A stretch of 64,000 nucleotides of DNA from Bernardetia sp. (GTDB taxonomy: Bacteria > Bacteroidota > Bacteroidia > Cytophagales > Bernardetiaceae). Of this stretch, positions 1-64,000 are shown piece after piece; within the stretch, counting starts at the first letter, position 1; every line of letters begins with the position of its first letter. The notes below the pieces were generated by a model, which was given only the letters and a program-made list of their open reading frames with translations, was not told the origin of the DNA and did not search any database. Location: assembly GCA_020630575.1 (NCBI GenBank), contig JAHDBD010000025.1, positions 1 through 64,000 on the forward strand, written 5' to 3'. The position numbers and the translations under genes are program-made.

Positions 1-13
1 CGGACAAAGAATT

Positions 14-52
14 AAGCCTTTTTAATCATAACTGATTAGAAAGGCTTTTTTT
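14..52 (+). terminator. Rho-independent terminator of a gene left of the window
   Basis: Two 15-base arms (14-28 and 33-47, one mismatch) surround a 4-base loop and are followed by a run of T on the plus strand. This is the usual form of an intrinsic terminator. The gene it serves lies before base 1. Confidence 0.75.
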
Positions 53-230
53 GTGGAAAAGGGTTTTTATACAACTCTAGTGAAAAAGCTGATGGAGAAA
101 AATTTATTAGAGTAAATCAAGTAATAATAGTAATTTATTGAGTCAAAATTATCTTTTTTAAAAAATATTTTAGAGATTTGTACTATCACAAAATTCACTA
201 TATTTTTCTTGTTTTTTGATTAATTCTTTT

Positions 231-1232
231 ATGAATAAATTAGCTACTACAACTCCTTCTGCGTCTATATTAGATTATTTCAAACTTCATTTTATTGTAA
301 TTATTTGGGGTTTTACAGCTATTTTGGGAAAATGGCTTACAATTCCTGCTGTTGAAACGGTTCTGTATAGAACTATAATTGCAGCCGTTGTTTTAGCTTT
401 TGTTGTAAAACGGAATGAGTGGCTGATTTCAACAAAATTTATTTTTCAGCTTCTTTTTACAGGAATGATTGTGGGAGCACATTGGATTACATTCTTTGCA
501 GCAGCCAAAGTAGCTAATGTTTCTATTTGTTTAATTGGACTTTCTACAGCGTCGCTTTGGACTGCTTTTATTGAACCTATTTTCAATAAGAAAAAAATAA
601 AGCTCTATGAAGTCGCTTTAGGTCTTGTTATTATTTTTGGTTTGTATATAATTATGAGGGCTGATTTAGAAAGTAACATGATGTTAGGGCTTATTTTAGG
701 TGTTATTTCTGCTGTTTTGGCAGCTCTTTTTTCTACCATTAATGGAAAATTTACTCATCTTGCTGAACCTAATACCATTACTGTTTTGGAGATGAGTGGT
801 GCAGCCATTGGAATTATATTATTTCTTCCTTTTTATTCTGCTTATTTTACAGGAGTAGAAGGAATTGATATGGTTTTGAAAAATAACACAGTTTATTTTA
901 AAGAAGGAGAGTGGTTTTTTGATTTTGTCAATTCAATATATCTTACTACTGATGCAGTTATGATTTTTATTTTAGCTATAGTTTGTACCGTTTATACTTA
1001 TTCGGTAAGTATTGAGCTTTTACGAAGACTTACTGTTTTTATGACTAACCTGACTATTAATTTAGAACCTGTTTATGGAATAATTTTGGCAGCTATTTTC
1101 TTTAATGAACATGAAAAGATGGATTCTAATTTTTACATTGGTGCAATAATCATTTTATCATCTGTACTCTCTTACCCAGTTTTTAATTATGTAAATAAGA
1201 GAATGAAGAAGAGAAAGCAAAAATTGGTTTAA
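231..1232 (+). CDS. EamA/DMT-family transporter
   Basis: A polytopic inner-membrane protein of 333 residues with about ten hydrophobic segments arranged as two halves, which is the layout of EamA-type drug/metabolite exporters of the DMT superfamily. The motif FIIWGF-type stretch near the start (residues about 22-30, VIIWGFTAILGK) and the repeated half with LEP (residues NLEPVYGI, helix 9) are typical of this family. A TTG at 216 also opens the frame, but the ATG at 231 leaves a normal short cytoplasmic leader and is preferred. The substrate cannot be read from sequence. The gene stands alone, convergent with the large sensor gene, with only 28 bases between the stops. The family is secure and the function is only general. 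Confidence 0.85.
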   Translation: MNKLATTTPSASILDYFKLHFIVIIWGFTAILGKWLTIPAVETVLYRTIIAAVVLAFVVKRNEWLISTKFIFQLLFTGMIVGAHWITFFAAAKVANVSICLIGLSTASLWTAFIEPIFNKKKIKLYEVALGLVIIFGLYIIMRADLESNMMLGLILGVISAVLAALFSTINGKFTHLAEPNTITVLEMSGAAIGIILFLPFYSAYFTGVEGIDMVLKNNTVYFKEGEWFFDFVNSIYLTTDAVMIFILAIVCTVYTYSVSIELLRRLTVFMTNLTINLEPVYGIILAAIFFNEHEKMDSNFYIGAIIILSSVLSYPVFNYVNKRMKKRKQKLV

Positions 1233-1260
1233 AACAAAAGTCTTTATTAAAACAATTATT

Positions 1261-4200
1261 TTATAGGCGAATTCCTAAAAGCGTAATATCATCACGTTGA
1301 GGTGCTGTGCGTTGATGCTGCTCTAAAAGCTTTTCTAATTCTTGTTTTTGTTTTTCTGTGGGAAGATCTGCTATTTTTTCTAATTTTTCTATGATTACAT
1401 TTGAACCTACTTTTTGCCCTTGTAAATCAGACTGATCTGCAAAACCATCACTCATTAGATATACCATTGAGCCATTTTGTAGAATGATTGTTTGTTCTTT
1501 AAAATTACTATCTTGTCTTTTACTTCTTCGTCCACCAATTGACATTCTATCACCTTTAAGTTTAATTATCTGATGATTTTCTACATAAAACATAGATTGC
1601 TTTGCTCCTGCAAAAGTAATTTTATTTCCTGTTTCAGTCTTATCTAAACAAAAAATAGATATATCCATTCCATCATCATTCTTTGCTTTTTCTTGTTGAA
1701 GGGCAGCACGAACATCCTGATGTAATTTCTCTAGAATTTTAGCAGGAGAAAAAATACGTTCAATAGTAACAATTTCATTCAAAAGAGCATTTCCTATCAT
1801 AGACATGAATCCACCTGGAACACCGTGTCCTGTACAATCTACAATAGCTACAAATGTTTTGCCTTTATAATTTACTGTCCAGTAAAAATCACCACTTACA
1901 ATATCTTTAGGCTTGAAAATTACAAAATATTCATCAAAAAGCCTGTTCATTTCTTCTGGAGTAGGTAAAACAGCCTGTTGAATTGTAAGAGCATAACGAA
2001 TTGAATCAGTAATATTTCTGTTTTTTTCTTGAATAATTTCGTACGATTTAGCATTGCTTTGTGCAATAGAAATATAGGCTGCTAATGCTTCCAATATTAC
2101 AACATCTTCTTTTTTATAGGCATTTTTTCTAAATGACTGTACTGTAAGAACACCTACTGTTTTTTCATTGATAACTAAAGGAACATAAATAACAGATTTA
2201 GGCATTTTGCCTATATCCAAGTACTTTAACTGAGAGTTTTGAGCAAAATGTTCATCTATGTCATTTATCCAAATAGATTTTTTCTTAGTAAAACTTTGCA
2301 CTGAAAGACGATTAACCTGAGAAAGAGAATCACTATGAGCAGCAAGTAACTCTCCGTGTTCAATATAATTTTTAAACTCAATCTTATTTTCCTTTTTCTT
2401 ATAAATACCTATTCCAAAACCTTCTGCTGGCATGAGAGCCAAAATATTTTGATAAATGGTTTGTACAAGTGTATCAGTTTGAAGTTTTGCAGTAATTTTT
2501 TGTCCAATTTCTCCTACTTTGTGGATTTGCTGATAGGATTCTGTAATAGCTTGACGTTGCTCTTCAATTCTATCTCTTTGTGATTCAATTTCTTCTTTTT
2601 GTTGATTAATCTCTGCTGTACGCTGTTGAACTGTTTCCTCTAATTTTAAGTTCTGTCTTTTAATTCTTCCTATCTGATAGCGATAAGCTAAAAATACTAG
2701 AATTAAAAATACCAGAACTAAACCTACCCAAAAATAGGCTGTTTGATAGAAAAAGGGCTTTACCTTAAAATTTACAGTAGCTACTTCTTTACTCCAAATA
2801 CCATCATTGTTAGCCGCCATTACTTCAAAAGTGTATTCTTTTGGTAGCAATCCTGTATAGAGTGCATCTCTTTCGTTGATAACTTCTATCCAGTCTTCAT
2901 CAAATCCTTTCAAACGATATTTGAAGTGCATATCTGAAGGAGAAACAAGACTAAGTCCTGTAAAATGAAAGATAACCCGTTTTGCTCCTGCTTCTACAGT
3001 TATTTTTTCATTTTTTAGAGAAGGGAATGAATGATTAATACTATCTATTGCCATGTTTAGAATATAAACAGGAGGAGGAAGTAAATTTTCAGATATTTTG
3101 GTAGGATTAATCATAGAGAGACCTCCAATAGTAGGAAACCACATTCTTCCTTGACTATCTTTTAGAAAGTGTACAGCTCCTGTACATTCCTCTTCTTTCA
3201 TTCCATCACTTCTATCAAAAATTTCTGTTTTCAGGTCGGTTCTTTTTCCTTGAAAATAATCTGTAACTGAATTTCTATCTATCTTAATCACTCCAGAGGA
3301 AGACGCAAGCCATAAATCATTATTGCTATCTTCACGAATATCAAAAACGGCATCAACAGGAAAACCTGTAGATGGACTAAAAATGTTTATCTTATTTATA
3401 TTATTAGGTGAAATAGCAACTAGTCCAGAATTTGCACAAATCCAAAGAATTTTCCTAGAATCATAACGAGCTGAAAAGGCTAGATTAGAAGGTAATCCTT
3501 CTGTTTGTGTATAAATTTTACTGACTTTCCTTGTTTTGAGATTTATGATATTTACACCAGCATCATTGGTAGAAACGATTAGTTTTCCATCTTGAGTTGG
3601 TTCTATACCCATCACAAAATTAGAAGTTAATCCGTCATCTTTTGTAAAGGGAATCCATTTTTGTTCAGAGGCAGAGTATTCATCTAGTCCACCACCACGA
3701 GTTCCTATCCATATACTTCCATTTATAGTCTGAGTAATTACTCTAACTTGATTATCACTAAGACCATCTGCAGTAGTAAAAAGTTTTTCACTTCCATCAG
3801 AAGAAATTCGTAGCACTCCTGCATAAGAGCCTACCCAAATATTGCCTTCTCTATCTTTAAAAATGGCACGTAAACGGTCAATAGAAAGAGGTGTTTTGAA
3901 AGTATATGTTCCTATATTTTGATTATTTATAGTATTCATAATCCCTGCATCCGAACCAATCCAGTAGGTATCTTTTTCTACTTCTTGTATTGAACTAACT
4001 GAAACAGAAGCTAATCCCTGTTGAACTGTATAATTTACAAACTTTCCATCTTTTAAACGTATAAGTCCTGCTCTATACATTGCCAACCAAATATTTCCTT
4101 CTCTGTCTGTACTGACGTGCATTACATTATTGTGAGGAAGTCCATTTTCGGTATTCAAAACTTCATAGCGATTGGTTAGAGAATTTTTTCTGAATAAACC

Positions 4201-5121
4201 AGCACTTGTAGCAAACCAAATACTACCTTCTGCATCTTCTATAATATCATTAATTGTAATCCCTTCAAATTCTTTTATAACTTTGGATTTTCCATTTTGG
4301 ATACAGTTTACTCCATTTATTGTTCCTACCCAAAGTGTATTTGTTTTATCTAATAAAAGACCTGTAATTACATCATTTGAAAGTAAACCATTTTCTACAT
4401 TATATTTTTCTACAATTTCGTTTTGATAAGCAAATAAGCCTTTTCCTTCTGTTCCTATCCAAATTGTACTGTTAGCTCCACTTTCTCCATATTGAAGTTC
4501 ATTAACAGAAATAGAATTAATTTCGGGAATTTTGCTAAGAGTAGTAAAGACACCATCTTTATAAACGATTATGCCATTTCCTCGTGTACCTATCCATAGA
4601 GAACCATCTTTTATTTTTACAATAGATTCAATAGAATAGTCTGGAAAGTTACCCTGTGTAGTTTCAGAAGTATAAAAATTAAAATTATTGTCTTTTTGTA
4701 CAATTAATCCACTTCCATGTGTACCTATCCAAAGTGAATCATCTTGAGTTTGATAAAGTGATGAGATAGAACTATTAGTAAGATAAGGTAGATTTTTTTT
4801 ATCAAAAATTTTGAATTCTACTCCATCAAAACGTATTAAACCACTATATGTACTTGCCCAAATAAAACCATCTTTTGATTGGTATACGTAATTTAGAGTA
4901 TTGGTAGGAAGACCATTTCTAGTTGTCCATTGGTCAATTATATACTGCGAAATTTGTTTTTTAGGGTCTAAAGCAAAACCAAATGTTGAAGAGAGTGCAT
5001 AAAAAAGCAAACTTAAAAACAACGTAAGGGCAGTTGTTATTGAACTAGGTTTATAAAACCATTTAGGAAAATAAAATATGCAACTAAAAGAAATTTTTGG
5101 TATCACGTCAGAATTATTCAA
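1261..5121 (-). CDS. Propeller / Y_Y_Y / GAF / SpoIIE-type PP2C phosphatase sensor
   Basis: A 1286-residue membrane sensor. In order it has a long N-terminal leader with a hydrophobic segment (about 28-50) and roughly a dozen two-component-regulator propeller repeats of the form LWIGT..GL (about 55-690). A Y_Y_Y domain follows (about 720-795, containing FKYRLKGFDEDW), then a membrane helix (about 798-818), a Glu/Gln-rich coiled coil, a GAF domain (about 880-1020) and a C-terminal PP2C/SpoIIE phosphatase. The phosphatase keeps its acidic metal-binding motifs (VSGDFYW, DCTGHGVPGGFMS, DGMDIS, MSDGFADQ, RDDITLLG), so it should be active on Ser/Thr phosphoproteins. Propeller sensors normally end in a histidine kinase, so the phosphatase output is notable. 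It is the last gene of a probable three-gene minus-strand run, 57 bases after the small gene. Partner and ligand are unknown. The exact start is uncertain because the 25 residues before the hydrophobic segment are unusually long. Confidence 0.9.
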   Translation of the reverse strand: MNNSDVIPKISFSCIFYFPKWFYKPSSITTALTLFLSLLFYALSSTFGFALDPKKQISQYIIDQWTTRNGLPTNTLNYVYQSKDGFIWASTYSGLIRFDGVEFKIFDKKNLPYLTNSSISSLYQTQDDSLWIGTHGSGLIVQKDNNFNFYTSETTQGNFPDYSIESIVKIKDGSLWIGTRGNGIIVYKDGVFTTLSKIPEINSISVNELQYGESGANSTIWIGTEGKGLFAYQNEIVEKYNVENGLLSNDVITGLLLDKTNTLWVGTINGVNCIQNGKSKVIKEFEGITINDIIEDAEGSIWFATSAGLFRKNSLTNRYEVLNTENGLPHNNVMHVSTDREGNIWLAMYRAGLIRLKDGKFVNYTVQQGLASVSVSSIQEVEKDTYWIGSDAGIMNTINNQNIGTYTFKTPLSIDRLRAIFKDREGNIWVGSYAGVLRISSDGSEKLFTTADGLSDNQVRVITQTINGSIWIGTRGGGLDEYSASEQKWIPFTKDDGLTSNFVMGIEPTQDGKLIVSTNDAGVNIINLKTRKVSKIYTQTEGLPSNLAFSARYDSRKILWICANSGLVAISPNNINKINIFSPSTGFPVDAVFDIREDSNNDLWLASSSGVIKIDRNSVTDYFQGKRTDLKTEIFDRSDGMKEEECTGAVHFLKDSQGRMWFPTIGGLSMINPTKISENLLPPPVYILNMAIDSINHSFPSLKNEKITVEAGAKRVIFHFTGLSLVSPSDMHFKYRLKGFDEDWIEVINERDALYTGLLPKEYTFEVMAANNDGIWSKEVATVNFKVKPFFYQTAYFWVGLVLVFLILVFLAYRYQIGRIKRQNLKLEETVQQRTAEINQQKEEIESQRDRIEEQRQAITESYQQIHKVGEIGQKITAKLQTDTLVQTIYQNILALMPAEGFGIGIYKKKENKIEFKNYIEHGELLAAHSDSLSQVNRLSVQSFTKKKSIWINDIDEHFAQNSQLKYLDIGKMPKSVIYVPLVINEKTVGVLTVQSFRKNAYKKEDVVILEALAAYISIAQSNAKSYEIIQEKNRNITDSIRYALTIQQAVLPTPEEMNRLFDEYFVIFKPKDIVSGDFYWTVNYKGKTFVAIVDCTGHGVPGGFMSMIGNALLNEIVTIERIFSPAKILEKLHQDVRAALQQEKAKNDDGMDISIFCLDKTETGNKITFAGAKQSMFYVENHQIIKLKGDRMSIGGRRSKRQDSNFKEQTIILQNGSMVYLMSDGFADQSDLQGQKVGSNVIIEKLEKIADLPTEKQKQELEKLLEQHQRTAPQRDDITLLGIRL

Positions 5122-5178
5122 CTGATAGATTCAGAGAAAAAATAATAGATTAAATTTAGGGTAGTATTAAGTAAATAA

Positions 5179-5433
5179 TTACTTTCCTCCTGCTCCCCCA
5201 CCATATCGCCCTGTACCAAAAACATAAACGCCATAATAAGTGCTGCGATATGTTCTGTCACGGCAGTTTCCCCATTTATCACGCATATTTTCAGGACAGT
5301 TTTCATTCAGATCTTTTATAAGGTCTTTGTCATGAGCTGTACTTAACCCTAAACTACTTTTCGAAGCTGCATAGGTGGTAAGAAGAAGAAAAAACAATCC
5401 ACCAAAGACGATAATTTTTGTAAGTATTGACAT
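5179..5433 (-). CDS. Small secreted or membrane-anchored protein with Gly-rich tail
   Basis: An 84-residue protein not assigned to any named family. A hydrophobic stretch at residues 6-24 could be a signal peptide or anchor. The mature part has two cysteines (NENCPENMRDKWGNC) that could form a disulphide, and ends with a Tyr/Gly-rich tail, GTGRYGGGAGGK. It lies 52 bases downstream of the DUF4178 gene and 57 bases upstream of the giant phosphatase gene on the same strand, which suggests co-transcription and a shared envelope role (inference). An overlapping 62-codon frame (5118-5306) is read as a shadow because it lacks these features. Confidence 0.6.
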   Translation of the reverse strand: MSILTKIIVFGGLFFLLLTTYAASKSSLGLSTAHDKDLIKDLNENCPENMRDKWGNCRDRTYRSTYYGVYVFGTGRYGGGAGGK

Positions 5434-5485
5434 AATCTTTTATTTTGAAAATGAGATATTTAAGTTTAAAAAGATATTTATTTTT

Positions 5486-6838
5486 TTATTCTGCACTTAT
5501 TCCTGCATAAATATATTTTTCTTTCGTTTTTCTTCCTATTTTACCAAAACTAATAAGCAAAGCTACAATAGTAAGAAAACCACTTAACATCAAGAAATAT
5601 CTACTAAGTAATGCGCCTTCATTTACAGTAAAATTAATGATAGCTTGTGATTTAGTAGCATCAGTAAAATAAGTAGAATCTGTTTTTGCATAAATGCGAG
5701 CAAAATAGTCTCCTTCTTCTACAAATTTGAAATATTTAGAAGAAGATGTTTCTGACTCTGTCCAATTTCCTTCAGAGTCTGTTCCTGATTCATACCAAAA
5801 ATCGCTTTCTACTGCATTAATTACATTTTTTTCTTTATCTAAAAGCTCTACAACTACATACATCCCTTGATTCTGATAACTTTTAAATTGGACACTCCAC
5901 TCAATATTGTAGTTTGTGTTTGTATTATCAATTTTGATAGGTTTAGACAAATAACCTTCTTTTTTGTCTATATCTTTTGTATCAACTTTTGTCGAAGAAA
6001 TAGGTGTTCCATCAGAAAAAAGAGAAACCAAGAAAACTAAAAAAGCTACTAGAGCTGCTGCACTTGTTACTTTACGGATGGTAGAAAAGCCTTTGTCTCT
6101 CTCTTGATAGGTGTCAATATATGGGTTTCCTTTTAATGCTTGATATAATTCTTCTTTAGAAATTTTCTTTTCTGCTGAAAATTCTTTCCAACCATCACCT
6201 TGTTCGACAGTATAGCTCCATATTCCTTCTTGATAAGTAGCAAAATGAGTTTGAGTTCCGACTGCATAAGGATCTTCTTTTTCGGTTTCTCCTTCAAAAA
6301 ACTCTAAAAATAAAGAACCATATTCAGTAACTCTATAATCAGCTCTTCCTTCATAAAAGTTAGTAAAAAGCTCTAAATTAGTAGGGTCTGCATCTGTTTT
6401 ATCAACAGTAATAGGCATTCCTAATGAATATCCTTCCTTATCTTCATTCAAGTAAAAACGCTCATTTTTTCCTTCTTGCGTGTTTTGTAATATATAAGTG
6501 TCTGAGTACCAAGTTTCATTACTATATCCTGAACCTTCATCACTGGTATAATATTCTTTATGGGAAGAACGGTAACGCAGACGTGCTGTAATTATAAATT
6601 CTTTTTCTTCTAAATTAAGAACCTGACCTACTCTAAGAAAGCTATAATAAGGAAAGTTTTCTGTTTTTAGACTTTCATTAAGAACACGGTTGAAAGCTAA
6701 ATCTGAAGCCACTCCACAATTATAACAATACATATAACGCACCTCCTCATCCCACACATAGTTAGTATGCTGACAACTCGGACATGTTTTGGGGTTAGTA
6801 AAGTTCCCTATTTTTTTGAGTATATTAGGTGTATTCAA
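5486..6838 (-). CDS. Zinc-ribbon DUF4178 membrane protein
   Basis: A 450-residue protein. The N-terminus has a zinc ribbon with two Cys pairs, at residues 19/22 and 38/41. A DUF4178 domain follows (about 66-215), recognised by the opening LRVGQVLNLEEKEFIITARL and the conserved W..Y.L pattern. A hydrophobic segment (about 262-282), an extracytoplasmic beta-rich region and a second hydrophobic segment near the C-terminus complete the chain. DUF4178 proteins are of unknown function. In other bacteria they often neighbour DUF350 membrane proteins and spermidine synthase-like genes, neither of which is present here. This is the first gene of a likely minus-strand run with the small Gly-tailed protein and the phosphatase. 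Family assignment is good; role is unknown. Confidence 0.75.
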   Translation of the reverse strand: MNTPNILKKIGNFTNPKTCPSCQHTNYVWDEEVRYMYCYNCGVASDLAFNRVLNESLKTENFPYYSFLRVGQVLNLEEKEFIITARLRYRSSHKEYYTSDEGSGYSNETWYSDTYILQNTQEGKNERFYLNEDKEGYSLGMPITVDKTDADPTNLELFTNFYEGRADYRVTEYGSLFLEFFEGETEKEDPYAVGTQTHFATYQEGIWSYTVEQGDGWKEFSAEKKISKEELYQALKGNPYIDTYQERDKGFSTIRKVTSAAALVAFLVFLVSLFSDGTPISSTKVDTKDIDKKEGYLSKPIKIDNTNTNYNIEWSVQFKSYQNQGMYVVVELLDKEKNVINAVESDFWYESGTDSEGNWTESETSSSKYFKFVEEGDYFARIYAKTDSTYFTDATKSQAIINFTVNEGALLSRYFLMLSGFLTIVALLISFGKIGRKTKEKYIYAGISAE

Positions 6839-7202
6839 AAGGAATTATAGTTTAGTTTGACTCTAATTTTAATGGACTGGTATTCATTATTTTGATGCAA
6901 ACATAGTGCTGTTATTTAATATCAAGATAAGAAATATGATGTAATATAACCAATAAACCAAAATACTACAAATAACAGAAGGATAAAAGCAGAATTAAAG
7001 AGATACAATTTTTTTGAATAATATTAAGTAATTAAGTTAAAAATAAAATAAATAATTGTATAATTTAAAGATATTTTTTTTGTGAAATGAAACCTATATT
7101 ACCGTTTTACCGTTTGTTATATAGAAGCTAAATATCTTAATTATTATTACAGTTTAGCTTTCATTTTTTAAACTATATAATTCACTAAAATCAAATACTC
7201 TT
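6839..7202. other. Divergent intergenic region with one hairpin
   Basis: This 364-base spacer separates two divergent genes. It is very AT-rich and holds no credible reading frame. A hairpin with arms GAAGCTAAA (7124-7132) and TTTAGCTTTC (7153-7162) sits shortly before the 7203 start. It is followed by the stretch CATTTTTTAAACTAT (7162-7176), which recurs before two other genes. No clear TAnnTTTG promoter was found on either strand. Confidence 0.4.
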
Positions 7203-7895
7203 ATGAAATATAATAATAAAAATACAAGACACTCTAAATCAATAAATGATTTTATTTTATTGATTGTTCCTGTTATCTTTTTTTTGTTTCAAATAAATTC
7301 TGTTAATGCACAAAATGCTATTGAGTCTAACGAAACAGTCACTGAAATATTGGACTGGAATGTAGAAACAACAGAAGATAATGAAGCTACAAAAGAAGAA
7401 AAAGAATTGGCTGAACAAACAGCATTAGGTTGGGATAAATGGGATGCTGAACATCCAACTGAATCTTCTACTATAATCTATGATGAGGAAGTAGAAAATA
7501 ATAAAGTAAAATCTCCAGCTGAAGTTCTCAGAAGTGCATTGATTGGTAATTGGGAAGGTTTCTATGGAGGAAGTAAAGCATATATAAATTTCAAAGAAAA
7601 TAAAACAGTAGTTATTAATACTTCTGTATTTTCAAATGTTCCTTCAGCTTCAGGTAGAGAGCATACCCAACTGTATTACGAAATTGATGCTTCACAAAGT
7701 CCATATAAGCTAACTTTTTATAATAGGAACAAAGAAATAAAGGGAGTTTTTAGAATTAATGATAATAATCAAATTACTATATGTCATAATTTTAATACTA
7801 CTGAACAACCTAAGGAAATAGATAATAAATATACAGTAATTAACTTTTACAAGCTAGAAACTCAAAAAGAGAAAAAAGAAATTATAAATGAGTAA
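7203..7895 (+). CDS. Secreted lipocalin-like domain protein (paralogue 1)
   Basis: A 230-residue exported protein. A basic leader and hydrophobic segment end at about residue 37 (VNAQ), typical of signal peptidase I cleavage in Bacteroidota. An acidic Glu/Thr-rich linker follows (about 38-100). The C-terminal domain (about 108-225) begins ALIGNWEG, contains the core VFSN and KGVFRI, and ends in a beta strand with YKLE. This matches small lipocalin-like domains that open with a G.W motif. The next gene encodes a paralogue with the same C-terminal domain (shared SVFSN/DVFSN and MKGVFRID/IKGVFRIN cores) but without the acidic linker. Function is unknown. It is followed by a strong terminator. 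Confidence 0.7.
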   Translation: MKYNNKNTRHSKSINDFILLIVPVIFFLFQINSVNAQNAIESNETVTEILDWNVETTEDNEATKEEKELAEQTALGWDKWDAEHPTESSTIIYDEEVENNKVKSPAEVLRSALIGNWEGFYGGSKAYINFKENKTVVINTSVFSNVPSASGREHTQLYYEIDASQSPYKLTFYNRNKEIKGVFRINDNNQITICHNFNTTEQPKEIDNKYTVINFYKLETQKEKKEIINE

Positions 7896-7908
7896 AGTTT
7901 TTACTTAT

Positions 7909-7946
7909 AAAAAAAGCTAACTTTTTAATTAAAGTTAGCTTTTTTT
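7909..7946 (+). terminator. Rho-independent terminator after 7203-7895
   Basis: Arms AAAAAGCTAACTTT and AAAGTTAGCTTTTT surround a TTAATT loop, with a T run on the plus strand. Confidence 0.85.
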
Positions 7947-8084
7947 ATGAAAATTGTAACCTTATATACAAAGAAGACGTTATTATAGATAGGTAGTCAT
8001 TTTTTTAAGCTATCTAATAATTTGATTTTATTTCAAATTATCATTTTTTAAACTACTATTTTTTAATCTAATTTCAAATTTATT

Positions 8085-8552
8085 ATGGAACGTACAAAAC
8101 GTATGCTCGTTGTGATGCTGGCTTCATTTGGCATCTTTGCTCTTCTTACATTTTTAACTTTTTCTAGTTATGGACAAACTACCAACTCTCTAGACAATGC
8201 CGAAAAAGCATTAGTAGGTGCATGGGAAACAGAACTGAATGGAGAAACTAATTATTTTACTTTTAATGAAGATAACTCTCTAATAGTTCGTTCTGATGTT
8301 TTTTCAAATTCAAGTGCAAATACGAATGATAAGCAAGTAGGAGAAATGTCTTATAAGATAAACGCAAGTACAACTCCTAATCAAATAACTATCTACAGAG
8401 GAAACTCTGTAATGAAAGGTGTTTTCAGAATTGACAATAGTGAAAAAATTTCTTTATGTTTAAATATGGAAGATAATGACTATCAACCTACTACATTTAC
8501 AGATGATTATCTTATAATGACACTATATAAAGTAAAAGAAGAAGATAAATAG
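8085..8552 (+). CDS. Secreted lipocalin-like domain protein (paralogue 2)
   Basis: A 155-residue protein whose signal peptide ends about residue 31 (SSYGQ). The rest is one lipocalin-like domain that starts ALVGAWET and carries VFSN and MKGVFRID, in the same order as in the upstream paralogue. The two probably arose by tandem duplication, and the first copy later gained or kept an acidic linker. Each has its own terminator, so they are probably transcribed separately. Both share a leader stretch (CATTTTTTAAACTA) 25-30 bases before the start. Function is unknown; a role in the envelope or periplasm is inferred from the signal peptide only. Confidence 0.7.
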   Translation: MERTKRMLVVMLASFGIFALLTFLTFSSYGQTTNSLDNAEKALVGAWETELNGETNYFTFNEDNSLIVRSDVFSNSSANTNDKQVGEMSYKINASTTPNQITIYRGNSVMKGVFRIDNSEKISLCLNMEDNDYQPTTFTDDYLIMTLYKVKEEDK

Positions 8553-8633
8553 AAAAGGTATTAAAAATAAATGAAATTGATTTTCTAAAAATACTAAAAG
8601 TAAAAATAGTTAATATATTTGCTTACTCAAAAG

Positions 8634-8668
8634 AAACCTGCTATATTTGGTATAGACAGGTTTTTTTT
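8634..8668 (+). terminator. Rho-independent terminator after 8085-8552
   Basis: Arms AAACCTGCTATA and TATAGACAGGTTT (one bulged A) enclose a short loop, followed by eight T. Confidence 0.75.
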
Positions 8669-8688
8669 GTTCATTATGAAGCAAAAAA

Positions 8689-9036
8689 TTATACATCAAT
8701 AAATAAAACTTTTTGATTTGTAACCTCATCATTTTTCCATTCTAATCTGTATGTTTTTAAGGAAGGAGCATTTCCACGAGTAGAATTTCCTGTTTTAAGA
8801 TTAAAACAATAACTGTGAAGAGGACAAACTATCTCATTTTGCTCGTTTATAAAACCTTTGTGTAGGTCTGCTCCTGCATGAGAACAGTTATTTTGTACAG
8901 CAAAAAATCCGTCTTTGGTATGAGAAAGACAGATTTTCTCGTCTTCATTATTTGCATCAGAAACTGTCAGCAAAATTGAGGTTCCTAATGCAATTTTTTG
9001 TCTAGCATCCTGTTCTGAATCAAATAATTTTGTCAA
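8689..9036 (-). CDS. Rieske [2Fe-2S] ferredoxin-like protein
   Basis: A 115-residue soluble protein with both halves of the Rieske cluster motif: C-S-H in NNCSHAGADL and C-P-L-H in EIVCPLHSYCFNLKTG. These supply the two Cys and two His ligands of a [2Fe-2S] centre. Length and the GN(S)TRG turn match NirD-like or dioxygenase-ferredoxin subunits that act as small electron carriers. No oxygenase or nitrite reductase gene is adjacent, so its partner is unknown. Immediately upstream on the same strand lies the remnant of a methyltransferase gene, so an ancestral operon may have been partly lost. Confidence 0.88.
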   Translation of the reverse strand: MTKLFDSEQDARQKIALGTSILLTVSDANNEDEKICLSHTKDGFFAVQNNCSHAGADLHKGFINEQNEIVCPLHSYCFNLKTGNSTRGNAPSLKTYRLEWKNDEVTNQKVLFIDV

Positions 9037-9068
9037 TGTATAAGTAATTAAAAGAATTTTTGAAAATA

Positions 9069-9362
9069 CTAATTTAATTTTTTTCCGATAGCATGATAAT
9101 AAGGTTCATTTGGAGATATAACAATCTCACTTAATCCTGCTTTTTGCATCATTTCAGTAATCTCCCTTCTAGAGAATCGTTATTCAAGTGAAGTGCCAAA
9201 TCTATCTAAGTCATCATTACGAACCACAAAGAAAGATTAGTTTTGATAAAAACTTAAAGGTAAACTAAAAATTTCTTTAAATCTACTCTTTGTTATTTGT
9301 AGAGGAGTTTGATTGAATTTCTTTGTCATGCTACTAATATGTATCATTTTGCATTTTAAATT
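9069..9362 (-). pseudogene. C-terminal remnant of a class I SAM-dependent methyltransferase
   Basis: No intact frame spans this region, but reading the minus strand in one frame gives about 97 codons that look like the end of a methyltransferase. The recognisable parts are SFFVVRNDDLDRFGTSLE, a stop, RFSRREITEMMQKAGL and PYYHAIGKKLN, then a genuine stop at 9069-9071. From memory, family members read RNDxLDRFGTxLEQRF...MMxxAGLxxIxxSxxxPYWHAVGKK at this place. The in-frame TAA at 9180-9182 therefore sits where Gln (CAA) is expected, and a second TAA lies at 9237-9239 before SFF. The N-terminal SAM-binding part is missing. This is interpreted as a decayed gene, although two sequencing errors cannot be excluded for the stops alone. 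Confidence 0.75.
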
Positions 9363-9392
9363 AATATTGTCTTTTTAGACACTTTCTCTGTT

Positions 9393-9911
9393 TTAGCCTT
9401 TAATAATTACTCCTGTTGCCATAAAAGAAATTTTAACTTCATCTTCTGTAATTTTTTCAATTTCTTCTTTTGTTTTTCCAGCATCTTCTGCATAATGACG
9501 AAGTTGAGCAACAGAAATAACTTCTTTTTTTACTTTACCTTCCATCACAATTTCTTTTCCTTCTGAATCCATAGGAACAAAAAAGCCATAATCTTTAAAA
9601 CGGACAAACATTTCTTGATTATCTGAAATAGGAACTTTCATCCAACAGCCTTTTTTCTGGCAACATTCGCCTATTTTTCCAATGACTTTTAGTTCAGCAG
9701 AATCTTGTTTGGCTAATAGAGCAGGGATTTCACTTACAGCAATAGCATTTTCTAGTGTTATTTCTGCACCATATTTTTCTTCTTTATTATCAGTATCAGT
9801 TTCTGATATAGAGTTTACTTCAGTTGTATTTTCTTTTTTGTTATCAGTATTGCAAGCAGATAGAGATACAAAACAAAATAAAATTAAAAGGAGTTTGAAA
9901 GTGATTTTCAT
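9393..9911 (-). CDS. DUF4920 lipoprotein
   Basis: A 172-residue lipoprotein. The signal peptide ends in the lipobox LSAC (Cys about residue 20), followed by a low-complexity acidic linker and a DUF4920 domain. That domain carries the family's diagnostic KIGECCQKKGCWMKV (about 79-93), whose Cys-Cys and Cys positions may bind metal, and the later YAEDAGKT. Members in Bacteroidota are small periplasmic or outer-membrane proteins of unproven function. It lies 48 bases downstream of the polytopic membrane protein gene on the same strand and could share its transcript. Confidence 0.85.
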   Translation of the reverse strand: MKITFKLLLILFCFVSLSACNTDNKKENTTEVNSISETDTDNKEEKYGAEITLENAIAVSEIPALLAKQDSAELKVIGKIGECCQKKGCWMKVPISDNQEMFVRFKDYGFFVPMDSEGKEIVMEGKVKKEVISVAQLRHYAEDAGKTKEEIEKITEDEVKISFMATGVIIKG

Positions 9912-9959
9912 AAAAAATAGAATTTAGATAAAAAGATAGAGATTTTCAAAAATACGAAA

Positions 9960-11300
9960 TTAGACTTTAATTTTTCTTAGTTTTTTAGGTTTAGGAGGTT
10001 TATATGCCAAAATAATCAATGCAATCATATAAAAAGGTAAAATAGGAATACGATAACGCACCAGAGTTCCAAAATTGCTACTTACAATTCCTATAATTCC
10101 ACTAAAGAATAAAGTGAATATAAGACAAACTACTACCATTTGCTGAGTTTGCAAACGTTTGAGGATGATTTTCCATTTTTGATTTTTAAATACACGAATG
10201 GTAAGAAATAAAATAACAAGATTTTCTAGTCCAGCCAAAGCCATATTAAAATTCTTTATTTCCCAAATAAAAGGGCGAAAAAGAGTAATAAATATTCCTT
10301 TTGGATAAAGTTTTAATAAGCCACCAATTGTTCCATCCATCTGATCAAGCCCTATATCATAGGCACTACCATCACTACTCATTTGATGAATCCAATCAGC
10401 TGTAATGTATGCCTCTTGAGCTACTTTATCTAAGTCATATTCTGTACCTCTAATGAGGTTAGAAAAAGTATAATAGGCAATACCAGTACCTACAACTAAT
10501 AAAATAGGAGCAAAAACTACTCTCAAAAACTGAGACTGAATCTGTTTGGTATATTGAGAATAAAACCACCAACCACAAGTAGGAATAAAACAAAGCAAAA
10601 TGTAAAGTTTAATTAAATACATTGTATAACAACACACTGCAAATAAAAGCAAGTTAATATAAACTTTTCTTCTGCGTATCACACCAAAATGAAAGGCTGC
10701 AAAAGCAAAACACAATGCAGAAAAAGTAACAGAGTCTTTTACAATGCCTGACGCCCAAAAAAATATAGAGGGAATAAAAAAAATAGCCCAAGCAAGTTGT
10801 TTTTTTAACATAGGATAAATATCTACCCAAGCTTTATACATCTGCCAACTTCCTGTAAAACTCATTAATGCAAAGAAAAGACAGTTTACAGTATAAGTAT
10901 TAAAAGAAAGAATAGAGAAAATAGAACCAATTTTATTAACAGCAAATGAACCTTTATCTCCATAGTAAGGCATACGATAAGCATAATAATAGGTGTGTGG
11001 AGTGCTGTATTCATCCATATTTTGAAACATGATTTCCCAATAGCTTAGTATATCATTCAAAAATGCTTCTCTTGCTATTCTTGCCCCTTCAAAGTAAAAA
11101 AAAGTATCTCCATATCCGTACACAAACTGAAATATCAATCCAAAAAAAATAGCTCCAACTACTTTTACACTATATCCTATAATAAAAAAATTTCGCATTT
11201 CTTTATCTACAATACTTGTACGCATAAAAAATAATACTCCATAAATAAGAAGTAGATATATAGGCGTAAGAAAAAGATCTTGAAGGTTTATATAATTCAT
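9960..11300 (-). CDS. Polytopic membrane protein of unknown function
   Basis: A 446-residue integral membrane protein with about ten to eleven hydrophobic segments and large aromatic-rich loops, for example GYGDTFFYFEG (about 62-72) and the YYYAYRMPYYGDKG region (about 104-117). The acidic/aromatic first loop and the IFFIPSIFFWASGIVKDS stretch resemble polymerase- or GT-C-like membrane enzymes of surface polysaccharide pathways, but no diagnostic motif was recognised and the link is weak. It ends with a basic tail (PKPKKLRKIKV). A TAnnTTTG promoter lies about 70 bases upstream. It is divergent from cruF. Confidence 0.7.
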   Translation of the reverse strand: MNYINLQDLFLTPIYLLLIYGVLFFMRTSIVDKEMRNFFIIGYSVKVVGAIFFGLIFQFVYGYGDTFFYFEGARIAREAFLNDILSYWEIMFQNMDEYSTPHTYYYAYRMPYYGDKGSFAVNKIGSIFSILSFNTYTVNCLFFALMSFTGSWQMYKAWVDIYPMLKKQLAWAIFFIPSIFFWASGIVKDSVTFSALCFAFAAFHFGVIRRRKVYINLLLFAVCCYTMYLIKLYILLCFIPTCGWWFYSQYTKQIQSQFLRVVFAPILLVVGTGIAYYTFSNLIRGTEYDLDKVAQEAYITADWIHQMSSDGSAYDIGLDQMDGTIGGLLKLYPKGIFITLFRPFIWEIKNFNMALAGLENLVILFLTIRVFKNQKWKIILKRLQTQQMVVVCLIFTLFFSGIIGIVSSNFGTLVRYRIPILPFYMIALIILAYKPPKPKKLRKIKV

Positions 11301-11369
11301 AAAATAATTTCTCCTTTTGTATCATTACTGTTTAAAATAACAGTAGAATCCTAACAAATTTACAAAAAA

Positions 11370-11399
11370 CAAAGTTAGTCTATTTTACATTTATCAAAA
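11370..11399 (-). promoter_or_regulatory. Bacteroidota-type promoter for 9960-11300
   Basis: On the minus strand the -7 element TAACTTTG (11370-11377) fits TAnnTTTG. A -33 element TTTTG (11395-11399) lies 17 bases upstream of it, within the accepted spacing. It points toward the membrane protein gene. Confidence 0.55.
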
Positions 11400-11420
11400 T
11401 CTACTCATTTTTATTACTTA

Positions 11421-12134
11421 ATGAAATCTAAAACCATTTTTTTATTCGAATCAATTCGTTTTTTTGTTCAAGATAATATCAATTTCTTTAATGGATTAAT
11501 ATTGGTTATGTATTTTGCAGGACTTTTAGGACTTTGGTTTGAACCTACTCGTGAGCTTTTTGAACTAGCTACACCCTTCAATTTGGTTACAAGTATTGTA
11601 CTTCTTTTCTTGGCACAACGTAAATACTCACCTTCTTTTTGGATTTTTGTGAGTATTACTTTTTTAATAGGTTTTTTTATTGAAGTAATTGGTGTGAAAA
11701 CAGAAGCTATTTTTGGAACATACAATTATGGCAAAACACTTGGCTTTAAAGTGTTAGAAGTGCCTCTTTTGATAGGAGTAAACTGGATAATGATTACTTT
11801 TATTGTCAATTATTTTGTTTCTACATACTTTATTTTTTATATTTTTACTTCCAAGATAACACTATTTTTTAAATCAGTTTTTAGTGCTGCTTTGATGGTA
11901 ATGTTGGATTATTTAATAGAACCTGTTGCTATAAAACATGATTTTTGGAGTTGGCAGGGAAATGTTATTCCTCTTCAAAATTATATCGGATGGTTTTTGG
12001 TGGCTCTGCCATTGTGTATGCTTTTTCAGTATTCTAGGTTTGAGAAAATAAATAGATTTGCTTATTTCTTATTACTAGCTCAATTACTTTTTTTTGGTGG
12101 TTATAATGTCTTAATGCGTCTTTTTGAACACTAA
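11421..12134 (+). CDS. cruF: Carotenoid 1',2'-hydratase, CruF-like (DUF422)
   Basis: A 237-residue membrane protein with about seven helices that matches the carotenoid-biosynthesis family DUF422/CruF. Supporting motifs are GLWFEPTRELFELATPFNL near the start, FFIEVIGVKTEAIFGTYNYG in the middle (family form EVxGVxTGxxFGxYxYG), VPLLIGVNW, and LDYLIEPVAIKHDFWSW near the end. CruF-type enzymes add water across the C-1',2' double bond of an acyclic carotenoid end. This fits monocyclic hydroxycarotenoids such as saproxanthin or flexixanthin known from related Cytophagales. No other carotenoid biosynthesis gene is adjacent; a carotenoid oxygenase lies 17 kb away. Its stop codon falls inside a dispersed palindromic element shared with the convergent neighbour. 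Confidence 0.85.
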   Translation: MKSKTIFLFESIRFFVQDNINFFNGLILVMYFAGLLGLWFEPTRELFELATPFNLVTSIVLLFLAQRKYSPSFWIFVSITFLIGFFIEVIGVKTEAIFGTYNYGKTLGFKVLEVPLLIGVNWIMITFIVNYFVSTYFIFYIFTSKITLFFKSVFSAALMVMLDYLIEPVAIKHDFWSWQGNVIPLQNYIGWFLVALPLCMLFQYSRFEKINRFAYFLLLAQLLFFGGYNVLMRLFEH

Positions 12135-12178
12135 AGTATTTGGTACAGTTGCATTCACGCTAAAGCATAAGCTACAGT
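12126..12178 (-). repeat. Dispersed double-hairpin element, family E, copy 1
   Basis: Read on the minus strand, this segment matches 52373-52422 over about 50 bases with small gaps. Shared blocks are TGTAGC, GCTTTAGCGTG, ACTGTAC and ACTTTAGTGT. Each copy can form hairpins of the type (A)CGCTTTAGCG(T) and CACTTTAGTG. Here the element covers the stop codons of both convergent genes, cruF (12132-12134) and the acyltransferase gene (12172-12174). Confidence 0.65.
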
Positions 12179-13257
12179 TTTATTTGATATACAAAGTGAG
12201 AAAAAACTTTTGCGCCAAATTCTTCTTTCCATTTAAAAAGTCCTTCGTTGATTGAATTTTTTTCAGTATTGTTTCTCAATTCACTGACTCCCAAACTTAA
12301 ATATTCAAAACTTCCAGTAAGAGATGTTTTAATTATTTTATCAAAATGAATAACATGGTTTTCTATAAGATGATTAATCAAAAAATCTAATGCACAAATT
12401 TCTTTTCCCTTTTTTGTAGCCGACATATACTGTAAATGAATCGTAGATTGATAAACAAAAGAAACACTACAAGCTACAATCTCATTTTTTGAATTTTTTG
12501 CTAAAGAAAAAAGAATGTTATTAGGAAATTTATTTTTTAATAACTGAATTTCATCCACCGAATGAACAGGAAGAAGATTATGACGAGTTTTTAAATTGTC
12601 TTCTAAGATATTCCAAAAATCAGTTGCTAATTCTGTTTTTTCTACTCTTAAGTTAGATTGATAGGCTTTTTTGAGATTTCTTCTTTTTCTTGTGGAGTAA
12701 TTTTGATAGTTTATTTCTTGATAATCTACTTCACTCTTGGGCAAAGTAATTACAGAGTTTGCCTCCACTCTCAGAATTTTACTTTCAATCTCATTACTAT
12801 TAAAGTTATTATTCAAAATTCTGTGAATACTTTCATCTTTATCTATAAAAAAATAAGAAGGCAAAGGTTTTATAATTAAATCAGTAAATTCATTTTTTTT
12901 CAAAAACTCAACACAAGCAAAAACAATTTTTCTTTTTTCTAAAAAACTCAAATTCTCTTTAAAAATAAATCCTCCAAAGGTTAAGCCTTTATGAGAATAA
13001 AGAGTTTTTTGATTATTGTCGTTGGTGGGGACACCAACAATGGCAGGAGATTTTTTTGTAATTTCACAACAAGCTGGCAAAACACAAATCAAAGTATTCT
13101 TTTTGTCATAAATCATCAATGAAAAATCATCAAAACGTTCTCTGTGATAGAATAAATAATCTGTTTCAAAGAAGAAATGACCTTCTGAATTTGTTCTTAT
13201 AAATGAATTCCATTCTTTATTACTTTCTTTAAAATTAAATTTTTTGATAGAATACAT
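12172..13257 (-). CDS. FemAB-like GNAT-fold acyltransferase
   Basis: A 361-residue protein with two GNAT-like halves in the style of FemAB/CelD-like acyltransferases. It opens with KEWNSFIRTNSEGHFFFETDY, has an Arg/Lys-rich central YSTRKRRNLKKA typical of the hinge in this group, and a second half with LFSLAKNSKNEIVACSVSFVY and LQYMSATKKG. Such proteins transfer aminoacyl or acyl groups, often in cell-wall or surface polysaccharide metabolism; the acceptor here is unknown. Codons for AIVGVPTND (near residues 70-80) coincide with a 28-base palindromic element also found in a spacer at 50356, so this short segment may be of repeat origin. It is convergent with cruF. Confidence 0.72.
   Translation of the reverse strand: MYSIKKFNFKESNKEWNSFIRTNSEGHFFFETDYLFYHRERFDDFSLMIYDKKNTLICVLPACCEITKKSPAIVGVPTNDNNQKTLYSHKGLTFGGFIFKENLSFLEKRKIVFACVEFLKKNEFTDLIIKPLPSYFFIDKDESIHRILNNNFNSNEIESKILRVEANSVITLPKSEVDYQEINYQNYSTRKRRNLKKAYQSNLRVEKTELATDFWNILEDNLKTRHNLLPVHSVDEIQLLKNKFPNNILFSLAKNSKNEIVACSVSFVYQSTIHLQYMSATKKGKEICALDFLINHLIENHVIHFDKIIKTSLTGSFEYLSLGVSELRNNTEKNSINEGLFKWKEEFGAKVFSHFVYQIKL
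13018..13045. repeat. Palindromic element family A, inside a coding gene
   Basis: The sequence GTCGTTGGTG..ACACCAACAA.GGCA is identical at 25 of 28 positions to 50356-50383, which lies in the spacer upstream of hslV. It forms a hairpin with GTTGGTG/CACCAAC arms. Here it is read in frame on the minus strand as part of the acyltransferase. Confidence 0.7.
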
Positions 13258-13384
13258 TTTATACTAATTTGATTTTGAGTGTTTTATGAGTCATTTTAAA
13301 TTAAATCCTAACAATAGCTATTCTGAAAAGTTAAGTTAAAGGTAAAACAAAATCAAATACATTTTTTAAACTACACTTTTAGAC

Positions 13385-14797
13385 ATGAAAAAATACGACG
13401 CAATCATTATTGGTACAGGACAAGCAGGCGTTCCACTCGCTGCAAAATTAGAAAAAGAAGGAAAAAAAGTAGCGATTATTGAAAAAAATAAAATTGGAGG
13501 CACGTGTGTAAATGATGGTTGTACACCTACTAAATCGTATGTAGCTAGTGCTAGAAGGGCTTTTGTAGCCAAAAATAGTGAAGAATTTGGAATAGAAATA
13601 AAAGATGTAAAAGTAAATCTCAAAAAAATAAAGAAACGAAAAGATAAAATCGTTTCAGATTCTATAGGTAATATTCAAGGTCTTTTTGATAAATTAGAAA
13701 AGCTGGATTTTTATGAAGGAAAAGGAGTTTTTTTAGATGAGAATACGATTGAAATAAAAACAAAAGATGGAAAGACACAGAAAATAGAAGGCAAACAAAT
13801 TTTTATTAATGTAGGTGCAAAGACAATCATTCCAAAAGAATATCAAGATTTAGATTATTTGACTAACACAAGTATTTTAGAACTTGATGAAACACCAGAA
13901 CATTTAATTGTGATTGGCGCAGGTTATATTGGTTTAGAATTTAGTCAAATGTTTGCTCGTTTTGGAAGCAAAGTAACTATTTTAGAACAAAACGAACGCT
14001 TTTTACACAAAGAAGACAAAGATGTAGCTGATGAAATAAAAAAAGTGTTGGAAAAAGAGTCAATAACAATTCACACAAATGCAAAAAATATAAAGGTAAA
14101 TCAAGAAAGAAAGGAGAAAGAACAAGAAAAAACTAAAATTTCGTTTGAAAAAGATGGAAAAAAACACACTTTAGAAGGTTCTCATATTCTTATTTCGGTG
14201 GGCAGAAAGCCAAATACTAAAAAACTAAATTTGGAAAAAGTAGGAATAAAAACTGATGAGAGAGGATATGTAAAAGTCAATCAGTATTTTCAAACCAACA
14301 AAAAACATATTTTTGCTTTAGGAGATTGTAATGGTGAAGGAGCATTTACACACACAGCTTATAATGATTTTGAAATTGTAAGTGATTTTCTTTTTGGAGA
14401 GAAAAAACAAAAATTATCAGATAGGATTCAATGTTATTCTATGTTTATCGATCCACCACTTTCAAGAGTTGGAATAAATGAAGAACAAGCAAAAGAAAAA
14501 ATGAAAGAAGATAAATCTCTGAAAATTGTACAGGCTTTTCGTAAGATGGAAAGGGTTGCTCGTGCTACCGAAAAAGGCGAAACTGATGGAATGATGAAGA
14601 TTTTGATAGATAAAAAAACAGAAAAAATATTGGGTGCAACATTTTTCGGAATTTCATCTGATGAAACTATTCATGCAATTATTGATATAATGTATGCTAA
14701 CAAATCTTATAAAACTATTCGTGATGCTGTTCATATTCATCCAACAGTTAGTGAACTTATTCCTACAATGCTTGGGAATTTGAAAGAATTGAAATAA
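13385..14797 (+). CDS. Class I pyridine nucleotide-disulphide oxidoreductase (MerA/Lpd-like)
   Basis: A 470-residue flavoprotein. An N-terminal FAD motif GTGQAG (residues 10-15) is followed by the redox-active disulphide GGTCVNDGCTPTK (Cys41/Cys46), an NAD(P)-binding segment IGAGYIGLEFSQMF, the second FAD motif HIFALGDC, and a dimerisation domain ending with HIHPTVSELIP, the His-Pro...Glu active-site signature of class I reductases. It is the size of dihydrolipoamide dehydrogenase or mercuric-reductase-like proteins. It lacks an N-terminal metal-binding HMA domain and the C-terminal vicinal Cys pair of true MerA. No 2-oxoacid dehydrogenase genes are adjacent, so Lpd is not assumed. A Lys/Glu-rich insertion (about residues 235-265) is unusual. 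Substrate is undetermined. Confidence 0.85.
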   Translation: MKKYDAIIIGTGQAGVPLAAKLEKEGKKVAIIEKNKIGGTCVNDGCTPTKSYVASARRAFVAKNSEEFGIEIKDVKVNLKKIKKRKDKIVSDSIGNIQGLFDKLEKLDFYEGKGVFLDENTIEIKTKDGKTQKIEGKQIFINVGAKTIIPKEYQDLDYLTNTSILELDETPEHLIVIGAGYIGLEFSQMFARFGSKVTILEQNERFLHKEDKDVADEIKKVLEKESITIHTNAKNIKVNQERKEKEQEKTKISFEKDGKKHTLEGSHILISVGRKPNTKKLNLEKVGIKTDERGYVKVNQYFQTNKKHIFALGDCNGEGAFTHTAYNDFEIVSDFLFGEKKQKLSDRIQCYSMFIDPPLSRVGINEEQAKEKMKEDKSLKIVQAFRKMERVARATEKGETDGMMKILIDKKTEKILGATFFGISSDETIHAIIDIMYANKSYKTIRDAVHIHPTVSELIPTMLGNLKELK

Positions 14798-14834
14798 GGG
14801 AATAACTTATAATTCAAAGCAGTTTTTTTAATTG

Positions 14835-14854
14835 AACAGGGTTTTAACCCTGTT
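14835..14854. terminator. Perfect palindrome between convergent genes
   Basis: Nine-base arms AACAGGGTT / AACCCTGTT with a TT centre lie between the convergent stops at 14797 and 14863. It may act as a bidirectional terminator, or it may be another dispersed palindrome. Confidence 0.5.
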
Positions 14855-14862
14855 TCTATAGA

Positions 14863-15849
14863 TTAATCTCCAAAAATAGACTTTCGAAACTCACTAGGCG
14901 ATTGGTCTGCATATTTTTTAAATAAAACACTAAAATAGCTCAAACTATTAAAACCAGCTTTGTAACAAACATCAGTTACACTCAATTTCATATTGGTTAA
15001 TAATTTTTTTGCAAGGCTGATTCTCTGTTTTAAAATATATTCGACAGGCGTAATTCCAAATTCTCGTTTGAAGGCTTTATAAAAGTTAGATTCGCTCATA
15101 CAAGCAAGTTTGCTTAGCTTTTCTACTGTTATTTGTTCTTCCAAATGCGTTTCTACATATTCTATTACATAAGCAAAACGGTTTTGAGAACTGTATTTTT
15201 TATATTCTTCAAAAATCAAATTGCGTGCTTGTGTTTGCATAATTCGGATTAAAAGTTCTTGTAAGGCAAGGTCAGCCAATAAGTTTTTAGCTTCACTTTT
15301 TCCTAGTGAAATATGCGTAATTCTGTCAATGACATTCTTTAATTCTGCATTGTTTTTTAAATGATAATCTGGATTTTCTAGTTTCCAATTTCCATTTTTA
15401 TTTTGTGGTGTTTCTAATTTTGGATACTGATTATTGAGTGTTTCCAAAGTAGATTTTATTTTTTCATTATCAATCGCAATCGCCAAACATTGAGTAGGAT
15501 TTTTTTCGTCTGCTTCTGGAAAATCAATTATCATCTCCTCATTTGCAGGAACAATCACACTTTCTCCAGGTAAATAATCAAATTCTGTTTTGGTATTTTT
15601 TATTTCTTTATAATGATTAATTTTTTCAAAAGATTGCATTACTTTTTTTCCACGAATCATAGCAGTCACTGTCAAAGTATCAAAAATTAGACTTACTTTT
15701 TCGCTTTTTTGATGTGTTTCGAAAAGATTGAGTTCAAAATTTGGAAGATTAAAACTTGAACGATTTTCGACAAGCGTTTGAAGATTATTATAAGAAGTAA
15801 GAGCCTGTTGTTTTGGAATAAATAAAGACGATTTTAAGGAATTTTCCAT
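14863..15849 (-). CDS. AraC-family transcriptional regulator
   Basis: A 328-residue regulator. The N-terminal half (about 30-185) is a cupin-like AraC_N ligand domain (pattern SLIFDTLTVTAMIRGKK ... YLPGESVIVPA). The C-terminal hundred residues hold two helix-turn-helix motifs: VEKLSKLACMSESNFYKAFKREFG and then VTDVCYKAGFNSLSYFSVLFKKY, ending in QSPSEFRKS. It is divergent from the aldehyde dehydrogenase gene across 279 bases. This arrangement of AraC regulator, aldehyde dehydrogenase and DUF779 protein recurs in many bacteria, so it probably controls that unit in response to an aldehyde or alcohol signal (inference from context). Confidence 0.9.
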   Translation of the reverse strand: MENSLKSSLFIPKQQALTSYNNLQTLVENRSSFNLPNFELNLFETHQKSEKVSLIFDTLTVTAMIRGKKVMQSFEKINHYKEIKNTKTEFDYLPGESVIVPANEEMIIDFPEADEKNPTQCLAIAIDNEKIKSTLETLNNQYPKLETPQNKNGNWKLENPDYHLKNNAELKNVIDRITHISLGKSEAKNLLADLALQELLIRIMQTQARNLIFEEYKKYSSQNRFAYVIEYVETHLEEQITVEKLSKLACMSESNFYKAFKREFGITPVEYILKQRISLAKKLLTNMKLSVTDVCYKAGFNSLSYFSVLFKKYADQSPSEFRKSIFGD

Positions 15850-16128
15850 AATTGATAAGATAAATTAGATAGTTGTTTGTGTGCTTTTATTGGAGTGGTG
15901 TTTTAAATATAGTACAAGATAATCAATTTTTGACAAATTTTATTTGTTGGAAAGGTTGATAGAATACTACAAAATTTTGATAGAATATTAAAAGACAGTT
16001 GATTATTTATGTTTTAAATTTGTAAAAGAAAATAAGACTTTTTAAGAGAGAAATTTTTTACTCTAATTTTTCTCAGCATTGTATGCTTATAAATTAATTT
16101 TTAACACACAAATAATCATTTTTTAATT

Positions 16129-17649
16129 ATGGAAACTACCACAAAAGCAACTGATAAATTAGCTTTTCCAAAGTTTAAGGAACGCTATGATAATTTTATA
16201 AATGGAGAATGGACTTCTCCTGTTAAAGGACAGTATTTTGATAATATTTCGCCAGTAAGTGGAGAAGTTATCACAAAAATAGCTCGTTCAACAAAAGAAG
16301 ATGTAGATTTAGCTCTTGATGCAGCTCACGAAGCGTTCAAAACTTGGTCTAAAACATCGGCTACTGAAAGAAGTAATATTATGCTCAAAATAGCTGATAT
16401 TATGGAGAAAAATTTGGACTACCTTGCTACCATCGAAACGGTAGATAATGGTAAAGCAATTAGAGAAACAAAAGCTGCTGATTTACCACTTTGTATTGAC
16501 CATTTTCGTTATTTCGCTGGTGTGATTCGTGCCGAAGAGGGAAGTGTTGCAGAACTAGACCAAAACACAGTTTCAATGAATATTGATGAGCCATTGGGTG
16601 TGGTGGGTCAGATTATTCCTTGGAATTTCCCTCTTTTAATGGCGACTTGGAAACTTGCGCCTGCTTTGGCTGCTGGTTGTTGTGTCGTGATGAAACCTGC
16701 CGAACAAACGCCTGTCGGAATTTTGATTTTTATGGATCTTATCAAAGATGTACTTCCTAAAGGTGTTGTGAATATTGTTTCTGGTTTTGGTGTAGAGGCA
16801 GGAAAACCGTTGGCAAGTTCGCCACGAGTAGCAAAAGTTTCTTTCACAGGAGAAACAACAACAGGACGTTTGATTATGCAATATGCGTCTGAAAATATTA
16901 TTCCTGTAACAATGGAATTAGGTGGTAAATCACCAAATGTATTTTTTCCTAGTGTAATGGATGCCGACGACGAATTTTTTGATAAGTGTTTGGAAGGTGC
17001 TGTTATGTTTGCCTTAAATCAAGGTGAAATTTGTACCTGTCCTTCCAGATTGCTTGTACACGAAGATATTTATGATAAATTTATAGAAAGAGTCATTGAA
17101 AGAACCGAAAAAATCAAAATGGGACATCCATTAGATGATTCGACAATGATGGGCGCACAGGCTTCGAAAGACCAATACGAAAAAATCTTATCCTACTTAG
17201 AAATTGGAAAAGAAGAAGGTGCAGAAGTCTTGACAGGTGGCGCAGCCAAATATGTCGACGGACTAAAAGACGGATATTATATTCAACCAACTATATTAAA
17301 AGGACACAATAAAATGAGAGTTTTCCAAGAAGAAATTTTTGGACCAGTTCTTTGTGTAACTACTTTCAAAAATACTGAAGAAGCGATTGAAATTGCAAAT
17401 GATACGCTTTATGGACTTGGTGCAGGTGTTTGGACAAGAGATGCTCACGAACTATATAACGTTCCTCGTGCGATACAAGCAGGTCGTGTTTGGGTAAACT
17501 GTTACCATAATTATCCTGCTCACGCTCCGTTTGGAGGTTACAAAAAATCTGGTTTCGGTAGAGAAAATCATAAAATGATGTTGAGTCATTATCGCCAAAA
17601 CAAAAATATGCTTATTTCTTATGACAAGAAAGCATTGGGATTCTTTTAA
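16129..17649 (+). CDS. NAD-dependent aldehyde dehydrogenase (AldB/AcoD type)
   Basis: A 506-residue member of the aldehyde dehydrogenase superfamily, of full normal length. Visible features are the NAD-binding [19 protein letters not shown] (from about 162), the FTGETTTGR turn (about 239-247), the general-base Glu263 in MELGGKSP, and the catalytic Cys302 in [11 protein letters not shown]. The C-terminal [14 protein letters not shown] is also present. The two cysteines in ICTC, together with the downstream DUF779 frame, are characteristic of the AldB/AcoD/ExaC group, which oxidises acetaldehyde and similar short aldehydes to acids. It is divergent from the AraC regulator. A TAAATTTG sequence at 16015-16022 could be a -7 element, but no well-placed -33 was found. 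Confidence 0.92.
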
Positions 17650-17681
17650 GATTATAAAATAAAAAATTAACCAGTTATATA

Positions 17682-17715
17682 AAACCCTAAGGGACTATGA
17701 AGACCCTTAGGGTTT
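17682..17715 (-). repeat. Dispersed palindrome family B, copy 1
   Basis: Perfect 12-base arms AAACCCTAAGGG / CCCTTAGGGTTT surround a 10-base loop. Read on the minus strand it matches 44750-44782, including the start of the loop (TCTTCA). It lies between the dehydrogenase and the DUF779 frame and could attenuate transcription. Confidence 0.75.
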
Positions 17716-17745
17716 AATTACATAAAATTAAAATATAAAACAATT

Positions 17746-18159
17746 ATGAAAAATACACCTCAAAATACACAAAGAGTAGTCGCCACAGATGCAGCCAAAA
17801 AAATTATTGATGAGCTAAGAGAAGAAAATGGAGAGCTAATGTTCCATCAAAGTGGAGGTTGTTGTGATGGTTCATAGCCCATGTGCTTTGCAAAAGGAGA
17901 GTTTAAAGTTGGCTCAAATGATGTTTGGGTAGGAACGATTCACGGATGCGATTTTTTTATGAACCAATCTCAATTTGATTATTGGAAACATACCCATCTT
18001 ACGATTGATGTTACAGAAGGACGAGGTTCTAGTTTTTCATTAGAAATCCCTTTAGGCTATCGTTTTATTGTAAAATCTAGACTTTTTACAGAAGAAGAAA
18101 CTCAAAGTTTGATTCCTGTCAAAAACGGAGAGGAATATTTGGAAGAAACAACGGCTTAG
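17746..18159 (+). pseudogene. DUF779 protein interrupted by an in-frame TAG
   Basis: One frame from ATG 17746 to the stop at 18157-18159 encodes a 137-position DUF779 protein broken only by TAG at 17875-17877 (codon 44). Before it comes FHQSGGCCDGS and after it PMCFAKGEFKVG. From memory the family motif is GGCCDGSSPMC or GGCCDGSAPMC, so the stop replaces one conserved Ser/Ala, and the flanking reading frame is perfectly conserved to YRFIVKSRLFTEEE. A single TCG-to-TAG change would explain it. DUF779 proteins accompany aldehyde dehydrogenases of the AldB type and are of unproven function. An ATG directly after the stop (17881) could allow reinitiation of the last 92 codons. Nonsense mutation, sequencing error and read-through are all open. 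Confidence 0.8.
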
Positions 18160-18163
18160 AAAT

Positions 18164-18191
18164 AATTACGAATTACGAATTAAAAATTACG
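18164..18191. repeat. Heptad array, AATTACG type
   Basis: Four consecutive 7-base units begin directly after the DUF779 stop. Units 1, 2 and 4 are AATTACG and unit 3 is the variant AATTAAA. Confidence 0.65.
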
Positions 18192-18277
18192 GTTGTAATC
18201 TGCTGACTACCTATATTTTATGATTTTTGAACTTATTGGTAGTCAGTTATTTGTATTCATTTACCATTAATAATTTA

Positions 18278-18490
18278 TCATTCCTCATACAGCTTTCCAT
18301 CTACTTCCAAAGCAAAAACATTTAGGGCTTCTTTAAACTCCTCATTTTTTATTCCTGCTACGAAAAATCCTTTGAGTTCTTGGTAGTTTGTACTCATAGA
18401 AGAAGGAATAATCATATCCATTTCTTCAAAATAACCTCGGTAATTATTTGAATTTAACTGATTTATTGCTTTTTGGATTAGTGGGTGCAT
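18278..18490 (-). CDS. Small hypothetical protein
   Basis: A 70-residue acidic, mostly helical soluble protein that starts MHPLIQKAINQLNSNNYRGY and ends ALEVDGKLYEE. It has no signal peptide or membrane segment. The size and two-helix-plus layout recall the small effector-associated or adaptor domains of some Bacteroidota conflict systems, but no diagnostic motif was seen and this is only a resemblance. It stands alone between the DUF779 remnant and a region of very short frames. It may be a real small gene because codon use and an ATG start look normal. Confidence 0.5.
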   Translation of the reverse strand: MHPLIQKAINQLNSNNYRGYFEEMDMIIPSSMSTNYQELKGFFVAGIKNEEFKEALNVFALEVDGKLYEE

Positions 18491-18595
18491 TTTTTTGTGA
18501 TTTAATTTTTGTAGATAGATTATTGAACAAAATCAAAAATAATTCTACAGCTATTTTTGTATCTTAACTTACCAAAACTACAAAAAATATATAAT

Positions 18596-18780
18596 ATGAA
18601 AATGCTTATTTTACAGACTGATAGTTCAAGAAAAAGGAATACAAACCAATTATGAAAGATAAAATTCCAAAACCAAAGAATGCAATTCAGTATTTGTACG
18701 AAGAAATAAAAGAAATTACAGAGCAATTTCCTACTGACTATAAGTGGAATTATTTAATTAAAGGTAGTACTAGGTTTTGA
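18596..18780 (+). other. Two overlapping tiny frames, possible gene remnant
   Basis: Two plus-strand frames overlap by ATGA: 18596-18655 (19 codons, MKMLILQTDSSRKRNTNQL) and 18652-18780 (42 codons, starting MKDKIPKPKNAIQYLYEEIK). The second has a protein-like amphipathic composition. They may be a decayed gene or a small translationally coupled pair. The rest of the 18491-18880 spacer shows nothing else. Confidence 0.25.
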
Positions 18781-18880
18781 GATAGATGTGACTGATATTT
18801 TTGAGTGATTTTATTTATTTAAGCCGTTTTCCCCATTTCTAAACAATCAAATTCCTTCGGATAACTCAGTCATCATAATA

Positions 18881-21802
18881 TTAAAAATCATAGTCAAATG
18901 GCAATGTCAAAATTACTTTTGTACCTGTATCTTTTTCATGACTATATAAATCTTCAATAACATAGCCGAGATTGTTATTGTATTTCTTTTTGAAAATATC
19001 TAATCTTTTTTTGATAGCTGATAATGCAAATGATTCGTTTTTATTTTTCTGACGAGTGTATATTTCATTTACCTTTTTTCGTCCTATTCCATTATCGGTA
19101 ATGATACATTTTAAACACTTTTCCTTAAATTCAAAGCTAATATCCAATTTTTTTTCTCCTTTTTTATGCATTAAGCCATGAACTAAAGCATTTTCTATAA
19201 AAGGTTGTATCAATAAAGAAGGGACTTTTATTGCCTCTTGTATATGAGAATTAATTGTATAATTAAATGTATCTCCAAAACGAAGTTTTTCTAATTTTAA
19301 ATAGACGTTTAAAAATTTTAATTCTTTTTCTATAGGAATAAAATCTTCATTGGAATAGCTTAAAGCATTGCGTATTAATTCTGAAAAAGTTACAATATAA
19401 TCATAAGAAGCCTCTGTATTTTTTTGTAATATTAAGTCTTGAATAGAGTTTAAGACATTGAAAATAAAATGAGGATTCATTTGTGAACGCAATGCAGTTA
19501 AGTTTATAGCCATGAGTTCTTTTTCTAAAGATATTTTTTCCAACTCGGCAATACGTTCTTTTTCCTTCTTTTTAATTTTATTTTTGAAAAACAAAACAGT
19601 GCTTCCAAAAATTAGTATAAGTCCTCCCAGTCTAAACCACCATGTTTGCCAAAAAGGTTTGTATATCACAAACGAAAGTTCTTTTATAGCTCCACTCTCG
19701 GTTTGATTTTCTAAAACAGGTTGTACTTGAAATGTATAATTACCTGCTGGCAAACTATTATATTTCACAGAATTAATTCCCATGTCAGTACTTACCCAAT
19801 TATCATTTATTCCTTTTAATCTGTATTTATATCTTCCTTTATGATTAAAGGAGAAGCCATTCACATTAAAACCAATTTTAATAGTATTTTGATAATGATC
19901 TAACTTATAGATTGAGGTAACTATTGTGTCTCTATCATTTATTTCAAAAGTATTAAAATATATTTCATTGTTTTGTTTTTTTAGTGGTTGGTGTTTATCT
20001 ACAGACAATAATCCTTCATCTGAGGAAAGGTATACTTTGTTTTTTAGTATTTCTATACCAGAAATATCATACGATATAATACCATCTCTTTTAGTTAATG
20101 TCTTAAATTTTTGACTTGCAAAATCAAATATTTGTACACTATTATCTAAAGCTATCCATAATATATTTTTATCTGCCTCAATTTGTTCTATATTATTAGA
20201 CATTAATCCATTTTTGGTAGTATAATGATATACTACAGAATCATTTTTAATTCCATAGATGCCATTTTTTAAACTTGCAAACCACACTATTCCATTAGAC
20301 ATTTGTGTTATTGATTTACCTAAAAGAGCTTTGTTTTTGTGTTGAATAACTGTAGGATTCCAAGCACTATCATATTTTACTAAATTATCTACGAATGCTA
20401 TATAAACTTCATTTTTATCTTTATTATAATGTGAGGCATAAGTTCTTTTATTATAAATAAGAGTATCATTATTAAGATTACCTTCTTTAAATACTTTTAC
20501 ATTATGATAATCTGTTAAAAGTAAATTATCATTTTTTAATATTGTTAAACTTTTTGCATTAAGAAAACCAACAGTCTTATTAATTTTCTTTAGTTTAAAA
20601 CTAGTATAATCTAATTGAAAGGCATCATAAGATTTGCTTATAAAAATGACATTGTTTTTCTTATGATATTTAAGTGTACATATTTTACCTTTTGTATTTG
20701 TCTCTATATATGTTTTTTTATTTGTTGTTGTATTATAAATCCCTACAGTACCAGTATTTGTTCCAAAAACCAAAGTGCTATCATTTATGATATCTAAACT
20801 ATTTATATTTTTGTTTTTTTCTGAAATTTGACAGTCTGTTATATGCATATTGGGAATTACATAAACTCCATTGTGCAACGTTGTAAAGAAATAATTACCT
20901 TCTTGGTCTTTTACTATTTTAGAGATTTCTTTATCCTTGAGAAATTGCTTTTTAAATTGAAATTGATCTTTTTTTATCTCATAAATCCAAACGCCGTAGT
21001 TTGTACCAAACCAAATTTCATTATTATTATTAAAACTAGTATGTATTATTTTATCTTCTAGATAATCAACTCCTTTCATCTTAGTGAGATTTTTCTTCGA
21101 AATATTAAATCGAAAAAAAGTATTTAAACCAAACCTAGATTCTAATAAAAAGAGTGATGAAGTGGCTTTAAAAATTCTAGATTTTCCGAAAGTGATTGTT
21201 TCTCCATTTTTACTTTTTCTAGGCAGATTAGTAGATAGGATTTTTTTTAAATTACCTTTTGGAGAGATACACACTAAAGAGTCTTTATTGGTAAAAAATA
21301 TACCCTCATTTGTTTCTAAAGGAGTACTGATGCCACCATTATTAATCCAAGGAAACTCTATAAGTTTTGTATTTAGATTTATTTTATAAATTTTAGATCC
21401 ACAAAAAAGCAATAAAGAGTTATTATTAACGCTAAAACTGGGTAATTCTCCTCTTAAGTATTCTTTTAAGTCTATAAATAAGTGCAGTTTATCATCTTGC
21501 ACATAAAAGAATTGTCCTGAAATATTTTGACACCAAATGCGCCCTAAACTATCTTGCTTTACCCCAAATACGGATAATCCACGTTGTTTTGGGTGATTGT
21601 ACCGTTTAAATTCTCTACCATCATATCTAAGTAAGCCTTTATTTGCACATAGCCAAATAAAACCGTCATTATCCTCAAAGATATCATAGAACTCTTTATA
21701 CTGCAGTCCACTTTTTTCTGAAAGATGTATAGATACAGGTTCTTGTGCTAGTGTTAAAAATGAAATAGAAAAAAAGAATAATAAAGCTATATTTTTAACC
21801 AA
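18881..21802 (-). CDS. Propeller / Y_Y_Y / LytS-type histidine kinase
   Basis: A 973-residue membrane sensor kinase. A signal peptide (1-19) is followed by divergent propeller repeats (about 20-610) and a Y_Y_Y domain (about 640-715, with YKYRLKGINDNWVSTD). A membrane helix (about 725-745) and short coiled coil lead to a His_kinase module of the LytS/YehU class. The phosphorylatable His lies in SQMNPHFIFNVLNSIQ, and the ATP-binding part shows PFIENALVHG and DNGIG. Such kinases usually signal to an adjacent LytTR response regulator, and none is found in this neighbourhood, so it is an orphan in this window. The extracytoplasmic propeller should sense a ligand. It sits 65 bases downstream of the NFACT gene on the same strand. 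Confidence 0.92.
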   Translation of the reverse strand: MVKNIALLFFFSISFLTLAQEPVSIHLSEKSGLQYKEFYDIFEDNDGFIWLCANKGLLRYDGREFKRYNHPKQRGLSVFGVKQDSLGRIWCQNISGQFFYVQDDKLHLFIDLKEYLRGELPSFSVNNNSLLLFCGSKIYKINLNTKLIEFPWINNGGISTPLETNEGIFFTNKDSLVCISPKGNLKKILSTNLPRKSKNGETITFGKSRIFKATSSLFLLESRFGLNTFFRFNISKKNLTKMKGVDYLEDKIIHTSFNNNNEIWFGTNYGVWIYEIKKDQFQFKKQFLKDKEISKIVKDQEGNYFFTTLHNGVYVIPNMHITDCQISEKNKNINSLDIINDSTLVFGTNTGTVGIYNTTTNKKTYIETNTKGKICTLKYHKKNNVIFISKSYDAFQLDYTSFKLKKINKTVGFLNAKSLTILKNDNLLLTDYHNVKVFKEGNLNNDTLIYNKRTYASHYNKDKNEVYIAFVDNLVKYDSAWNPTVIQHKNKALLGKSITQMSNGIVWFASLKNGIYGIKNDSVVYHYTTKNGLMSNNIEQIEADKNILWIALDNSVQIFDFASQKFKTLTKRDGIISYDISGIEILKNKVYLSSDEGLLSVDKHQPLKKQNNEIYFNTFEINDRDTIVTSIYKLDHYQNTIKIGFNVNGFSFNHKGRYKYRLKGINDNWVSTDMGINSVKYNSLPAGNYTFQVQPVLENQTESGAIKELSFVIYKPFWQTWWFRLGGLILIFGSTVLFFKNKIKKKEKERIAELEKISLEKELMAINLTALRSQMNPHFIFNVLNSIQDLILQKNTEASYDYIVTFSELIRNALSYSNEDFIPIEKELKFLNVYLKLEKLRFGDTFNYTINSHIQEAIKVPSLLIQPFIENALVHGLMHKKGEKKLDISFEFKEKCLKCIITDNGIGRKKVNEIYTRQKNKNESFALSAIKKRLDIFKKKYNNNLGYVIEDLYSHEKDTGTKVILTLPFDYDF

Positions 21803-21867
21803 TGTAATACTGTTTTTAAACTGTGCTTAAATTTTATTGAAGAATGACACATAAACCAAAAAAACTA

Positions 21868-23472
21868 CTACTCAAACCCCTTCGGCTCAACCATTACAAC
21901 ATCTTCTCTTTCCACTACAACTGCGCCAAGTGCTGCTCCTTTTGGTTTTCTGACATATTTTTTAGGTGTTACGATGACAGGACAAAGTGAATCCGTTTTT
22001 CGTTTGGAATAATAGGCTGCTAAACTGGCTGCTTTTTCAATGACCGATTTTGGAAATGGTTTTCCTGCTCGGTATTTTATCACGACGTGCGAACCTGCAA
22101 CGCCACGAGCATGAAGCCATAAATCTTCTTTGTAGGCAAATTTTTGAGTGAGTAAGTCGTTGTTTTTAGAATTTTTTCCTACCAAAATCTGAAAATCTTG
22201 ATATTCAAAGACTTTAAAAGGAAGCTCATCAGGTTCGTTTTCTTGTAAATTGGTAACCTTAATTTTATTTTCCTTCAAAAATTTTCGCATTTCCTTGAGT
22301 GATTCAAAATTATTTATTTCCTCCAACTGACTTTCAAAAAGACGTAATTGCTCTTCTTTTTTATCTAAGTTTTGATACAAATTATCAATTTCTAATTTTT
22401 GATTTTTTCCTTTTCTATAAAAAAGTTCAGCGTTTTTTTGTGCTGATAAATGGTCTTTTAATGGAATTGTGATTTGCTCATTGGTATAAAAATCAAAAAG
22501 TTCTACTGATTTTGAGCGAGGTTCTACAGCGTGAAGATTTGCCATCAGAATATGTCCAAATTCTTCGTAACGCATTGTATTTTCTACTTTTTCTATCTTT
22601 TTGAGTGTCTTGTCTATGTAGTTTTGAGTTTGACGATGACGTTTTTCTATGGCTTTTGAAGCTGCATTTTTTTCTTTGCCTAAATAATAACGCCTTGAAA
22701 ATTCCATATAAAACAAATTACAGGCTTCAATGGCATTGTCTGTTTTGTGTAGAATTTCAGCATCTTTAATAAATTCTTTTGGATTGAGAATAGATAACTT
22801 TACTTCATTTGTCTTTAAGAAAATATAAAAATCTAAATTTTCAATCTCATCAAAATAAGTAATCAATTTTTCGGTTTCTTGCCAATATTTTTCTCTGTCT
22901 TCTGTATTTTCTACTTTATTGTTGAGATATTTTAATACATCTTTTCCAAAAGTAGGAAAGGTTTTCTTGATTCCATTTTCTATAAAATCTTCTTTTTCCT
23001 GTTCTATACTTCTATCCAAATCGTCATAAATTATCTCCCAATCGGCTTGTAGCTTATGTTGAAAAATAGCTTCAATTTCTTGTTCATTATTCTGATCTTG
23101 AGAAAATAAAATAATATTTGAGCGGTTGCCAAATAATTTGAATAGCAAAGTAAAATTTTCTTCCAATTCTATTCCAAAAGCTCGTTCATTATTAAACTGG
23201 CGAATACTCGTTATTTTCTTTCCAATAATAGAATCAAAAAGATCAATGCTATTTCGTTTTGCTCGTGCAAAAGATTGAGGAAAAGAAAGTGTTGTGAGTT
23301 CAGGTGTAAAGGTAGCACGAATCCAAAATTCAGTTTCTGGATTATTATTATCAATAAGTCCTATCAATAATTCATCTTTATTTTGCGAAAAAATAGTCGC
23401 AATTTCAAATCCTATAATCTGTTTGGAAAGTTCGTTGGAAAGACTTCGAATAAAATAATAATTGTTTTGCAT
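21868..23472 (-). CDS. NFACT / RqcH-like ribosome quality-control protein
   Basis: A 534-residue protein of the NFACT family (FbpA-N plus DUF814). The N-terminal NFACT domain (about 5-190) is followed by a long coiled coil (about 260-400) and the C-terminal NFACT-R RNA-binding domain. The C-terminal domain has the diagnostic DLWLHARGVAGSHVVI and KPKGAALGAVVVE. In Firmicutes RqcH binds stalled 50S subunits and adds C-terminal Ala tails to nascent chains. The DR pair needed for tailing in that protein appears here as ER in FNNERAFGIELE (about residue 114), a conservative change that may alter or preserve activity. No other quality-control gene is nearby. Confidence 0.88.
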   Translation of the reverse strand: MQNNYYFIRSLSNELSKQIIGFEIATIFSQNKDELLIGLIDNNNPETEFWIRATFTPELTTLSFPQSFARAKRNSIDLFDSIIGKKITSIRQFNNERAFGIELEENFTLLFKLFGNRSNIILFSQDQNNEQEIEAIFQHKLQADWEIIYDDLDRSIEQEKEDFIENGIKKTFPTFGKDVLKYLNNKVENTEDREKYWQETEKLITYFDEIENLDFYIFLKTNEVKLSILNPKEFIKDAEILHKTDNAIEACNLFYMEFSRRYYLGKEKNAASKAIEKRHRQTQNYIDKTLKKIEKVENTMRYEEFGHILMANLHAVEPRSKSVELFDFYTNEQITIPLKDHLSAQKNAELFYRKGKNQKLEIDNLYQNLDKKEEQLRLFESQLEEINNFESLKEMRKFLKENKIKVTNLQENEPDELPFKVFEYQDFQILVGKNSKNNDLLTQKFAYKEDLWLHARGVAGSHVVIKYRAGKPFPKSVIEKAASLAAYYSKRKTDSLCPVIVTPKKYVRKPKGAALGAVVVEREDVVMVEPKGFE

Positions 23473-23536
23473 TGATTTTTTTTATAAAATTTGGTACTAA
23501 TCAGACTTAGAATCTTTACTTTGTAATCTATATTAT

Positions 23537-23605
23537 GTGTTTCAGACTTACTAGTCTGAACAAAATGATTTTTTATTTTCAAACAGACTGGAAAGTCTAT
23601 CATAC
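23537..23605 (+). repeat. Twin stem-loop element, family C, copy 1
   Basis: Two hairpins with CAGACTT/AGTCTG and AGACT/AGTCT arms are separated by an AT-rich stretch. The whole unit matches 54817-54892 on the opposite strand, with the shared blocks TCAGACTT, TCTGAA, CAAACAGACT, AAGTCT and ATAC. Confidence 0.7.
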
Positions 23606-23642
23606 GTAATTTCTCCTATACAACCCCAAAAATCAAAAAAAG

Positions 23643-24746
23643 ATGCGACAATTTATTTTATTTTTTCTATTCCTCTCATTTTCATTTACTGTTTTGGCTC
23701 AAAATGACACTACAAAGGTAGAAAATTTGGATAAACAACTATCAAAAGTCAAATTTAGTGCGTATTTAGAAACCTATTATATTTATGATTTCAATGAACC
23801 TGACAATCATGTTCGTCCAGAATTTTTTTATGCATATCATCGTCATAATGAATTGGCTTTGAATCTAGGTTTGATCCAAGCTGATTATGAAACTGAGAAA
23901 GTGCGTGCAAGACTTGCACTTATGACAGGAACGTACTCAAACATAAATCTAGCAGCAGAAGAAGGTGTTTTGAGAAATATTTATGAAGCTTATGCAGGAG
24001 TGAAAATTTCAAAAACAAAGAGTATATGGATTGATGCAGGTATTTTTAGTTCACATATTGGTTTTGAGAGTGCGATTGGAAAAGATTGTCCAACAATGAC
24101 ACGTAGTCTGTTAGCTGAAAATTCGCCTTATTATGAGAGTGGAATCAAAATTTCTTATACTTCAGATAATGAAAAATGGTTTCTATCAGGACTTTTACTC
24201 AATGGTTGGCAGCGCATTCAGCGAATAGAAGGAAATCAAACACTTGCTTTTGGACATCAAATTGCTTTTAGACCAACCAAAAAAATCACTTTTAATAGTA
24301 GTTCTTTTATAGGCAATGACTATCCAACAGCAGAAAAAAAGATGCGTTATTTCCATGATTTTTTTATGAAAGTTGATTTTTCAAACAAATTTGAAATTAT
24401 TGCAGGATTTGATATTGGCGCAGAGCAAAAACAGAAAGAAAGTTCGGAATACAATATGTGGTATTCGCCTATTTTGATAGCAAAATATAATTTTAATGAA
24501 AAAATATCTTTAGCTGCACGAGCAGAACATTATAACGATGAAAATGAAGTTATTGTAGTCACAGAAACTCAAAATGGCTTTCAAACTTCAAGTTATTCTC
24601 TTAATCTGGATTATAAAATAGCAGAAAATATACTTTGGAGAATCGAATACCGTAGTCTGAAAAGTAAAGATGACATTTTTATAAAAAATAAAAATTCAGT
24701 TTCTACTAATTCATTTTTAGGCTCTTCTTTAGCTGTTGGTTTTTGA
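23643..24746 (+). CDS. Outer-membrane beta-barrel porin, BBP2-like
   Basis: A 367-residue exported protein. The signal peptide ends at about residue 19 (VLAQ). The remainder alternates short amphipathic strands, as expected of an outer-membrane barrel, and ends with Phe (SLAVGF), the typical C-terminal signal for BAM insertion. Diagnostic features of the BBP2/OmpL-like porin group include SAYLETYYIYDFN at the start of the barrel, NLGLIQADYETEKVRARLALMTG, and the stretch SPYYESGIKISY. It probably forms a small-molecule channel; the substrate is unknown. No TonB box or plug is present. Confidence 0.82.
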   Translation: MRQFILFFLFLSFSFTVLAQNDTTKVENLDKQLSKVKFSAYLETYYIYDFNEPDNHVRPEFFYAYHRHNELALNLGLIQADYETEKVRARLALMTGTYSNINLAAEEGVLRNIYEAYAGVKISKTKSIWIDAGIFSSHIGFESAIGKDCPTMTRSLLAENSPYYESGIKISYTSDNEKWFLSGLLLNGWQRIQRIEGNQTLAFGHQIAFRPTKKITFNSSSFIGNDYPTAEKKMRYFHDFFMKVDFSNKFEIIAGFDIGAEQKQKESSEYNMWYSPILIAKYNFNEKISLAARAEHYNDENEVIVVTETQNGFQTSSYSLNLDYKIAENILWRIEYRSLKSKDDIFIKNKNSVSTNSFLGSSLAVGF

Positions 24747-24877
24747 AACGTATAAATTGTTTGTAATAGACAAAAAAAAATAAAAATTTGCTTTAATAGT
24801 TGTATTTTGCTTAGATATAGAAATAGTTTTTTTATATTTACTAACATGAAACTTTTAACTTAAACCCCAACGAATAT

Positions 24878-25279
24878 ATGATTATCTATGAAAGTGATTA
24901 TTCAGTTTTTGATTACGATGAAGAAAATTCTATCTTTTCACACATTTTTAAATCAGGAAGCGAAAATTTAAATGCTGAAAAATTTAAGAAAGAAATGCTC
25001 ACCTATCTTGAATTTTTTGAAAGATACAGACCTAAAAAGGCTTTAGTAAATAATCAGAATATGGAATATATTATTGTACCTGAATTGCAAGAATGGCATG
25101 CTCAAAATATCTTTCCTAAGTGCATTGAGCTTGGAGTGGAAATGGCTGCCATAGTAGAAACACCTGATTTATTTGCTCAAGTAGCTATGGAACAACTCAT
25201 GGAAGAAGAAACTACAGGAGGATTTGCAGTTCGTTTTTTTGATGATGTTGATAAAGCAAAAAATTGGCTAGTATCATAA
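24878..25279 (+). CDS. SpoIIAA/STAS-like small protein
   Basis: A 133-residue soluble protein with an alternating beta/alpha pattern: EENSIFSHIFKSGSENLNAEKF, KALVNNQNMEYIIVPELQEW, and a final strand before AVRFFDDVDKAKNWL. This resembles SpoIIAA-like or STAS/SEC14-type domains found as stand-alone proteins in Bacteroidota. Such proteins may act as partner proteins in signalling, and the window encodes three SpoIIE-type phosphatases, but no phosphorylatable Ser motif typical of anti-anti-sigma factors was recognised and none of those genes is adjacent. It lies 63 bases upstream of the GNAT gene on the same strand. Confidence 0.55.
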   Translation: MIIYESDYSVFDYDEENSIFSHIFKSGSENLNAEKFKKEMLTYLEFFERYRPKKALVNNQNMEYIIVPELQEWHAQNIFPKCIELGVEMAAIVETPDLFAQVAMEQLMEEETTGGFAVRFFDDVDKAKNWLVS

Positions 25280-25342
25280 GTTCTTTATATGTTATCAATC
25301 TATTTTAATAAAAAAAAACTATCATTCTAATTTTTAATCGAT

Positions 25343-26056
25343 ATGAATAATCATAAATCCATGAACAGTCTTTGGTTAGATATGCCTGAAGATGTACAAG
25401 TACGTCAAGGTTGTGAGCCAATAGACTGGGCGAAACTAGAGGAAAAAACAATTTTGAATGGCAAATTTGTTGTTCGTGAAGCAACAGAAGCTGATTTAGA
25501 AGGTGCATCAGAAGCCTATAAAACAGGATTTCCAGCTCTAAAAGGCTGTGATTTTGAATTGCTGTTTACACCTGATGGTTTTGCTCCTTTTGTTGGGCAA
25601 GGCGAAACCTTTAATAAAGGAAATAACTTTCTTATTGTTATTGAAGAAGTAGCAACCAAAAAAATCGCCTCAGCTTTAATAATTACGATGTGGAAAATGT
25701 TGCGTAGAGGTGAATTATTAGTTATTGCTACTCATGAAGATTATCAAGCTGCTGGCTTGGGAACTGAAATCTTGAATGTAGCCGACAAATTATTTGAAGA
25801 TTCAGGTGTTGAGATGGCGTATGGCTGGTGTGCAGGTATGCACACAGTTACACAGACTATTTTGAAAGATATGGGTTATGTTCCTAGAGCTGTTGTACCA
25901 GGTTTGTATAGACTTTGGGCAGGCGAAGGTGAGCAATATCGTAGAACTGTAGAAGTGTTTTTTCAAAAATTCTATGGAGGTGCAGAAGAAATGTGTACAG
26001 CCGATTTGAATCTTTTACCAGAAATAGAAAAATTACTTATTCCTTGGCGTAAATAA
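25343..26056 (+). CDS. GNAT family N-acetyltransferase
   Basis: A 237-residue protein with an N-terminal extension (about 1-45) and a GNAT fold. FVVREATEADLEGASEAYK is the first strand and helix, and FLIVIEEVATKKIASALIITMW forms the central sheet. The acetyl-CoA site is in LVIATHEDYQAAGLGTEILNVADKLF, where QAAGLG corresponds to the Q/RxxGxG/A motif. The C-terminal region carries a further HTVTQTILKDMGYVPRAVVPG segment, where position along strand 6-7 normally sets specificity. Acceptor is unknown. It is followed by a terminator. Confidence 0.82.
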   Translation: MNNHKSMNSLWLDMPEDVQVRQGCEPIDWAKLEEKTILNGKFVVREATEADLEGASEAYKTGFPALKGCDFELLFTPDGFAPFVGQGETFNKGNNFLIVIEEVATKKIASALIITMWKMLRRGELLVIATHEDYQAAGLGTEILNVADKLFEDSGVEMAYGWCAGMHTVTQTILKDMGYVPRAVVPGLYRLWAGEGEQYRRTVEVFFQKFYGGAEEMCTADLNLLPEIEKLLIPWRK

Positions 26057-26082
26057 CTTTTTCTAAATTAGTATTTATTTAT

Positions 26083-26117
26083 AATCTCACTTGTTTGATA
26101 AAATGAGTGAGATTTTT
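26083..26117 (+). terminator. Rho-independent terminator after the GNAT gene
   Basis: Arms AATCTCACT and AGTGAGATT with a following T run on the plus strand. Confidence 0.8.
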
Positions 26118-26158
26118 TTATACTTTTGAGTCTATTCAATTCTATAAAATCTACACTT

Positions 26159-27202
26159 ATGAAAATCAAAATTTTATTCATTTTTATCCTAATGAGTTCT
26201 TTTTTAGTAAGTTGCAAATCCTATAAAAGTGTTTTAGAAAAGGAGAAAGAAAGTGAATTAATTACAAATAGCATTCAAAGCGATTATGAAATAGAAAATA
26301 TCTATAAAATCAACAAAAAAACTATTTTAAAGCTGAATTTGCAGGAAGGAAAAAAATATAAATTTCAGTATTTTTCTAAACGTTATTTTGATATGATTTT
26401 GCTTGATTCTCAATCCGAAATTATAACAGTAAACAAAATTGCTTATGGAGATGCTTCTTATTTCACTAAGACGATAATTTTTGAATGTAAAAATACAGGA
26501 AAATATAATTTGAAATTAGAAGGAAAGCATGTTAATAAATCTTCTCTTGTGGTTGTGGCTTTGCGAGATTTGAAAAATGAAATAAATGAGAAAGAGGAAT
26601 ATGTTTTTATTAGAAATTATAAGTCTCCACATGAGAGAAATACACGTTTATTTAAGAATGGAATACTTAGGCATATTTGTGTATTTAGCAAAGGAACAAC
26701 GTATAAATTTAAACTTGAAAAAGGAGTAACAGCATTAAAATTATACAAAACTAGAAATGAGGAAAAAATTGTAGAGTTTTATCCAAAAATAAATGATAAA
26801 GAAATTATTTATCAAGCTCCAATGACAGGAGTTTATTATTTAGAAGTAAAAAGTTATGTAGAAAATGAAATTGGTGTAATTGGTCTATATTTCAAACTTT
26901 CAGAGAGCAGAAGGGCAGAACTCAAAATAATATCCTTACATCAAATTAGTAAAGAAGGAAATAAAATTACAAAAATATTTGATAAAGATACGACCTACTT
27001 TTTCAGAACTAAAGGATGTGGAGAAGCAATAAAAGTAGAAATTTTTGAGGATGGAATACCCTATAATCTTCAAGAGTTTGAGTTTGAAAATGGGGAGGAA
27101 AGATTTATTTTCAATGCTCAAAGAACAGGCATTTATTACGTGAAAGTTACCAAAAAGAATCCTGAAGATAATCATGAAACAATATTGATTATTGAGCAAT
27201 AA
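26159..27202 (+). CDS. Lipoprotein with three PPC-like beta repeats
   Basis: A 347-residue protein. The ATG at 26159 starts a clean lipoprotein signal peptide ending in LVSC; a TTG at 26126 would add eleven residues and is not favoured. The mature chain contains three similar beta-rich units. Each closes with an aromatic-rich strand: TGKYNLKLEG, TGVYYLEVKS and TGIYYVKVTK. This pattern resembles pre-peptidase C-terminal (PPC) domains, which bind surfaces or proteins. It is convergent with the TPR-caspase gene across a terminator and a heptad array. Function is unknown; an outer-surface or periplasmic binding role is inferred from fold only. Confidence 0.65.
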   Translation: MKIKILFIFILMSSFLVSCKSYKSVLEKEKESELITNSIQSDYEIENIYKINKKTILKLNLQEGKKYKFQYFSKRYFDMILLDSQSEIITVNKIAYGDASYFTKTIIFECKNTGKYNLKLEGKHVNKSSLVVVALRDLKNEINEKEEYVFIRNYKSPHERNTRLFKNGILRHICVFSKGTTYKFKLEKGVTALKLYKTRNEEKIVEFYPKINDKEIIYQAPMTGVYYLEVKSYVENEIGVIGLYFKLSESRRAELKIISLHQISKEGNKITKIFDKDTTYFFRTKGCGEAIKVEIFEDGIPYNLQEFEFENGEERFIFNAQRTGIYYVKVTKKNPEDNHETILIIEQ

Positions 27203-27210
27203 GCCAACAA

Positions 27211-27241
27211 AAAAACTCAAACATTTCTGCGTGAGTTTTTC
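27211..27241 (+). terminator. Rho-independent terminator after 26159-27202
   Basis: Arms AAAAACTCA and TGAGTTTTT flank a 12-base loop. The A and T runs would let it work in both directions between the convergent genes. Confidence 0.75.
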
Positions 27242-27256
27242 GTATAAAATCATAAT

Positions 27257-27284
27257 TCTGACTTCTAAAATCTAACTTCTAAAT
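27257..27284. repeat. Heptad array, TCTAACT type
   Basis: Four 7-base units in register: TCTGACT, TCTAAAA, TCTAACT, TCTAAAT. The array abuts the stop of the caspase gene at 27285. Confidence 0.55.
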
Positions 27285-29021
27285 TTATTTCCTAACAGCT
27301 CCAATCGGCATATTTGGGTCAAAAAGCCCATACAATTCTGGATTCTGACGGTAGTTTGTATATTGACGAGTTTGTGTTTGGACATAATCAAAAAGTTCTC
27401 TTACCGAAACGATATTATCAGCATTAAAATCAGCCTCGCCTTTTAAGCCACGAATCAAATAATAACTAAAAACACCTTGGCGAATGGTCTTGTTTTCAAG
27501 TGAAGTTTCTTCTGCTTTTGAGGACATCATAAGTGCCGTTCCTCCAGAGGTTTTTGCAAGAGCTTGGTAATATTTGTCCATAGTTGCTTTTACATTTCCA
27601 CGTAAATTTTCACTGCTACTTCCCGAATGACAGGCATCAGCAATAAATAGTTTGTTTTTTGCTTTGCAACTCGTAAAAATATCTTGAACGTCTTTATGCA
27701 AAAGTTTAGTGCTTTCTGTCCCATTGTAATCATAAGGAATAAAACTACCTTCCAAACCGTGTCCAGCATAATAAAAAATTACTAAATCATTTTCAGAAGC
27801 AGCACTAAACTTTTGATTTAAAGAATTAGTAATCTGTGATTTGGTAGCATTTTCATCTACTAAAAGTGTGATTTGATTATCAGAAAGTGCACCACCTTCT
27901 GGGCTTTTCAAAAAGGCATACATTTGATACGCATCATCATCCGAATAACGCAGCGTTGGCATTGCTGTATAACTTGCTACACCTACCACAACTGCCCAAA
28001 CTTTTGGCATTGAAGCGATAGCGTTTTCTGCACGAGTGGGAGTAGTAAAGGTAATATTTGCTTTATCTGAAAAAAAAGTTCCTTGTGCTGTTGTTGCTTC
28101 CAAACGAATTTCATTAGTTCCGTTTTGCAGTGGAATTTTGCGTTTTATAGTAATAGCACACATAGTGCTTGGCGTGACAGTAAGTCCTCTAATTGGGTCT
28201 TGTTCTTTATTATTTACAAAAACTTTTACTTCATTTACCATTAGTTCGGATTCCAGACACACTTCTAAATCAAAAAAAGAATTTGAAACAGTTGCTGTAA
28301 GTGAAGAAGGGTTTTGAAAATGAAATTTTACATTTTTTTGTTCGTTTGCTTTCTTTTCTTCTGCAATAAGTTTGTCAAGAGTTACAATTTTCTTTGCAAT
28401 TTCTACTCGGTTTGGGTGTCCTTGCTCTCTGGCTAACTGTAGATTCTTTAGACTTTCTTCATATTTTTTATTTAAATAATTAATTGTAGCTAGTTCATAA
28501 TTTATTTCTGCCGATTTGCTACTTCCTTCTCCTAAAGCCAATCTAAAATTTTCAACTGTTTTATCAGAATTATTTAATTTTTGATAGGCATATCCTTTAA
28601 ATTCATAAATTTCTGTATTAATTTGAGAATCTTTTTTGGTATTGGATTTTAAGGCTTTATCAAAATAAGTAATAGCTTCTTTGTAAGAATCCATTGAATA
28701 ATAACTTTTGCCTTTCCATAGATTTGCTTCTGCCAATTTGTAATTAAATAAAATTGTTCTGTCCAAATCTGAAATTGCATCTTTATACTTTTCTAAATGC
28801 CATCTAGCTATTCCTCGTTGAAGATAGGCTTCCATATTTCGGCTATTATGTTTTAGAGAAGTTGTATAATCAGTTTCTGCTTGTACGTAATTTTTTTGTA
28901 CCAGTGCTTGATTTCCACTTTTTAGATAATGTGTATCATACTGTGCAAATACCAAGGTTTGACAGCAAAATAAAAGTAAAAAAGTAAGTGTAGTAGTTGA
29001 TATAAAGGAAAAAGTAGGCAT
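27285..29021 (-). CDS. Secreted TPR and caspase-like (peptidase C14) protein
   Basis: A 578-residue exported protein. The signal peptide ends at about residue 27 (LVFAQ). About five TPR repeats (30-205) are followed by a linker, a beta-sandwich segment (about 235-328) and a caspase domain (about 340-575). The catalytic dyad is complete: His421 in FYYAGHG and Cys464 in ADACHSGSS. The domain begins VWAVVVGVASYTAMPTLRYSD, as in C14 metacaspase-like proteases. The signal peptide and TPR array suggest a periplasmic or envelope protease with a protein-binding arm. Bacterial caspases can act in defence or cell death, but this one has no adjacent toxin or CHAT-type partner. It is convergent with the PPC-like lipoprotein. 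Confidence 0.88.
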   Translation of the reverse strand: MPTFSFISTTTLTFLLLFCCQTLVFAQYDTHYLKSGNQALVQKNYVQAETDYTTSLKHNSRNMEAYLQRGIARWHLEKYKDAISDLDRTILFNYKLAEANLWKGKSYYSMDSYKEAITYFDKALKSNTKKDSQINTEIYEFKGYAYQKLNNSDKTVENFRLALGEGSSKSAEINYELATINYLNKKYEESLKNLQLAREQGHPNRVEIAKKIVTLDKLIAEEKKANEQKNVKFHFQNPSSLTATVSNSFFDLEVCLESELMVNEVKVFVNNKEQDPIRGLTVTPSTMCAITIKRKIPLQNGTNEIRLEATTAQGTFFSDKANITFTTPTRAENAIASMPKVWAVVVGVASYTAMPTLRYSDDDAYQMYAFLKSPEGGALSDNQITLLVDENATKSQITNSLNQKFSAASENDLVIFYYAGHGLEGSFIPYDYNGTESTKLLHKDVQDIFTSCKAKNKLFIADACHSGSSSENLRGNVKATMDKYYQALAKTSGGTALMMSSKAEETSLENKTIRQGVFSYYLIRGLKGEADFNADNIVSVRELFDYVQTQTRQYTNYRQNPELYGLFDPNMPIGAVRK

Positions 29022-29210
29022 AGAGGTAAAATTTAATATTTAATTAAGCTGGTATTTATTCAGAATTACTCATTGGTATTCTGTATTTTAACGAATAAAA
29101 TTTGGTATTCGTCTATTAAAAAAGAGTATTCATCTATTCTTGTTTATACGTACGCAAATAGTATGCAAAAAGGTTTAGTAAAACTGATTACTTAAAATTT
29201 GTATTGATTT

Positions 29211-31499
29211 CTAATCAAAGTTTGGATAGATATTCATATCAAAAATCTCTTGTATTTGATTGCGTTGTTTAACAAACATTTTTCCTAATAATGTTTTACC
29301 AAATAAAGTATGTTCTATCAAAGGTTGATAATCTTTCTTCACATCAATATAATAGTTTGATTCTGTGCTAACTGCCTCATCTATCCAAGCTGAATGTAAA
29401 GTAGTATTTGCAATCCACTCTGGATGTGCTAATTTACAAATTGCTCCTTTATTTAGATTTTGGGCATCAAAAATCCAAAGTTGAGTTTGGTAATTACATC
29501 TTTTTATAGCTTCTGATTCTTTATTTTCTGTTGTCTGAGGGACTGTAACTACACAAATAATATAACCTAAAGTATCTTGCTGGTTATCTGTATTTTTATT
29601 TTCTTTGGGAACAAATTGCATAGCACGATAAGATACTCCCTTCTCAAATTGATAATGGTCTTCAAATTTCATAGTTTCAGTATTCATTCTACTAATAACA
29701 AAAGGAATACCTTTTTGAGTATAGTTTCTTATATCCTCAATAGAAATTTCTCGTTGAGGGTATTCTTTGTACATATTGAAAATAAATTCGGTCAATAATT
29801 GCTCATCTAACCCAAATGCCTGCCAATAAATATTTTTGATTTTAGGAATTAATTTTTTTGCATCTACCATATTTGGATATGTAAAAAGAGCGATACCCCA
29901 AGTATGTGCGCCTATATTATCTTCACTATCAATATTGCCTTTTTCTGTAACTACTTTTTGTTCGATGATAGTACCTGTTTTACCATCTATTTTATATTTT
30001 CCTATTCTACTAATATCTAATATTCCAGTAGGAGGAATACCTATGACATTTTTATTTACAGGTTCTTTTGTAAATTCATTTGTATCATAAAAACGAATCC
30101 ATTCTGCCAAACAAGCTGTTGCATTATGAGCAGCATACAAAGTAATTTCATCATTTGGGTTATCATAATCTGTTGTAAAATGGATAGTTTCGTAAGGAAG
30201 TGAAATTGGTAATTTTTTAACTGTTATTTGTTTGTTACTTTCTCTCATATCCGAACGTTTGACAATATAGACTTCTGTCATTGAAAGCATGGGAGCCGTA
30301 AAATTATCTCGTAGAAAGTTATTTATTTTAATATTATGAGGAAAAGGATTACTAAATACAATATCTAATGTCAGTTTGAAACCTGCATCAACTAACACTA
30401 TGTAGTTTTTAGTAGCCGAAATTTGATGCAAACATTGTTTTATAACTAAAGGTTTTTTTGTTGTGGTATCAATCAATTCCCATTTTTTCCATTTTCCATT
30501 TCCATTCCAACTCATCAAATGAACACTTTCTTGTACTTGAAAAGGAGTTTTTATATTATTTTTTACAAATGTGTCTATTCGTTGGTTAAACTTTCTCCAG
30601 TAGAAGGAATTTAATACTATATATTTATCAATTTTATAGAAAAAATTATTGATTTTTTTTGCAAAAAATTTCTTCTGTTCTGTTTTTGAATGAAATCGTT
30701 TTGATTTTTTATACTTTTTCTCCAATTTAATAATATAATTTTCTAATTTTTCTTCTACTTCCTTTGGATTTCTTCTCAGAAGTTCTAATAATTTAATCTG
30801 ACTTGTAATGGTTTTTAAAGACTTAACCATATTTACAGAAATCAATTCTTGTGTTCTAGAATCAAAAAATGGATGTGCTGTACTTTGAACGACTCCAAAA
30901 GGGTAATTCAAAAAAGGAGGGGTAGAAGTAGACCATTCTGAATTTGCACCTATTGGCGTTTTGATTTTTAATGTATCTGTATCAAACTCATAGGGTCTTC
31001 CTGCATCGTAATTAGCTAAAATTCGTGGGTGTTTATCATTTTTAAATTGAAAAGGGGTTACTGTGGTGCAAAGTTCGTTTCTAACTCCTAAAGTAAAAGA
31101 CATGCGAGTAAGTCCAAAATTACGAAAGCCATAACTATCAAACAGAGGATTTTTTTTATTTTCTTTGTCTAAATAATAACGAGTAGCTTCATCAGCATAA
31201 TAACAAGGCGTTTTGAGTAAGCGAGAAGTAAGTTTTATTTTATTTATGTCTTTTTGAGTTTGATTAAAATCTAATTTGTAAATCATTGAATCTCCTCCTA
31301 AAAGTGGACTTCCTAGTTCTTTATTGTGTGTTCCGTCAGGACGATTAGTAGGAAAAGGAATACCATCAGAATTGACAGTTCCAACAGAAGAATTGATATA
31401 AACTACTCCAATCATATCATTAGGAAGTTCTCCTTCGATAGTTTCTAATTCTATATCTATTTCGTTTCTACTGGCTGCTGTAAAAAAGGATGAGTTCAT
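29211..31499 (-). CDS. Carotenoid oxygenase (RPE65/CCD family) with large insertion
   Basis: A 762-residue protein, considerably longer than the usual 450-550 residues. The N-terminus has the family opening, ELPNDMIGVVYINSSVGT..., and the motif GGDSMIYKLDF that aligns with the GDGM...F signature. Candidate iron-ligand histidines lie in VVQSTAHPFFD, LHQISATKNYIVLVD, YAAHNATACLAEWI, and near the C-terminus (TTLHSAWIDE). A Lys-rich, largely helical segment between about residues 215 and 305 has no counterpart in typical enzymes and accounts for part of the extra length. These enzymes cleave carotenoids or related polyenes with O2. A link with pigment metabolism fits the cruF gene in the same window, but they are 17 kb apart. 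Confidence 0.8.
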   Translation of the reverse strand: MNSSFFTAASRNEIDIELETIEGELPNDMIGVVYINSSVGTVNSDGIPFPTNRPDGTHNKELGSPLLGGDSMIYKLDFNQTQKDINKIKLTSRLLKTPCYYADEATRYYLDKENKKNPLFDSYGFRNFGLTRMSFTLGVRNELCTTVTPFQFKNDKHPRILANYDAGRPYEFDTDTLKIKTPIGANSEWSTSTPPFLNYPFGVVQSTAHPFFDSRTQELISVNMVKSLKTITSQIKLLELLRRNPKEVEEKLENYIIKLEKKYKKSKRFHSKTEQKKFFAKKINNFFYKIDKYIVLNSFYWRKFNQRIDTFVKNNIKTPFQVQESVHLMSWNGNGKWKKWELIDTTTKKPLVIKQCLHQISATKNYIVLVDAGFKLTLDIVFSNPFPHNIKINNFLRDNFTAPMLSMTEVYIVKRSDMRESNKQITVKKLPISLPYETIHFTTDYDNPNDEITLYAAHNATACLAEWIRFYDTNEFTKEPVNKNVIGIPPTGILDISRIGKYKIDGKTGTIIEQKVVTEKGNIDSEDNIGAHTWGIALFTYPNMVDAKKLIPKIKNIYWQAFGLDEQLLTEFIFNMYKEYPQREISIEDIRNYTQKGIPFVISRMNTETMKFEDHYQFEKGVSYRAMQFVPKENKNTDNQQDTLGYIICVVTVPQTTENKESEAIKRCNYQTQLWIFDAQNLNKGAICKLAHPEWIANTTLHSAWIDEAVSTESNYYIDVKKDYQPLIEHTLFGKTLLGKMFVKQRNQIQEIFDMNIYPNFD

Positions 31500-31736
31500 A
31501 ATTTAACTATTTTTATTGAAGATATTTTAACACAATATTATTCACTATGAAAAAGAAAAGCAAATATTTTTTATGATAGTAGTAATATTTTCTTTTTTTG
31601 ATAAATTTTGCAATAAAAGAAAAACTATGTTGTGGTTGTTGATTTAAAAAGTATATTTTTTGACTACCATGTTTTTCTAAAAACTTTTGAGTAATTTTAG
31701 GCTGAATCAACTAAACAAACATAAACAAGTAAAAAT

Positions 31737-32987
31737 ATGCTTACAGAAACACAAAACGTATCAGCAGGTCAGCAAAAATTCATAGACTTAGAAGATAATT
31801 ATGGAGCGCACAATTACCATCCACTTCCAGTAGTGTTAGAAAAAGGTGAAGGTGTTCATGTTTGGGATACAGATGGGAAAAAATATTACGATTTTCTTTC
31901 AGCGTATAGTGCTGTAAATCAAGGACATTGTCATCCACATATCATAAAAGCTCTTACTACACAAGCTCAAAAATTGACACTTACTTCTCGTGCATTTTAT
32001 AATAATGTATTGGGAAATTATGAAAAATTTATGACAGAGTTTTTCGGTTATGATAGAGTTTTGCCAATGAATACAGGAGTAGAAGGAGGAGAAACAGCAA
32101 TCAAGCTTTGTCGTAAATGGGCATATAAAGTAAAAGGAATAGAAGAAAATAAAGCAAAGATACTTTTTGCAGAAAATAACTTTTGGGGAAGAACACTTGC
32201 AGCTGTTTCTTCTTCGACAGACCCAAGTGCGTATAGCGATTATGGTCCTTATTTACCTGGTTTTGAAATCGTAAAATACAATGATTTAGCTGCATTGGAA
32301 AAAGCATTGGAAGATCCAAATGTTGCTGGTTTTATGGTTGAGCCAATCCAAGGAGAAGCTGGTGTAGTTGTTCCTGATGAAGGATATTTGAAAAAGGCTT
32401 ATGAATTATGTAAATCTAAAAATGTTCTTTTTATTGCTGATGAAGTGCAGACAGGAATTGCAAGAACTGGAAAGTTAGTATGTTGTGACCATGAAGGTTT
32501 TCAACCTGATATTTTGATTTTGGGTAAAGCTCTTTCGGGTGGCGTTTTTCCTGTTTCGGCAGTTCTTTCTAGTCACGAAATTATGCTTACCATCAAACCA
32601 GGTGAACACGGTTCTACTTTTGGTGGAAATCCATTGGCTTGCGAAGTGGCAATGGCAGCTTTGGAAGTTGTAAAAAATGAAAATCTTTCTGAAAGAGCAG
32701 AAGAATTGGGTAAAGTGTTCCGTCAGAAAATGAGTGAATTGGCTGACAAATCAGACTTAGTAAATCTAGTTCGTGGAAAAGGTCTTTTGAATGCAGTAGT
32801 AATAAATGATTCGCCAGATAGTTCAACAGCTTGGGATTTATGTGTTGCTTTGAAAGAAAATGGATTGCTTGCCAAACCTACACACGGAAATATTATTCGT
32901 TTTGCTCCACCACTCGTAATGACAGAAGAGCAATTACTAGAATGTTGTCAGATTATTGAAGATACAGTTTTGAATTTTAAGAAATAA
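31737..32987 (+). CDS. rocD: Ornithine aminotransferase
   Basis: A 416-residue class III aminotransferase matching ornithine--2-oxoacid transaminase over its full length. It begins with [21 protein letters not shown], the ornithine-specific N-terminus, followed by [18 protein letters not shown]. Glu and Gly cofactor contacts lie in [18 protein letters not shown], the PLP-binding Asp in [14 protein letters not shown], and the Schiff-base Lys in [17 protein letters not shown]. It converts ornithine and 2-oxoglutarate to glutamate semialdehyde and glutamate, joining arginine and proline metabolism. It is a single gene with its own strong terminator. Confidence 0.95.
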
Positions 32988-33011
32988 TTTTTCCAAAATA
33001 GTAATTTAATA

Positions 33012-33050
33012 AAAAAACGAATTTCATTTTTTTGAAATTCGTTTTTTTTT
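33012..33050 (+). terminator. Rho-independent terminator after rocD
   Basis: Arms AAAAAACGAATTTCA and TGAAATTCGTTTTTTT are nearly perfect and are followed by more T. Confidence 0.9.
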
Positions 33051-33088
33051 ATTATGAAGTTGTTTAAGAATGAGATTTGTGGATATAT

Positions 33089-33174
33089 TTGTTGGTGTCG
33101 CTACGCTAAAACACCAACAAAGGCTTTGTTATTTTTCCTTAGAACTGGGTTTGCAAACTCAGTTCTAAGGAAAA
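33089..33174. repeat. Two adjacent palindromes (family A-like and a second type)
   Basis: The first hairpin, 33089-33120, has arms TTGTTGGTGT / ACACCAACAA and the loop CGCTACGCTAAA. Its right half matches 48473-48500 on the other strand. The second, 33132-33174, has long arms around GTTTGCAAAC containing CCTTAGAACT / AGTTCTAAGG. Neither has a clear T run on one side only, so they look more like dispersed elements than like terminators. Confidence 0.65.
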
Positions 33175-33215
33175 ATGAGTATTAAATGAGTATTCTTAAA
33201 CAATTTCTATGACTC

Positions 33216-35915
33216 TTAAACTGTAATTCCAATGATACAAATATCATCAATTTGTTTTTGTTCTGTTCCAATCCAATCCATCAAAGTCATCTTTAATGCT
33301 CTACGTTGGTGTAACATAGATGAAGTAGAAGTTTCATAGAGAAGGCTACGGAAGCGTTTTGACATAAATTTACGTCCCTCTTCTCCTCCAAATTGGTCTT
33401 GATAGCCATCAGAATACAAATAGAATGTTTCTACTTCCTCTAAATCAACGATATGATTTGTGTATTTTTTATCTTGTACCTTTTTATTTCTTCCTCCTAT
33501 CGAAACTGTATCTCCTTTAATGACTGTCATATTTGTTTCTTCTCCTCCTCGTTGTCTTTTCTTGTGCATATAGACGAGAGGGTTTTTTGCACCTGCAAAC
33601 TCTAAAATTTTTCTCTCGCTATCTATAACAGCAATAGAAATATCCATTCCATCTTTATTTCCTGTTGTTTTTTGCTTTAAAATATCTATGATTTCTCGTT
33701 GTAATGTATCTAAAATCTCACTTGGTTTAGTTATTTTATGGTGTTTTACAATTTCATTGAGAAGTGTAATTCCTAATAAAGACATAAATGCACCTGGAAC
33801 TCCATGTCCTGTACAGTCAGCTACAATAATAACCTTTCGATTATCTACTTCTGCATACCAAAAGAAATCTCCTGAGACAATATCTTTTGGAGTAAAAAAG
33901 ACAAACGAATCTTTAAAAATAGATTTCATTTCTCTAGTGCTTCCTAATAGTGCAAACTGAATTCGCTGTGCATAATTTACACTGGATACAAAATTATCAT
34001 TTTGTTGTTTTATCAGTCTTGATTTTTGTTCAATATTAAGCCTAAAGATTTCAGATTTAGTAATGTCTTGTAATGTACCTCGTTTTCCTATCAAGATGTC
34101 ATTTTCATCAAATGAAGGATAGGCTTTTTCTTTTATGTAAAGTGTCGCTCTTTTAGGAACATGTATTCTATATACTTCGCTAAACTTTCCTTTATTTGCG
34201 ATAGCTTCTTTCCATTTTTTTATGACTCTTTTTAAATCTTTGGGTTCTATCCAACTTCTAAACTCTTCCAAGGAATTAGGGAAATCTTTTTTATCAACTT
34301 GAAAAATACCTTCAAAACTTGCAGACCATTCTATTTCCTCAGATTCAATATTCATATCATAACTCACTATTTTTGCTAAAAGTTGAGATTCTTCTAGTCG
34401 TTCTTTGTTCTTTTCTACATTATCAAAAAGAATTTTTACTTTTTCATTTTGTACAATTTCTTGTGTAACATCTTGAGCTGTTCCTATCAGTAAATAAGGT
34501 TCTCCTTCATTATTGTAGTTAATCAAAGAAAAAGCACGGTAATGCTTCCAATCTTCTTTTTCAGATAAATGAGTTGGTCTTGCTCTATAATGCGTCAAGA
34601 GTTCTTTTTGGTTTCTTGTTGCAGCTTCTGCAAGAGCTAGTTGATTACTTTTGTAATCTTCAGGATGGACAATTTCTCTGAAAGTAGCTGAATTAAATTT
34701 CTGACCTTTTTCTAATCTATAAATAGATGGCAAATTATCTGAATGAGTAATGAGTTCTGTTTCTAAATCCCAAACAAAACTGCCCATTTTTGCCATTTTT
34801 TCAGCACGATTGAGCAAATCTTGTTTTTGTTCGATTTCGTCTTGAGCAGATAATAAATTATCGTTAATCGAACGCAATTCCTCTGCATTCATTCTTAACT
34901 CTTCTTGTGATGCTTCTAATCTTTCATTTTTTAATATTGATTTTGCATTGGCTTCTTCTACATCAAAAAAAGCTTGTTTTACTCTTTCTATCATTGGTTT
35001 TAAACCAAATACTGATAAAGCGATTACAAAAATCATGATAACTACCACAACTACAAACTGTACAATTTTCAAATTTGTAACCTTATCTTTTGCCTCTTGC
35101 TCATAATTATTAATAATAGATTGCATACGAGAAGAAAATTCTTCTTGATTTTTTTCTAATGTTCTTACTGTTTTGGCTTCGTGATTCTGAAGGCTTAAAG
35201 AATCTACATTTTCGATAGCAAAAATAGGATTTAAAAGCTCATCAATTCCTATAACTATATTTTCATAACTACTTGCCAAGGTATCAAAGGCATCATCAAT
35301 AGATTGAGAGTTTTGATGTTCTTTGCTAATTCCTAATGTAAAAGATTTTTGAGTGAGATTTTCATGTCCTTCTTTGAAATTTTTTAAGGCAATAAGTAAA
35401 GAATCTATGTGCCTTATTTTTTCCTTTTCTAGTGTAACAGGTATTCTACTTGAATGATACAGAATTTTCTGACTAAGTGTAGACTGATTGCTTCCTATTT
35501 TAATTAAATGTATATCATCTTGTTCTTTATAGGAAAAATCTTGAAGCAACAAAAAACCTGCAACTAATATCAATCCAATCAGGATAGGAAAGAAGGTGTT
35601 TGCAAGGCGCATTCGCTGTATAATTGCCTTATTTTTTGCATTATATTTTTCAATATTACTATGACGTAATTCACTATTTTCTTTTAGTCTATCTATATAA
35701 AAACCAATCGTCCCAAAAGCACCTCCCAAAACAAAAGGAGCAGAATCGATTACAAAATGGATAGGATTAATACGGTGAATCTGAACAACTGTTTCTAAAC
35801 TTAATGACATTTCATGAAAAAATAATCCATCAAGAATCCAAGAAAAGAAAGGAAAAAGAAGTCCAAATAAAAATCCTCCTAAAGTATAGCGTTGTGTGTT
35901 TGAAATAGGAGTCAT
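33216..35915 (-). CDS. PilJ-like / PAS / SpoIIE-type PP2C phosphatase (paralogue 1)
   Basis: An 899-residue membrane sensor phosphatase. Two N-terminal membrane helices (about 11-32 and 50-75), a third at about 106-125, and a long helical sensor region precede a fourth helix (about 288-312). The sensor begins IKIGSNQSTLSQKILYHSS, like the N-terminal nitrate/PilJ-type input domain. A coiled coil and two PAS domains follow (about 370-490 and 510-625, each ending in a GT..DIT/DVT motif). The C-terminal PP2C domain (about 680-899) retains SGDFFWY, VADCTGHGVPGAFMSLLG, DGMDISIAV, YLYSDGYQDQFGG and DDICIIG. It should dephosphorylate a Ser/Thr phosphoprotein. A close paralogue lies immediately upstream, so the pair is a tandem duplication. 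Confidence 0.92.
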   Translation of the reverse strand: MTPISNTQRYTLGGFLFGLLFPFFSWILDGLFFHEMSLSLETVVQIHRINPIHFVIDSAPFVLGGAFGTIGFYIDRLKENSELRHSNIEKYNAKNKAIIQRMRLANTFFPILIGLILVAGFLLLQDFSYKEQDDIHLIKIGSNQSTLSQKILYHSSRIPVTLEKEKIRHIDSLLIALKNFKEGHENLTQKSFTLGISKEHQNSQSIDDAFDTLASSYENIVIGIDELLNPIFAIENVDSLSLQNHEAKTVRTLEKNQEEFSSRMQSIINNYEQEAKDKVTNLKIVQFVVVVVIMIFVIALSVFGLKPMIERVKQAFFDVEEANAKSILKNERLEASQEELRMNAEELRSINDNLLSAQDEIEQKQDLLNRAEKMAKMGSFVWDLETELITHSDNLPSIYRLEKGQKFNSATFREIVHPEDYKSNQLALAEAATRNQKELLTHYRARPTHLSEKEDWKHYRAFSLINYNNEGEPYLLIGTAQDVTQEIVQNEKVKILFDNVEKNKERLEESQLLAKIVSYDMNIESEEIEWSASFEGIFQVDKKDFPNSLEEFRSWIEPKDLKRVIKKWKEAIANKGKFSEVYRIHVPKRATLYIKEKAYPSFDENDILIGKRGTLQDITKSEIFRLNIEQKSRLIKQQNDNFVSSVNYAQRIQFALLGSTREMKSIFKDSFVFFTPKDIVSGDFFWYAEVDNRKVIIVADCTGHGVPGAFMSLLGITLLNEIVKHHKITKPSEILDTLQREIIDILKQKTTGNKDGMDISIAVIDSERKILEFAGAKNPLVYMHKKRQRGGEETNMTVIKGDTVSIGGRNKKVQDKKYTNHIVDLEEVETFYLYSDGYQDQFGGEEGRKFMSKRFRSLLYETSTSSMLHQRRALKMTLMDWIGTEQKQIDDICIIGITV

Positions 35916-36162
35916 ACAAAGATTAAAAAAATAAACACTTAGAGCATTACTAACCCATAAAATAGAGTTATGTTTTAAATTACAAATCTAATTAATTTTT
36001 ATGAATTTATATTACTTGATACATATTTGTTTTCTAAGATTGAATTTGTTTAATAAATAGCTGTTTTACATAGAGTTGAGTTTCCAAGACTACTAGTTAG
36101 AATCAGTTTTAGTGTTAAACTTATGAGTACATCACATTGGATAAAATGTTTTTTTCTCTGCT

Positions 36163-36234
36163 CTGTCAGACATCTTTGAGGTGTCAAGACAGTTAGATAT
36201 ATGAATTGTCTGACACTTTAAAAGTGTGCTGACA
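36163..36234. repeat. Dispersed palindromes, family D and a companion hairpin
   Basis: Within the 341-base spacer between the two phosphatase genes, 36163-36192 (CTGTC..GACATC..TTTGAG..GTGTC..GACAG) closely matches 48533-48562. A second hairpin at 36207-36234 has arms TGTCTGACACTTT / AAAGTGTGCTGACA. The rest of the spacer holds no gene or clear promoter. Confidence 0.65.
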
Positions 36235-36256
36235 GATTCATGTCCAGCACTCTATG

Positions 36257-38875
36257 TTAAACTTTTATTCCGATTATACAAATATCATCAATTTGCTTTT
36301 GATGCCTTCCTATCCAATCTCTCAAGTTATTTTTTAATGCTCTACGTTGTTGAGACATAGAAGAGTTATAGGTATCATAAAGAAGGCTTCTAAATTGTTT
36401 GGACATAAATTTTCGTCCGTTCTCTCCCCCAAATTGATCTTGATAACCATCAGAATACAAATAAAATGCTTCTACCTCATCTAAATCAATAGTATGGTTG
36501 GTATATGTATTTGATTCTACTTTTTTACTTCTTCCTCCTATAGACACTGGGTCTGCTTTGATAACCGTCATATTAGATTTTTCGTCTCCTTCTTTTCGTT
36601 CTTTATGTATATAAACAAGAGGATTTTTTGCTCCAGCAAATTCTAATGTCCCTTTTTCCTTATCAACAACAGCAACAGAGACATCCATTCCATCTCTATT
36701 CTTAGTTGTTTTTTGTTTTAATATATCTGTAATCTGTATTTGTAATCCTTCTAAAATAAGACTTGGAGTAGTTATTTTACGATATTCGACAATTTCATTC
36801 AAAACCATTGTTCCTAATAAAGACATAAAAGCACCTGGTACGCCATGCCCTGTACAGTCAGCTACTACAACAATTTTACGATTTTCTACTTCTGCATACC
36901 AATAAAAATCTCCTGAAACGATGTCTTTGGGTACAAAAAAGATGAAAGAGTCTTTAAAAATATTCTGTATTTCGTTCGTTCCTCCAAGTAAAGCAGACTG
37001 AATACGTTGAGCATAATTAACACTTGATACAAAGTTGTCATGCTGATTTTTAATTTGCTTTGATTTCTGTTCAATATTAATTCTAGCTATTTCAGACTTA
37101 GTAACATCTTGTAGTGTTCCACGCTGCCCTATCAAATTTCCCTCTTTATCAAAAGAAGGATACCCTTTTTCTTTTATGTAAAGTACATGGTTGGAAGGAG
37201 TATTTATTTTATATATTTCATTAAATTTATTTTTTGATTCTACCACTTCTGCCCATTTATTAGTTACTCTCACCAAGTCTTGAGGGTTTATCCATTTTCT
37301 AAAATCAGCTAGAGAACTAGGAGTGTCCTGTTTGTCTATATAAAAAATATTTGCAAAGCTATCTGACCAATTTATACTTTTGGATAGTATATCTATATCA
37401 TAGCTTGCTATTTTGGCTAGTTGTTGTGCTTCTTCCAAATGCTCTTTATTTTTTTCAGCATTCTCAAAAAGGGATTTTACTCTCTGATTTTGCTTTATTT
37501 CTTCAGTAATATCTTGAACTGTACCGACAACTTGATGAGCTTCATCCTTATCATCATAGTTAATCATAATAAAAGCACGATAATGTTTCCACTCTACCAT
37601 ATCAGCAAGATAGGCAGGTCTTGCTCTATATTCTGTAAAAAACTCTTTTGTATGTGTAGATATAGCTTCAGAAAGTTGATTTTGACTGACCACAAAATCA
37701 TCAGGAGCTACATTTTCTTTAAAGACATTCGGAGTAATTACATTTCCTTCTTCTAATCTGTATATATAAGGTAAATTATCTGAATGTTGGATTGTTTTTT
37801 CCTTCAAATCCCAAATAAAACTACCCATTTTTGCCATTTTTTCGGCTTGGGAAAGTAAATTTTGTTTTTGTTCTATTTGCTCTTGGGTGGCTAATAAGTT
37901 TTCATTTTTCTCTAAAAATTTAGCATTAGCTTCTTCAACATCAAAGAAGGCTTGTTTTACTCTATCTATAGTTGGTTTGAGTACAAAAACAGCTAAACTA
38001 GATATAAATAAAATAATCACTACTACTAAGGCAAACTGTATGGTTTTAAAATTTTCGTTTTTATTATCTACTCTTTTTTCATAGTTAGTAATAATAGATT
38101 TCATAAGAATGGAAAACTCCTCTTGATTTTTTTCTACTTGCTTTATTGTTTTTGTAGTATTATTTGTAAGTTTTAAAGAATCAGGGTTTTTGATTGGAAA
38201 CGGAATCAAAAGTTTATTGCCATTTGTAATTACATTTTGATAGCTTCTTTTTAAGGAATCAAATAAATTTTGATTTTTTTGATTTGCTCCTACTAGTTCA
38301 AATTGTTGTATGAAATTTTGGTGTCCTTCTTTCAAATCTTTTATTGCAAGACGTAGAGAATTGGTATGTTTTGTTTTTTCATCAGCTTCCGTAATGGGAA
38401 TTTTAATAGCATTGTAGAGGATATTTTGACTAATTATACGCTGATTATTTCCAATTTTAATTAAATAGAGGGCATTTTGCTCTTTACTTGAAAAGTTTTG
38501 TAATAACAAAAAGGATGTTATCAGCATTGTAGAAATTAGGATAGGAAAAATGCTATTTGCAATTCGCATTCTTCTTATAATAGCTTTGTTGTCTTTATTG
38601 TATTTATCAATATTGGTATGATGCAACAAACTATTTTCTTTCAATCTATCAATATAAAAACCAATTGTACCAAAGGAACTTGCTAAAATCAAAGGAACAG
38701 AATCTATGACAAAATGTATAGGATTATTTATATGAAGACGAACCACCATGTTCCAACCTAAAGTCATTCCATTAAAAAATAACCCATCTAAAATCCAAGA
38801 AAAAAAAGGAAAGAGAAGTCCAAATAAAAAACCTCCAAGTATATAACCCTTTGTGTTTGAGATGCTATTCTTCAA
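36257..38875 (-). CDS. PilJ-like / PAS / SpoIIE-type PP2C phosphatase (paralogue 2)
   Basis: An 872-residue paralogue of the next gene downstream, with the same order of membrane helices, PilJ-like sensor (IKIGNNQRIISQNILYNA), coiled coil, two PAS domains and PP2C domain. The phosphatase motifs SGDFYWY, VADCTGHGVPGAFMSLLG, DGMDVSVAV, YLYSDGYQDQFGG and DDICIIG are all intact. The N-terminal FGLLFPFFSWILDGLFF segment is almost the same in both proteins, while the periplasmic sensor region diverges strongly. That pattern fits duplication followed by ligand specialisation. The 341-base spacer between the two genes carries dispersed palindromes, so they are probably not one simple operon. Confidence 0.92.
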   Translation of the reverse strand: MKNSISNTKGYILGGFLFGLLFPFFSWILDGLFFNGMTLGWNMVVRLHINNPIHFVIDSVPLILASSFGTIGFYIDRLKENSLLHHTNIDKYNKDNKAIIRRMRIANSIFPILISTMLITSFLLLQNFSSKEQNALYLIKIGNNQRIISQNILYNAIKIPITEADEKTKHTNSLRLAIKDLKEGHQNFIQQFELVGANQKNQNLFDSLKRSYQNVITNGNKLLIPFPIKNPDSLKLTNNTTKTIKQVEKNQEEFSILMKSIITNYEKRVDNKNENFKTIQFALVVVIILFISSLAVFVLKPTIDRVKQAFFDVEEANAKFLEKNENLLATQEQIEQKQNLLSQAEKMAKMGSFIWDLKEKTIQHSDNLPYIYRLEEGNVITPNVFKENVAPDDFVVSQNQLSEAISTHTKEFFTEYRARPAYLADMVEWKHYRAFIMINYDDKDEAHQVVGTVQDITEEIKQNQRVKSLFENAEKNKEHLEEAQQLAKIASYDIDILSKSINWSDSFANIFYIDKQDTPSSLADFRKWINPQDLVRVTNKWAEVVESKNKFNEIYKINTPSNHVLYIKEKGYPSFDKEGNLIGQRGTLQDVTKSEIARINIEQKSKQIKNQHDNFVSSVNYAQRIQSALLGGTNEIQNIFKDSFIFFVPKDIVSGDFYWYAEVENRKIVVVADCTGHGVPGAFMSLLGTMVLNEIVEYRKITTPSLILEGLQIQITDILKQKTTKNRDGMDVSVAVVDKEKGTLEFAGAKNPLVYIHKERKEGDEKSNMTVIKADPVSIGGRSKKVESNTYTNHTIDLDEVEAFYLYSDGYQDQFGGENGRKFMSKQFRSLLYDTYNSSMSQQRRALKNNLRDWIGRHQKQIDDICIIGIKV

Positions 38876-39088
38876 TTCATATAAAAATTTAACAATGAAA
38901 TACTTTGGCTACTACTAGCTTCACAACAACAATATTGCTAATTCATAAATATAAGTACTTTTCATGAATTTTCATATTTAGAAAATGAAATTAAGTCATT
39001 TGAAATTATTTCTTCGACAAATCAGTCTGATTAAGATGTATTCAAATATAATTTTTGTGATTCAATTCAAACAATGCAAAAAGATTTG

Positions 39089-39096
39089 TACTTTTG
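39089..39096 (+). promoter_or_regulatory. -7 promoter element of the parvulin gene
   Basis: TACTTTTG followed by CACC fits the Bacteroidota TAnnTTTG element and lies 33 bases before the ATG at 39129. No well-spaced -33 TTG was found. Confidence 0.55.
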
Positions 39097-39128
39097 CACC
39101 GTTAAATTTTTACACAAAATTAAAGAAA

Positions 39129-41477
39129 ATGAATAAGTTTTTTTCTATACTTTCTGTTTTGGCAACGTTATTTTTTATTGCGTGTTCGCCAAAAACAGTT
39201 TCTAATAAGGTAAATTACCCACAATCGCCAACGCTTCTAAAAATAGATGACCAAATTGTTTCGGCTGATGAATTTGGATATCTCTATCAAAAAAATAATT
39301 CTACAGAGGAAGATAGCCTTTGGAATAGAGAAAAAATTCAAGAATACTTAGATTTATATATCAATTTTAAACTCAAAGTAGAAGAAGCTAAAGAGCTAGG
39401 AATGGATACTTCTCAGGCTTTCAAAAAAGAATTTGAAATTTATAAAAATCAGCTTGCTGAGCCGTATCTTACACCTAAAAATGTAAGTGAAAAATTGGTA
39501 AAAGAAGCCTATTCTCGTCTGAATGAATCAGTACGTGCTTCTCATATTCTGATAATGGTAGAGCAATATGCAAATCCAGAAGATACTTTGGCAGCCTACA
39601 AAAAGATTCAAGATGTCAGAAAAAAAGCTATAGCAGGAGAAAATTTTGCAGAATTGGCTAAAACGTACTCTGATGATCCATCGGGTAAAATAAATGGAGG
39701 AGATTTGTATTATTTTTCTTCTCTACAAATGGTTTATCCTTTCGAAACAGCAGCGTATAATACCGAAGAAGGTAAAGTTTCGGAGATTGTTCGTACTCGT
39801 TTTGGGTATCATATCTTAAAAGTTACTAACAAACAACCGTCTTTAGGAAAAGTGCAGTTAGCACATATTATGATTCGCTCATCTGACGGAATGATTGCAG
39901 AAGATACATTGAAGGCATATCGAAAAATTCAAGAAATTTATACACAGTTAGAAAAAGAAACTGATGAAGCCAAACAAAAAGAATTATTTGAAAATTTAGC
40001 AAAGCAGTTTTCAGAAGATTATCGCTCAAGAGAACGTGGTGGACAGCTTACCAATAATGGAAATCCAGAGTTTACTTCAGGAACGCTTGTACCTCCTTTC
40101 GAAGAAAAAATTTCTACTCTCAAAAAAGGCGAAATTACAGCACCTTTCAAAACTGCTTTCGGATGGCATATCGCTAGATTGATAGAAAAAGATGCTATCG
40201 AACCTTTTGAAGAACTGCAGCCTATTCTCCAACAAAAAATAGCAAAAGATTCTCGTGCTGAAATTCAACAAGCTGTTTTGATTGATAAACTAAAAACTGA
40301 AAATGGTTTTTCTCAAAACAAAAAAGCAGATGAGTTTTTAACACAAATGGCTGCCGATTCAGCTATTCAGAAAGCAAATATGTGGACAGTAAAGCGTTTT
40401 GAAACTCAAAATCCAAAATTAGTTAAAGATAAAAATTTATTTACTGTTGGAACAAAAAACTATATTTTAGATGATTTTGCATCTTATTTGGAAGAAGGTA
40501 ATAAATTGCCTGCTCCTGAAAAAGCATTGCCATTTTTGAGAGAGGAATTTCAAAGTTTTGTAGCTCAAAAGATTATTGAGAATGAAAAAGCATTGTTATC
40601 AAATAAATATCCTGACTATCGTTTCTTATTACAAGAATATTATGATGGTATTTTGCTTTTCAAGATTATGGAACAAAAAGTTTGGGCAAAAGCTCTAGCT
40701 GATCAAGAAGGCTTGATGAAGTTTTACGATGAAAATAAAGAAAATTACCGTTGGCAAGACAGAGCAAAAGTTACTATCTATAATGCAGCCGACCAAAAAA
40801 CACTTTCAATGTTGAAAGATAGTTTGAAGTTAGGTTATTATGAAACAGATAATTTCAAGCCTTTACAACTTGAGTTTTCTAGAAAAAACACGAATTTAGC
40901 AGAAAATCAAATAAAAAAATTAGGCCCTTTTGCACTTGCAGCCAAAACAAATCCTTCTTATGTTCTTACTATTGAAGCAGCAAAAGCAATAGGTGAAACT
41001 GATGCAATGATGCAAAGCCGTATTGATGCAATAAAAGCATACTTCAAAAGAGAAAGTGTAGATAATATCCGTTTTGTAGCTCAAAAAATAGGTAATGCAA
41101 ATGCTGCAAAAGCAACTATCCAACTCAAAATTTTTACAACAGATTATAAGGTTTTGGAAAAACGCTTTAATAAAGAAAATGCACTTCGTTTAGAAATTAC
41201 AGAAGGACTTTTTGAAAAACAAGCACAACCAGTTCTTGCAAAAGTAGACTTCGAAAAAGGAGATTATACTGTTGAAGAAAATGGTAGAATGTATTATGTA
41301 ATTGTTGAAGAGATTGAACCAGCTAGAGTGAAAAAATTAGAAGAAACTCGTGGTGTTGTTATTTCTGATTATCAACAATTCTTAGAAAAAGAATGGATTG
41401 AAGAACTACGTAAAAAATACGAATTCAGTACAGATGAAAAAGTAATGCAAGCTATTTTGGAGAAGAATAAAAAGTAA
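39129..41477 (+). CDS. Two-domain parvulin peptidyl-prolyl isomerase lipoprotein
   Basis: A 782-residue envelope protein. The ATG at 39129 is chosen because it begins a lipoprotein signal peptide ending FFIAC (Cys19) and lies just after the -7 element; a longer frame from 38985 would run through the promoter. Two consecutive rotamase/parvulin domains follow: one about 136-237 (VRASHILIMVEQ ... FGYHILKVTN) and one about 244-365 (VQLAHIMIRSSDG ... FGWHIARLIEK). The C-terminal 400 residues are a helix-rich chaperone-like region. It resembles PpiD/SurA-type periplasmic folding factors of Bacteroidota, which assist outer-membrane and secreted proteins. It ends in a terminator. Confidence 0.9.
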   Translation: MNKFFSILSVLATLFFIACSPKTVSNKVNYPQSPTLLKIDDQIVSADEFGYLYQKNNSTEEDSLWNREKIQEYLDLYINFKLKVEEAKELGMDTSQAFKKEFEIYKNQLAEPYLTPKNVSEKLVKEAYSRLNESVRASHILIMVEQYANPEDTLAAYKKIQDVRKKAIAGENFAELAKTYSDDPSGKINGGDLYYFSSLQMVYPFETAAYNTEEGKVSEIVRTRFGYHILKVTNKQPSLGKVQLAHIMIRSSDGMIAEDTLKAYRKIQEIYTQLEKETDEAKQKELFENLAKQFSEDYRSRERGGQLTNNGNPEFTSGTLVPPFEEKISTLKKGEITAPFKTAFGWHIARLIEKDAIEPFEELQPILQQKIAKDSRAEIQQAVLIDKLKTENGFSQNKKADEFLTQMAADSAIQKANMWTVKRFETQNPKLVKDKNLFTVGTKNYILDDFASYLEEGNKLPAPEKALPFLREEFQSFVAQKIIENEKALLSNKYPDYRFLLQEYYDGILLFKIMEQKVWAKALADQEGLMKFYDENKENYRWQDRAKVTIYNAADQKTLSMLKDSLKLGYYETDNFKPLQLEFSRKNTNLAENQIKKLGPFALAAKTNPSYVLTIEAAKAIGETDAMMQSRIDAIKAYFKRESVDNIRFVAQKIGNANAAKATIQLKIFTTDYKVLEKRFNKENALRLEITEGLFEKQAQPVLAKVDFEKGDYTVEENGRMYYVIVEEIEPARVKKLEETRGVVISDYQQFLEKEWIEELRKKYEFSTDEKVMQAILEKNKK

Positions 41478-41500
41478 AATTAATTATTTTCATTAGATCA

Positions 41501-41551
41501 AAAAAACACCTTATTTTATTCATTTTTTTGGATAGAATGAGGTGTTTTTTT
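41501..41551 (+). terminator. Rho-independent terminator after the parvulin gene
   Basis: Arms AAAAAACACCT / AGGTGTTTTTT, extended by imperfect pairing toward the loop, followed by T. The remainder of the 41478-41818 spacer contains the promoter and the inverted-repeat arm listed separately. Confidence 0.8.
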
Positions 41552-41704
41552 GTAAGTCTTTACTCAAGTACAAGAATATCAAACACACAAACTGAATCCA
41601 TAAATTACCCATTAAAAATGAGCGATAATTGAAGTATTTGCACGCCAATAACCAGCTAAGATAAGGCTTTTTATTTTAAAATAAAAATTAATTTCAATAT
41701 TTAC

Positions 41705-41735
41705 TTGTTTGCTAGTTTTATTATTATTACCTTTG
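41705..41735 (+). promoter_or_regulatory. Strong Bacteroidota promoter before the inverted-repeat gene
   Basis: TTG (41705-41707), a 20-base spacer, and TACCTTTG (41728-41735) match the TTG-N17-23-TAnnTTTG consensus. About 30 bases later comes TTGTTCTTTGAC (41764-41775). From memory this is very like the boxA-type sequence of Bacteroidota rRNA leaders (TTCTTTGACATATTG). Confidence 0.65.
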
Positions 41736-41769
41736 TATCAGCTAAAGTATTTTTTAGCAAAAATTGTTC

Positions 41770-42521
41770 TTTGACGTACTAACGAATTATTTGAGGTTTA
41801 TAATTAAAAAATTAAATTATGACCAAAATATTAAAAATTGGATATATCCAAACAGGATTATGTTGTGAAAATTCAACAAAAGGGAGGAGACCAGTAGCTT
41901 ATGAGGATTTAGAAAATGGAAAAATACAAGCATTTCCATTTACAGATATAATTGATAAAAATGGATTACGTAAAAGAACTTGTGAATTGGAATATAAAAT
42001 TAAGAAAACACCTATAAATAGACTTCCCAAAGATTCCAAACTAATGTTTGACCAAGCACAAGTTCTAGACAGTATAAATTTAATAAAAACGAAGGGGACG
42101 ATAGATTTGAAAAAGCATAAAATAGATTTATCAATATTTTTTCTAAATCGTATGCCAAATGAACCTTGCGATGAAAAAAATAAGTTAGGGAAGATTTTTA
42201 AACATAGGCATTGTAATAAGTATTATTTGGTTGTATCACCTGATACACTTAATAGAAACCCTCACCATCTAAGAGTGAATGTAATAGAAGTAAAAATAGA
42301 GGGAAATAAAGGAATCATCCTAAATGAAATAGACATATTAGATAAGCATAATCTTGAAAAATTTCCTATAAAAACACTAAATGATTTTGAGGTAGAGAAG
42401 ATTAATCAAGAATTTTTTGAGCAAGGAAAAAGGGAAGTTATTATACAAGTAAAAAATGATATTAAAATAGTTAAACCACAATAAAACAATTGCTTAAATA
42501 ATTCGTTAATAGTACGTCAAA
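41770..42521. repeat. Long-range inverted repeat enclosing one gene
   Basis: The left arm 41770-41792 (TTTGACGTAC then TAACGAATTATTT) is complementary at all 23 positions to the right arm 42496-42521 (AAATAATTCGTTA then GTACGTCAAA), except that the right arm carries three extra bases, ATA. The arms bracket the complete gene 41819-42484. No flanking target-site duplication was seen. Confidence 0.8.
41819..42484 (+). CDS. Orphan protein of unknown function inside an inverted repeat
   Basis: A 221-residue soluble, Lys/Asn-rich protein that I do not recognise. It lacks a signal peptide and membrane helices. Notable parts are the N-terminal IGYIQTGLCCENSTKGRRP, the Cys/His-containing PCDEKNKLGKIFKHRHCNKYYLV in the middle (possible metal site), and a C-terminal beta/alpha region ending EVIIQVKNDIKIVKPQ. 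The start ATG is preceded by AAAAAATTAAATT without a strong ribosome-binding site. It has its own TTG/TACCTTTG promoter, a boxA-like leader, flanking inverted arms and a terminator, so it is a self-contained transcription unit. It may be a mobile or accessory gene; function is unknown. Confidence 0.7.
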   Translation: MTKILKIGYIQTGLCCENSTKGRRPVAYEDLENGKIQAFPFTDIIDKNGLRKRTCELEYKIKKTPINRLPKDSKLMFDQAQVLDSINLIKTKGTIDLKKHKIDLSIFFLNRMPNEPCDEKNKLGKIFKHRHCNKYYLVVSPDTLNRNPHHLRVNVIEVKIEGNKGIILNEIDILDKHNLEKFPIKTLNDFEVEKINQEFFEQGKREVIIQVKNDIKIVKPQ

Positions 42522-42522
42522 C

Positions 42523-42555
42523 AAAAAAGCTATTCTTAATAGAATGGCTTTTTTG
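42523..42555 (+). terminator. Rho-independent terminator after the inverted-repeat unit
   Basis: Arms AAAAAAGCTATTCT and AGAATGGCTTTTTT with a TAAT loop begin one base after the right inverted arm. Confidence 0.85.
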
Positions 42556-42596
42556 TTTTTAGCTATAAATTTACTAATCCTCCAAACAACTACCGA

Positions 42597-42631
42597 ATTC
42601 CTATTTCCTAACTCCCAATTCCTAATCCTCC
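42597..42631. repeat. Heptad array, ATTCCTA type, entering the batA stop
   Basis: Five 7-base units in register: ATTCCTA, TTTCCTA, ACTCCCA, ATTCCTA, ATCCTCC. The batA stop codon (42622-42624) lies within the fourth unit. Confidence 0.5.
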
Positions 42632-43668
42632 AACGCACTAACCAAAAATGTATTTTTCAAAGCAAGCCAAATAATCAAGAATACAAATGCCCACGTTAAA
42701 TACATTTCATAAAAATCTCTCGTCAATGTAAATTTATTTTCTTTGATTTCAGAACGTTCTAATTTATCAATAGTAGAAAAAATTTCTCCCAAAGAAGCGT
42801 TGTTAGTAGCTCGGAAAAATTTCCCCTCACTTATTTGTGCAATCTGACGCATAACAGTTTCATCAAGTGTATTATCAATATATTGAACCTGTCCAAAACG
42901 GTTTCTGTAAGGTACTTTTCCTTCTTTACCTACACCAATAGTGTAAATTTTTATATCATATTTTTTTGCTAGTTTGGCTGCCGTAATTGGGTCAATTGTT
43001 CCTGCATTGCTTTCGCCGTCTGTCAAGAGTATCATTACTTTTGATTTGGTTTCGCTCTCACGCATTCTATTTGTGCCTACTCCAATAGCACTTCCGATGG
43101 CTGTTCCTCCTTTTTGTATCATTCTGAAATCTATTTCATCCAAATATCCATAAAGAAGTTCGTAATCTGTGGTGAGTGGAGCAAGGCTAAACGCATCACC
43201 AGCAAAGACTACAATTCCGATTCGGTCTTGCAAACGTCCTTTTATAAAGTTATTAGCTACCATTTTGGCTGCTTCTAAACGATTTGGCTTGAAATCTTCA
43301 ATTTGCATAGATTCCGAAATATCCATTACAATCATAATATCAATACCTTCTGTATAACGTTCAGGAGGCTGTTCAGAAGTTTTTTGAGGGCGAGCAAGTG
43401 CAATCAAAACAAAGACTAAAAACAGACTAAAAAATATTTTTGGAACGTGTCTCAAAATTGTCCAAAAATCTGACTTCAAACTTTTGTCTGGAAAGGCAAC
43501 TTCTAATTTTTGACGAAAACGCACAAAAATAAGCCATTTCAGTAAAAATAAAAATGGAACTCCAATAAGTGCATACAACCAAAATGGACTTTGCCAATCA
43601 AAACTACGAAGCGTTTCAAGACTAAACCATTTAAAATCTAACCATTCAAAACTTGATTTATCAAACAT
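42622..43668 (-). CDS. batA: BatA-like von Willebrand factor A membrane protein
   Basis: A 348-residue membrane protein with a helix near residues 31-50, another at about 70-90, a VWA domain (about 100-300) and a C-terminal helix (about 325-342). The metal-ion-dependent adhesion site is intact: DISES in IMIVMDISESM, Thr in QKGGTAIGSAIG, and Asp in LLTDGESNAGTI. This is the layout of BatA of the Bacteroidota aerotolerance (Bat) operon. It overlaps the upstream gene by 8 bases, so they are translationally coupled. Neither BatB, BatC nor BatD follows here, and no moxR or DUF58 gene precedes, so the locus is reduced or split. The last codons lie in a heptad array. Confidence 0.85.
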   Translation of the reverse strand: MFDKSSFEWLDFKWFSLETLRSFDWQSPFWLYALIGVPFLFLLKWLIFVRFRQKLEVAFPDKSLKSDFWTILRHVPKIFFSLFLVFVLIALARPQKTSEQPPERYTEGIDIMIVMDISESMQIEDFKPNRLEAAKMVANNFIKGRLQDRIGIVVFAGDAFSLAPLTTDYELLYGYLDEIDFRMIQKGGTAIGSAIGVGTNRMRESETKSKVMILLTDGESNAGTIDPITAAKLAKKYDIKIYTIGVGKEGKVPYRNRFGQVQYIDNTLDETVMRQIAQISEGKFFRATNNASLGEIFSTIDKLERSEIKENKFTLTRDFYEMYLTWAFVFLIIWLALKNTFLVSALED

Positions 43669-44722
43669 TTTCTTCTTGATTTAATTTTCTATTTCTTTTT
43701 TCAACTTGTTTCTCAACAGATGAATTTTGTTTTTTTGCTTTTTTATTTAAGTCATCTTCAGAAGTTACTCTCAGCTCTGCCAAACGTTTCTCAAATATGT
43801 TGATGGCATAATTCTTTAGATTTTGAAGTGCCAATTCTGTATTATTATCTATTTGTCCTCCATAAATGGCTCTATCAATTACTTTAAGATTTTGTCCTAA
43901 AGATTCATTTTTAGTAAGACGAGAAATTTCACTTGATGTATAAGTAGTAAAAGGTTCGTTTTTTAGCTTTTCGATATAGGCTTTCCACATTCCTAATGTA
44001 TGGTCGGTTGCTTCTGGATTTTCTATTCGTTTTAATTGGTTAGCATATTCTTGTATGAATTTTTCATGTTGGCTCTGCAAACGTTTCAAACGATAGCCTC
44101 TTCGAATGCTTTCGCCAAAAAATACAAAGAACAAAATAACTCCAGTTAATAGAACAACTACAATTAATCCATACAAAGGATAGTTTGTAAATCGTGGAAT
44201 TTCTAAAAAAGTAGTATTTTGATAAAAAGTAATACTATCTTTTTGTAGCATATTTTGTAAAGCTGCCTTTGATAAAACAAACTCAGTTTGTTTGGTAGAA
44301 ACTTCTGTAAAATACTTGAGTGTGTCACCTGTCTTTTGGTCAAGAACAAAAACGGGTAGTTTAAGAGTTTGGATAGTATCTAATTCAAAAGTTCGTAGCC
44401 AATAAATAGCACTATCAGTCGCTATACCTTTTGAGTCTGTTTGAGTAGGAAAGGCATCTGTTTTTACCCATTCAAAAGGCTCAAAATTATAGGTTGAGTC
44501 AGCAAAGATAACTTCTTTGTCATAATTATGAACAAAGATGACTTTAAAAGGAATGTGCTTGCCAACCTTCAAACTGTCTTTTGAAAAAGAGCCTGTTATA
44601 GTTGGTAAATTATCCTTTTCATCATTATTTTGTGCAGAACTAAAAAAAGCACCAAAAATAAAATTTCCAAATAGAAAAGATAAAATTAGTAAAGGAAAAA
44701 AGTATTTTTTATTGATTTTCAT
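43661..44722 (-). CDS. BatD-like or Bat-operon membrane protein
   Basis: A 353-residue protein. A signal peptide ends about residue 31 (SSAQ). A beta-sandwich N-terminal domain (about 40-165, DSLKVGKHIPFKVIFVHNYDKEVIF) precedes a membrane helix at about 182-203 and a charged cytoplasmic helical tail ending KQVEKRNRKLNQEENV. This is the arrangement of the protein that precedes batA in Bacteroidota Bat operons. Its stop overlaps the batA start by 8 bases. Upstream lies a dispersed palindrome and divergent small-protein genes, so this is the first gene of the two-gene unit. Confidence 0.7.
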   Translation of the reverse strand: MKINKKYFFPLLILSFLFGNFIFGAFFSSAQNNDEKDNLPTITGSFSKDSLKVGKHIPFKVIFVHNYDKEVIFADSTYNFEPFEWVKTDAFPTQTDSKGIATDSAIYWLRTFELDTIQTLKLPVFVLDQKTGDTLKYFTEVSTKQTEFVLSKAALQNMLQKDSITFYQNTTFLEIPRFTNYPLYGLIVVVLLTGVILFFVFFGESIRRGYRLKRLQSQHEKFIQEYANQLKRIENPEATDHTLGMWKAYIEKLKNEPFTTYTSSEISRLTKNESLGQNLKVIDRAIYGGQIDNNTELALQNLKNYAINIFEKRLAELRVTSEDDLNKKAKKQNSSVEKQVEKRNRKLNQEENV

Positions 44723-44749
44723 ATTTTATCATTACTTTTCACGGTATCG

Positions 44750-44782
44750 AAACCACAAGGGTCTTCAAAACCCTTAGGGTTT
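44750..44782 (+). repeat. Dispersed palindrome family B, copy 2
   Basis: Arms AAACCACAAGGG and CCCTTAGGGTTT (two mismatches) enclose TCTTCAAAA. It matches the reverse complement of 17682-17715. Confidence 0.75.
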
Positions 44783-45001
44783 AAAATTCAAGATTTTTGT
44801 ATTACAAACTTAACTTATAGAGTTCCTTTTTGCAATAGAATAGCTAAACTAATAACTTTTTTTGTGCAAATGCTTTGGGAAAGTTAGTCATTTTTTTTTA
44901 TTCTTCTTCAACAGCTTATGCTTTATTCTCAAAAAGACTTTATCAAGATGCAACGCTAAGAATATTTTTTGTATCTAAACCAAAAAATAACTTAACTAGC
45001 T

Positions 45002-45601
45002 ATGGCATACAATTACTTTAATTTTGATTTGAAAAATAGAATCGTTTTTCTTTTTTTCCTTTGTTGTATTGGACTTTCTCAAAATACAAATGCTTTATCT
45101 TCTTTTGCTGATTCAGAATGTGTTGCTGAAAAAAGAGAGACAAAAATATCCAAAACAGAATCTAACAGAAAAAATAAAGATGACTATCAAAAAAAATCTA
45201 CTAAAAGAACTATTTTTAAATCTAAAAATACAAAATCAAATACCAAACTAAAAAAAATATCGTTTCGAAAAAAACTTTCTATCTTAAAGCTAGTTCTAAA
45301 AAACAAACCCACCAACAAAAAATATTATAGATTTAAAGAAAGTAGCAAATCTATAAAGAGATCTACAAAATGGAACGGTCAGCATACAGCTGGTCTCTTA
45401 AGTTGGGCAAGTGTTCTTGTAGCTGTAATGGCTTTTTTTACAGGATATTTTTTGCTTGGGATTTTTGCTTCTTGCAGTGCAATTCTTTTTTTGTTTTTAA
45501 TTTTTGTAGAAAAAGGCAATAAAGGAACAGTAGATGATGTACTTTGGCTTTTCTCACAAATTATCAATATAATAGTTATTATAGGAACTATTTTTGACTA
45601 A
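45002..45601 (+). CDS. Small membrane protein, related to the next two genes
   Basis: A 199-residue protein. A signal-like hydrophobic segment (about 14-30) is followed by a strongly basic linker (Lys-rich, about 40-110) containing ISFRKKLSILKLVLKN, and then three hydrophobic segments (about 128-148, 150-166, 182-198). The basic amphipathic motif resembles MSFKERLAxKL in the two downstream proteins, so the three form a loose family. In other Bacteroidota, similar signal-peptide plus FKEKLALK-type proteins end in a YqaE/Pmp3-like tail, but that tail is not seen here. Function is unknown; it is probably an inner-membrane protein. Confidence 0.6.
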   Translation: MAYNYFNFDLKNRIVFLFFLCCIGLSQNTNALSSFADSECVAEKRETKISKTESNRKNKDDYQKKSTKRTIFKSKNTKSNTKLKKISFRKKLSILKLVLKNKPTNKKYYRFKESSKSIKRSTKWNGQHTAGLLSWASVLVAVMAFFTGYFLLGIFASCSAILFLFLIFVEKGNKGTVDDVLWLFSQIINIIVIIGTIFD

Positions 45602-45673
45602 GTTTTTCACGTAATTTTGGATTTTTTTTATTGTGCATATATTTTTTTCAATTTAACCCTCAATTTTTATTTT

Positions 45674-46141
45674 ATGAAAACTACCTTTTTAACACTTGTT
45701 CTTTTAGTATTTGGATTTTCTTCTTTTGCTTTCATGCCTTCTTTCCCTGCTGAAAGCACTTCTACTTCAGAAAAAAATGTAGCTGTTGCTTCTGAGAAAC
45801 CAAAAAGTGAATCAGAAAACAAAACAAAAACTAAAGAAGTTAAAACAGTTACAGCTAAAGAACTTACTCAAAAAATGGAAGCTAATTATGAAGCCAACAA
45901 AAAACAAATGAGCTTCAAAGAGCGTTTGGCTAGTAAATTACTTATCAAAAAACTTCAAAAAGTAGTAAAAAAAGATGCTAAAAGCCCAAATAAAGCCAAA
46001 GGTTCAACAGAGTTGTTTCATATTTTAGGTATTTTATTGATTGTTTTGGGGGTAATTAGCCTTATTTTCCTAAATTTATATGGAGGTGTTGTTACTATTG
46101 TTATTGGTATATTCATTTATTTATTGCCAGAACTCATCTAG
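45674..46141 (+). CDS. Small membrane protein with SFKERLA motif (paralogue 2)
   Basis: A 155-residue protein starting at ATG 45674; an in-frame upstream start at 45617 adds an implausible second hydrophobic segment. The signal peptide ends about residue 17 (SFAF), followed by a Lys/Glu/Ser-rich linker, the amphipathic motif MSFKERLASKLLIKKLQK (about 79-96), and two closely spaced hydrophobic segments ending YLLPELI. The next gene encodes the closest paralogue (MSFKERLATKLITKKLKK, LFILPALI). Function is unknown. Confidence 0.65.
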   Translation: MKTTFLTLVLLVFGFSSFAFMPSFPAESTSTSEKNVAVASEKPKSESENKTKTKEVKTVTAKELTQKMEANYEANKKQMSFKERLASKLLIKKLQKVVKKDAKSPNKAKGSTELFHILGILLIVLGVISLIFLNLYGGVVTIVIGIFIYLLPELI

Positions 46142-46183
46142 TAATCCCTGTTCAAGATTTTTAATAGAAATTTTAATATAAAA

Positions 46184-46218
46184 TAAAGCAGTGCATTTTT
46201 AATTGCATTGCTTTTATT
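46184..46218 (+). terminator. Terminator after paralogue 2
   Basis: AAAGCAGTGCA and TGCATTGCTTTT arms around TTTTTAAT, then T-rich sequence. The same hairpin occurs after paralogue 3. Confidence 0.7.
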
Positions 46219-46278
46219 TTAATTAAAATGTGCTCATTTTTTATAATTATATTTTTTTACCTTTTATTATTTACAAAT

Positions 46279-46725
46279 ATGAAATTTTTTTCAATCATAT
46301 TGATTTCGTTTTTTATCAGTTTTTCTTCTTTTGCTTTTATGCCTGCCGAAAGCAAATCTAATTCATTAATTTCTGAAAGAAGTAATTCTGAATCGGAAGC
46401 TAAAACAAAAGAAACTAAAGCACAGACAGCAAAAGTAAACTCAGCAGAACTTATTGAGAAACTGGAAGCTAATAAGTCAAAAATGAGTTTTAAAGAACGT
46501 TTAGCTACTAAACTCATTACTAAAAAACTCAAAAAAATAGAAAAGAAAGAGTCTAAAAACATCAAGTCTACTAAAGATACTAGCCCATTAGGAGCTATTT
46601 TCAGAATAGTAGGTGTTATTTTGATTATTTTGGGCGTAGTAGGATTATTCACTGTTACTGTTACAGCGGGTGTTGGTGCAATCTTATTAGGACTTCTTTT
46701 ATTTATACTACCAGCATTGATATAA
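46279..46725 (+). CDS. Small membrane protein with SFKERLA motif (paralogue 3)
   Basis: A 148-residue paralogue of the preceding protein, with start at ATG 46279 rather than 46228 because only this gives a normal signal peptide (MKFFSIILISFFISFSSFAF). It keeps the Ser/Glu/Lys linker, the MSFKERLATKLITKKLKKI helix and two terminal hydrophobic segments (RIVGVILIILGVVGLF ... LGLLLFILPALI). Both genes and their terminators (GCAGTGCATTTTTAATT) look like one duplicated block. Function is unknown. Confidence 0.65.
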   Translation: MKFFSIILISFFISFSSFAFMPAESKSNSLISERSNSESEAKTKETKAQTAKVNSAELIEKLEANKSKMSFKERLATKLITKKLKKIEKKESKNIKSTKDTSPLGAIFRIVGVILIILGVVGLFTVTVTAGVGAILLGLLLFILPALI

Positions 46726-46753
46726 AACTTTGTTTTTTGATTTTTTTCTAAAA

Positions 46754-46790
46754 AGCAGTGCATTTTTAATTAAATTGCACTGTTTTTTTG
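46754..46790 (+). terminator. Terminator after paralogue 3
   Basis: CAGTGCATTT and AAATTGCACTG arms followed by TTTTTTT. Shares GCAGTGCATTTTTAATT with the terminator at 46184. Confidence 0.8.
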
Positions 46791-46862
46791 TCGATTTTTG
46801 TCAGTTTTTGTCAAACTATTTCATTTTTTTATTAAAAGCATTCAAAACAAAGTAGCCCAAAA

Positions 46863-46870
46863 TAGATTTG
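46863..46870 (+). promoter_or_regulatory. Possible -7 element of murE
   Basis: TAGATTTG fits TAnnTTTG and lies 56 bases before the murE ATG, but no -33 TTG at a suitable distance was found. Confidence 0.3.
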
Positions 46871-46925
46871 TAAAAATAGGCATCATTAACTATAAAAAAG
46901 ACCTTTCCCATAAAAATAATCAGTC

Positions 46926-48398
46926 ATGAAAATAATTGAATTACTCAAAAATCTAAAGACACAATCCATACAAGGAGATTTAGAAGGTGCAATAAATCAA
47001 ATTCAATTTGACTCTCGCAAGATACAGAAAGATGATATGTATGTCGCTCTAAAAGGAACAGTGGCAGATGGACATCAATTTATAAAACAAGCCATTCAAG
47101 ATGGTGCAAAGGCGATTGTTTGTGAAAAATTGCCTGTTTATTTAGAAAGTCATGTTACTTACCTTGAGGTAGAAAATACAGCAAAAGCATTAGGAATAGT
47201 AGCAGGAAATTTTTATGGAAACCCTTCTAAAAAACTCAAATTAATAGGAGTAACTGGAACAAATGGAAAAACGACAGTCGTAACAATTCTTTATAAATTA
47301 TTCAAAAAATTAGGGTATAATGTAGGACTTATTTCTACAATTCATAACAAAATAAAAAGCCGAATTTATCCGTCTACACATACTACACCTAATCCAGTAG
47401 AACTCAATCGATTACTTGCTGAAATGGTCAAAAAACGCTGTACACATGTTTTTATGGAAGTAAGTTCGCATGCTGTTGTACAAAAACGAATTGAAGGACT
47501 TCATTTTAAAGGAGGTGTTTTTACCAATATTTCACACGACCATTTGGATTATCATGGAACGTTTGCAGAATATATTAGAGCTAAAAAAGGTTTTTTTGAT
47601 ATGCTTCCTCATACTTCCTTTGCACTTGTCAATCAAGATGACAAAAGAGGATTGGTTATGCTGCAAAATTGCAAAGCTAAGCATGTTACTTATTCAATGA
47701 AATCTATGTCTGATTATAAAGTCAGAATTATGGATAGTTCATTTGAAGGAATGCAATTACAGATAGAAGAAAGACATAATGGCAAAATTAATGGAAAAGA
47801 AACTTGGACTAAACTGATTGGACATTTTAATGCCTATAATTTATTAGCTGTTTATGGCGTAGCTATGCTTTTGGAAGAAGATGAAGATGAAGTTTTGACA
47901 GAATTATCTAATATAAAGGGAGTAAATGGTCGTTTTCAGCGTTATACATCGTCTTTAGGAGTTCATGCAATTGTAGATTATGCTCACACACCTGATGCAC
48001 TTGAAAATGTTTTGAAGACAATAAGTGAAATCAAAAAACCACATCAACATTTAATAACTGTTGTGGGTTGTGGTGGAAATAGAGACAAAACTAAACGTCC
48101 AGAAATGGCAAAAATAGCCACTAATTATAGCGATTGGTCTATTTTTACATCAGATAATCCACGAACAGAAGAACCAGAAACAATTATAAAAGATATGTTA
48201 GAAGGCGTAAAAGAAGTAGAACCTTCAAAATATCAAACTGTTACATTGCGAAAAGAAGCTATTGAAAGAGCATGTAGCATGGCAGGTAAAGATGATATTA
48301 TTTTGGTAGCAGGAAAAGGGCACGAAACCTATCAAGAAATAAATGGAGAACGTTTTGAATTTGATGATAGAGTTGTTTTGAAAGAATCTTTAGAGTGA
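46926..48398 (+). CDS. murE: UDP-MurNAc-L-Ala-D-Glu:meso-diaminopimelate ligase
   Basis: A 490-residue cytoplasmic Mur ligase. The N-terminal domain recognises the UDP-MurNAc moiety (FDSRKIQKDDMYVALKG). The ATP site is in GVTGTNGKTTVVTIL (about 108-122). Later motifs include STHTTPNPVELNRLL, the catalytic VSSHAVVQKR and HDHLDYHG. The C-terminal domain carries DYAHTPDALENVL and SDNPRTEEPETI; the DNPR sequence indicates that the added amino acid is meso-diaminopimelate. The enzyme adds the third residue of the peptidoglycan stem peptide. No other mur or fts gene is adjacent, so it has been separated from the usual dcw cluster. Confidence 0.95.
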   Translation: MKIIELLKNLKTQSIQGDLEGAINQIQFDSRKIQKDDMYVALKGTVADGHQFIKQAIQDGAKAIVCEKLPVYLESHVTYLEVENTAKALGIVAGNFYGNPSKKLKLIGVTGTNGKTTVVTILYKLFKKLGYNVGLISTIHNKIKSRIYPSTHTTPNPVELNRLLAEMVKKRCTHVFMEVSSHAVVQKRIEGLHFKGGVFTNISHDHLDYHGTFAEYIRAKKGFFDMLPHTSFALVNQDDKRGLVMLQNCKAKHVTYSMKSMSDYKVRIMDSSFEGMQLQIEERHNGKINGKETWTKLIGHFNAYNLLAVYGVAMLLEEDEDEVLTELSNIKGVNGRFQRYTSSLGVHAIVDYAHTPDALENVLKTISEIKKPHQHLITVVGCGGNRDKTKRPEMAKIATNYSDWSIFTSDNPRTEEPETIIKDMLEGVKEVEPSKYQTVTLRKEAIERACSMAGKDDIILVAGKGHETYQEINGERFEFDDRVVLKESLE

Positions 48399-48472
48399 TT
48401 TTATTTTAAGTAACTTAGCAAAATGAAACATATCTAAGAAAAAACAGGGTTTTCTTATAAAAAAAGAAAAAT

Positions 48473-48562
48473 GCCGTTGTTGGTGTTTTAGCGACAGCGA
48501 AACTAATAAACACAAAAATTAGAAAGTTTAAACTGTCAAGATGCCTTTGAGGTGTCAGACAG
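48473..48562. repeat. Family A half-copy and family D copy
   Basis: Bases 48473-48500, read on the minus strand, share GCTAAAACACCAACAA with 33104-33119 and ACACCAACAACGGC with 50369-50382. Bases 48533-48562 match the family D hairpin at 36163-36192 (CTGTC, CTTTGAGGTGTC and GACAG in the same order). Confidence 0.6.
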
Positions 48563-48631
48563 ATTCCATTACTTAATCAAATAAAGTAGATTAGAAAATA
48601 ATTGTTTATAGATGACTTTAAAATCAAAATT

Positions 48632-49051
48632 ATGTACTATTTTATTTATGGATTTATAACAATAGTAGGTTGTGTTTTACTAGCACTTGGTATAAAATAT
48701 TATATCCAAACAAAAATTTTACTAAACAACGGAATTACAACTACTGCCACCGTTGTACGATTAATTCGTCATTCGGGTAATGACGGAGATACTTTTTCGC
48801 CTGTTTTTGAATATTATACTCCTCAAAAAGAAATAAGAAACTTTGAAAGTGAAATAAGTTCTAGTCCTTCTTTTTATAGAGTTGGAGACCAAGAGGAGAT
48901 TGTTTACGATATGAATGACGATAAAAACATCAAGACTATTTCTTATTGGGGACTTTACAGATGGACAATAGTCTTATTTTCTATTGCCTCTCCTTTTCTC
49001 GTTATTGGATTAGGATATTTTGTGTATTTATTGAGTATGAAATTATTTTAA
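48632..49051 (+). CDS. DUF3592 membrane protein
   Basis: A 139-residue protein, taking ATG 48632; a TTG at 48602 would add ten residues. A helix at 8-27, an extracytoplasmic beta domain with TTATVVRLIR, SPVFEYYTPQKEIRNFESE and YRVGDQEEIVYDMNDDKNIKTI, and a C-terminal helix at about 113-135 give the standard DUF3592 arrangement. The role of the family is unknown. It lies between murE and a lipoprotein gene and may share a transcript with the latter (50-base gap). Confidence 0.8.
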   Translation: MYYFIYGFITIVGCVLLALGIKYYIQTKILLNNGITTTATVVRLIRHSGNDGDTFSPVFEYYTPQKEIRNFESEISSSPSFYRVGDQEEIVYDMNDDKNIKTISYWGLYRWTIVLFSIASPFLVIGLGYFVYLLSMKLF

Positions 49052-49101
49052 AGTAATTTTGTTCTACTTTAAAAAAACTACTCAAAATTAAATCTGCTTT
49101 T

Positions 49102-49704
49102 ATGTATAATTTTCTTAAAAATATAGCTTTCTATTCAGCCTTAGTTTTTTTTATACAATCTTGTTCCTCAGCTCAAAAAACAGGTTCTCCCATGAACGAA
49201 AGTATGGAGAGTAGAGAAACTACCACTAATCAAGATAAAAAAGAACGTGCAGAAGAAGATATTTCAGCAGGAGCTACATCAGAAGAAGCAGAAGACCCAA
49301 CTAGGGTGGTAGAATCAAAACCTTTGAATCAACTTTCTATTCCAGAACAAAAGTTTATAATTGAAAGAATAATAAAAGTGAAGGATAATAAAAGTGAAAG
49401 TGATATTTCTAGTGAACTTACAAGTGAAAATGAGCAATTAAGCGTTTCAAATAAACATGCAAAAGTATTATTATTTGCCAAAAAACTAGAAAAAGGAACT
49501 TATCCGATTGCAAAAAATAATCTTCCTTACGCAAATGTACACGTAATGCTCACACAAGGTACAGAAAAGATTGAAGGAGATTTAGAAAATGGAACTGTAA
49601 ATTTAGTACTTTTAGATTCAGCAGGAATAACAAAAGGAAGGTTTGAAGGAACGCTCATCAAAAATAATGAGCGTTATTTTATTGGAGGAAACTTTAGCAA
49701 CTAA
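49102..49704 (+). CDS. Lipoprotein of unknown function
   Basis: A 200-residue lipoprotein with a signal peptide ending FIQSC (Cys about residue 21), an acidic Ser/Glu/Thr-rich linker (about 30-75), and a C-terminal domain (about 80-200) with PLNQLSIPEQKFIIERIIKVK and the beta pattern TYPIAKNNLPYANVHVMLTQGTEKIEGDLE. No named family was recognised. It is followed by a heptad array before the convergent hslV gene. Confidence 0.6.
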   Translation: MYNFLKNIAFYSALVFFIQSCSSAQKTGSPMNESMESRETTTNQDKKERAEEDISAGATSEEAEDPTRVVESKPLNQLSIPEQKFIIERIIKVKDNKSESDISSELTSENEQLSVSNKHAKVLLFAKKLEKGTYPIAKNNLPYANVHVMLTQGTEKIEGDLENGTVNLVLLDSAGITKGRFEGTLIKNNERYFIGGNFSN

Positions 49705-49775
49705 GTTGCTTAATTACGAATCACAAACTAAACCTATATATGGATAATAATATATGAAATAGTCTATTATAAAGC

Positions 49776-49799
49776 ATTCGTAATTGAACATTCGTAATT
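49776..49799. repeat. Heptad array, ATTCGTA type
   Basis: Units ATTCGTA, ATTGAAC, ATTCGTA, ATT run directly into the hslV stop at 49798. The unit is the complement of the GAATTAC type. Confidence 0.55.
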
Positions 49800-50340
49800 A
49801 TTTTTCAAGAACTTCAATCATAAAGTTATGATTTGTATAGATACAAATATCAGCAGCGATTGTTAAGGCTTCTTTTACCATTTCTTCGGCTGTTAAATGT
49901 GGTGCATGGCGTTTGAGAGCAAGAGCAGCCGATTTTGCATACATACTTCCCGAACCAATTGATTCTACATTTTCATCTGGCTCAAGAACATCACCCGAAC
50001 CTGAAATATTTAATATTCCGTCTTTATTAACTACAATCATCATGGCTTCTAACTTGCGAAGATAACGATCTGTACGCCAGTCTTTTGCTAGTTCTATGGC
50101 AGAGCGTTTTACATTTCCACCATATCCATTTAATTTTTCTTCGAATCGCTCTAAAAGTGTAAAGGCATCAGCTGTTGAGCCTGCAAAACCTGTTATTACT
50201 TTTCCGTCTGCAATCTTACGAATTTTTTTGACAGTAGATTTGGCTACTGTATTTCCCATTGTTGCTTGTCCGTCTGCTCCAATGGCGATTTGTCCGTTAT
50301 GAGAAACGGCAAGAACAGTTGTTGATTTTATTTTTTGCAT
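49798..50340 (-). CDS. hslV: ATP-dependent protease subunit HslV
   Basis: A 180-residue proteasome-like peptidase. After a short propeptide (MQKIKS) the mature N-terminal nucleophile is Thr7 in STTVLAVSHNGQIAIGADGQATMGN. Other family marks are GFAGSTADAFTLLERFE, AKDWRTDRYLRKLEAMM, SGSGDVLEP, IGSGSMYAKSAALAL and the C-terminal DICIYTNHNFMIEVLE. HslV forms a double-hexamer protease with the HslU ATPase and degrades damaged and regulatory proteins in the cytoplasm. HslU is not in this neighbourhood. A family A palindrome lies 15 bases upstream of the start codon. Confidence 0.95.
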   Translation of the reverse strand: MQKIKSTTVLAVSHNGQIAIGADGQATMGNTVAKSTVKKIRKIADGKVITGFAGSTADAFTLLERFEEKLNGYGGNVKRSAIELAKDWRTDRYLRKLEAMMIVVNKDGILNISGSGDVLEPDENVESIGSGSMYAKSAALALKRHAPHLTAEEMVKEALTIAADICIYTNHNFMIEVLEK

Positions 50341-50355
50341 AGTTTTTTGTTTGAT

Positions 50356-50383
50356 GTCGTTGGTGAGTACACCAACAACGGCA
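50356..50383. repeat. Palindromic element family A, intergenic copy
   Basis: GTCGTTGGTGAGTACACCAA..GGCA forms a GTTGGTG/CACCAAC hairpin. It differs from the copy inside the acyltransferase gene (13018-13045) at only 3 of 28 positions. It sits in the 5' region of hslV. Confidence 0.7.
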
Positions 50384-50457
50384 TAAATATTTCTTAAACC
50401 TAGTTTTACGGCTGCATTTGAGCCTAAACGATGGTTCGTTTATTAATTAAAATTCAT

Positions 50458-51222
50458 TTAAAATTCATCATTAAAATCAGTATCAAAGTCAAATATTTTG
50501 CGTTTGTATTCATACTGACGACCAAAATAAACGTCTTTTACTCTATTATTTTGTGATACTTCTTCAGGCGTTCCATTGATAAGTGGGTTTCCTTCAAACA
50601 TAATATAAACTTTATCACAAATAGATAAAGTTTCGTTGGCGTTGTGGTCTGTGATAAGCACACCAATATTTCTTTGTTTTAGCTTGGCAACGAGCATTTG
50701 TATATTTTCCACAGCAATTGGGTCTACACCAGCAAAAGGCTCATCTAACAAAATAAAATTTGGATTAGTTGCTACTGCCCTAGCAATTTCGGTACGACGA
50801 CGTTCTCCACCAGAAAGCAGTTTTCCTTTTGTTTTTTGGAAACGCTTCAAACGAAATTCCTCAATAAGTTCTTCCATTCTTTCTTTTTGTTCTTGTTTGG
50901 TCAAATCTCGCATTTGTAAAGGAGCCATGATATTTTCCTCTACAGTAAGTTCTCTAAAAACAGAGGCTTCTTGTGCCAAATATCCAATGCCAAGTTGTGA
51001 ACGGCGAAACATAGGAAGTTTTGTAATATCTTTATCATCAAGATAAATTTTTCCACTATTAGGCTTTACCAATCCTACAATCATATAAAAAGAAGTTGTT
51101 TTTCCAGCACCATTTGGCCCTAAAACACCTACAATTTCGCCTTGATTTACTTCTATCGAAACGCCATTAACGACAGTTCTGCCTCCGTAGCGTTTGATTA
51201 AATTTTCTGCTCTTAAAACCAT
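50458..51222 (-). CDS. lptB: LPS export ABC transporter ATPase LptB
   Basis: A 254-residue cytoplasmic ATPase. It has Walker A GPNGAGKTTSF, Q-loop GYLAQEASVFRELTVEENI, signature LSGGERRRTEIARAV, Walker B FILLDEPFAGVDP and the switch His in ITDHNANETL. The length, the AGVDPIAV motif and LAQEASVFR identify LptB, the motor that drives lipopolysaccharide from the inner membrane to the cell surface with LptFG. The C-terminal extension (KIFDFDTDFNDEF) is longer than in E. coli. No lptA, lptC or lptFG is adjacent. Confidence 0.93.
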   Translation of the reverse strand: MVLRAENLIKRYGGRTVVNGVSIEVNQGEIVGVLGPNGAGKTTSFYMIVGLVKPNSGKIYLDDKDITKLPMFRRSQLGIGYLAQEASVFRELTVEENIMAPLQMRDLTKQEQKERMEELIEEFRLKRFQKTKGKLLSGGERRRTEIARAVATNPNFILLDEPFAGVDPIAVENIQMLVAKLKQRNIGVLITDHNANETLSICDKVYIMFEGNPLINGTPEEVSQNNRVKDVYFGRQYEYKRKIFDFDTDFNDEF

Positions 51223-51229
51223 TTTTTTA

Positions 51230-51260
51230 CAGTTATCAGTTATCAGTTACCAGTAATCAG
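51230..51260. repeat. Heptad array, CAGTTAT type
   Basis: Units CAGTTAT, CAGTTAT, CAGTTAC, CAGTAAT, CAG upstream of lptB are the reverse complement of the ATAACTG (AACTGAT) array at 56394. Confidence 0.65.
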
Positions 51261-51339
51261 TGAAATTCAATTTCATTTCCTTGAGTAACTTTGTACTTCT
51301 GTGTTTATAAAATATTTTTATATTCAAACTTACGAATTA

Positions 51340-51651
51340 CTAATCGTTTTGATGTAATTCTGTTTTTAACAAAACCTTATTTTGTGAATAAATAAGTATT
51401 TTATCTCTATTTATAGAATCTTTTAAGAATTTTGAAATAGAATTGTTGCTAATTAAATCAACATCAATATTCAATTCTTTTTCTAAATCTAATTGTAATT
51501 GAATCAAATCAAATAAAGAAAAATCAATATAATGTTCTATTAAAAAATCTATATCACTACTTGGGTTTTGCTTATTACGAGCGTAAGAACCAAATAAATA
51601 CACTTTTTTAAGTTTGTGTTTTTTCCAAATTGAATGTAAACTTTGCAGCAT
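51340..51651 (-). CDS. MNT-type nucleotidyltransferase
   Basis: A 103-residue minimal nucleotidyltransferase, taking ATG 51651; a GTG at 51669 adds six residues. The core motif is KKVYLFGSYARNKQNPSSDIDFLIEHY, with the GS and two Asp metal ligands, and a third Asp in LNIDVDLISN. Such domains commonly form type VII toxin-antitoxin pairs (MntA/HEPN), where MntA AMPylates the toxin. No HEPN frame is present on either side, so it is an orphan or has another partner. It lies 50 bases downstream of gmhA on the same strand. Confidence 0.82.
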   Translation of the reverse strand: MLQSLHSIWKKHKLKKVYLFGSYARNKQNPSSDIDFLIEHYIDFSLFDLIQLQLDLEKELNIDVDLISNNSISKFLKDSINRDKILIYSQNKVLLKTELHQND

Positions 51652-51701
51652 AAGTACTAAACTGTCCACGAGCTTGAAAGCATCGTTGAGGTAATTTATC
51701 T

Positions 51702-52280
51702 TTATTCAAATAAAGCTAATTCTACCCATTCACACAAAATATGTCCTACCAAAATATGACTTTCTTGTATGCGTGGTGTATCGTCAGAAGGAACATTCAA
51801 AATTATATCACAAATTTCTTTTAGTTTTCCTCCTTTGCTTCCTGTCATTCCTATCGTAATCATTCCAATTTGATTGGCTGCTTCGACGGCTTTTACAATA
51901 TTTGGAGAATTTCCAGAAGTAGAAATGGCTACCAAAACATCGCCTTCTCTTCCCATTGCTTGTACCATTCTTTCGAAAACAATATCATAGCCATAATCAT
52001 TTCCTACGGCTGTCAGATACGAAGAATTGACGTGCAAGGCTTCGGCAAAAAGTGGTTTTCGGTCTTTATAAAAACGCCCAGAAAGTTCGGCAGAAATATG
52101 TTGTGCATCGGCAGCACTTCCACCATTTCCACAAAAAAGAACTTTTCCCCCTTTTTCAAAAGTAGTTTTCCAAGCCTGTGCAGCCTTTGAAATGTTTTCT
52201 AATAAAGGTTCGTTTGTCAAAATTCTCTCTTTTGTAGCGATGCTTTCTTGTATGCGTGTGTTTATGAAATTTTTGTTCAT
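51702..52280 (-). CDS. gmhA: Sedoheptulose-7-phosphate isomerase
   Basis: A 192-residue SIS-domain protein of normal GmhA length. It has the substrate loop GNGGSAADAQHISAELSGRF, the ATSTSGN-type sugar phosphate site (VAISTSGNSPNIVKAVEAA), GMTGSKGGKL and the C-terminal HILCEWVE with its catalytic His/Glu region (DTPRIQESHILVGH). It makes D-glycero-D-manno-heptose 7-phosphate, the first step toward ADP-heptose for lipopolysaccharide or surface glycans. The other heptose genes (hldE, gmhB) are not in the window. Confidence 0.92.
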   Translation of the reverse strand: MNKNFINTRIQESIATKERILTNEPLLENISKAAQAWKTTFEKGGKVLFCGNGGSAADAQHISAELSGRFYKDRKPLFAEALHVNSSYLTAVGNDYGYDIVFERMVQAMGREGDVLVAISTSGNSPNIVKAVEAANQIGMITIGMTGSKGGKLKEICDIILNVPSDDTPRIQESHILVGHILCEWVELALFE

Positions 52281-52372
52281 TTATTTCTTTTTATTGTTTT
52301 ATCACAAATTTACCAAATAAAAATCTCAAAACTGTAATACTAGTTTTAAAGTTGCTACTAATAAAGGAAAAA

Positions 52373-52422
52373 TGTAGCATACGCTTTAGCGTGTGAAAAT
52401 GTACTGTACACTTTAGTGTGCG
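52373..52422 (+). repeat. Dispersed double-hairpin element, family E, copy 2
   Basis: TGTAGC, ACGCTTTAGCGT, ACTGTAC and CACTTTAGTG occur in the same order as in 12126-12178 read on the minus strand. It ends 14 bases before the start codon of the ABC ATPase gene. Confidence 0.65.
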
Positions 52423-52435
52423 AAAAAGCTAGTCT

Positions 52436-53164
52436 ATGAACGAAGTAATCCGTACCGAAAAAATATCAAGGCGTTATAAAATGGGAGATGAAATTATTCA
52501 CGCTCTCAAATCAGTTTCTATTTCTATTAATTTTGGTGAATATGTCGCTTTTATGGGGCCTTCGGGTTCTGGAAAATCTACATTAATGAATATTGTGGGA
52601 TGTTTGGATACGCCTACAAGTGGTTCGTATGTTTTGAATAAGCGAGATGTAAGCCGACTTTCAGAAGATGAATTGGCAGAAATTAGGAATAAAGAAATTG
52701 GTTTTGTCTTTCAAACTTTCAACCTTTTGCCTCGTGCTTCTTCTTTAGATAATGTAGCTTTGCCTTTGATTTATGCAGGATACAACAAAAAAGATAGAGA
52801 TGCAATGGCAAAAAAAGCATTGGAAGATGTCGGTTTGGGCGACCGTTATCATCACAAACCAAACGAACTTTCGGGTGGACAAAGACAGCGTGTGGCTATT
52901 GCAAGAGCTTTAATAAACAATCCGAGTATTATTTTAGCCGATGAACCCACTGGAAACTTAGATACAAAAACTTCGTATGAAATTATGAATTTGTTTGCAG
53001 AATTACATAAAAAAGGAAATACAATTATTATGGTTACCCACGAAGAAGATATTGCAAATTATGCGCATCGTGTCGTTTTTATGCGTGATGGAAATATTGA
53101 AAGAGATGAAATAAATGAAAATCCAATACAAGTAAATTTGATTGATTTAGCTAAGAAGGAGTAG
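52436..53164 (+). CDS. ABC transporter ATP-binding protein, MacB/LolD-like
   Basis: A 242-residue ATPase. It has Walker [13 protein letters not shown]-loop [22 protein letters not shown] (the NLLP...NV..PL form of the MacB/LolD/FtsE group), signature [15 protein letters not shown], Walker [14 protein letters not shown] and switch His in MVTHEEDIA. These ATPases drive mechanotransmission by FtsX-like permeases that move lipoproteins, lipids or peptides at the inner-membrane face. No permease gene is adjacent, so the partner must be elsewhere. Confidence 0.88.
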
Positions 53165-53172
53165 AAATTTTG

Positions 53173-53180
53173 TATTTTTG
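53173..53180 (+). promoter_or_regulatory. -7 promoter element before the hemW unit
   Basis: TATTTTTG followed by CAGG fits TAnnTTTG. It lies 105 bases before the small membrane protein gene. No suitably spaced -33 TTG was seen. Confidence 0.4.
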
Positions 53181-53254
53181 CAGGAAGATTTTAATCAAAA
53201 CAAAAATCTATCTCAAAAGATTATAAAAAATATACTATCAACTATAAGTTGTCC

Positions 53255-53275
53255 GTAATTTTTAATTCGTAATTC
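53255..53275. repeat. Heptad array, GTAATTC type
   Basis: Units GTAATTT, TTAATTC and GTAATTC in 7-base register, complementary to the GAATTAC type, immediately before the gene at 53286. Confidence 0.45.
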
Positions 53276-53285
53276 CTCCCAAGCT

Positions 53286-53519
53286 ATGCAAACCACAAAA
53301 ACAAATATAAACGATACAAATTCTGAAAAAATAGTTCGTGCAAAAAAGAATACATTAAAAGATTATTTTGCATTAATGCCTGTTTTAACGTATTTTTTTA
53401 TAAAGAAAAATTCGGCAAACTTCAATATTCGTGCAATGCACACCATTAATAAAATTTCAATTACTGTTTTTTTGTTAGGACTTATTTTTATCATTGTTAA
53501 AAAATTATTCTTGTCTTAA
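53286..53519 (+). CDS. Small conserved membrane protein (DUF6728-like)
   Basis: A 77-residue protein with a basic soluble N-terminus (TLKDYFALMPVLTYFFIKKN), the conserved-looking NFNIRAMHTINKISI, and a single C-terminal helix (about 55-73). Similar short proteins with a N(F/L)N.(R)aMH.IN pattern are found in many Bacteroidota; I associate them with DUF6728, from memory. It lies 51 bases upstream of hemW on the same strand, which suggests co-transcription. Function is unknown. Confidence 0.65.
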   Translation: MQTTKTNINDTNSEKIVRAKKNTLKDYFALMPVLTYFFIKKNSANFNIRAMHTINKISITVFLLGLIFIIVKKLFLS

Positions 53520-53570
53520 TTTTAACTATTGACAAGGTCAAGACCATTGTCAAAGTCAAAATTGAAAAAA

Positions 53571-54803
53571 ATGATATACATTCATATTCCATTCTGCAAA
53601 CAAGCCTGTCATTATTGCGATTTTCATTTTAGTACAAATCTCAAGCAAAAACAGGCTTTTTTATATGCCTTAGATAAAGAAATCGAATTGCAAAAAGATT
53701 TTTTTAAAGAAGCCGTTTTTCCTTCGTCGTTGTCAGTGTCTCCACCGACAATAAAACCACTAAAAACTATTTATTTCGGTGGTGGAACGCCTTCTATTTT
53801 AGAAATTTCAGAATTAAAAGCAATTTTAGAAAAAGTAAAATCTACTTTTGAAGTTGATAAAGATGCAGAAATTACACTGGAAGCAAATCCTGATGACCTT
53901 ACTTCTTTAGAATTTTTGAAATCATTAAAGGAAATTGGCTTTAACCGTTTGAGTATTGGTATTCAATCTTTTGAAGAATCTTTTTTGAAGTTTATGAATA
54001 GGGCGCACAATGCCGAAGAGGCTAAAAATTGTGTCAAATTAGCCCAAAAAGCAGGTTTTGAGAATATTAGTGTAGATTTGATTTATGGTATTCAATTACC
54101 GAAAAAAGAAATTGAATTCAATGCATTTGAAAATAATTTTGAAAAACAAAGTGATGATTTAAAATCAAATCCTCATTATTTTTGGAGGAAAGATTTAGAG
54201 TTTGCGCTTTCTTTGAGTGTTCCTCATATTTCTGCGTACTGCTTGACTATCGAACCCAAAACGCCTTTTGGAAACAGTCTGAAAAAAGGAAAACTAAAAC
54301 CAATTGATGAAGAGTTTGCAGCACAGCAGTTTGAAATTCTGACCGAAACATTGAAAGAAAACGGTTATATTCATTACGAAATTTCCAATTTTGCAAAACC
54401 CAATCAGTTTTCAAAACATAATACAGCCTATTGGAAAGATGAACCTTATTTGGGTTTGGGAGCTTCGGCACATTCTTACGATGGAAAAAATCGTTTTATG
54501 AATGCTGCTAATAATAGAAAATACACTGAAAGTTTGAATAAAAATAGCTTACCTCAAATCATTGACGAGCTTTCAGAAAACGACCGAATAAATGAATATT
54601 TCTTGACTTCTTTGCGAACAATTTGGGGAATTGATTTGAATCATTTAATCAAAAAATATAATTACAATCTTTTAGAAAATCAATCAAAAACTGTTTCAAA
54701 ATTAGTTGAAAATCAAATGGTTGAATTAAAGAATGATACTGTTACTCTTACAGAGAAAGGAAAATTATTTGCTGATGGAATTGCTTCAGATTTGTTTGTG
54801 TAA
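53571..54803 (+). CDS. hemW: Heme chaperone HemW (radical SAM)
   Basis: A 410-residue radical SAM protein taking ATG 53571; a TTG at 53529 would add fourteen residues. The [4Fe-4S] motif CKQACHYCDF near residue 8-17 is the HemW form CxxxCxYCxF. TIYFGGGTPSIL, EANPDDLT, NRLSIGIQSF and GLGASAHSYDG are further family marks. HemW binds heme and was once annotated as oxygen-independent coproporphyrinogen oxidase, but it lacks the extra Cys of HemN. An insertion at about residues 49-65 (VFPSSLSVSPPTIKP) lies over a family A palindrome, so part of the chain may come from a repeat element. Confidence 0.92.
   Translation: MIYIHIPFCKQACHYCDFHFSTNLKQKQAFLYALDKEIELQKDFFKEAVFPSSLSVSPPTIKPLKTIYFGGGTPSILEISELKAILEKVKSTFEVDKDAEITLEANPDDLTSLEFLKSLKEIGFNRLSIGIQSFEESFLKFMNRAHNAEEAKNCVKLAQKAGFENISVDLIYGIQLPKKEIEFNAFENNFEKQSDDLKSNPHYFWRKDLEFALSLSVPHISAYCLTIEPKTPFGNSLKKGKLKPIDEEFAAQQFEILTETLKENGYIHYEISNFAKPNQFSKHNTAYWKDEPYLGLGASAHSYDGKNRFMNAANNRKYTESLNKNSLPQIIDELSENDRINEYFLTSLRTIWGIDLNHLIKKYNYNLLENQSKTVSKLVENQMVELKNDTVTLTEKGKLFADGIASDLFV
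53724..53752. repeat. Degenerate palindrome family A inside hemW
   Basis: The reverse complement ATTGTCG..GTGGAGACACTGACAA aligns with 13015-13040 (ATTGTCGTTGGTGGGGACAC) with one 3-base gap and several mismatches. It corresponds to a HemW loop that looks like an insertion. Confidence 0.45.
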
Positions 54804-54816
54804 AAACTTAAATTGT

Positions 54817-54892
54817 GTATCACAGACTTCGTAGTCTGTTTGAATGATAAGTGAAAAATGATATTTATTCAGAGTAGGAAGTCTGAGACACT
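54817..54892 (-). repeat. Twin stem-loop element, family C, copy 2
   Basis: Hairpins CAGACTTCGTAGTCTG and AGAGTAGGAAGTCT are separated by an AT-rich stretch. Read on the minus strand the unit matches 23537-23605 at both stems and their flanks. It lies between the convergent hemW and glycosyltransferase genes. Confidence 0.7.
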
Positions 54893-54898
54893 TGTAAA

Positions 54899-56119
54899 TC
54901 ACTTTTTAAATAAAATCAAAGTAATTTTCTCAGGTTTTCCACTCTCTCCATTTTCTTGTTTGTAGTAATAGTCTTCAATGAAATCTTCAAAATCTACGAT
55001 GAAATAAAATAGAAAATCACGTACTTGATAAAAATCAATATTTCCGTAAGTATGCTTCAAAAGTTCAGTCATTCTGTAGGAAACCTTTACTTTTTCTAAA
55101 AGAGAATTTATTTTTCGTACTCCTTGTGCTGCTTTGCTTGTTGCTTTTTCATCGATTAGAGAAAATGATTGGTTCAAAATAAGAGGTTTATTTTTCTCTA
55201 ATTTCATAAACTGACTCACAAAAGAAGAATATGCTTTTTCGATAGGGAATTCAAAGCTAAAATTAGAGACTAAGTCCGATTTTGATTCTTGATGATTCTT
55301 ATAAATCTTTAGAGCAGGTCGCTCTTCATTTTTATAAATTTTTCCTATTTTTATTCCGTTTGTTTTTTTATGAATAGTAAGTTCTGGTTTTTCGTATTTA
55401 TTATGATAATGGTCAATTACAATTTTCTCCCACCCTTTTGGCTGTGCTAATGGATTGTTTGCTGCTGGATGCCACTGATGAAAAACAGGCGATTTTTCGG
55501 CATTAAGCCATTTCATTTCTAATTTTTCTTTATAATCATAATTCAATAAACGTCTATTCAAATCTTTGTCTTCTATTCCCCAAAGCCTATAATATTCATC
55601 AAAAGCTCCTATTTCTTTTAGTTTATTGGTTGGAATAACTACAATTCCCATTGCTGATTCTTTACTGCTTTTTTCAAACTGACTTAGATTCTCAATCTTC
55701 AAACTATGATTTTTTAAATATTTATCATATTCAAAACCTTCATTCAAATAAAAACATTGATAATGCAAAAGTGTGTTTTGATTGATATTCTTCTCTACTT
55801 CTTCCAAAAAATTAGGAGAATAAATCATATCTACATCAGCAATGATACAATATTCTCCTTGCGCTAAATAAATTCCGTTGTTGATAGAAGCCGAACGAGA
55901 CCAAAACATTCCTCTTACTTCATTAAAAACATAATTTATTTTATCCAAATCGTTACAAAAACTCTCTAATTCGTTAGAAATAACTTTATCACTTCCATAG
56001 TCTATAAAAATTACTTCATAGTCTGTAATTACTTTCTGAGTTTGAAGAGAAAGCAAACAGCGTTTAGCTATTTTTGTGTCTCGGTTGCGATAAGGAACAA
56101 TAAAAGAGAATTTTGTCAT
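54899..56119 (-). CDS. Family 2 glycosyltransferase
   Basis: A 406-residue soluble glycosyltransferase of GT-A fold. It begins FSFIVPYRNRDTKIAKRCLLSL, with EVIFIDYGSD as the nucleotide-binding strand. The metal-binding DxD is in CIIADVDMIYSPNF, and the later W-G-EDKDLNRRLL corresponds to the galactosyltransferase-like C-terminal acceptor motif (RLWGIEDKDLNRRL). The last 130 residues are a helical extension without a known fold. Donor and acceptor sugars cannot be read from sequence. Upstream is the heptad-array spacer and the TamB gene; downstream the twin stem-loop. Confidence 0.82.
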   Translation of the reverse strand: MTKFSFIVPYRNRDTKIAKRCLLSLQTQKVITDYEVIFIDYGSDKVISNELESFCNDLDKINYVFNEVRGMFWSRSASINNGIYLAQGEYCIIADVDMIYSPNFLEEVEKNINQNTLLHYQCFYLNEGFEYDKYLKNHSLKIENLSQFEKSSKESAMGIVVIPTNKLKEIGAFDEYYRLWGIEDKDLNRRLLNYDYKEKLEMKWLNAEKSPVFHQWHPAANNPLAQPKGWEKIVIDHYHNKYEKPELTIHKKTNGIKIGKIYKNEERPALKIYKNHQESKSDLVSNFSFEFPIEKAYSSFVSQFMKLEKNKPLILNQSFSLIDEKATSKAAQGVRKINSLLEKVKVSYRMTELLKHTYGNIDFYQVRDFLFYFIVDFEDFIEDYYYKQENGESGKPEKITLILFKK

Positions 56120-56306
56120 CTGATAGAATAGATAAATAGTTTAATCGAAAGATTTAATAAAAAAGTAAATCAATTAAAACGAAAGTAATAGTTTTTTGTT
56201 CTCTATGCTAGTTATAGATCGAAATTAGTCTAAAACTAAAACAGAATTATCAAAAATACTTATAAAATTTAGTTTTCTGTAAAAGGATGACCTAATTTTG
56301 CTTATA

Positions 56307-56337
56307 GAATTACGAATTACGAATTACGAATTACGAA
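56307..56337. repeat. Heptad array, GAATTAC type
   Basis: Four perfect GAATTAC units (56307-56334) plus GAA. It lies in the 334-base spacer before the TamB gene. That spacer also holds the next array and no credible gene. Confidence 0.8.
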
Positions 56338-56393
56338 TTTTTCTTATTTAAAAAACTCTCATTTACAATAGTTATCAAAGAAACGCAGTTTCG

Positions 56394-56448
56394 AACTGAT
56401 AACTGATAACTGATAACTGATAACTGATAACTGATAACTGATAACTGA
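56394..56448. repeat. Heptad array, AACTGAT type
   Basis: Seven perfect AACTGAT units and a six-base partial unit end only five bases before the TTG start proposed for the TamB gene. This is the longest perfect tandem array in the window. Confidence 0.9.
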
Positions 56449-56453
56449 AAAAA

Positions 56454-59400
56454 TTGCAAAAGCTAAAAAAAATATATCACAATCTTGCTGTTTACCTCCG
56501 ATGGTTTATGATTCGGATGGGCAGGACAATACGCTTTTCATTGAAGCTAATGGTAGGTATTTTGCTTTTTTTGCTTTTTCTGACACTTATAGGACAATAT
56601 TCGGGTACACAAACTTGGGCTGCCAAAATTGGAGCTACTTATTTGAGTGAGCGTTTGGGTTTTCCAATTACTATTGAAAGACTATATTTTTCTGATATTG
56701 ATAAAGTTACCCTGATAGGGCTTAGAGTAATTGACCATACCGATCGTCTTTTTATAGATTCAGATACGTTGAATGCAGACTTGGGTTGGCGAGCTATTTT
56801 TGGAGGAGAAGTCATTCAGATTGATAATGTAGAATTGCGTGGAACACAGTTTAATATGACTATGAATCCTGCGACAGAATCTTGGAACGTAAATGAACTT
56901 GTACGAGCTATTTCTGCACTTTCTTCTACTAGTGATACTACTCAAAAGACAAAGGATATTCCCTTTAAAATTAGTAAAGCGAGTTTACATAATGTGCAGT
57001 TTTCGCTTCACAATCCTACTAGAGATTCATTAGAGACAGGGCTTTTTGATTACAATCATTTTACTATTAATAATATTTATGGAGAAATAGACCATTTTAG
57101 ACTCTTTAAGGATACAGTAGAATTGAACGTAAATAAAGGGAGTCTAATTGAGCCTTTTGTCGATTTCCCTGTTAGTAATATGGATGTGTTTTTTCGTTAT
57201 ACCAACAATTCATTAGAATTTCTGAATCTTGATGCACAAATTGGAAATAGTCATTTGAAAGATACTCTTATTTTCAGGTATGACAGTACAGCTTATCTTT
57301 CAGAAAATTTTATAGAAAAAGTAGATATTTATGCAAATCTCAAGAATGCTCAACTAGATTTTGCTGATTTGGCTCGTTTTGCACCTTCTTTAAAAAAATA
57401 TAAAGAAAGAGTAGTGGCTACTGGCTTAGTTCGTGGGACAGTTGATGATTTGCGTTCGAAAGATTTACGGGTCGATTTTGCCAATCAAAGTTTTGTCGAT
57501 GGAAAGTTTGCTATTCGTGGTTTGCCTGATTATGAAAATTCCTTTCTTGATTTACGATTTAAAGATGCTCGTCTGACAATTTCTGACATCAAACAATATC
57601 TATCTCCTTCTGATTACCAAACCATTTTACCATTAGGAATGGTAAATTTTTCAGGGGAGTTTTTGGGCTTTCCTTCCGATTTTGTAGCTAATGGAAAATT
57701 CAAAACATCCATAGGAAATGCTGTAACTGATATTCACCTAAATACAACAAACAAAACTTATGAAGGAAAATTAAATTTAGTTCGTTTTCAAGCTGGAAAG
57801 ATGGCAAAAAGTAATTTTTTAGGACAAATAACAGCAAAAGGACAAATAAATGGAAAAGGCTTTACAAAAGAAGAAGCTGATTTGGAAGTAAAAGCTGCTG
57901 TTGATAGTATTACATTAAAAAACAAGTTTAAATACTATTCCTATAAAAATATTATAGTAGATGGGCGTTTGAAATATCCATCTTTTACGGGAGAAATGAC
58001 AATTAATGATGCCAACCTAGTTGCTGATATGCGTGGCAAAATTGACTTACAAGATAGTGTCATTAATGGAAGAATTCGTATCATAAAATCAGATTTACAA
58101 AATCTAGGTGTGTCAAAAAAAATTGCTAATCTACAAGGAAATGGTAATTTTAATCTAAAAGGTCTTACCTTAAATTCTATTACAGGAACTGCCGAAATTC
58201 GTCAAGCTCAAATTGATTACAATAAAAATAAATTGGCTTTAAGTGTCATTTCATTAAATTCTACACTACAAAATGGTTTTCGTGATATTCATTTAGAATC
58301 TGATTATGTTGATTTGGATATAAAGGGAGAATTTCAATTACAAGATGCTATCGATGATGCAATAAGCACTTTTGAAGAATATCAATTAGAGTTTTTAAAC
58401 GATTCGGCTTCACAGGTGGCTTATTATGATAAAAAGAAAGAAAAAGTAGAGAAAAATCCTGCTGAAAAAATACCTTATAAAATTGATTATTCTATTGATG
58501 TCAAAAAAATAAATCCTCTTGTACAGCTTTTCGAACCTAAATTTTATATTGCTTCTGACTCAAAATTTGATGGAATATTTGAGCGAGATATAGAAAAAAA
58601 TCAAGTTAAATTTACACTAGATTCTTATATAGACTCACTCTCCTATCAAGATTTGGCATTATATAAAACCGATTTGAAAATTAATGCCATCAAACCGTTA
58701 GATTCGATGGGAGTTGATGTTCAGACCAATATTTCCTCAGAAAGACAGTATTATACAAGTGCTCTTTCTGCTGAAAATCTGCGTATTGATGCACAATGGT
58801 TTGGAAGAGAAATTTTATTTGATACCTACATAAAGAGACAAAAACATAATGATAATGTTTCATTAAAAGGCTCTTTAAATATTACAGATTCACTTTATGC
58901 GCTCAATCTTATCAATCCAGAATTTTTAGTGTTAGATAAAAAGTGGAAAAGTGATTCTTCTGTTAGAATAGGAATACGTAAATATGAAATTCGTTTTGAA
59001 AATCAATTTATTTTACAAAGTGATAGCCAGCGAATAGAAATAATGGGTAGAGTCTCAAAAGACCCAAATTCTGTTCTGAATGTTGGTTTGGTAAATGTAG
59101 ATTTAGAACCCTTTGGGATATTTCTTGGACAAGACTTGGCAGGACGAGCAAGTGGAGAAGCATTTGTCAGTGGGGTGTATGATACTCTAAAACTAGAAAA
59201 TAACCTTAATCTACAAAATTTAGTAATGGCATCCATTCCGATTGGAAACCTACATACAGAATCAGTTTGGAATAATGAAGAACAAAAATTAAATATTGAG
59301 GCTTATTTGGCGTATGGACGTAGAGAAGTTGTCGATATTTCAGGATATTATTCGCCAAAAGACAAAGAAAATCCATTGAATTTGGATGCAAAAATTATTG

Positions 59401-61058
59401 GAATGAAACTCAATATTGTAGAACCATTCTTAAATATAGTAGCTGATGGTTTTAAAGGAGATGTTTATGGTGCTGTCAAGATAAAGGGAAAACCCAATCA
59501 AATTAAACTAATAGGGGAAGCTTTTGTAAGTGGAGGAAGTTTTAGAGTCGATTATCTCAACACAATTTATCATTTTGATGATAAAATTACTTTTACAGAA
59601 AATCAAATTGGTGTGGATAGGTTGCGTTTGTATGATGATGCTGATAATATTGCATTTTTGGATGGTGGTATTTTTCATGATGGTTTTAAGGATTTTGTAA
59701 TGCAATTGCGTGGAGAAATGAAAAAAATGAAGGTTTTAGATACAAAACCACATCATAACGATCTTTTTTATGGAACTGCCTTTGCAACTGGAGATTTTGA
59801 GCTTTTTGGTGCTTTAGAGCAGTTAGGAATTACAATTAATGCAAAGAGTGAAGCAGGAACTCGTATTTACATGCCATTATCAAATCCTGAAGATGTTGCG
59901 ACACAATCCTTTATTCGTTTTGTCAATCATACTGACTCTACCAAGTTAGATTCTCTTCAAAGTCGTTTGAAAAAAGAAGATCTGTCTAGCTTAAAAATGG
60001 AGTTTAACTTAGATATTACCCCTGATGCTTATATAGAGCTTATTTTTGATAAAAAAGTAGGTGATGTAATTCGTGGAAACGGAAAAGGAAGGCTCAAAAT
60101 GATTATTGATACAAAGGGTGATTTTAATATGTATGGCGATGTAGAAATTGTAAAAGGAGCATATAATTTTACCTTTATGAATGTTATCAATAAAGAATTT
60201 AATGTCGATAGAGGAAGTCATATTACTTGGAGTGGTGACCCATTTGCAGCACAAGTAGATTTGACAGCAACTTATCAACAAATGGCTTCTCTTGCACCTC
60301 TTATTACTGTTTCCGACAGTAGTGTTTTGGCTAGTCAGGAGATAAAAAGACGTTATCCTGTTGTAGTAGATTTGTTTTTGAAAGGTGATTTGCTCACGCC
60401 TGATATTCGTTTTGATATAAATATAAATCAATATCCTGCTTTGATATTGGCAGGAGGAACACCCATTTCCTTAGAATCTTATGTAGCAGCTTTCAAAACT
60501 CGTATCCAAAACGACGACCAAGAGATGAACAAACAGGTTTTTAGTTTGATTTTGCTACGGCGTTTATCGACACAGAATGCCTTTGAGGGAATCAATCGTT
60601 CAGCAGGAAGTAGTGTAAGTGAGCTTTTATCAAATCAGCTCAGTAATCTCATTTCTCAAGTAGATGAAAACCTAGAAATAGATTTGAATGTACAAGGATT
60701 AGATGCACAAGCATTAAATACATTACAGCTTCGTTTGTCGTATTCCTTTTTTGAGGGCAGAATACGTGTAACTCGGGAAGGTGCGTTTACAAATGTTCAG
60801 AATCAAGCTAATTTAGCCAGCATTGCAGGTGATTGGACAGTCGAATATTTGATTTTGCCAGATGGAAAATTGCGTATGAAAGTGTATCATAAAAATAATG
60901 TAAATACGTTTAATACAGCACTTCAAAACAATTCGACAGCAGGCGCAAGTCTTCTGAAAATCTTTACTTTTGATAATTTTAAAGACCTTTTCAAAATCAA
61001 AAAGAAGAAAAAAGATGTTCCTTTTGTGCAGGATAATGAAATTCGGATTGAGGAATGA
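56454..61058 (+). CDS. TamB-family translocation/assembly protein (DUF490)
   Basis: A 1534-residue envelope protein. An N-terminal anchor (about 30-47, KLMVGILLFLLFLTLIG) is followed by a very long beta-rich chain with AsmA/TamB-type openings (YLSERLGFPITIERLYFSD, VTLIGLRVID). The C-terminal DUF490 domain (about 1050-1480) contains GKGRLKMIIDTKGDFNMYGD, VKGAYNFTFMNVINKEFNV and ITWSGDPFAAQVDLTATYQ. TamB-like proteins span the periplasm and are linked with lipid transport or outer-membrane protein insertion. The start is uncertain: TTG 56454 keeps a basic leader, while ATG 56508 is the first in-frame ATG. A heptad array abuts the TTG. It is convergent with the NACHT-like gene, six bases between stops. 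Confidence 0.88.
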   Translation: MQKLKKIYHNLAVYLRWFMIRMGRTIRFSLKLMVGILLFLLFLTLIGQYSGTQTWAAKIGATYLSERLGFPITIERLYFSDIDKVTLIGLRVIDHTDRLFIDSDTLNADLGWRAIFGGEVIQIDNVELRGTQFNMTMNPATESWNVNELVRAISALSSTSDTTQKTKDIPFKISKASLHNVQFSLHNPTRDSLETGLFDYNHFTINNIYGEIDHFRLFKDTVELNVNKGSLIEPFVDFPVSNMDVFFRYTNNSLEFLNLDAQIGNSHLKDTLIFRYDSTAYLSENFIEKVDIYANLKNAQLDFADLARFAPSLKKYKERVVATGLVRGTVDDLRSKDLRVDFANQSFVDGKFAIRGLPDYENSFLDLRFKDARLTISDIKQYLSPSDYQTILPLGMVNFSGEFLGFPSDFVANGKFKTSIGNAVTDIHLNTTNKTYEGKLNLVRFQAGKMAKSNFLGQITAKGQINGKGFTKEEADLEVKAAVDSITLKNKFKYYSYKNIIVDGRLKYPSFTGEMTINDANLVADMRGKIDLQDSVINGRIRIIKSDLQNLGVSKKIANLQGNGNFNLKGLTLNSITGTAEIRQAQIDYNKNKLALSVISLNSTLQNGFRDIHLESDYVDLDIKGEFQLQDAIDDAISTFEEYQLEFLNDSASQVAYYDKKKEKVEKNPAEKIPYKIDYSIDVKKINPLVQLFEPKFYIASDSKFDGIFERDIEKNQVKFTLDSYIDSLSYQDLALYKTDLKINAIKPLDSMGVDVQTNISSERQYYTSALSAENLRIDAQWFGREILFDTYIKRQKHNDNVSLKGSLNITDSLYALNLINPEFLVLDKKWKSDSSVRIGIRKYEIRFENQFILQSDSQRIEIMGRVSKDPNSVLNVGLVNVDLEPFGIFLGQDLAGRASGEAFVSGVYDTLKLENNLNLQNLVMASIPIGNLHTESVWNNEEQKLNIEAYLAYGRREVVDISGYYSPKDKENPLNLDAKIIGMKLNIVEPFLNIVADGFKGDVYGAVKIKGKPNQIKLIGEAFVSGGSFRVDYLNTIYHFDDKITFTENQIGVDRLRLYDDADNIAFLDGGIFHDGFKDFVMQLRGEMKKMKVLDTKPHHNDLFYGTAFATGDFELFGALEQLGITINAKSEAGTRIYMPLSNPEDVATQSFIRFVNHTDSTKLDSLQSRLKKEDLSSLKMEFNLDITPDAYIELIFDKKVGDVIRGNGKGRLKMIIDTKGDFNMYGDVEIVKGAYNFTFMNVINKEFNVDRGSHITWSGDPFAAQVDLTATYQQMASLAPLITVSDSSVLASQEIKRRYPVVVDLFLKGDLLTPDIRFDININQYPALILAGGTPISLESYVAAFKTRIQNDDQEMNKQVFSLILLRRLSTQNAFEGINRSAGSSVSELLSNQLSNLISQVDENLEIDLNVQGLDAQALNTLQLRLSYSFFEGRIRVTREGAFTNVQNQANLASIAGDWTVEYLILPDGKLRMKVYHKNNVNTFNTALQNNSTAGASLLKIFTFDNFKDLFKIKKKKKDVPFVQDNEIRIEE

Positions 61059-61064
61059 TAACTA

Positions 61065-64000
61065 TTATATTAGCTCCAAAACTCTATCTATTTCATTTTG
61101 ATTATTAGTTCTTTTTAACTCTTCATCAAAAACATCCAAAGCAAAATTTATAATTTTTTCATTTCTAGAATGATTACGAATAGTGTTGTAGCATTTTATT
61201 ACTACTTCTACTGATTTTTCATAAATATAATTAGATTCAGGATTACGTACTAGTTCATATTTGCTTGTGTTAAATAATAGTTGTAAGCATTTCATAGCAG
61301 AATTTTCATCTGTAATACAAGATTCTAAATACTCATAAAAACCTGTATTTCTTTCTCTACAAGAAGAAGATAGAGAAAAATATTTTAATAGATTATAATT
61401 TTCATCAAATTGTGTATACTTCAGGTTACTGAACCAAAACTGATCTATATAATCTCCTTCATCAATCAATTTTTTTAGTAGAATCTCTGATTTTTTTCTG
61501 TATTTACCATTATCCTCTCCTATATTTTTTAAACATCTATTTATGATTGTGTGCATTTCATTTTCTTGAGCTCTTGATAAAATATTAAAAAATAAAGTTT
61601 CTGAACCTTTGTAGTTGTTTAACCAAGAACATAATAACATTAAAGATATGCTTTTACGAATGTCTATTATAGAACTATATATTTTGTCATCTTCTATATT
61701 ATTAATTATATCTACAGTACTTTTAAAAAATGGAATTAGCTTTTCAAAATCCACATGTATCATATATTGCAATGAAAAAATAGATAGTTCTAGCAGTTGA
61801 TAATTCAAATGTTTTGTTAGATTTACAAAAATATTTAGAGATTCTTCTTTGTTATATTTATTCAAATAAGCTATATCTCTGACAATAGCCATTCTTATAA
61901 AAGGAGTATTTTGTAAAGCAATTTCTTCTATTAAGTTAAAAGCTCTTTCTGAATAGAGTTCATTATTGCCATATTTTAATAATAATCTAATTCCAATCCC
62001 TTTTAAACTTCCACTAATATCGAAAGAAATGATTTTCTCCTTTTCAAAGTTGTAATCACTTTTTGTATAATCAATGAGCTTGTTAAAAAGAAAATCACTG
62101 TTAAATTCTTTTCTAAAGAAATACTCATATACATCAGTAATAAAATAAGTATCTTCAAAAGTATCATTAGAAATAATAATTTTAAATAACTCCTCAATAA
62201 CTTTAACATCATACTCAAGACTTACTAATGCTTTGATAGCTTTCATTTTATATTCTAAATGAACTTCACTATCATTAATTATATCATATATAAAAGAAAT
62301 AAATTTTTGAGGGTTTTCTTTGATAGCATTATGAAATTGTTCTGCGTTGCCTTCTAAAGTTACTTTATTTCTAGAAATAATAGAGGTTCTTGATTCATAC
62401 GCATTATATTTCATAAAAGATTGTTTCCATTGTTTAAAACTCATTTTATTATAAACGTCTTGTGGTAGAGCAATATGCCCACTTCTCCAATAACTTGAGG
62501 TTTCAGAAGGTTGCTTGTCTACAAACTTCCCATACAATCTTTCTAATTCTTGAAGTTCTTTTTTTAACTTAGGATAACTATTTATCTCCTCAAGAGGAAT
62601 TGAAGAAGTTAATCTTTGCTTATACAAACCTATATGATTTACAATTTCTTTCTCTTCATTCTCTTTTTTCCAAATAAAAGATATTGCATGTTTATTTTGA
62701 ATTGCTTCTATATTTTGGATAGTTTCATGCTGTTGTTTTTTATCAAAAAGAGGAAAAGTAAACTCAATTAGCCTTCTTACTTGCCAACCTAGGTAATCAT
62801 CTGTGTATTGTCCCTTCTCTAGAATTTTATTGACAGATAATACTTTATATATTTCATTAATGAATAATTTTGGTTTGAATAACATAACTTTAAGAGCCAC
62901 AATAAGATATGCTTGTAATTTTTTATGTATCAAATAATCAATTTCAGATTTGACTAATTCCAAATCTTCGTTTAATTTGCTCTTTAAGTATTCTAATAAG
63001 GTATTAAATAAAAAATCGTTATATCGCTCTTCTTTTCTATTTGGGTAATAATTGTTTATTTGATAGTAATTTACTGTGTCATCGTATTTATAACCTGTTA
63101 CTTTGCTTTCAGTTATAATTTGCTCTATATGTGAGTTTAAAACTTTCTTACAGCATATATAGGATAGCTTCAAATCAACTTTTCTCAATTCACTCATCAA
63201 ATTTTGAGAATGGTAATCGTTGTATTTATTATTTCCGATTCCTTCTAAAATATAATTATATAGTTCTTTAAAAGCCAATTCTTTATTTTGTTTGCTTATT
63301 CTCTTGATTAGCTTTGGATATAAATGTTCATTTTTTCGTAAATCCAACATGTTTTTGTCTAAAAAAGAAATTACACAAGGAGCAGAAAAATCTGTTAGAT
63401 TATATACTATTCTATCAATTAAATTAGGGCTAGGTTTCTCATAATATTTGTTTAAAAAATAAATTGCTCTTTCGGCATTTACTTTAGTCAAACGAGCTAG
63501 TAAAAATTCATCATTCTGATTTTTTGATAATAACTCAAAATGATTATCAAACAAAAACTCTATCCAATTTATACTCACTACATTATTCAAAAATTTATCA
63601 CACAAAACAGATGTTGGAGCTATTATATCATTAAAAATGCTTTTTTCTTCTTGTAAAATATCTTCATAAAAAGTAAATAAATCTATGATTATTAGTTTTA
63701 TATGAAATCTTATCTTTTCGTTAGATAGAATTCTTCGCACTTCATTTTCATACAAGTATTCATCATAATATTTCAAATAATTAATTACTTGTTTTACTCT
63801 TGAACGAGTAAATAAATCTTGTATATTATTCTCTAATTCCTCAACCAAAACCTTTTCTGATTCTACAAAAAAACGAGCAAAGACATAATCAAAAAATGTT
63901 TGGTGAAAAAACTGAATATTATCGTTTCCAACTTCTGTCAATAGGTTTTCAGTAATCAGAAAATTTATATTTTCATTATCATATTTTTTTTTCCTTATAG
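61065..64000 (-). CDS. C-terminal part of a NACHT/STAND-like protein (partial)
   Basis: This minus-strand frame is open to the right edge, so its beginning lies beyond base 64000. Translation continues upstream of the first TTG (63941) without a stop as IRKKKYDNENINFLITENLL. The visible part is about 978 residues and mostly helical. Its first section reads LLTEVGNDNIQFFHQTFFDYVFARFFVES, which is the winged-helix end (F.HQTF.DY..AR) of NACHT/STAND NTPases. The rest is a long alpha-helical repeat array (HEAT/ARM-like), as expected for the ligand-sensing tail of antiphage STAND proteins such as Avs-type systems. The nucleotide-binding domain and effector are not visible, so a defence function is an inference. 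It ends 6 bases from the convergent TamB gene. Confidence 0.75.
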   Translation of the reverse strand, partial: IRKKKYDNENINFLITENLLTEVGNDNIQFFHQTFFDYVFARFFVESEKVLVEELENNIQDLFTRSRVKQVINYLKYYDEYLYENEVRRILSNEKIRFHIKLIIIDLFTFYEDILQEEKSIFNDIIAPTSVLCDKFLNNVVSINWIEFLFDNHFELLSKNQNDEFLLARLTKVNAERAIYFLNKYYEKPSPNLIDRIVYNLTDFSAPCVISFLDKNMLDLRKNEHLYPKLIKRISKQNKELAFKELYNYILEGIGNNKYNDYHSQNLMSELRKVDLKLSYICCKKVLNSHIEQIITESKVTGYKYDDTVNYYQINNYYPNRKEERYNDFLFNTLLEYLKSKLNEDLELVKSEIDYLIHKKLQAYLIVALKVMLFKPKLFINEIYKVLSVNKILEKGQYTDDYLGWQVRRLIEFTFPLFDKKQQHETIQNIEAIQNKHAISFIWKKENEEKEIVNHIGLYKQRLTSSIPLEEINSYPKLKKELQELERLYGKFVDKQPSETSSYWRSGHIALPQDVYNKMSFKQWKQSFMKYNAYESRTSIISRNKVTLEGNAEQFHNAIKENPQKFISFIYDIINDSEVHLEYKMKAIKALVSLEYDVKVIEELFKIIISNDTFEDTYFITDVYEYFFRKEFNSDFLFNKLIDYTKSDYNFEKEKIISFDISGSLKGIGIRLLLKYGNNELYSERAFNLIEEIALQNTPFIRMAIVRDIAYLNKYNKEESLNIFVNLTKHLNYQLLELSIFSLQYMIHVDFEKLIPFFKSTVDIINNIEDDKIYSSIIDIRKSISLMLLCSWLNNYKGSETLFFNILSRAQENEMHTIINRCLKNIGEDNGKYRKKSEILLKKLIDEGDYIDQFWFSNLKYTQFDENYNLLKYFSLSSSCRERNTGFYEYLESCITDENSAMKCLQLLFNTSKYELVRNPESNYIYEKSVEVVIKCYNTIRNHSRNEKIINFALDVFDEELKRTNNQNEIDRVLELI

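Follow-up and report, generated by a model that had tools for sequence, protein, structure and literature searches.

A 27-nt palindromic repeat in a FemAB-like gene of Bernardetia: a probable REP/RPE-type element of Bacteroidota

Introduction

How does the same palindromic repeat come to lie both in a spacer and, in frame, inside a protein gene? The question is raised by a 64,000-nt stretch of Bernardetia sp. DNA (assembly GCA_020630575.1, contig JAHDBD010000025.1, positions 1 to 64,000), referred to here as the window. An initial annotation, made from the letters of this stretch, described a 28-base hairpin shared between a FemAB-like gene and a spacer and likened it to the Rickettsia palindromic elements (RPEs). 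Rickettsia and some Proteobacteria provide the best-known cases of protein-invading short palindromes. The repeat described below is a different sequence that invades proteins in Bacteroidota, and close genomes show its gain, its opposite orientation and its in-frame decay. We conclude that the copy at 13018 is probably a dispersed, non-autonomous palindrome of the REP/RPE type that was inserted in a variable loop of the FemAB-like protein.

Results

Copies of the repeat in the window

The two 28-mers, at 13018-13045 and 50356-50383, agree at 25 of 28 positions, as had been claimed, and the differences are two loop bases and one T/C position. Dinucleotide-preserving shuffles gave 0 matches versus the three seen, one of which is the 50356 palindrome read in reverse. 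The first copy (core GCCATTGTTGGTGTCCCCACCAACGAC, 13018..13044, minus strand) has the polarity GCC...GAC and lies within a 361-aa minus-strand ORF (12172..13257), where it forms residues 72-80 and is indeed translated as AIVGVPTND. It occupies nine codons and, like RPE-like insertions, leaves the reading frame intact. The naming of this ORF as a FemAB-like GNAT acyltransferase holds at the domain level, where NCBIfam TIGR03019 matches all 11 FemAB-like orthologues (best 2.3e-10) and Pfam Acetyltransf_6 matches 6 of the 11; the family match is weak and the TIGR03019 scores are far under the curated cut-off. Rfam gave no matches for the gene region.

The second copy (GCCGTTGTTGGTGTACTCACCAACGAC, 50356..50382, minus strand) lies outside genes, as the initial annotation held, but the spacer is not a neutral one: the copy lies 15 nt before the start codon of an hslV-like gene (180 aa, 49798..50340, minus strand), and its orientation is sense. 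A third, diverged copy (GTCGTTGTCAGTGTCTCCACCGACAAT, 53726..53752, plus strand) is again in frame, in another phase and read as SLSVSPPT, within the ORF of a HemW/HemN-like radical SAM protein (53571..54803, plus strand, start MIYIHIPFCKQACHYC). This diverged copy is common to the window's genome (G000) and a second genome of the same species (G003). The names ThrA, SerC, TauE, HslV and HemW are given to these genes by sequence likeness; for HemW there is a radical-SAM match besides.

Other repeats are present in the window. Seven tandem copies of TAACTGA occupy 56400-56448, and arrays of at least two copies occur seven times in 1.6 Mb of G003; the heptamer is named in the title of an article (PMC4679880) on direct repeats that abound between genes in marine Beggiatoaceae. 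Two adjacent long minus-strand ORFs at 33216-38875 repeat one another, with 70-79% likeness in several stretches, and the ORF at 1261-5121 has shorter stretches in common with both. Finally, 70-nt direct repeats that are 70% alike (AAAGCAGTGCATTTTTAATT...) flank a small ORF at 46185-46254 and 46752-46821.

The repeat is an asymmetric hairpin with sharp ends

In full, the repeat reads GCCGTTGTTGGTGTCYYCACCAACGAC, an asymmetric hairpin of 27 nt. Aligned copies are conserved over positions 0-26, from GCC to GAC, and on both sides give way sharply to AT-rich background. Ten base pairs make up the stem, including a T.G pair that is nearly constant; the loops are mostly TCCC, TCCT or TCTC, and the stability of the sense-strand hairpin is -14.6 kcal/mol. 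A paired change in the stem from T-A to C-G was found in 27 of 181 copies (Fisher p=4e-17), a test that counts related copies and copies picked by their likeness to the consensus, so that it supports the hairpin without being a clean test of it. With a looser search we identified sub-families that have 3-nt loops and other stems (CTCG/CGAG, CTTG/CAAG, TTTG/CAAA) and in which the ends are kept. The asymmetry between G-T and A-C changes in the stem, which bears on the strand whose RNA matters, is weak.

The core 18 nt of the element form a near-perfect palindrome, as would suit a binding site in DNA for a nucleoid protein or a dimeric regulator, a site multiplied by point mutation and selection rather than by copying. 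We consider such a site very improbable, given that the 27 conserved positions are asymmetric and include the unpaired GCC and the near-constant T.G pair, that the stem changes are compensatory and alter the site (TTGG/CCAA, TCGG/CCGA, CTCG/CGAG), and that the repeat is gained block-wise inside genes.

Copy number and distribution

Genome-wide, the repeat proved more abundant than the initial annotation had seen. At up to three mismatches, GCCGTTGTTGGTGNNNNCACCAACGAC has 77 copies in G000 (5.3 Mb in 94 contigs, 84.5% complete) and its reversed control has none. Six other genomes labelled as the same genus, one of them of the same species, hold 13-88 copies each, and the counts in other genera are 29 (g2), 2 (g3) and 0 (g4). 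A scan of 84,980 species genomes, from which records near the window were possibly excluded, located the exact motif in Bacteroidota only; the carriers are Flexibacter, Rufibacter, Sabulibacter, Ferruginibacter, one Chitinophagaceae genome and one Cytophagales genome, and the Flexibacter records match loci of G002. At up to two mismatches, the element is present in 6 of 395 genomes of a phylum-wide sample, the window's own included and one by a single weak match. A literature search with pieces of the motif found no description of this repeat, the titles returned looking unrelated, and this element family of Bacteroidota is apparently undescribed.

Two further observations concern individual genomes. 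The copies of G001, another species, may show a bias by replication strand, as judged by eye. In the genus f5 g28, the element forms REPIN-like inverted doublets about 40 nt apart (genomes G389 and G224; loci L303, L308, L309, L320 and L324), with GCCCTTGTTGGTG...CAACAAG followed by about 40 nt that often start with CCGCCATGCAT, and then by GTTGTTGGTG...CAACAACGGC.

Gain, inversion and decay inside genes

Among the FemAB-like orthologues, those of G000, G003 and G005 have both the repeat and its residues. The orthologues of G002, G006 and four genomes of other genera have neither the repeat nor AIVGVPTND (G002 reads ...LPACFE-GEKILHSH... at this site), and in no orthologue do the residues occur without the repeat. 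The same loop holds an inverted copy in G004, which may be an independent insertion or an inversion, and a decayed remnant in G001. A tree of four proteins places G005 with G000/G003, so that the sense copy would most simply reflect one insertion in the ancestor of G005 and G000/G003. This comparison, the check suggested in the initial annotation, supports the insertion that had been proposed for this gene.

Could AIVGVPTND instead be an ancient functional loop of the acyltransferase that matches the repeat by convergence or chance? The length of the loop is variable in all relatives, a point in favour of this reading; the variability is read from the alignment because the single-sequence structure model of the protein was unusable (pLDDT 34). 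With no chance matches expected, with orthologues that do not have the residues, and with the same peptide recurring in unrelated proteins at non-homologous places, we find an ancient loop scarcely credible.

Similar differences were found in other genes. The ThrA-like gene has no element in G004, one unit in G001, G002 and G005, and in G000/G003 a further partial unit, of exactly 27 nt. In the SerC-like gene the element is absent from G006, present as one unit in G005 and reduced to in-frame remnants in G001 and G004; two units are also seen among the species, and G005 and G002 differ by exactly 27 nt, in an ambiguous alignment. The TauE-like gene has the element in G000/G003 only. The consensus contains no stop codon in any of the six frames and is read as AVVGVPTND in sense and as VVGGDTNNG in antisense. 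The FemAB-like gene has probably kept the element because it amounts to nine stop-free codons that specify a small polar linker. In a hand count of sites no fewer than 15 codons from an ORF edge, one codon phase accounts for 13 of 19 gene-internal insertions (p=0.002 versus one third); the count is limited to intact ORFs, so that gene-breaking insertions go unseen. The sharp-ended block, its gain in orthologues and the doublets indicate a palindrome that is, or once was, mobile.

Turnover within the species

To the extent that sites in G000 and G003 are comparable, 14 of 21 are shared, and at the others the element is absent or replaced. A clean empty site with a target duplication was seen at none of the 21 compared sites, and at several G003 sites other sequence of similar length stands in place of the element. 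In the leader of locus L033, G000 has the element (C64, near 100080) and G003 (C1, near 2518000) has a different hairpin, CCTCCTTCGGAGGGG... (CCTCCTTCGGAGGGGCTGGGGGAGG), at about the same distance from the same gene, as if the two hairpins had been exchanged. Shared copies diverge between the two genomes by 9.8% in the element versus 7.5% in the flanks, giving no sign of extra constraint on the element within the species.

Intergenic copies are polarized at gene edges

According to simple ORF calls, 62 copies in G000 are intergenic and 13 intragenic. Within 25 nt of an ORF edge we found the GAC end of 40 of the 62 intergenic copies and the GCC end of two; random placement in the same spacers gave 10.4 expected and a maximum of 23 in 5000 runs. 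The same polarity was found in G001 (28 versus 4; random 9.7) and in the small set of G002 (10 versus 0), and is not significant in a subset of G003 (8 versus 4); some sites are orthologous across G000, G001, G002 and G003, and the sets are therefore not fully independent. In the distant carriers examined (Rufibacter, f5 g28 and f48 genomes) the polarity was not seen. Sense copies in leaders (n=45) peak at 14-17 nt before the ATG. The spacer between element and ATG is nearly free of G (8 G in 742 nt), and a promoter-like TAnnTTTG lies upstream of 18 of the 45 copies, versus 5.9 in shuffles. Copies in antisense, an orientation nearly absent from leaders, lie mostly 6-15 nt past the stop codon of the neighbouring gene.

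The narrow spacing before the ATG, the nearly G-free spacer and the upstream promoter motifs all favour reading the repeat as a cis-regulatory RNA hairpin, chiefly of leaders and trailers, which would adjust translation or the stability of the mRNA and may have a protein partner, the gene-internal copies being accidents. So does the position of the antisense copies, since 6-15 nt past a stop is the range in which E. coli REPs reportedly stall ribosomes (PMC12306157). The hslV leader can be argued both ways. The element is found at the same place in G005 and G002, and the copies in G000, G005 and G002 have kept their arms though loop and flanks differ, but G006, G003 and G004 have no copy there. 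Further against regulation, the neighbouring genes have no apparent function in common, and the shared copies diverge within the species as their flanks do. We regard a primarily regulatory hairpin as conceivable but doubtful.

The polarity could also arise if insertion, or retention, were itself guided by gene edges through mRNA, ribosome position or an R-loop, and this we think unlikely. Such guidance would place the element with its GAC end directed towards the ORF, sense copies about 14-17 nt before starts and antisense copies 6-15 nt after stops. We know of no such gene-edge targeting rule for REP or RPE elements, and gene-edge polarity is, to our knowledge, no property of ssDNA transposition. 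We tentatively attribute the polarity to selection on the RNA.

Discussion

If the repeat is a dispersed REP/RPE-type palindrome, as we favour, it would have spread in the form of a single-stranded DNA hairpin, with an enzyme acting in trans, most likely of the Y1/HUH transposase kind, making the copies. Selection would then keep mainly those copies whose RNA hairpin falls just beyond the reach of the ribosome at start or stop, or that lie in protein loops; a stable RNA hairpin may be tolerated only outside the ribosome footprint at these points. On this view the element would for the most part be a passenger that is tolerated, and it might locally affect the translation of its neighbour. Closeness of REPs to stops is already known (PMC3733652, PMC12306157), and in the REP literature consulted we found no description of the leader spacing and the gene-edge polarity. 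The polarity is one feature that deserves dedicated study. It opens to testing the long-standing question of whether insertion bias or selection on their RNA determines where REP-like hairpins lie.

How does the element compare with known systems? In the general sense of a palindromic unit of 14-40 nt that recurs in many copies, it is a REP, with its 27 nt, 77 copies and mainly intergenic location. REP elements, whether of the GTAG and CGTC super-families or in BIMEs and REPINs, are likewise hairpins of 20-40 nt in tens to hundreds of copies, and they too have an unpaired tail, G.T pairs within the stem, a location near the 3' ends of genes, inverted doublets and an in-frame minority inside ORFs. 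The element falls outside the GTAG super-family, its ends being GCC- and -GACA with no GTAG/GTGG tag. CGTC REPs, as described by Di Nocera et al. 2013 (PMC3733652), have a CGTC (or TGTC/CCTC) tag, a stem starting with AT and a CCA-like tail; about 74% of the copies of our element have TGTC as the outer end, but their stem starts with GT and the tail is AACGGC. The same article places REPs between same-direction genes near the 3' end of the first gene, with a variable distance to the ORF that follows, whereas our element in such spacers hugs the downstream start codon at about 14-17 nt.

IS200/IS605-type transposases and RAYTs are candidate mobilisers of short hairpins, and Y1 genes are present in these genomes. 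Nunvar et al. 2010 (PMC2817692) describe RAYT genes as having two inverted REPs at their flanks in every case; in contrast to such a RAYT-mobilised REP (REPtron), no Y1 gene examined is flanked by an inverted pair of the element. None of the nine Y1 loci of G000 (84.5% complete) has a copy within 1.5 kb or up to the contig end. Across the family, single copies lie near 2 of the 35 Y1 loci examined and none is flanked; the relatives have about 28 further Y1 genes.

The likeness to Rickettsia elements that had been suggested at the outset applies to the manner of insertion and does not extend to membership. RPEs are about 150 bp long (PMC10969869), and RPE-4 and RPE-6 are counted as CGTC REPs in PMC3733652. 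Compared with the RPE range of roughly 100-150 nt in Rickettsia, our element has 27 nt, was found as the exact motif in Bacteroidota records only and lies mostly outside genes; the separation is drawn on length, host and location. What the two have in common is a palindrome that lies in frame in unrelated protein genes and is read as peptide, with intergenic copies as well, and in our element this in-frame insertion is seen in FemAB-, ThrA-, SerC- and TauE-like genes that have element-free orthologues.
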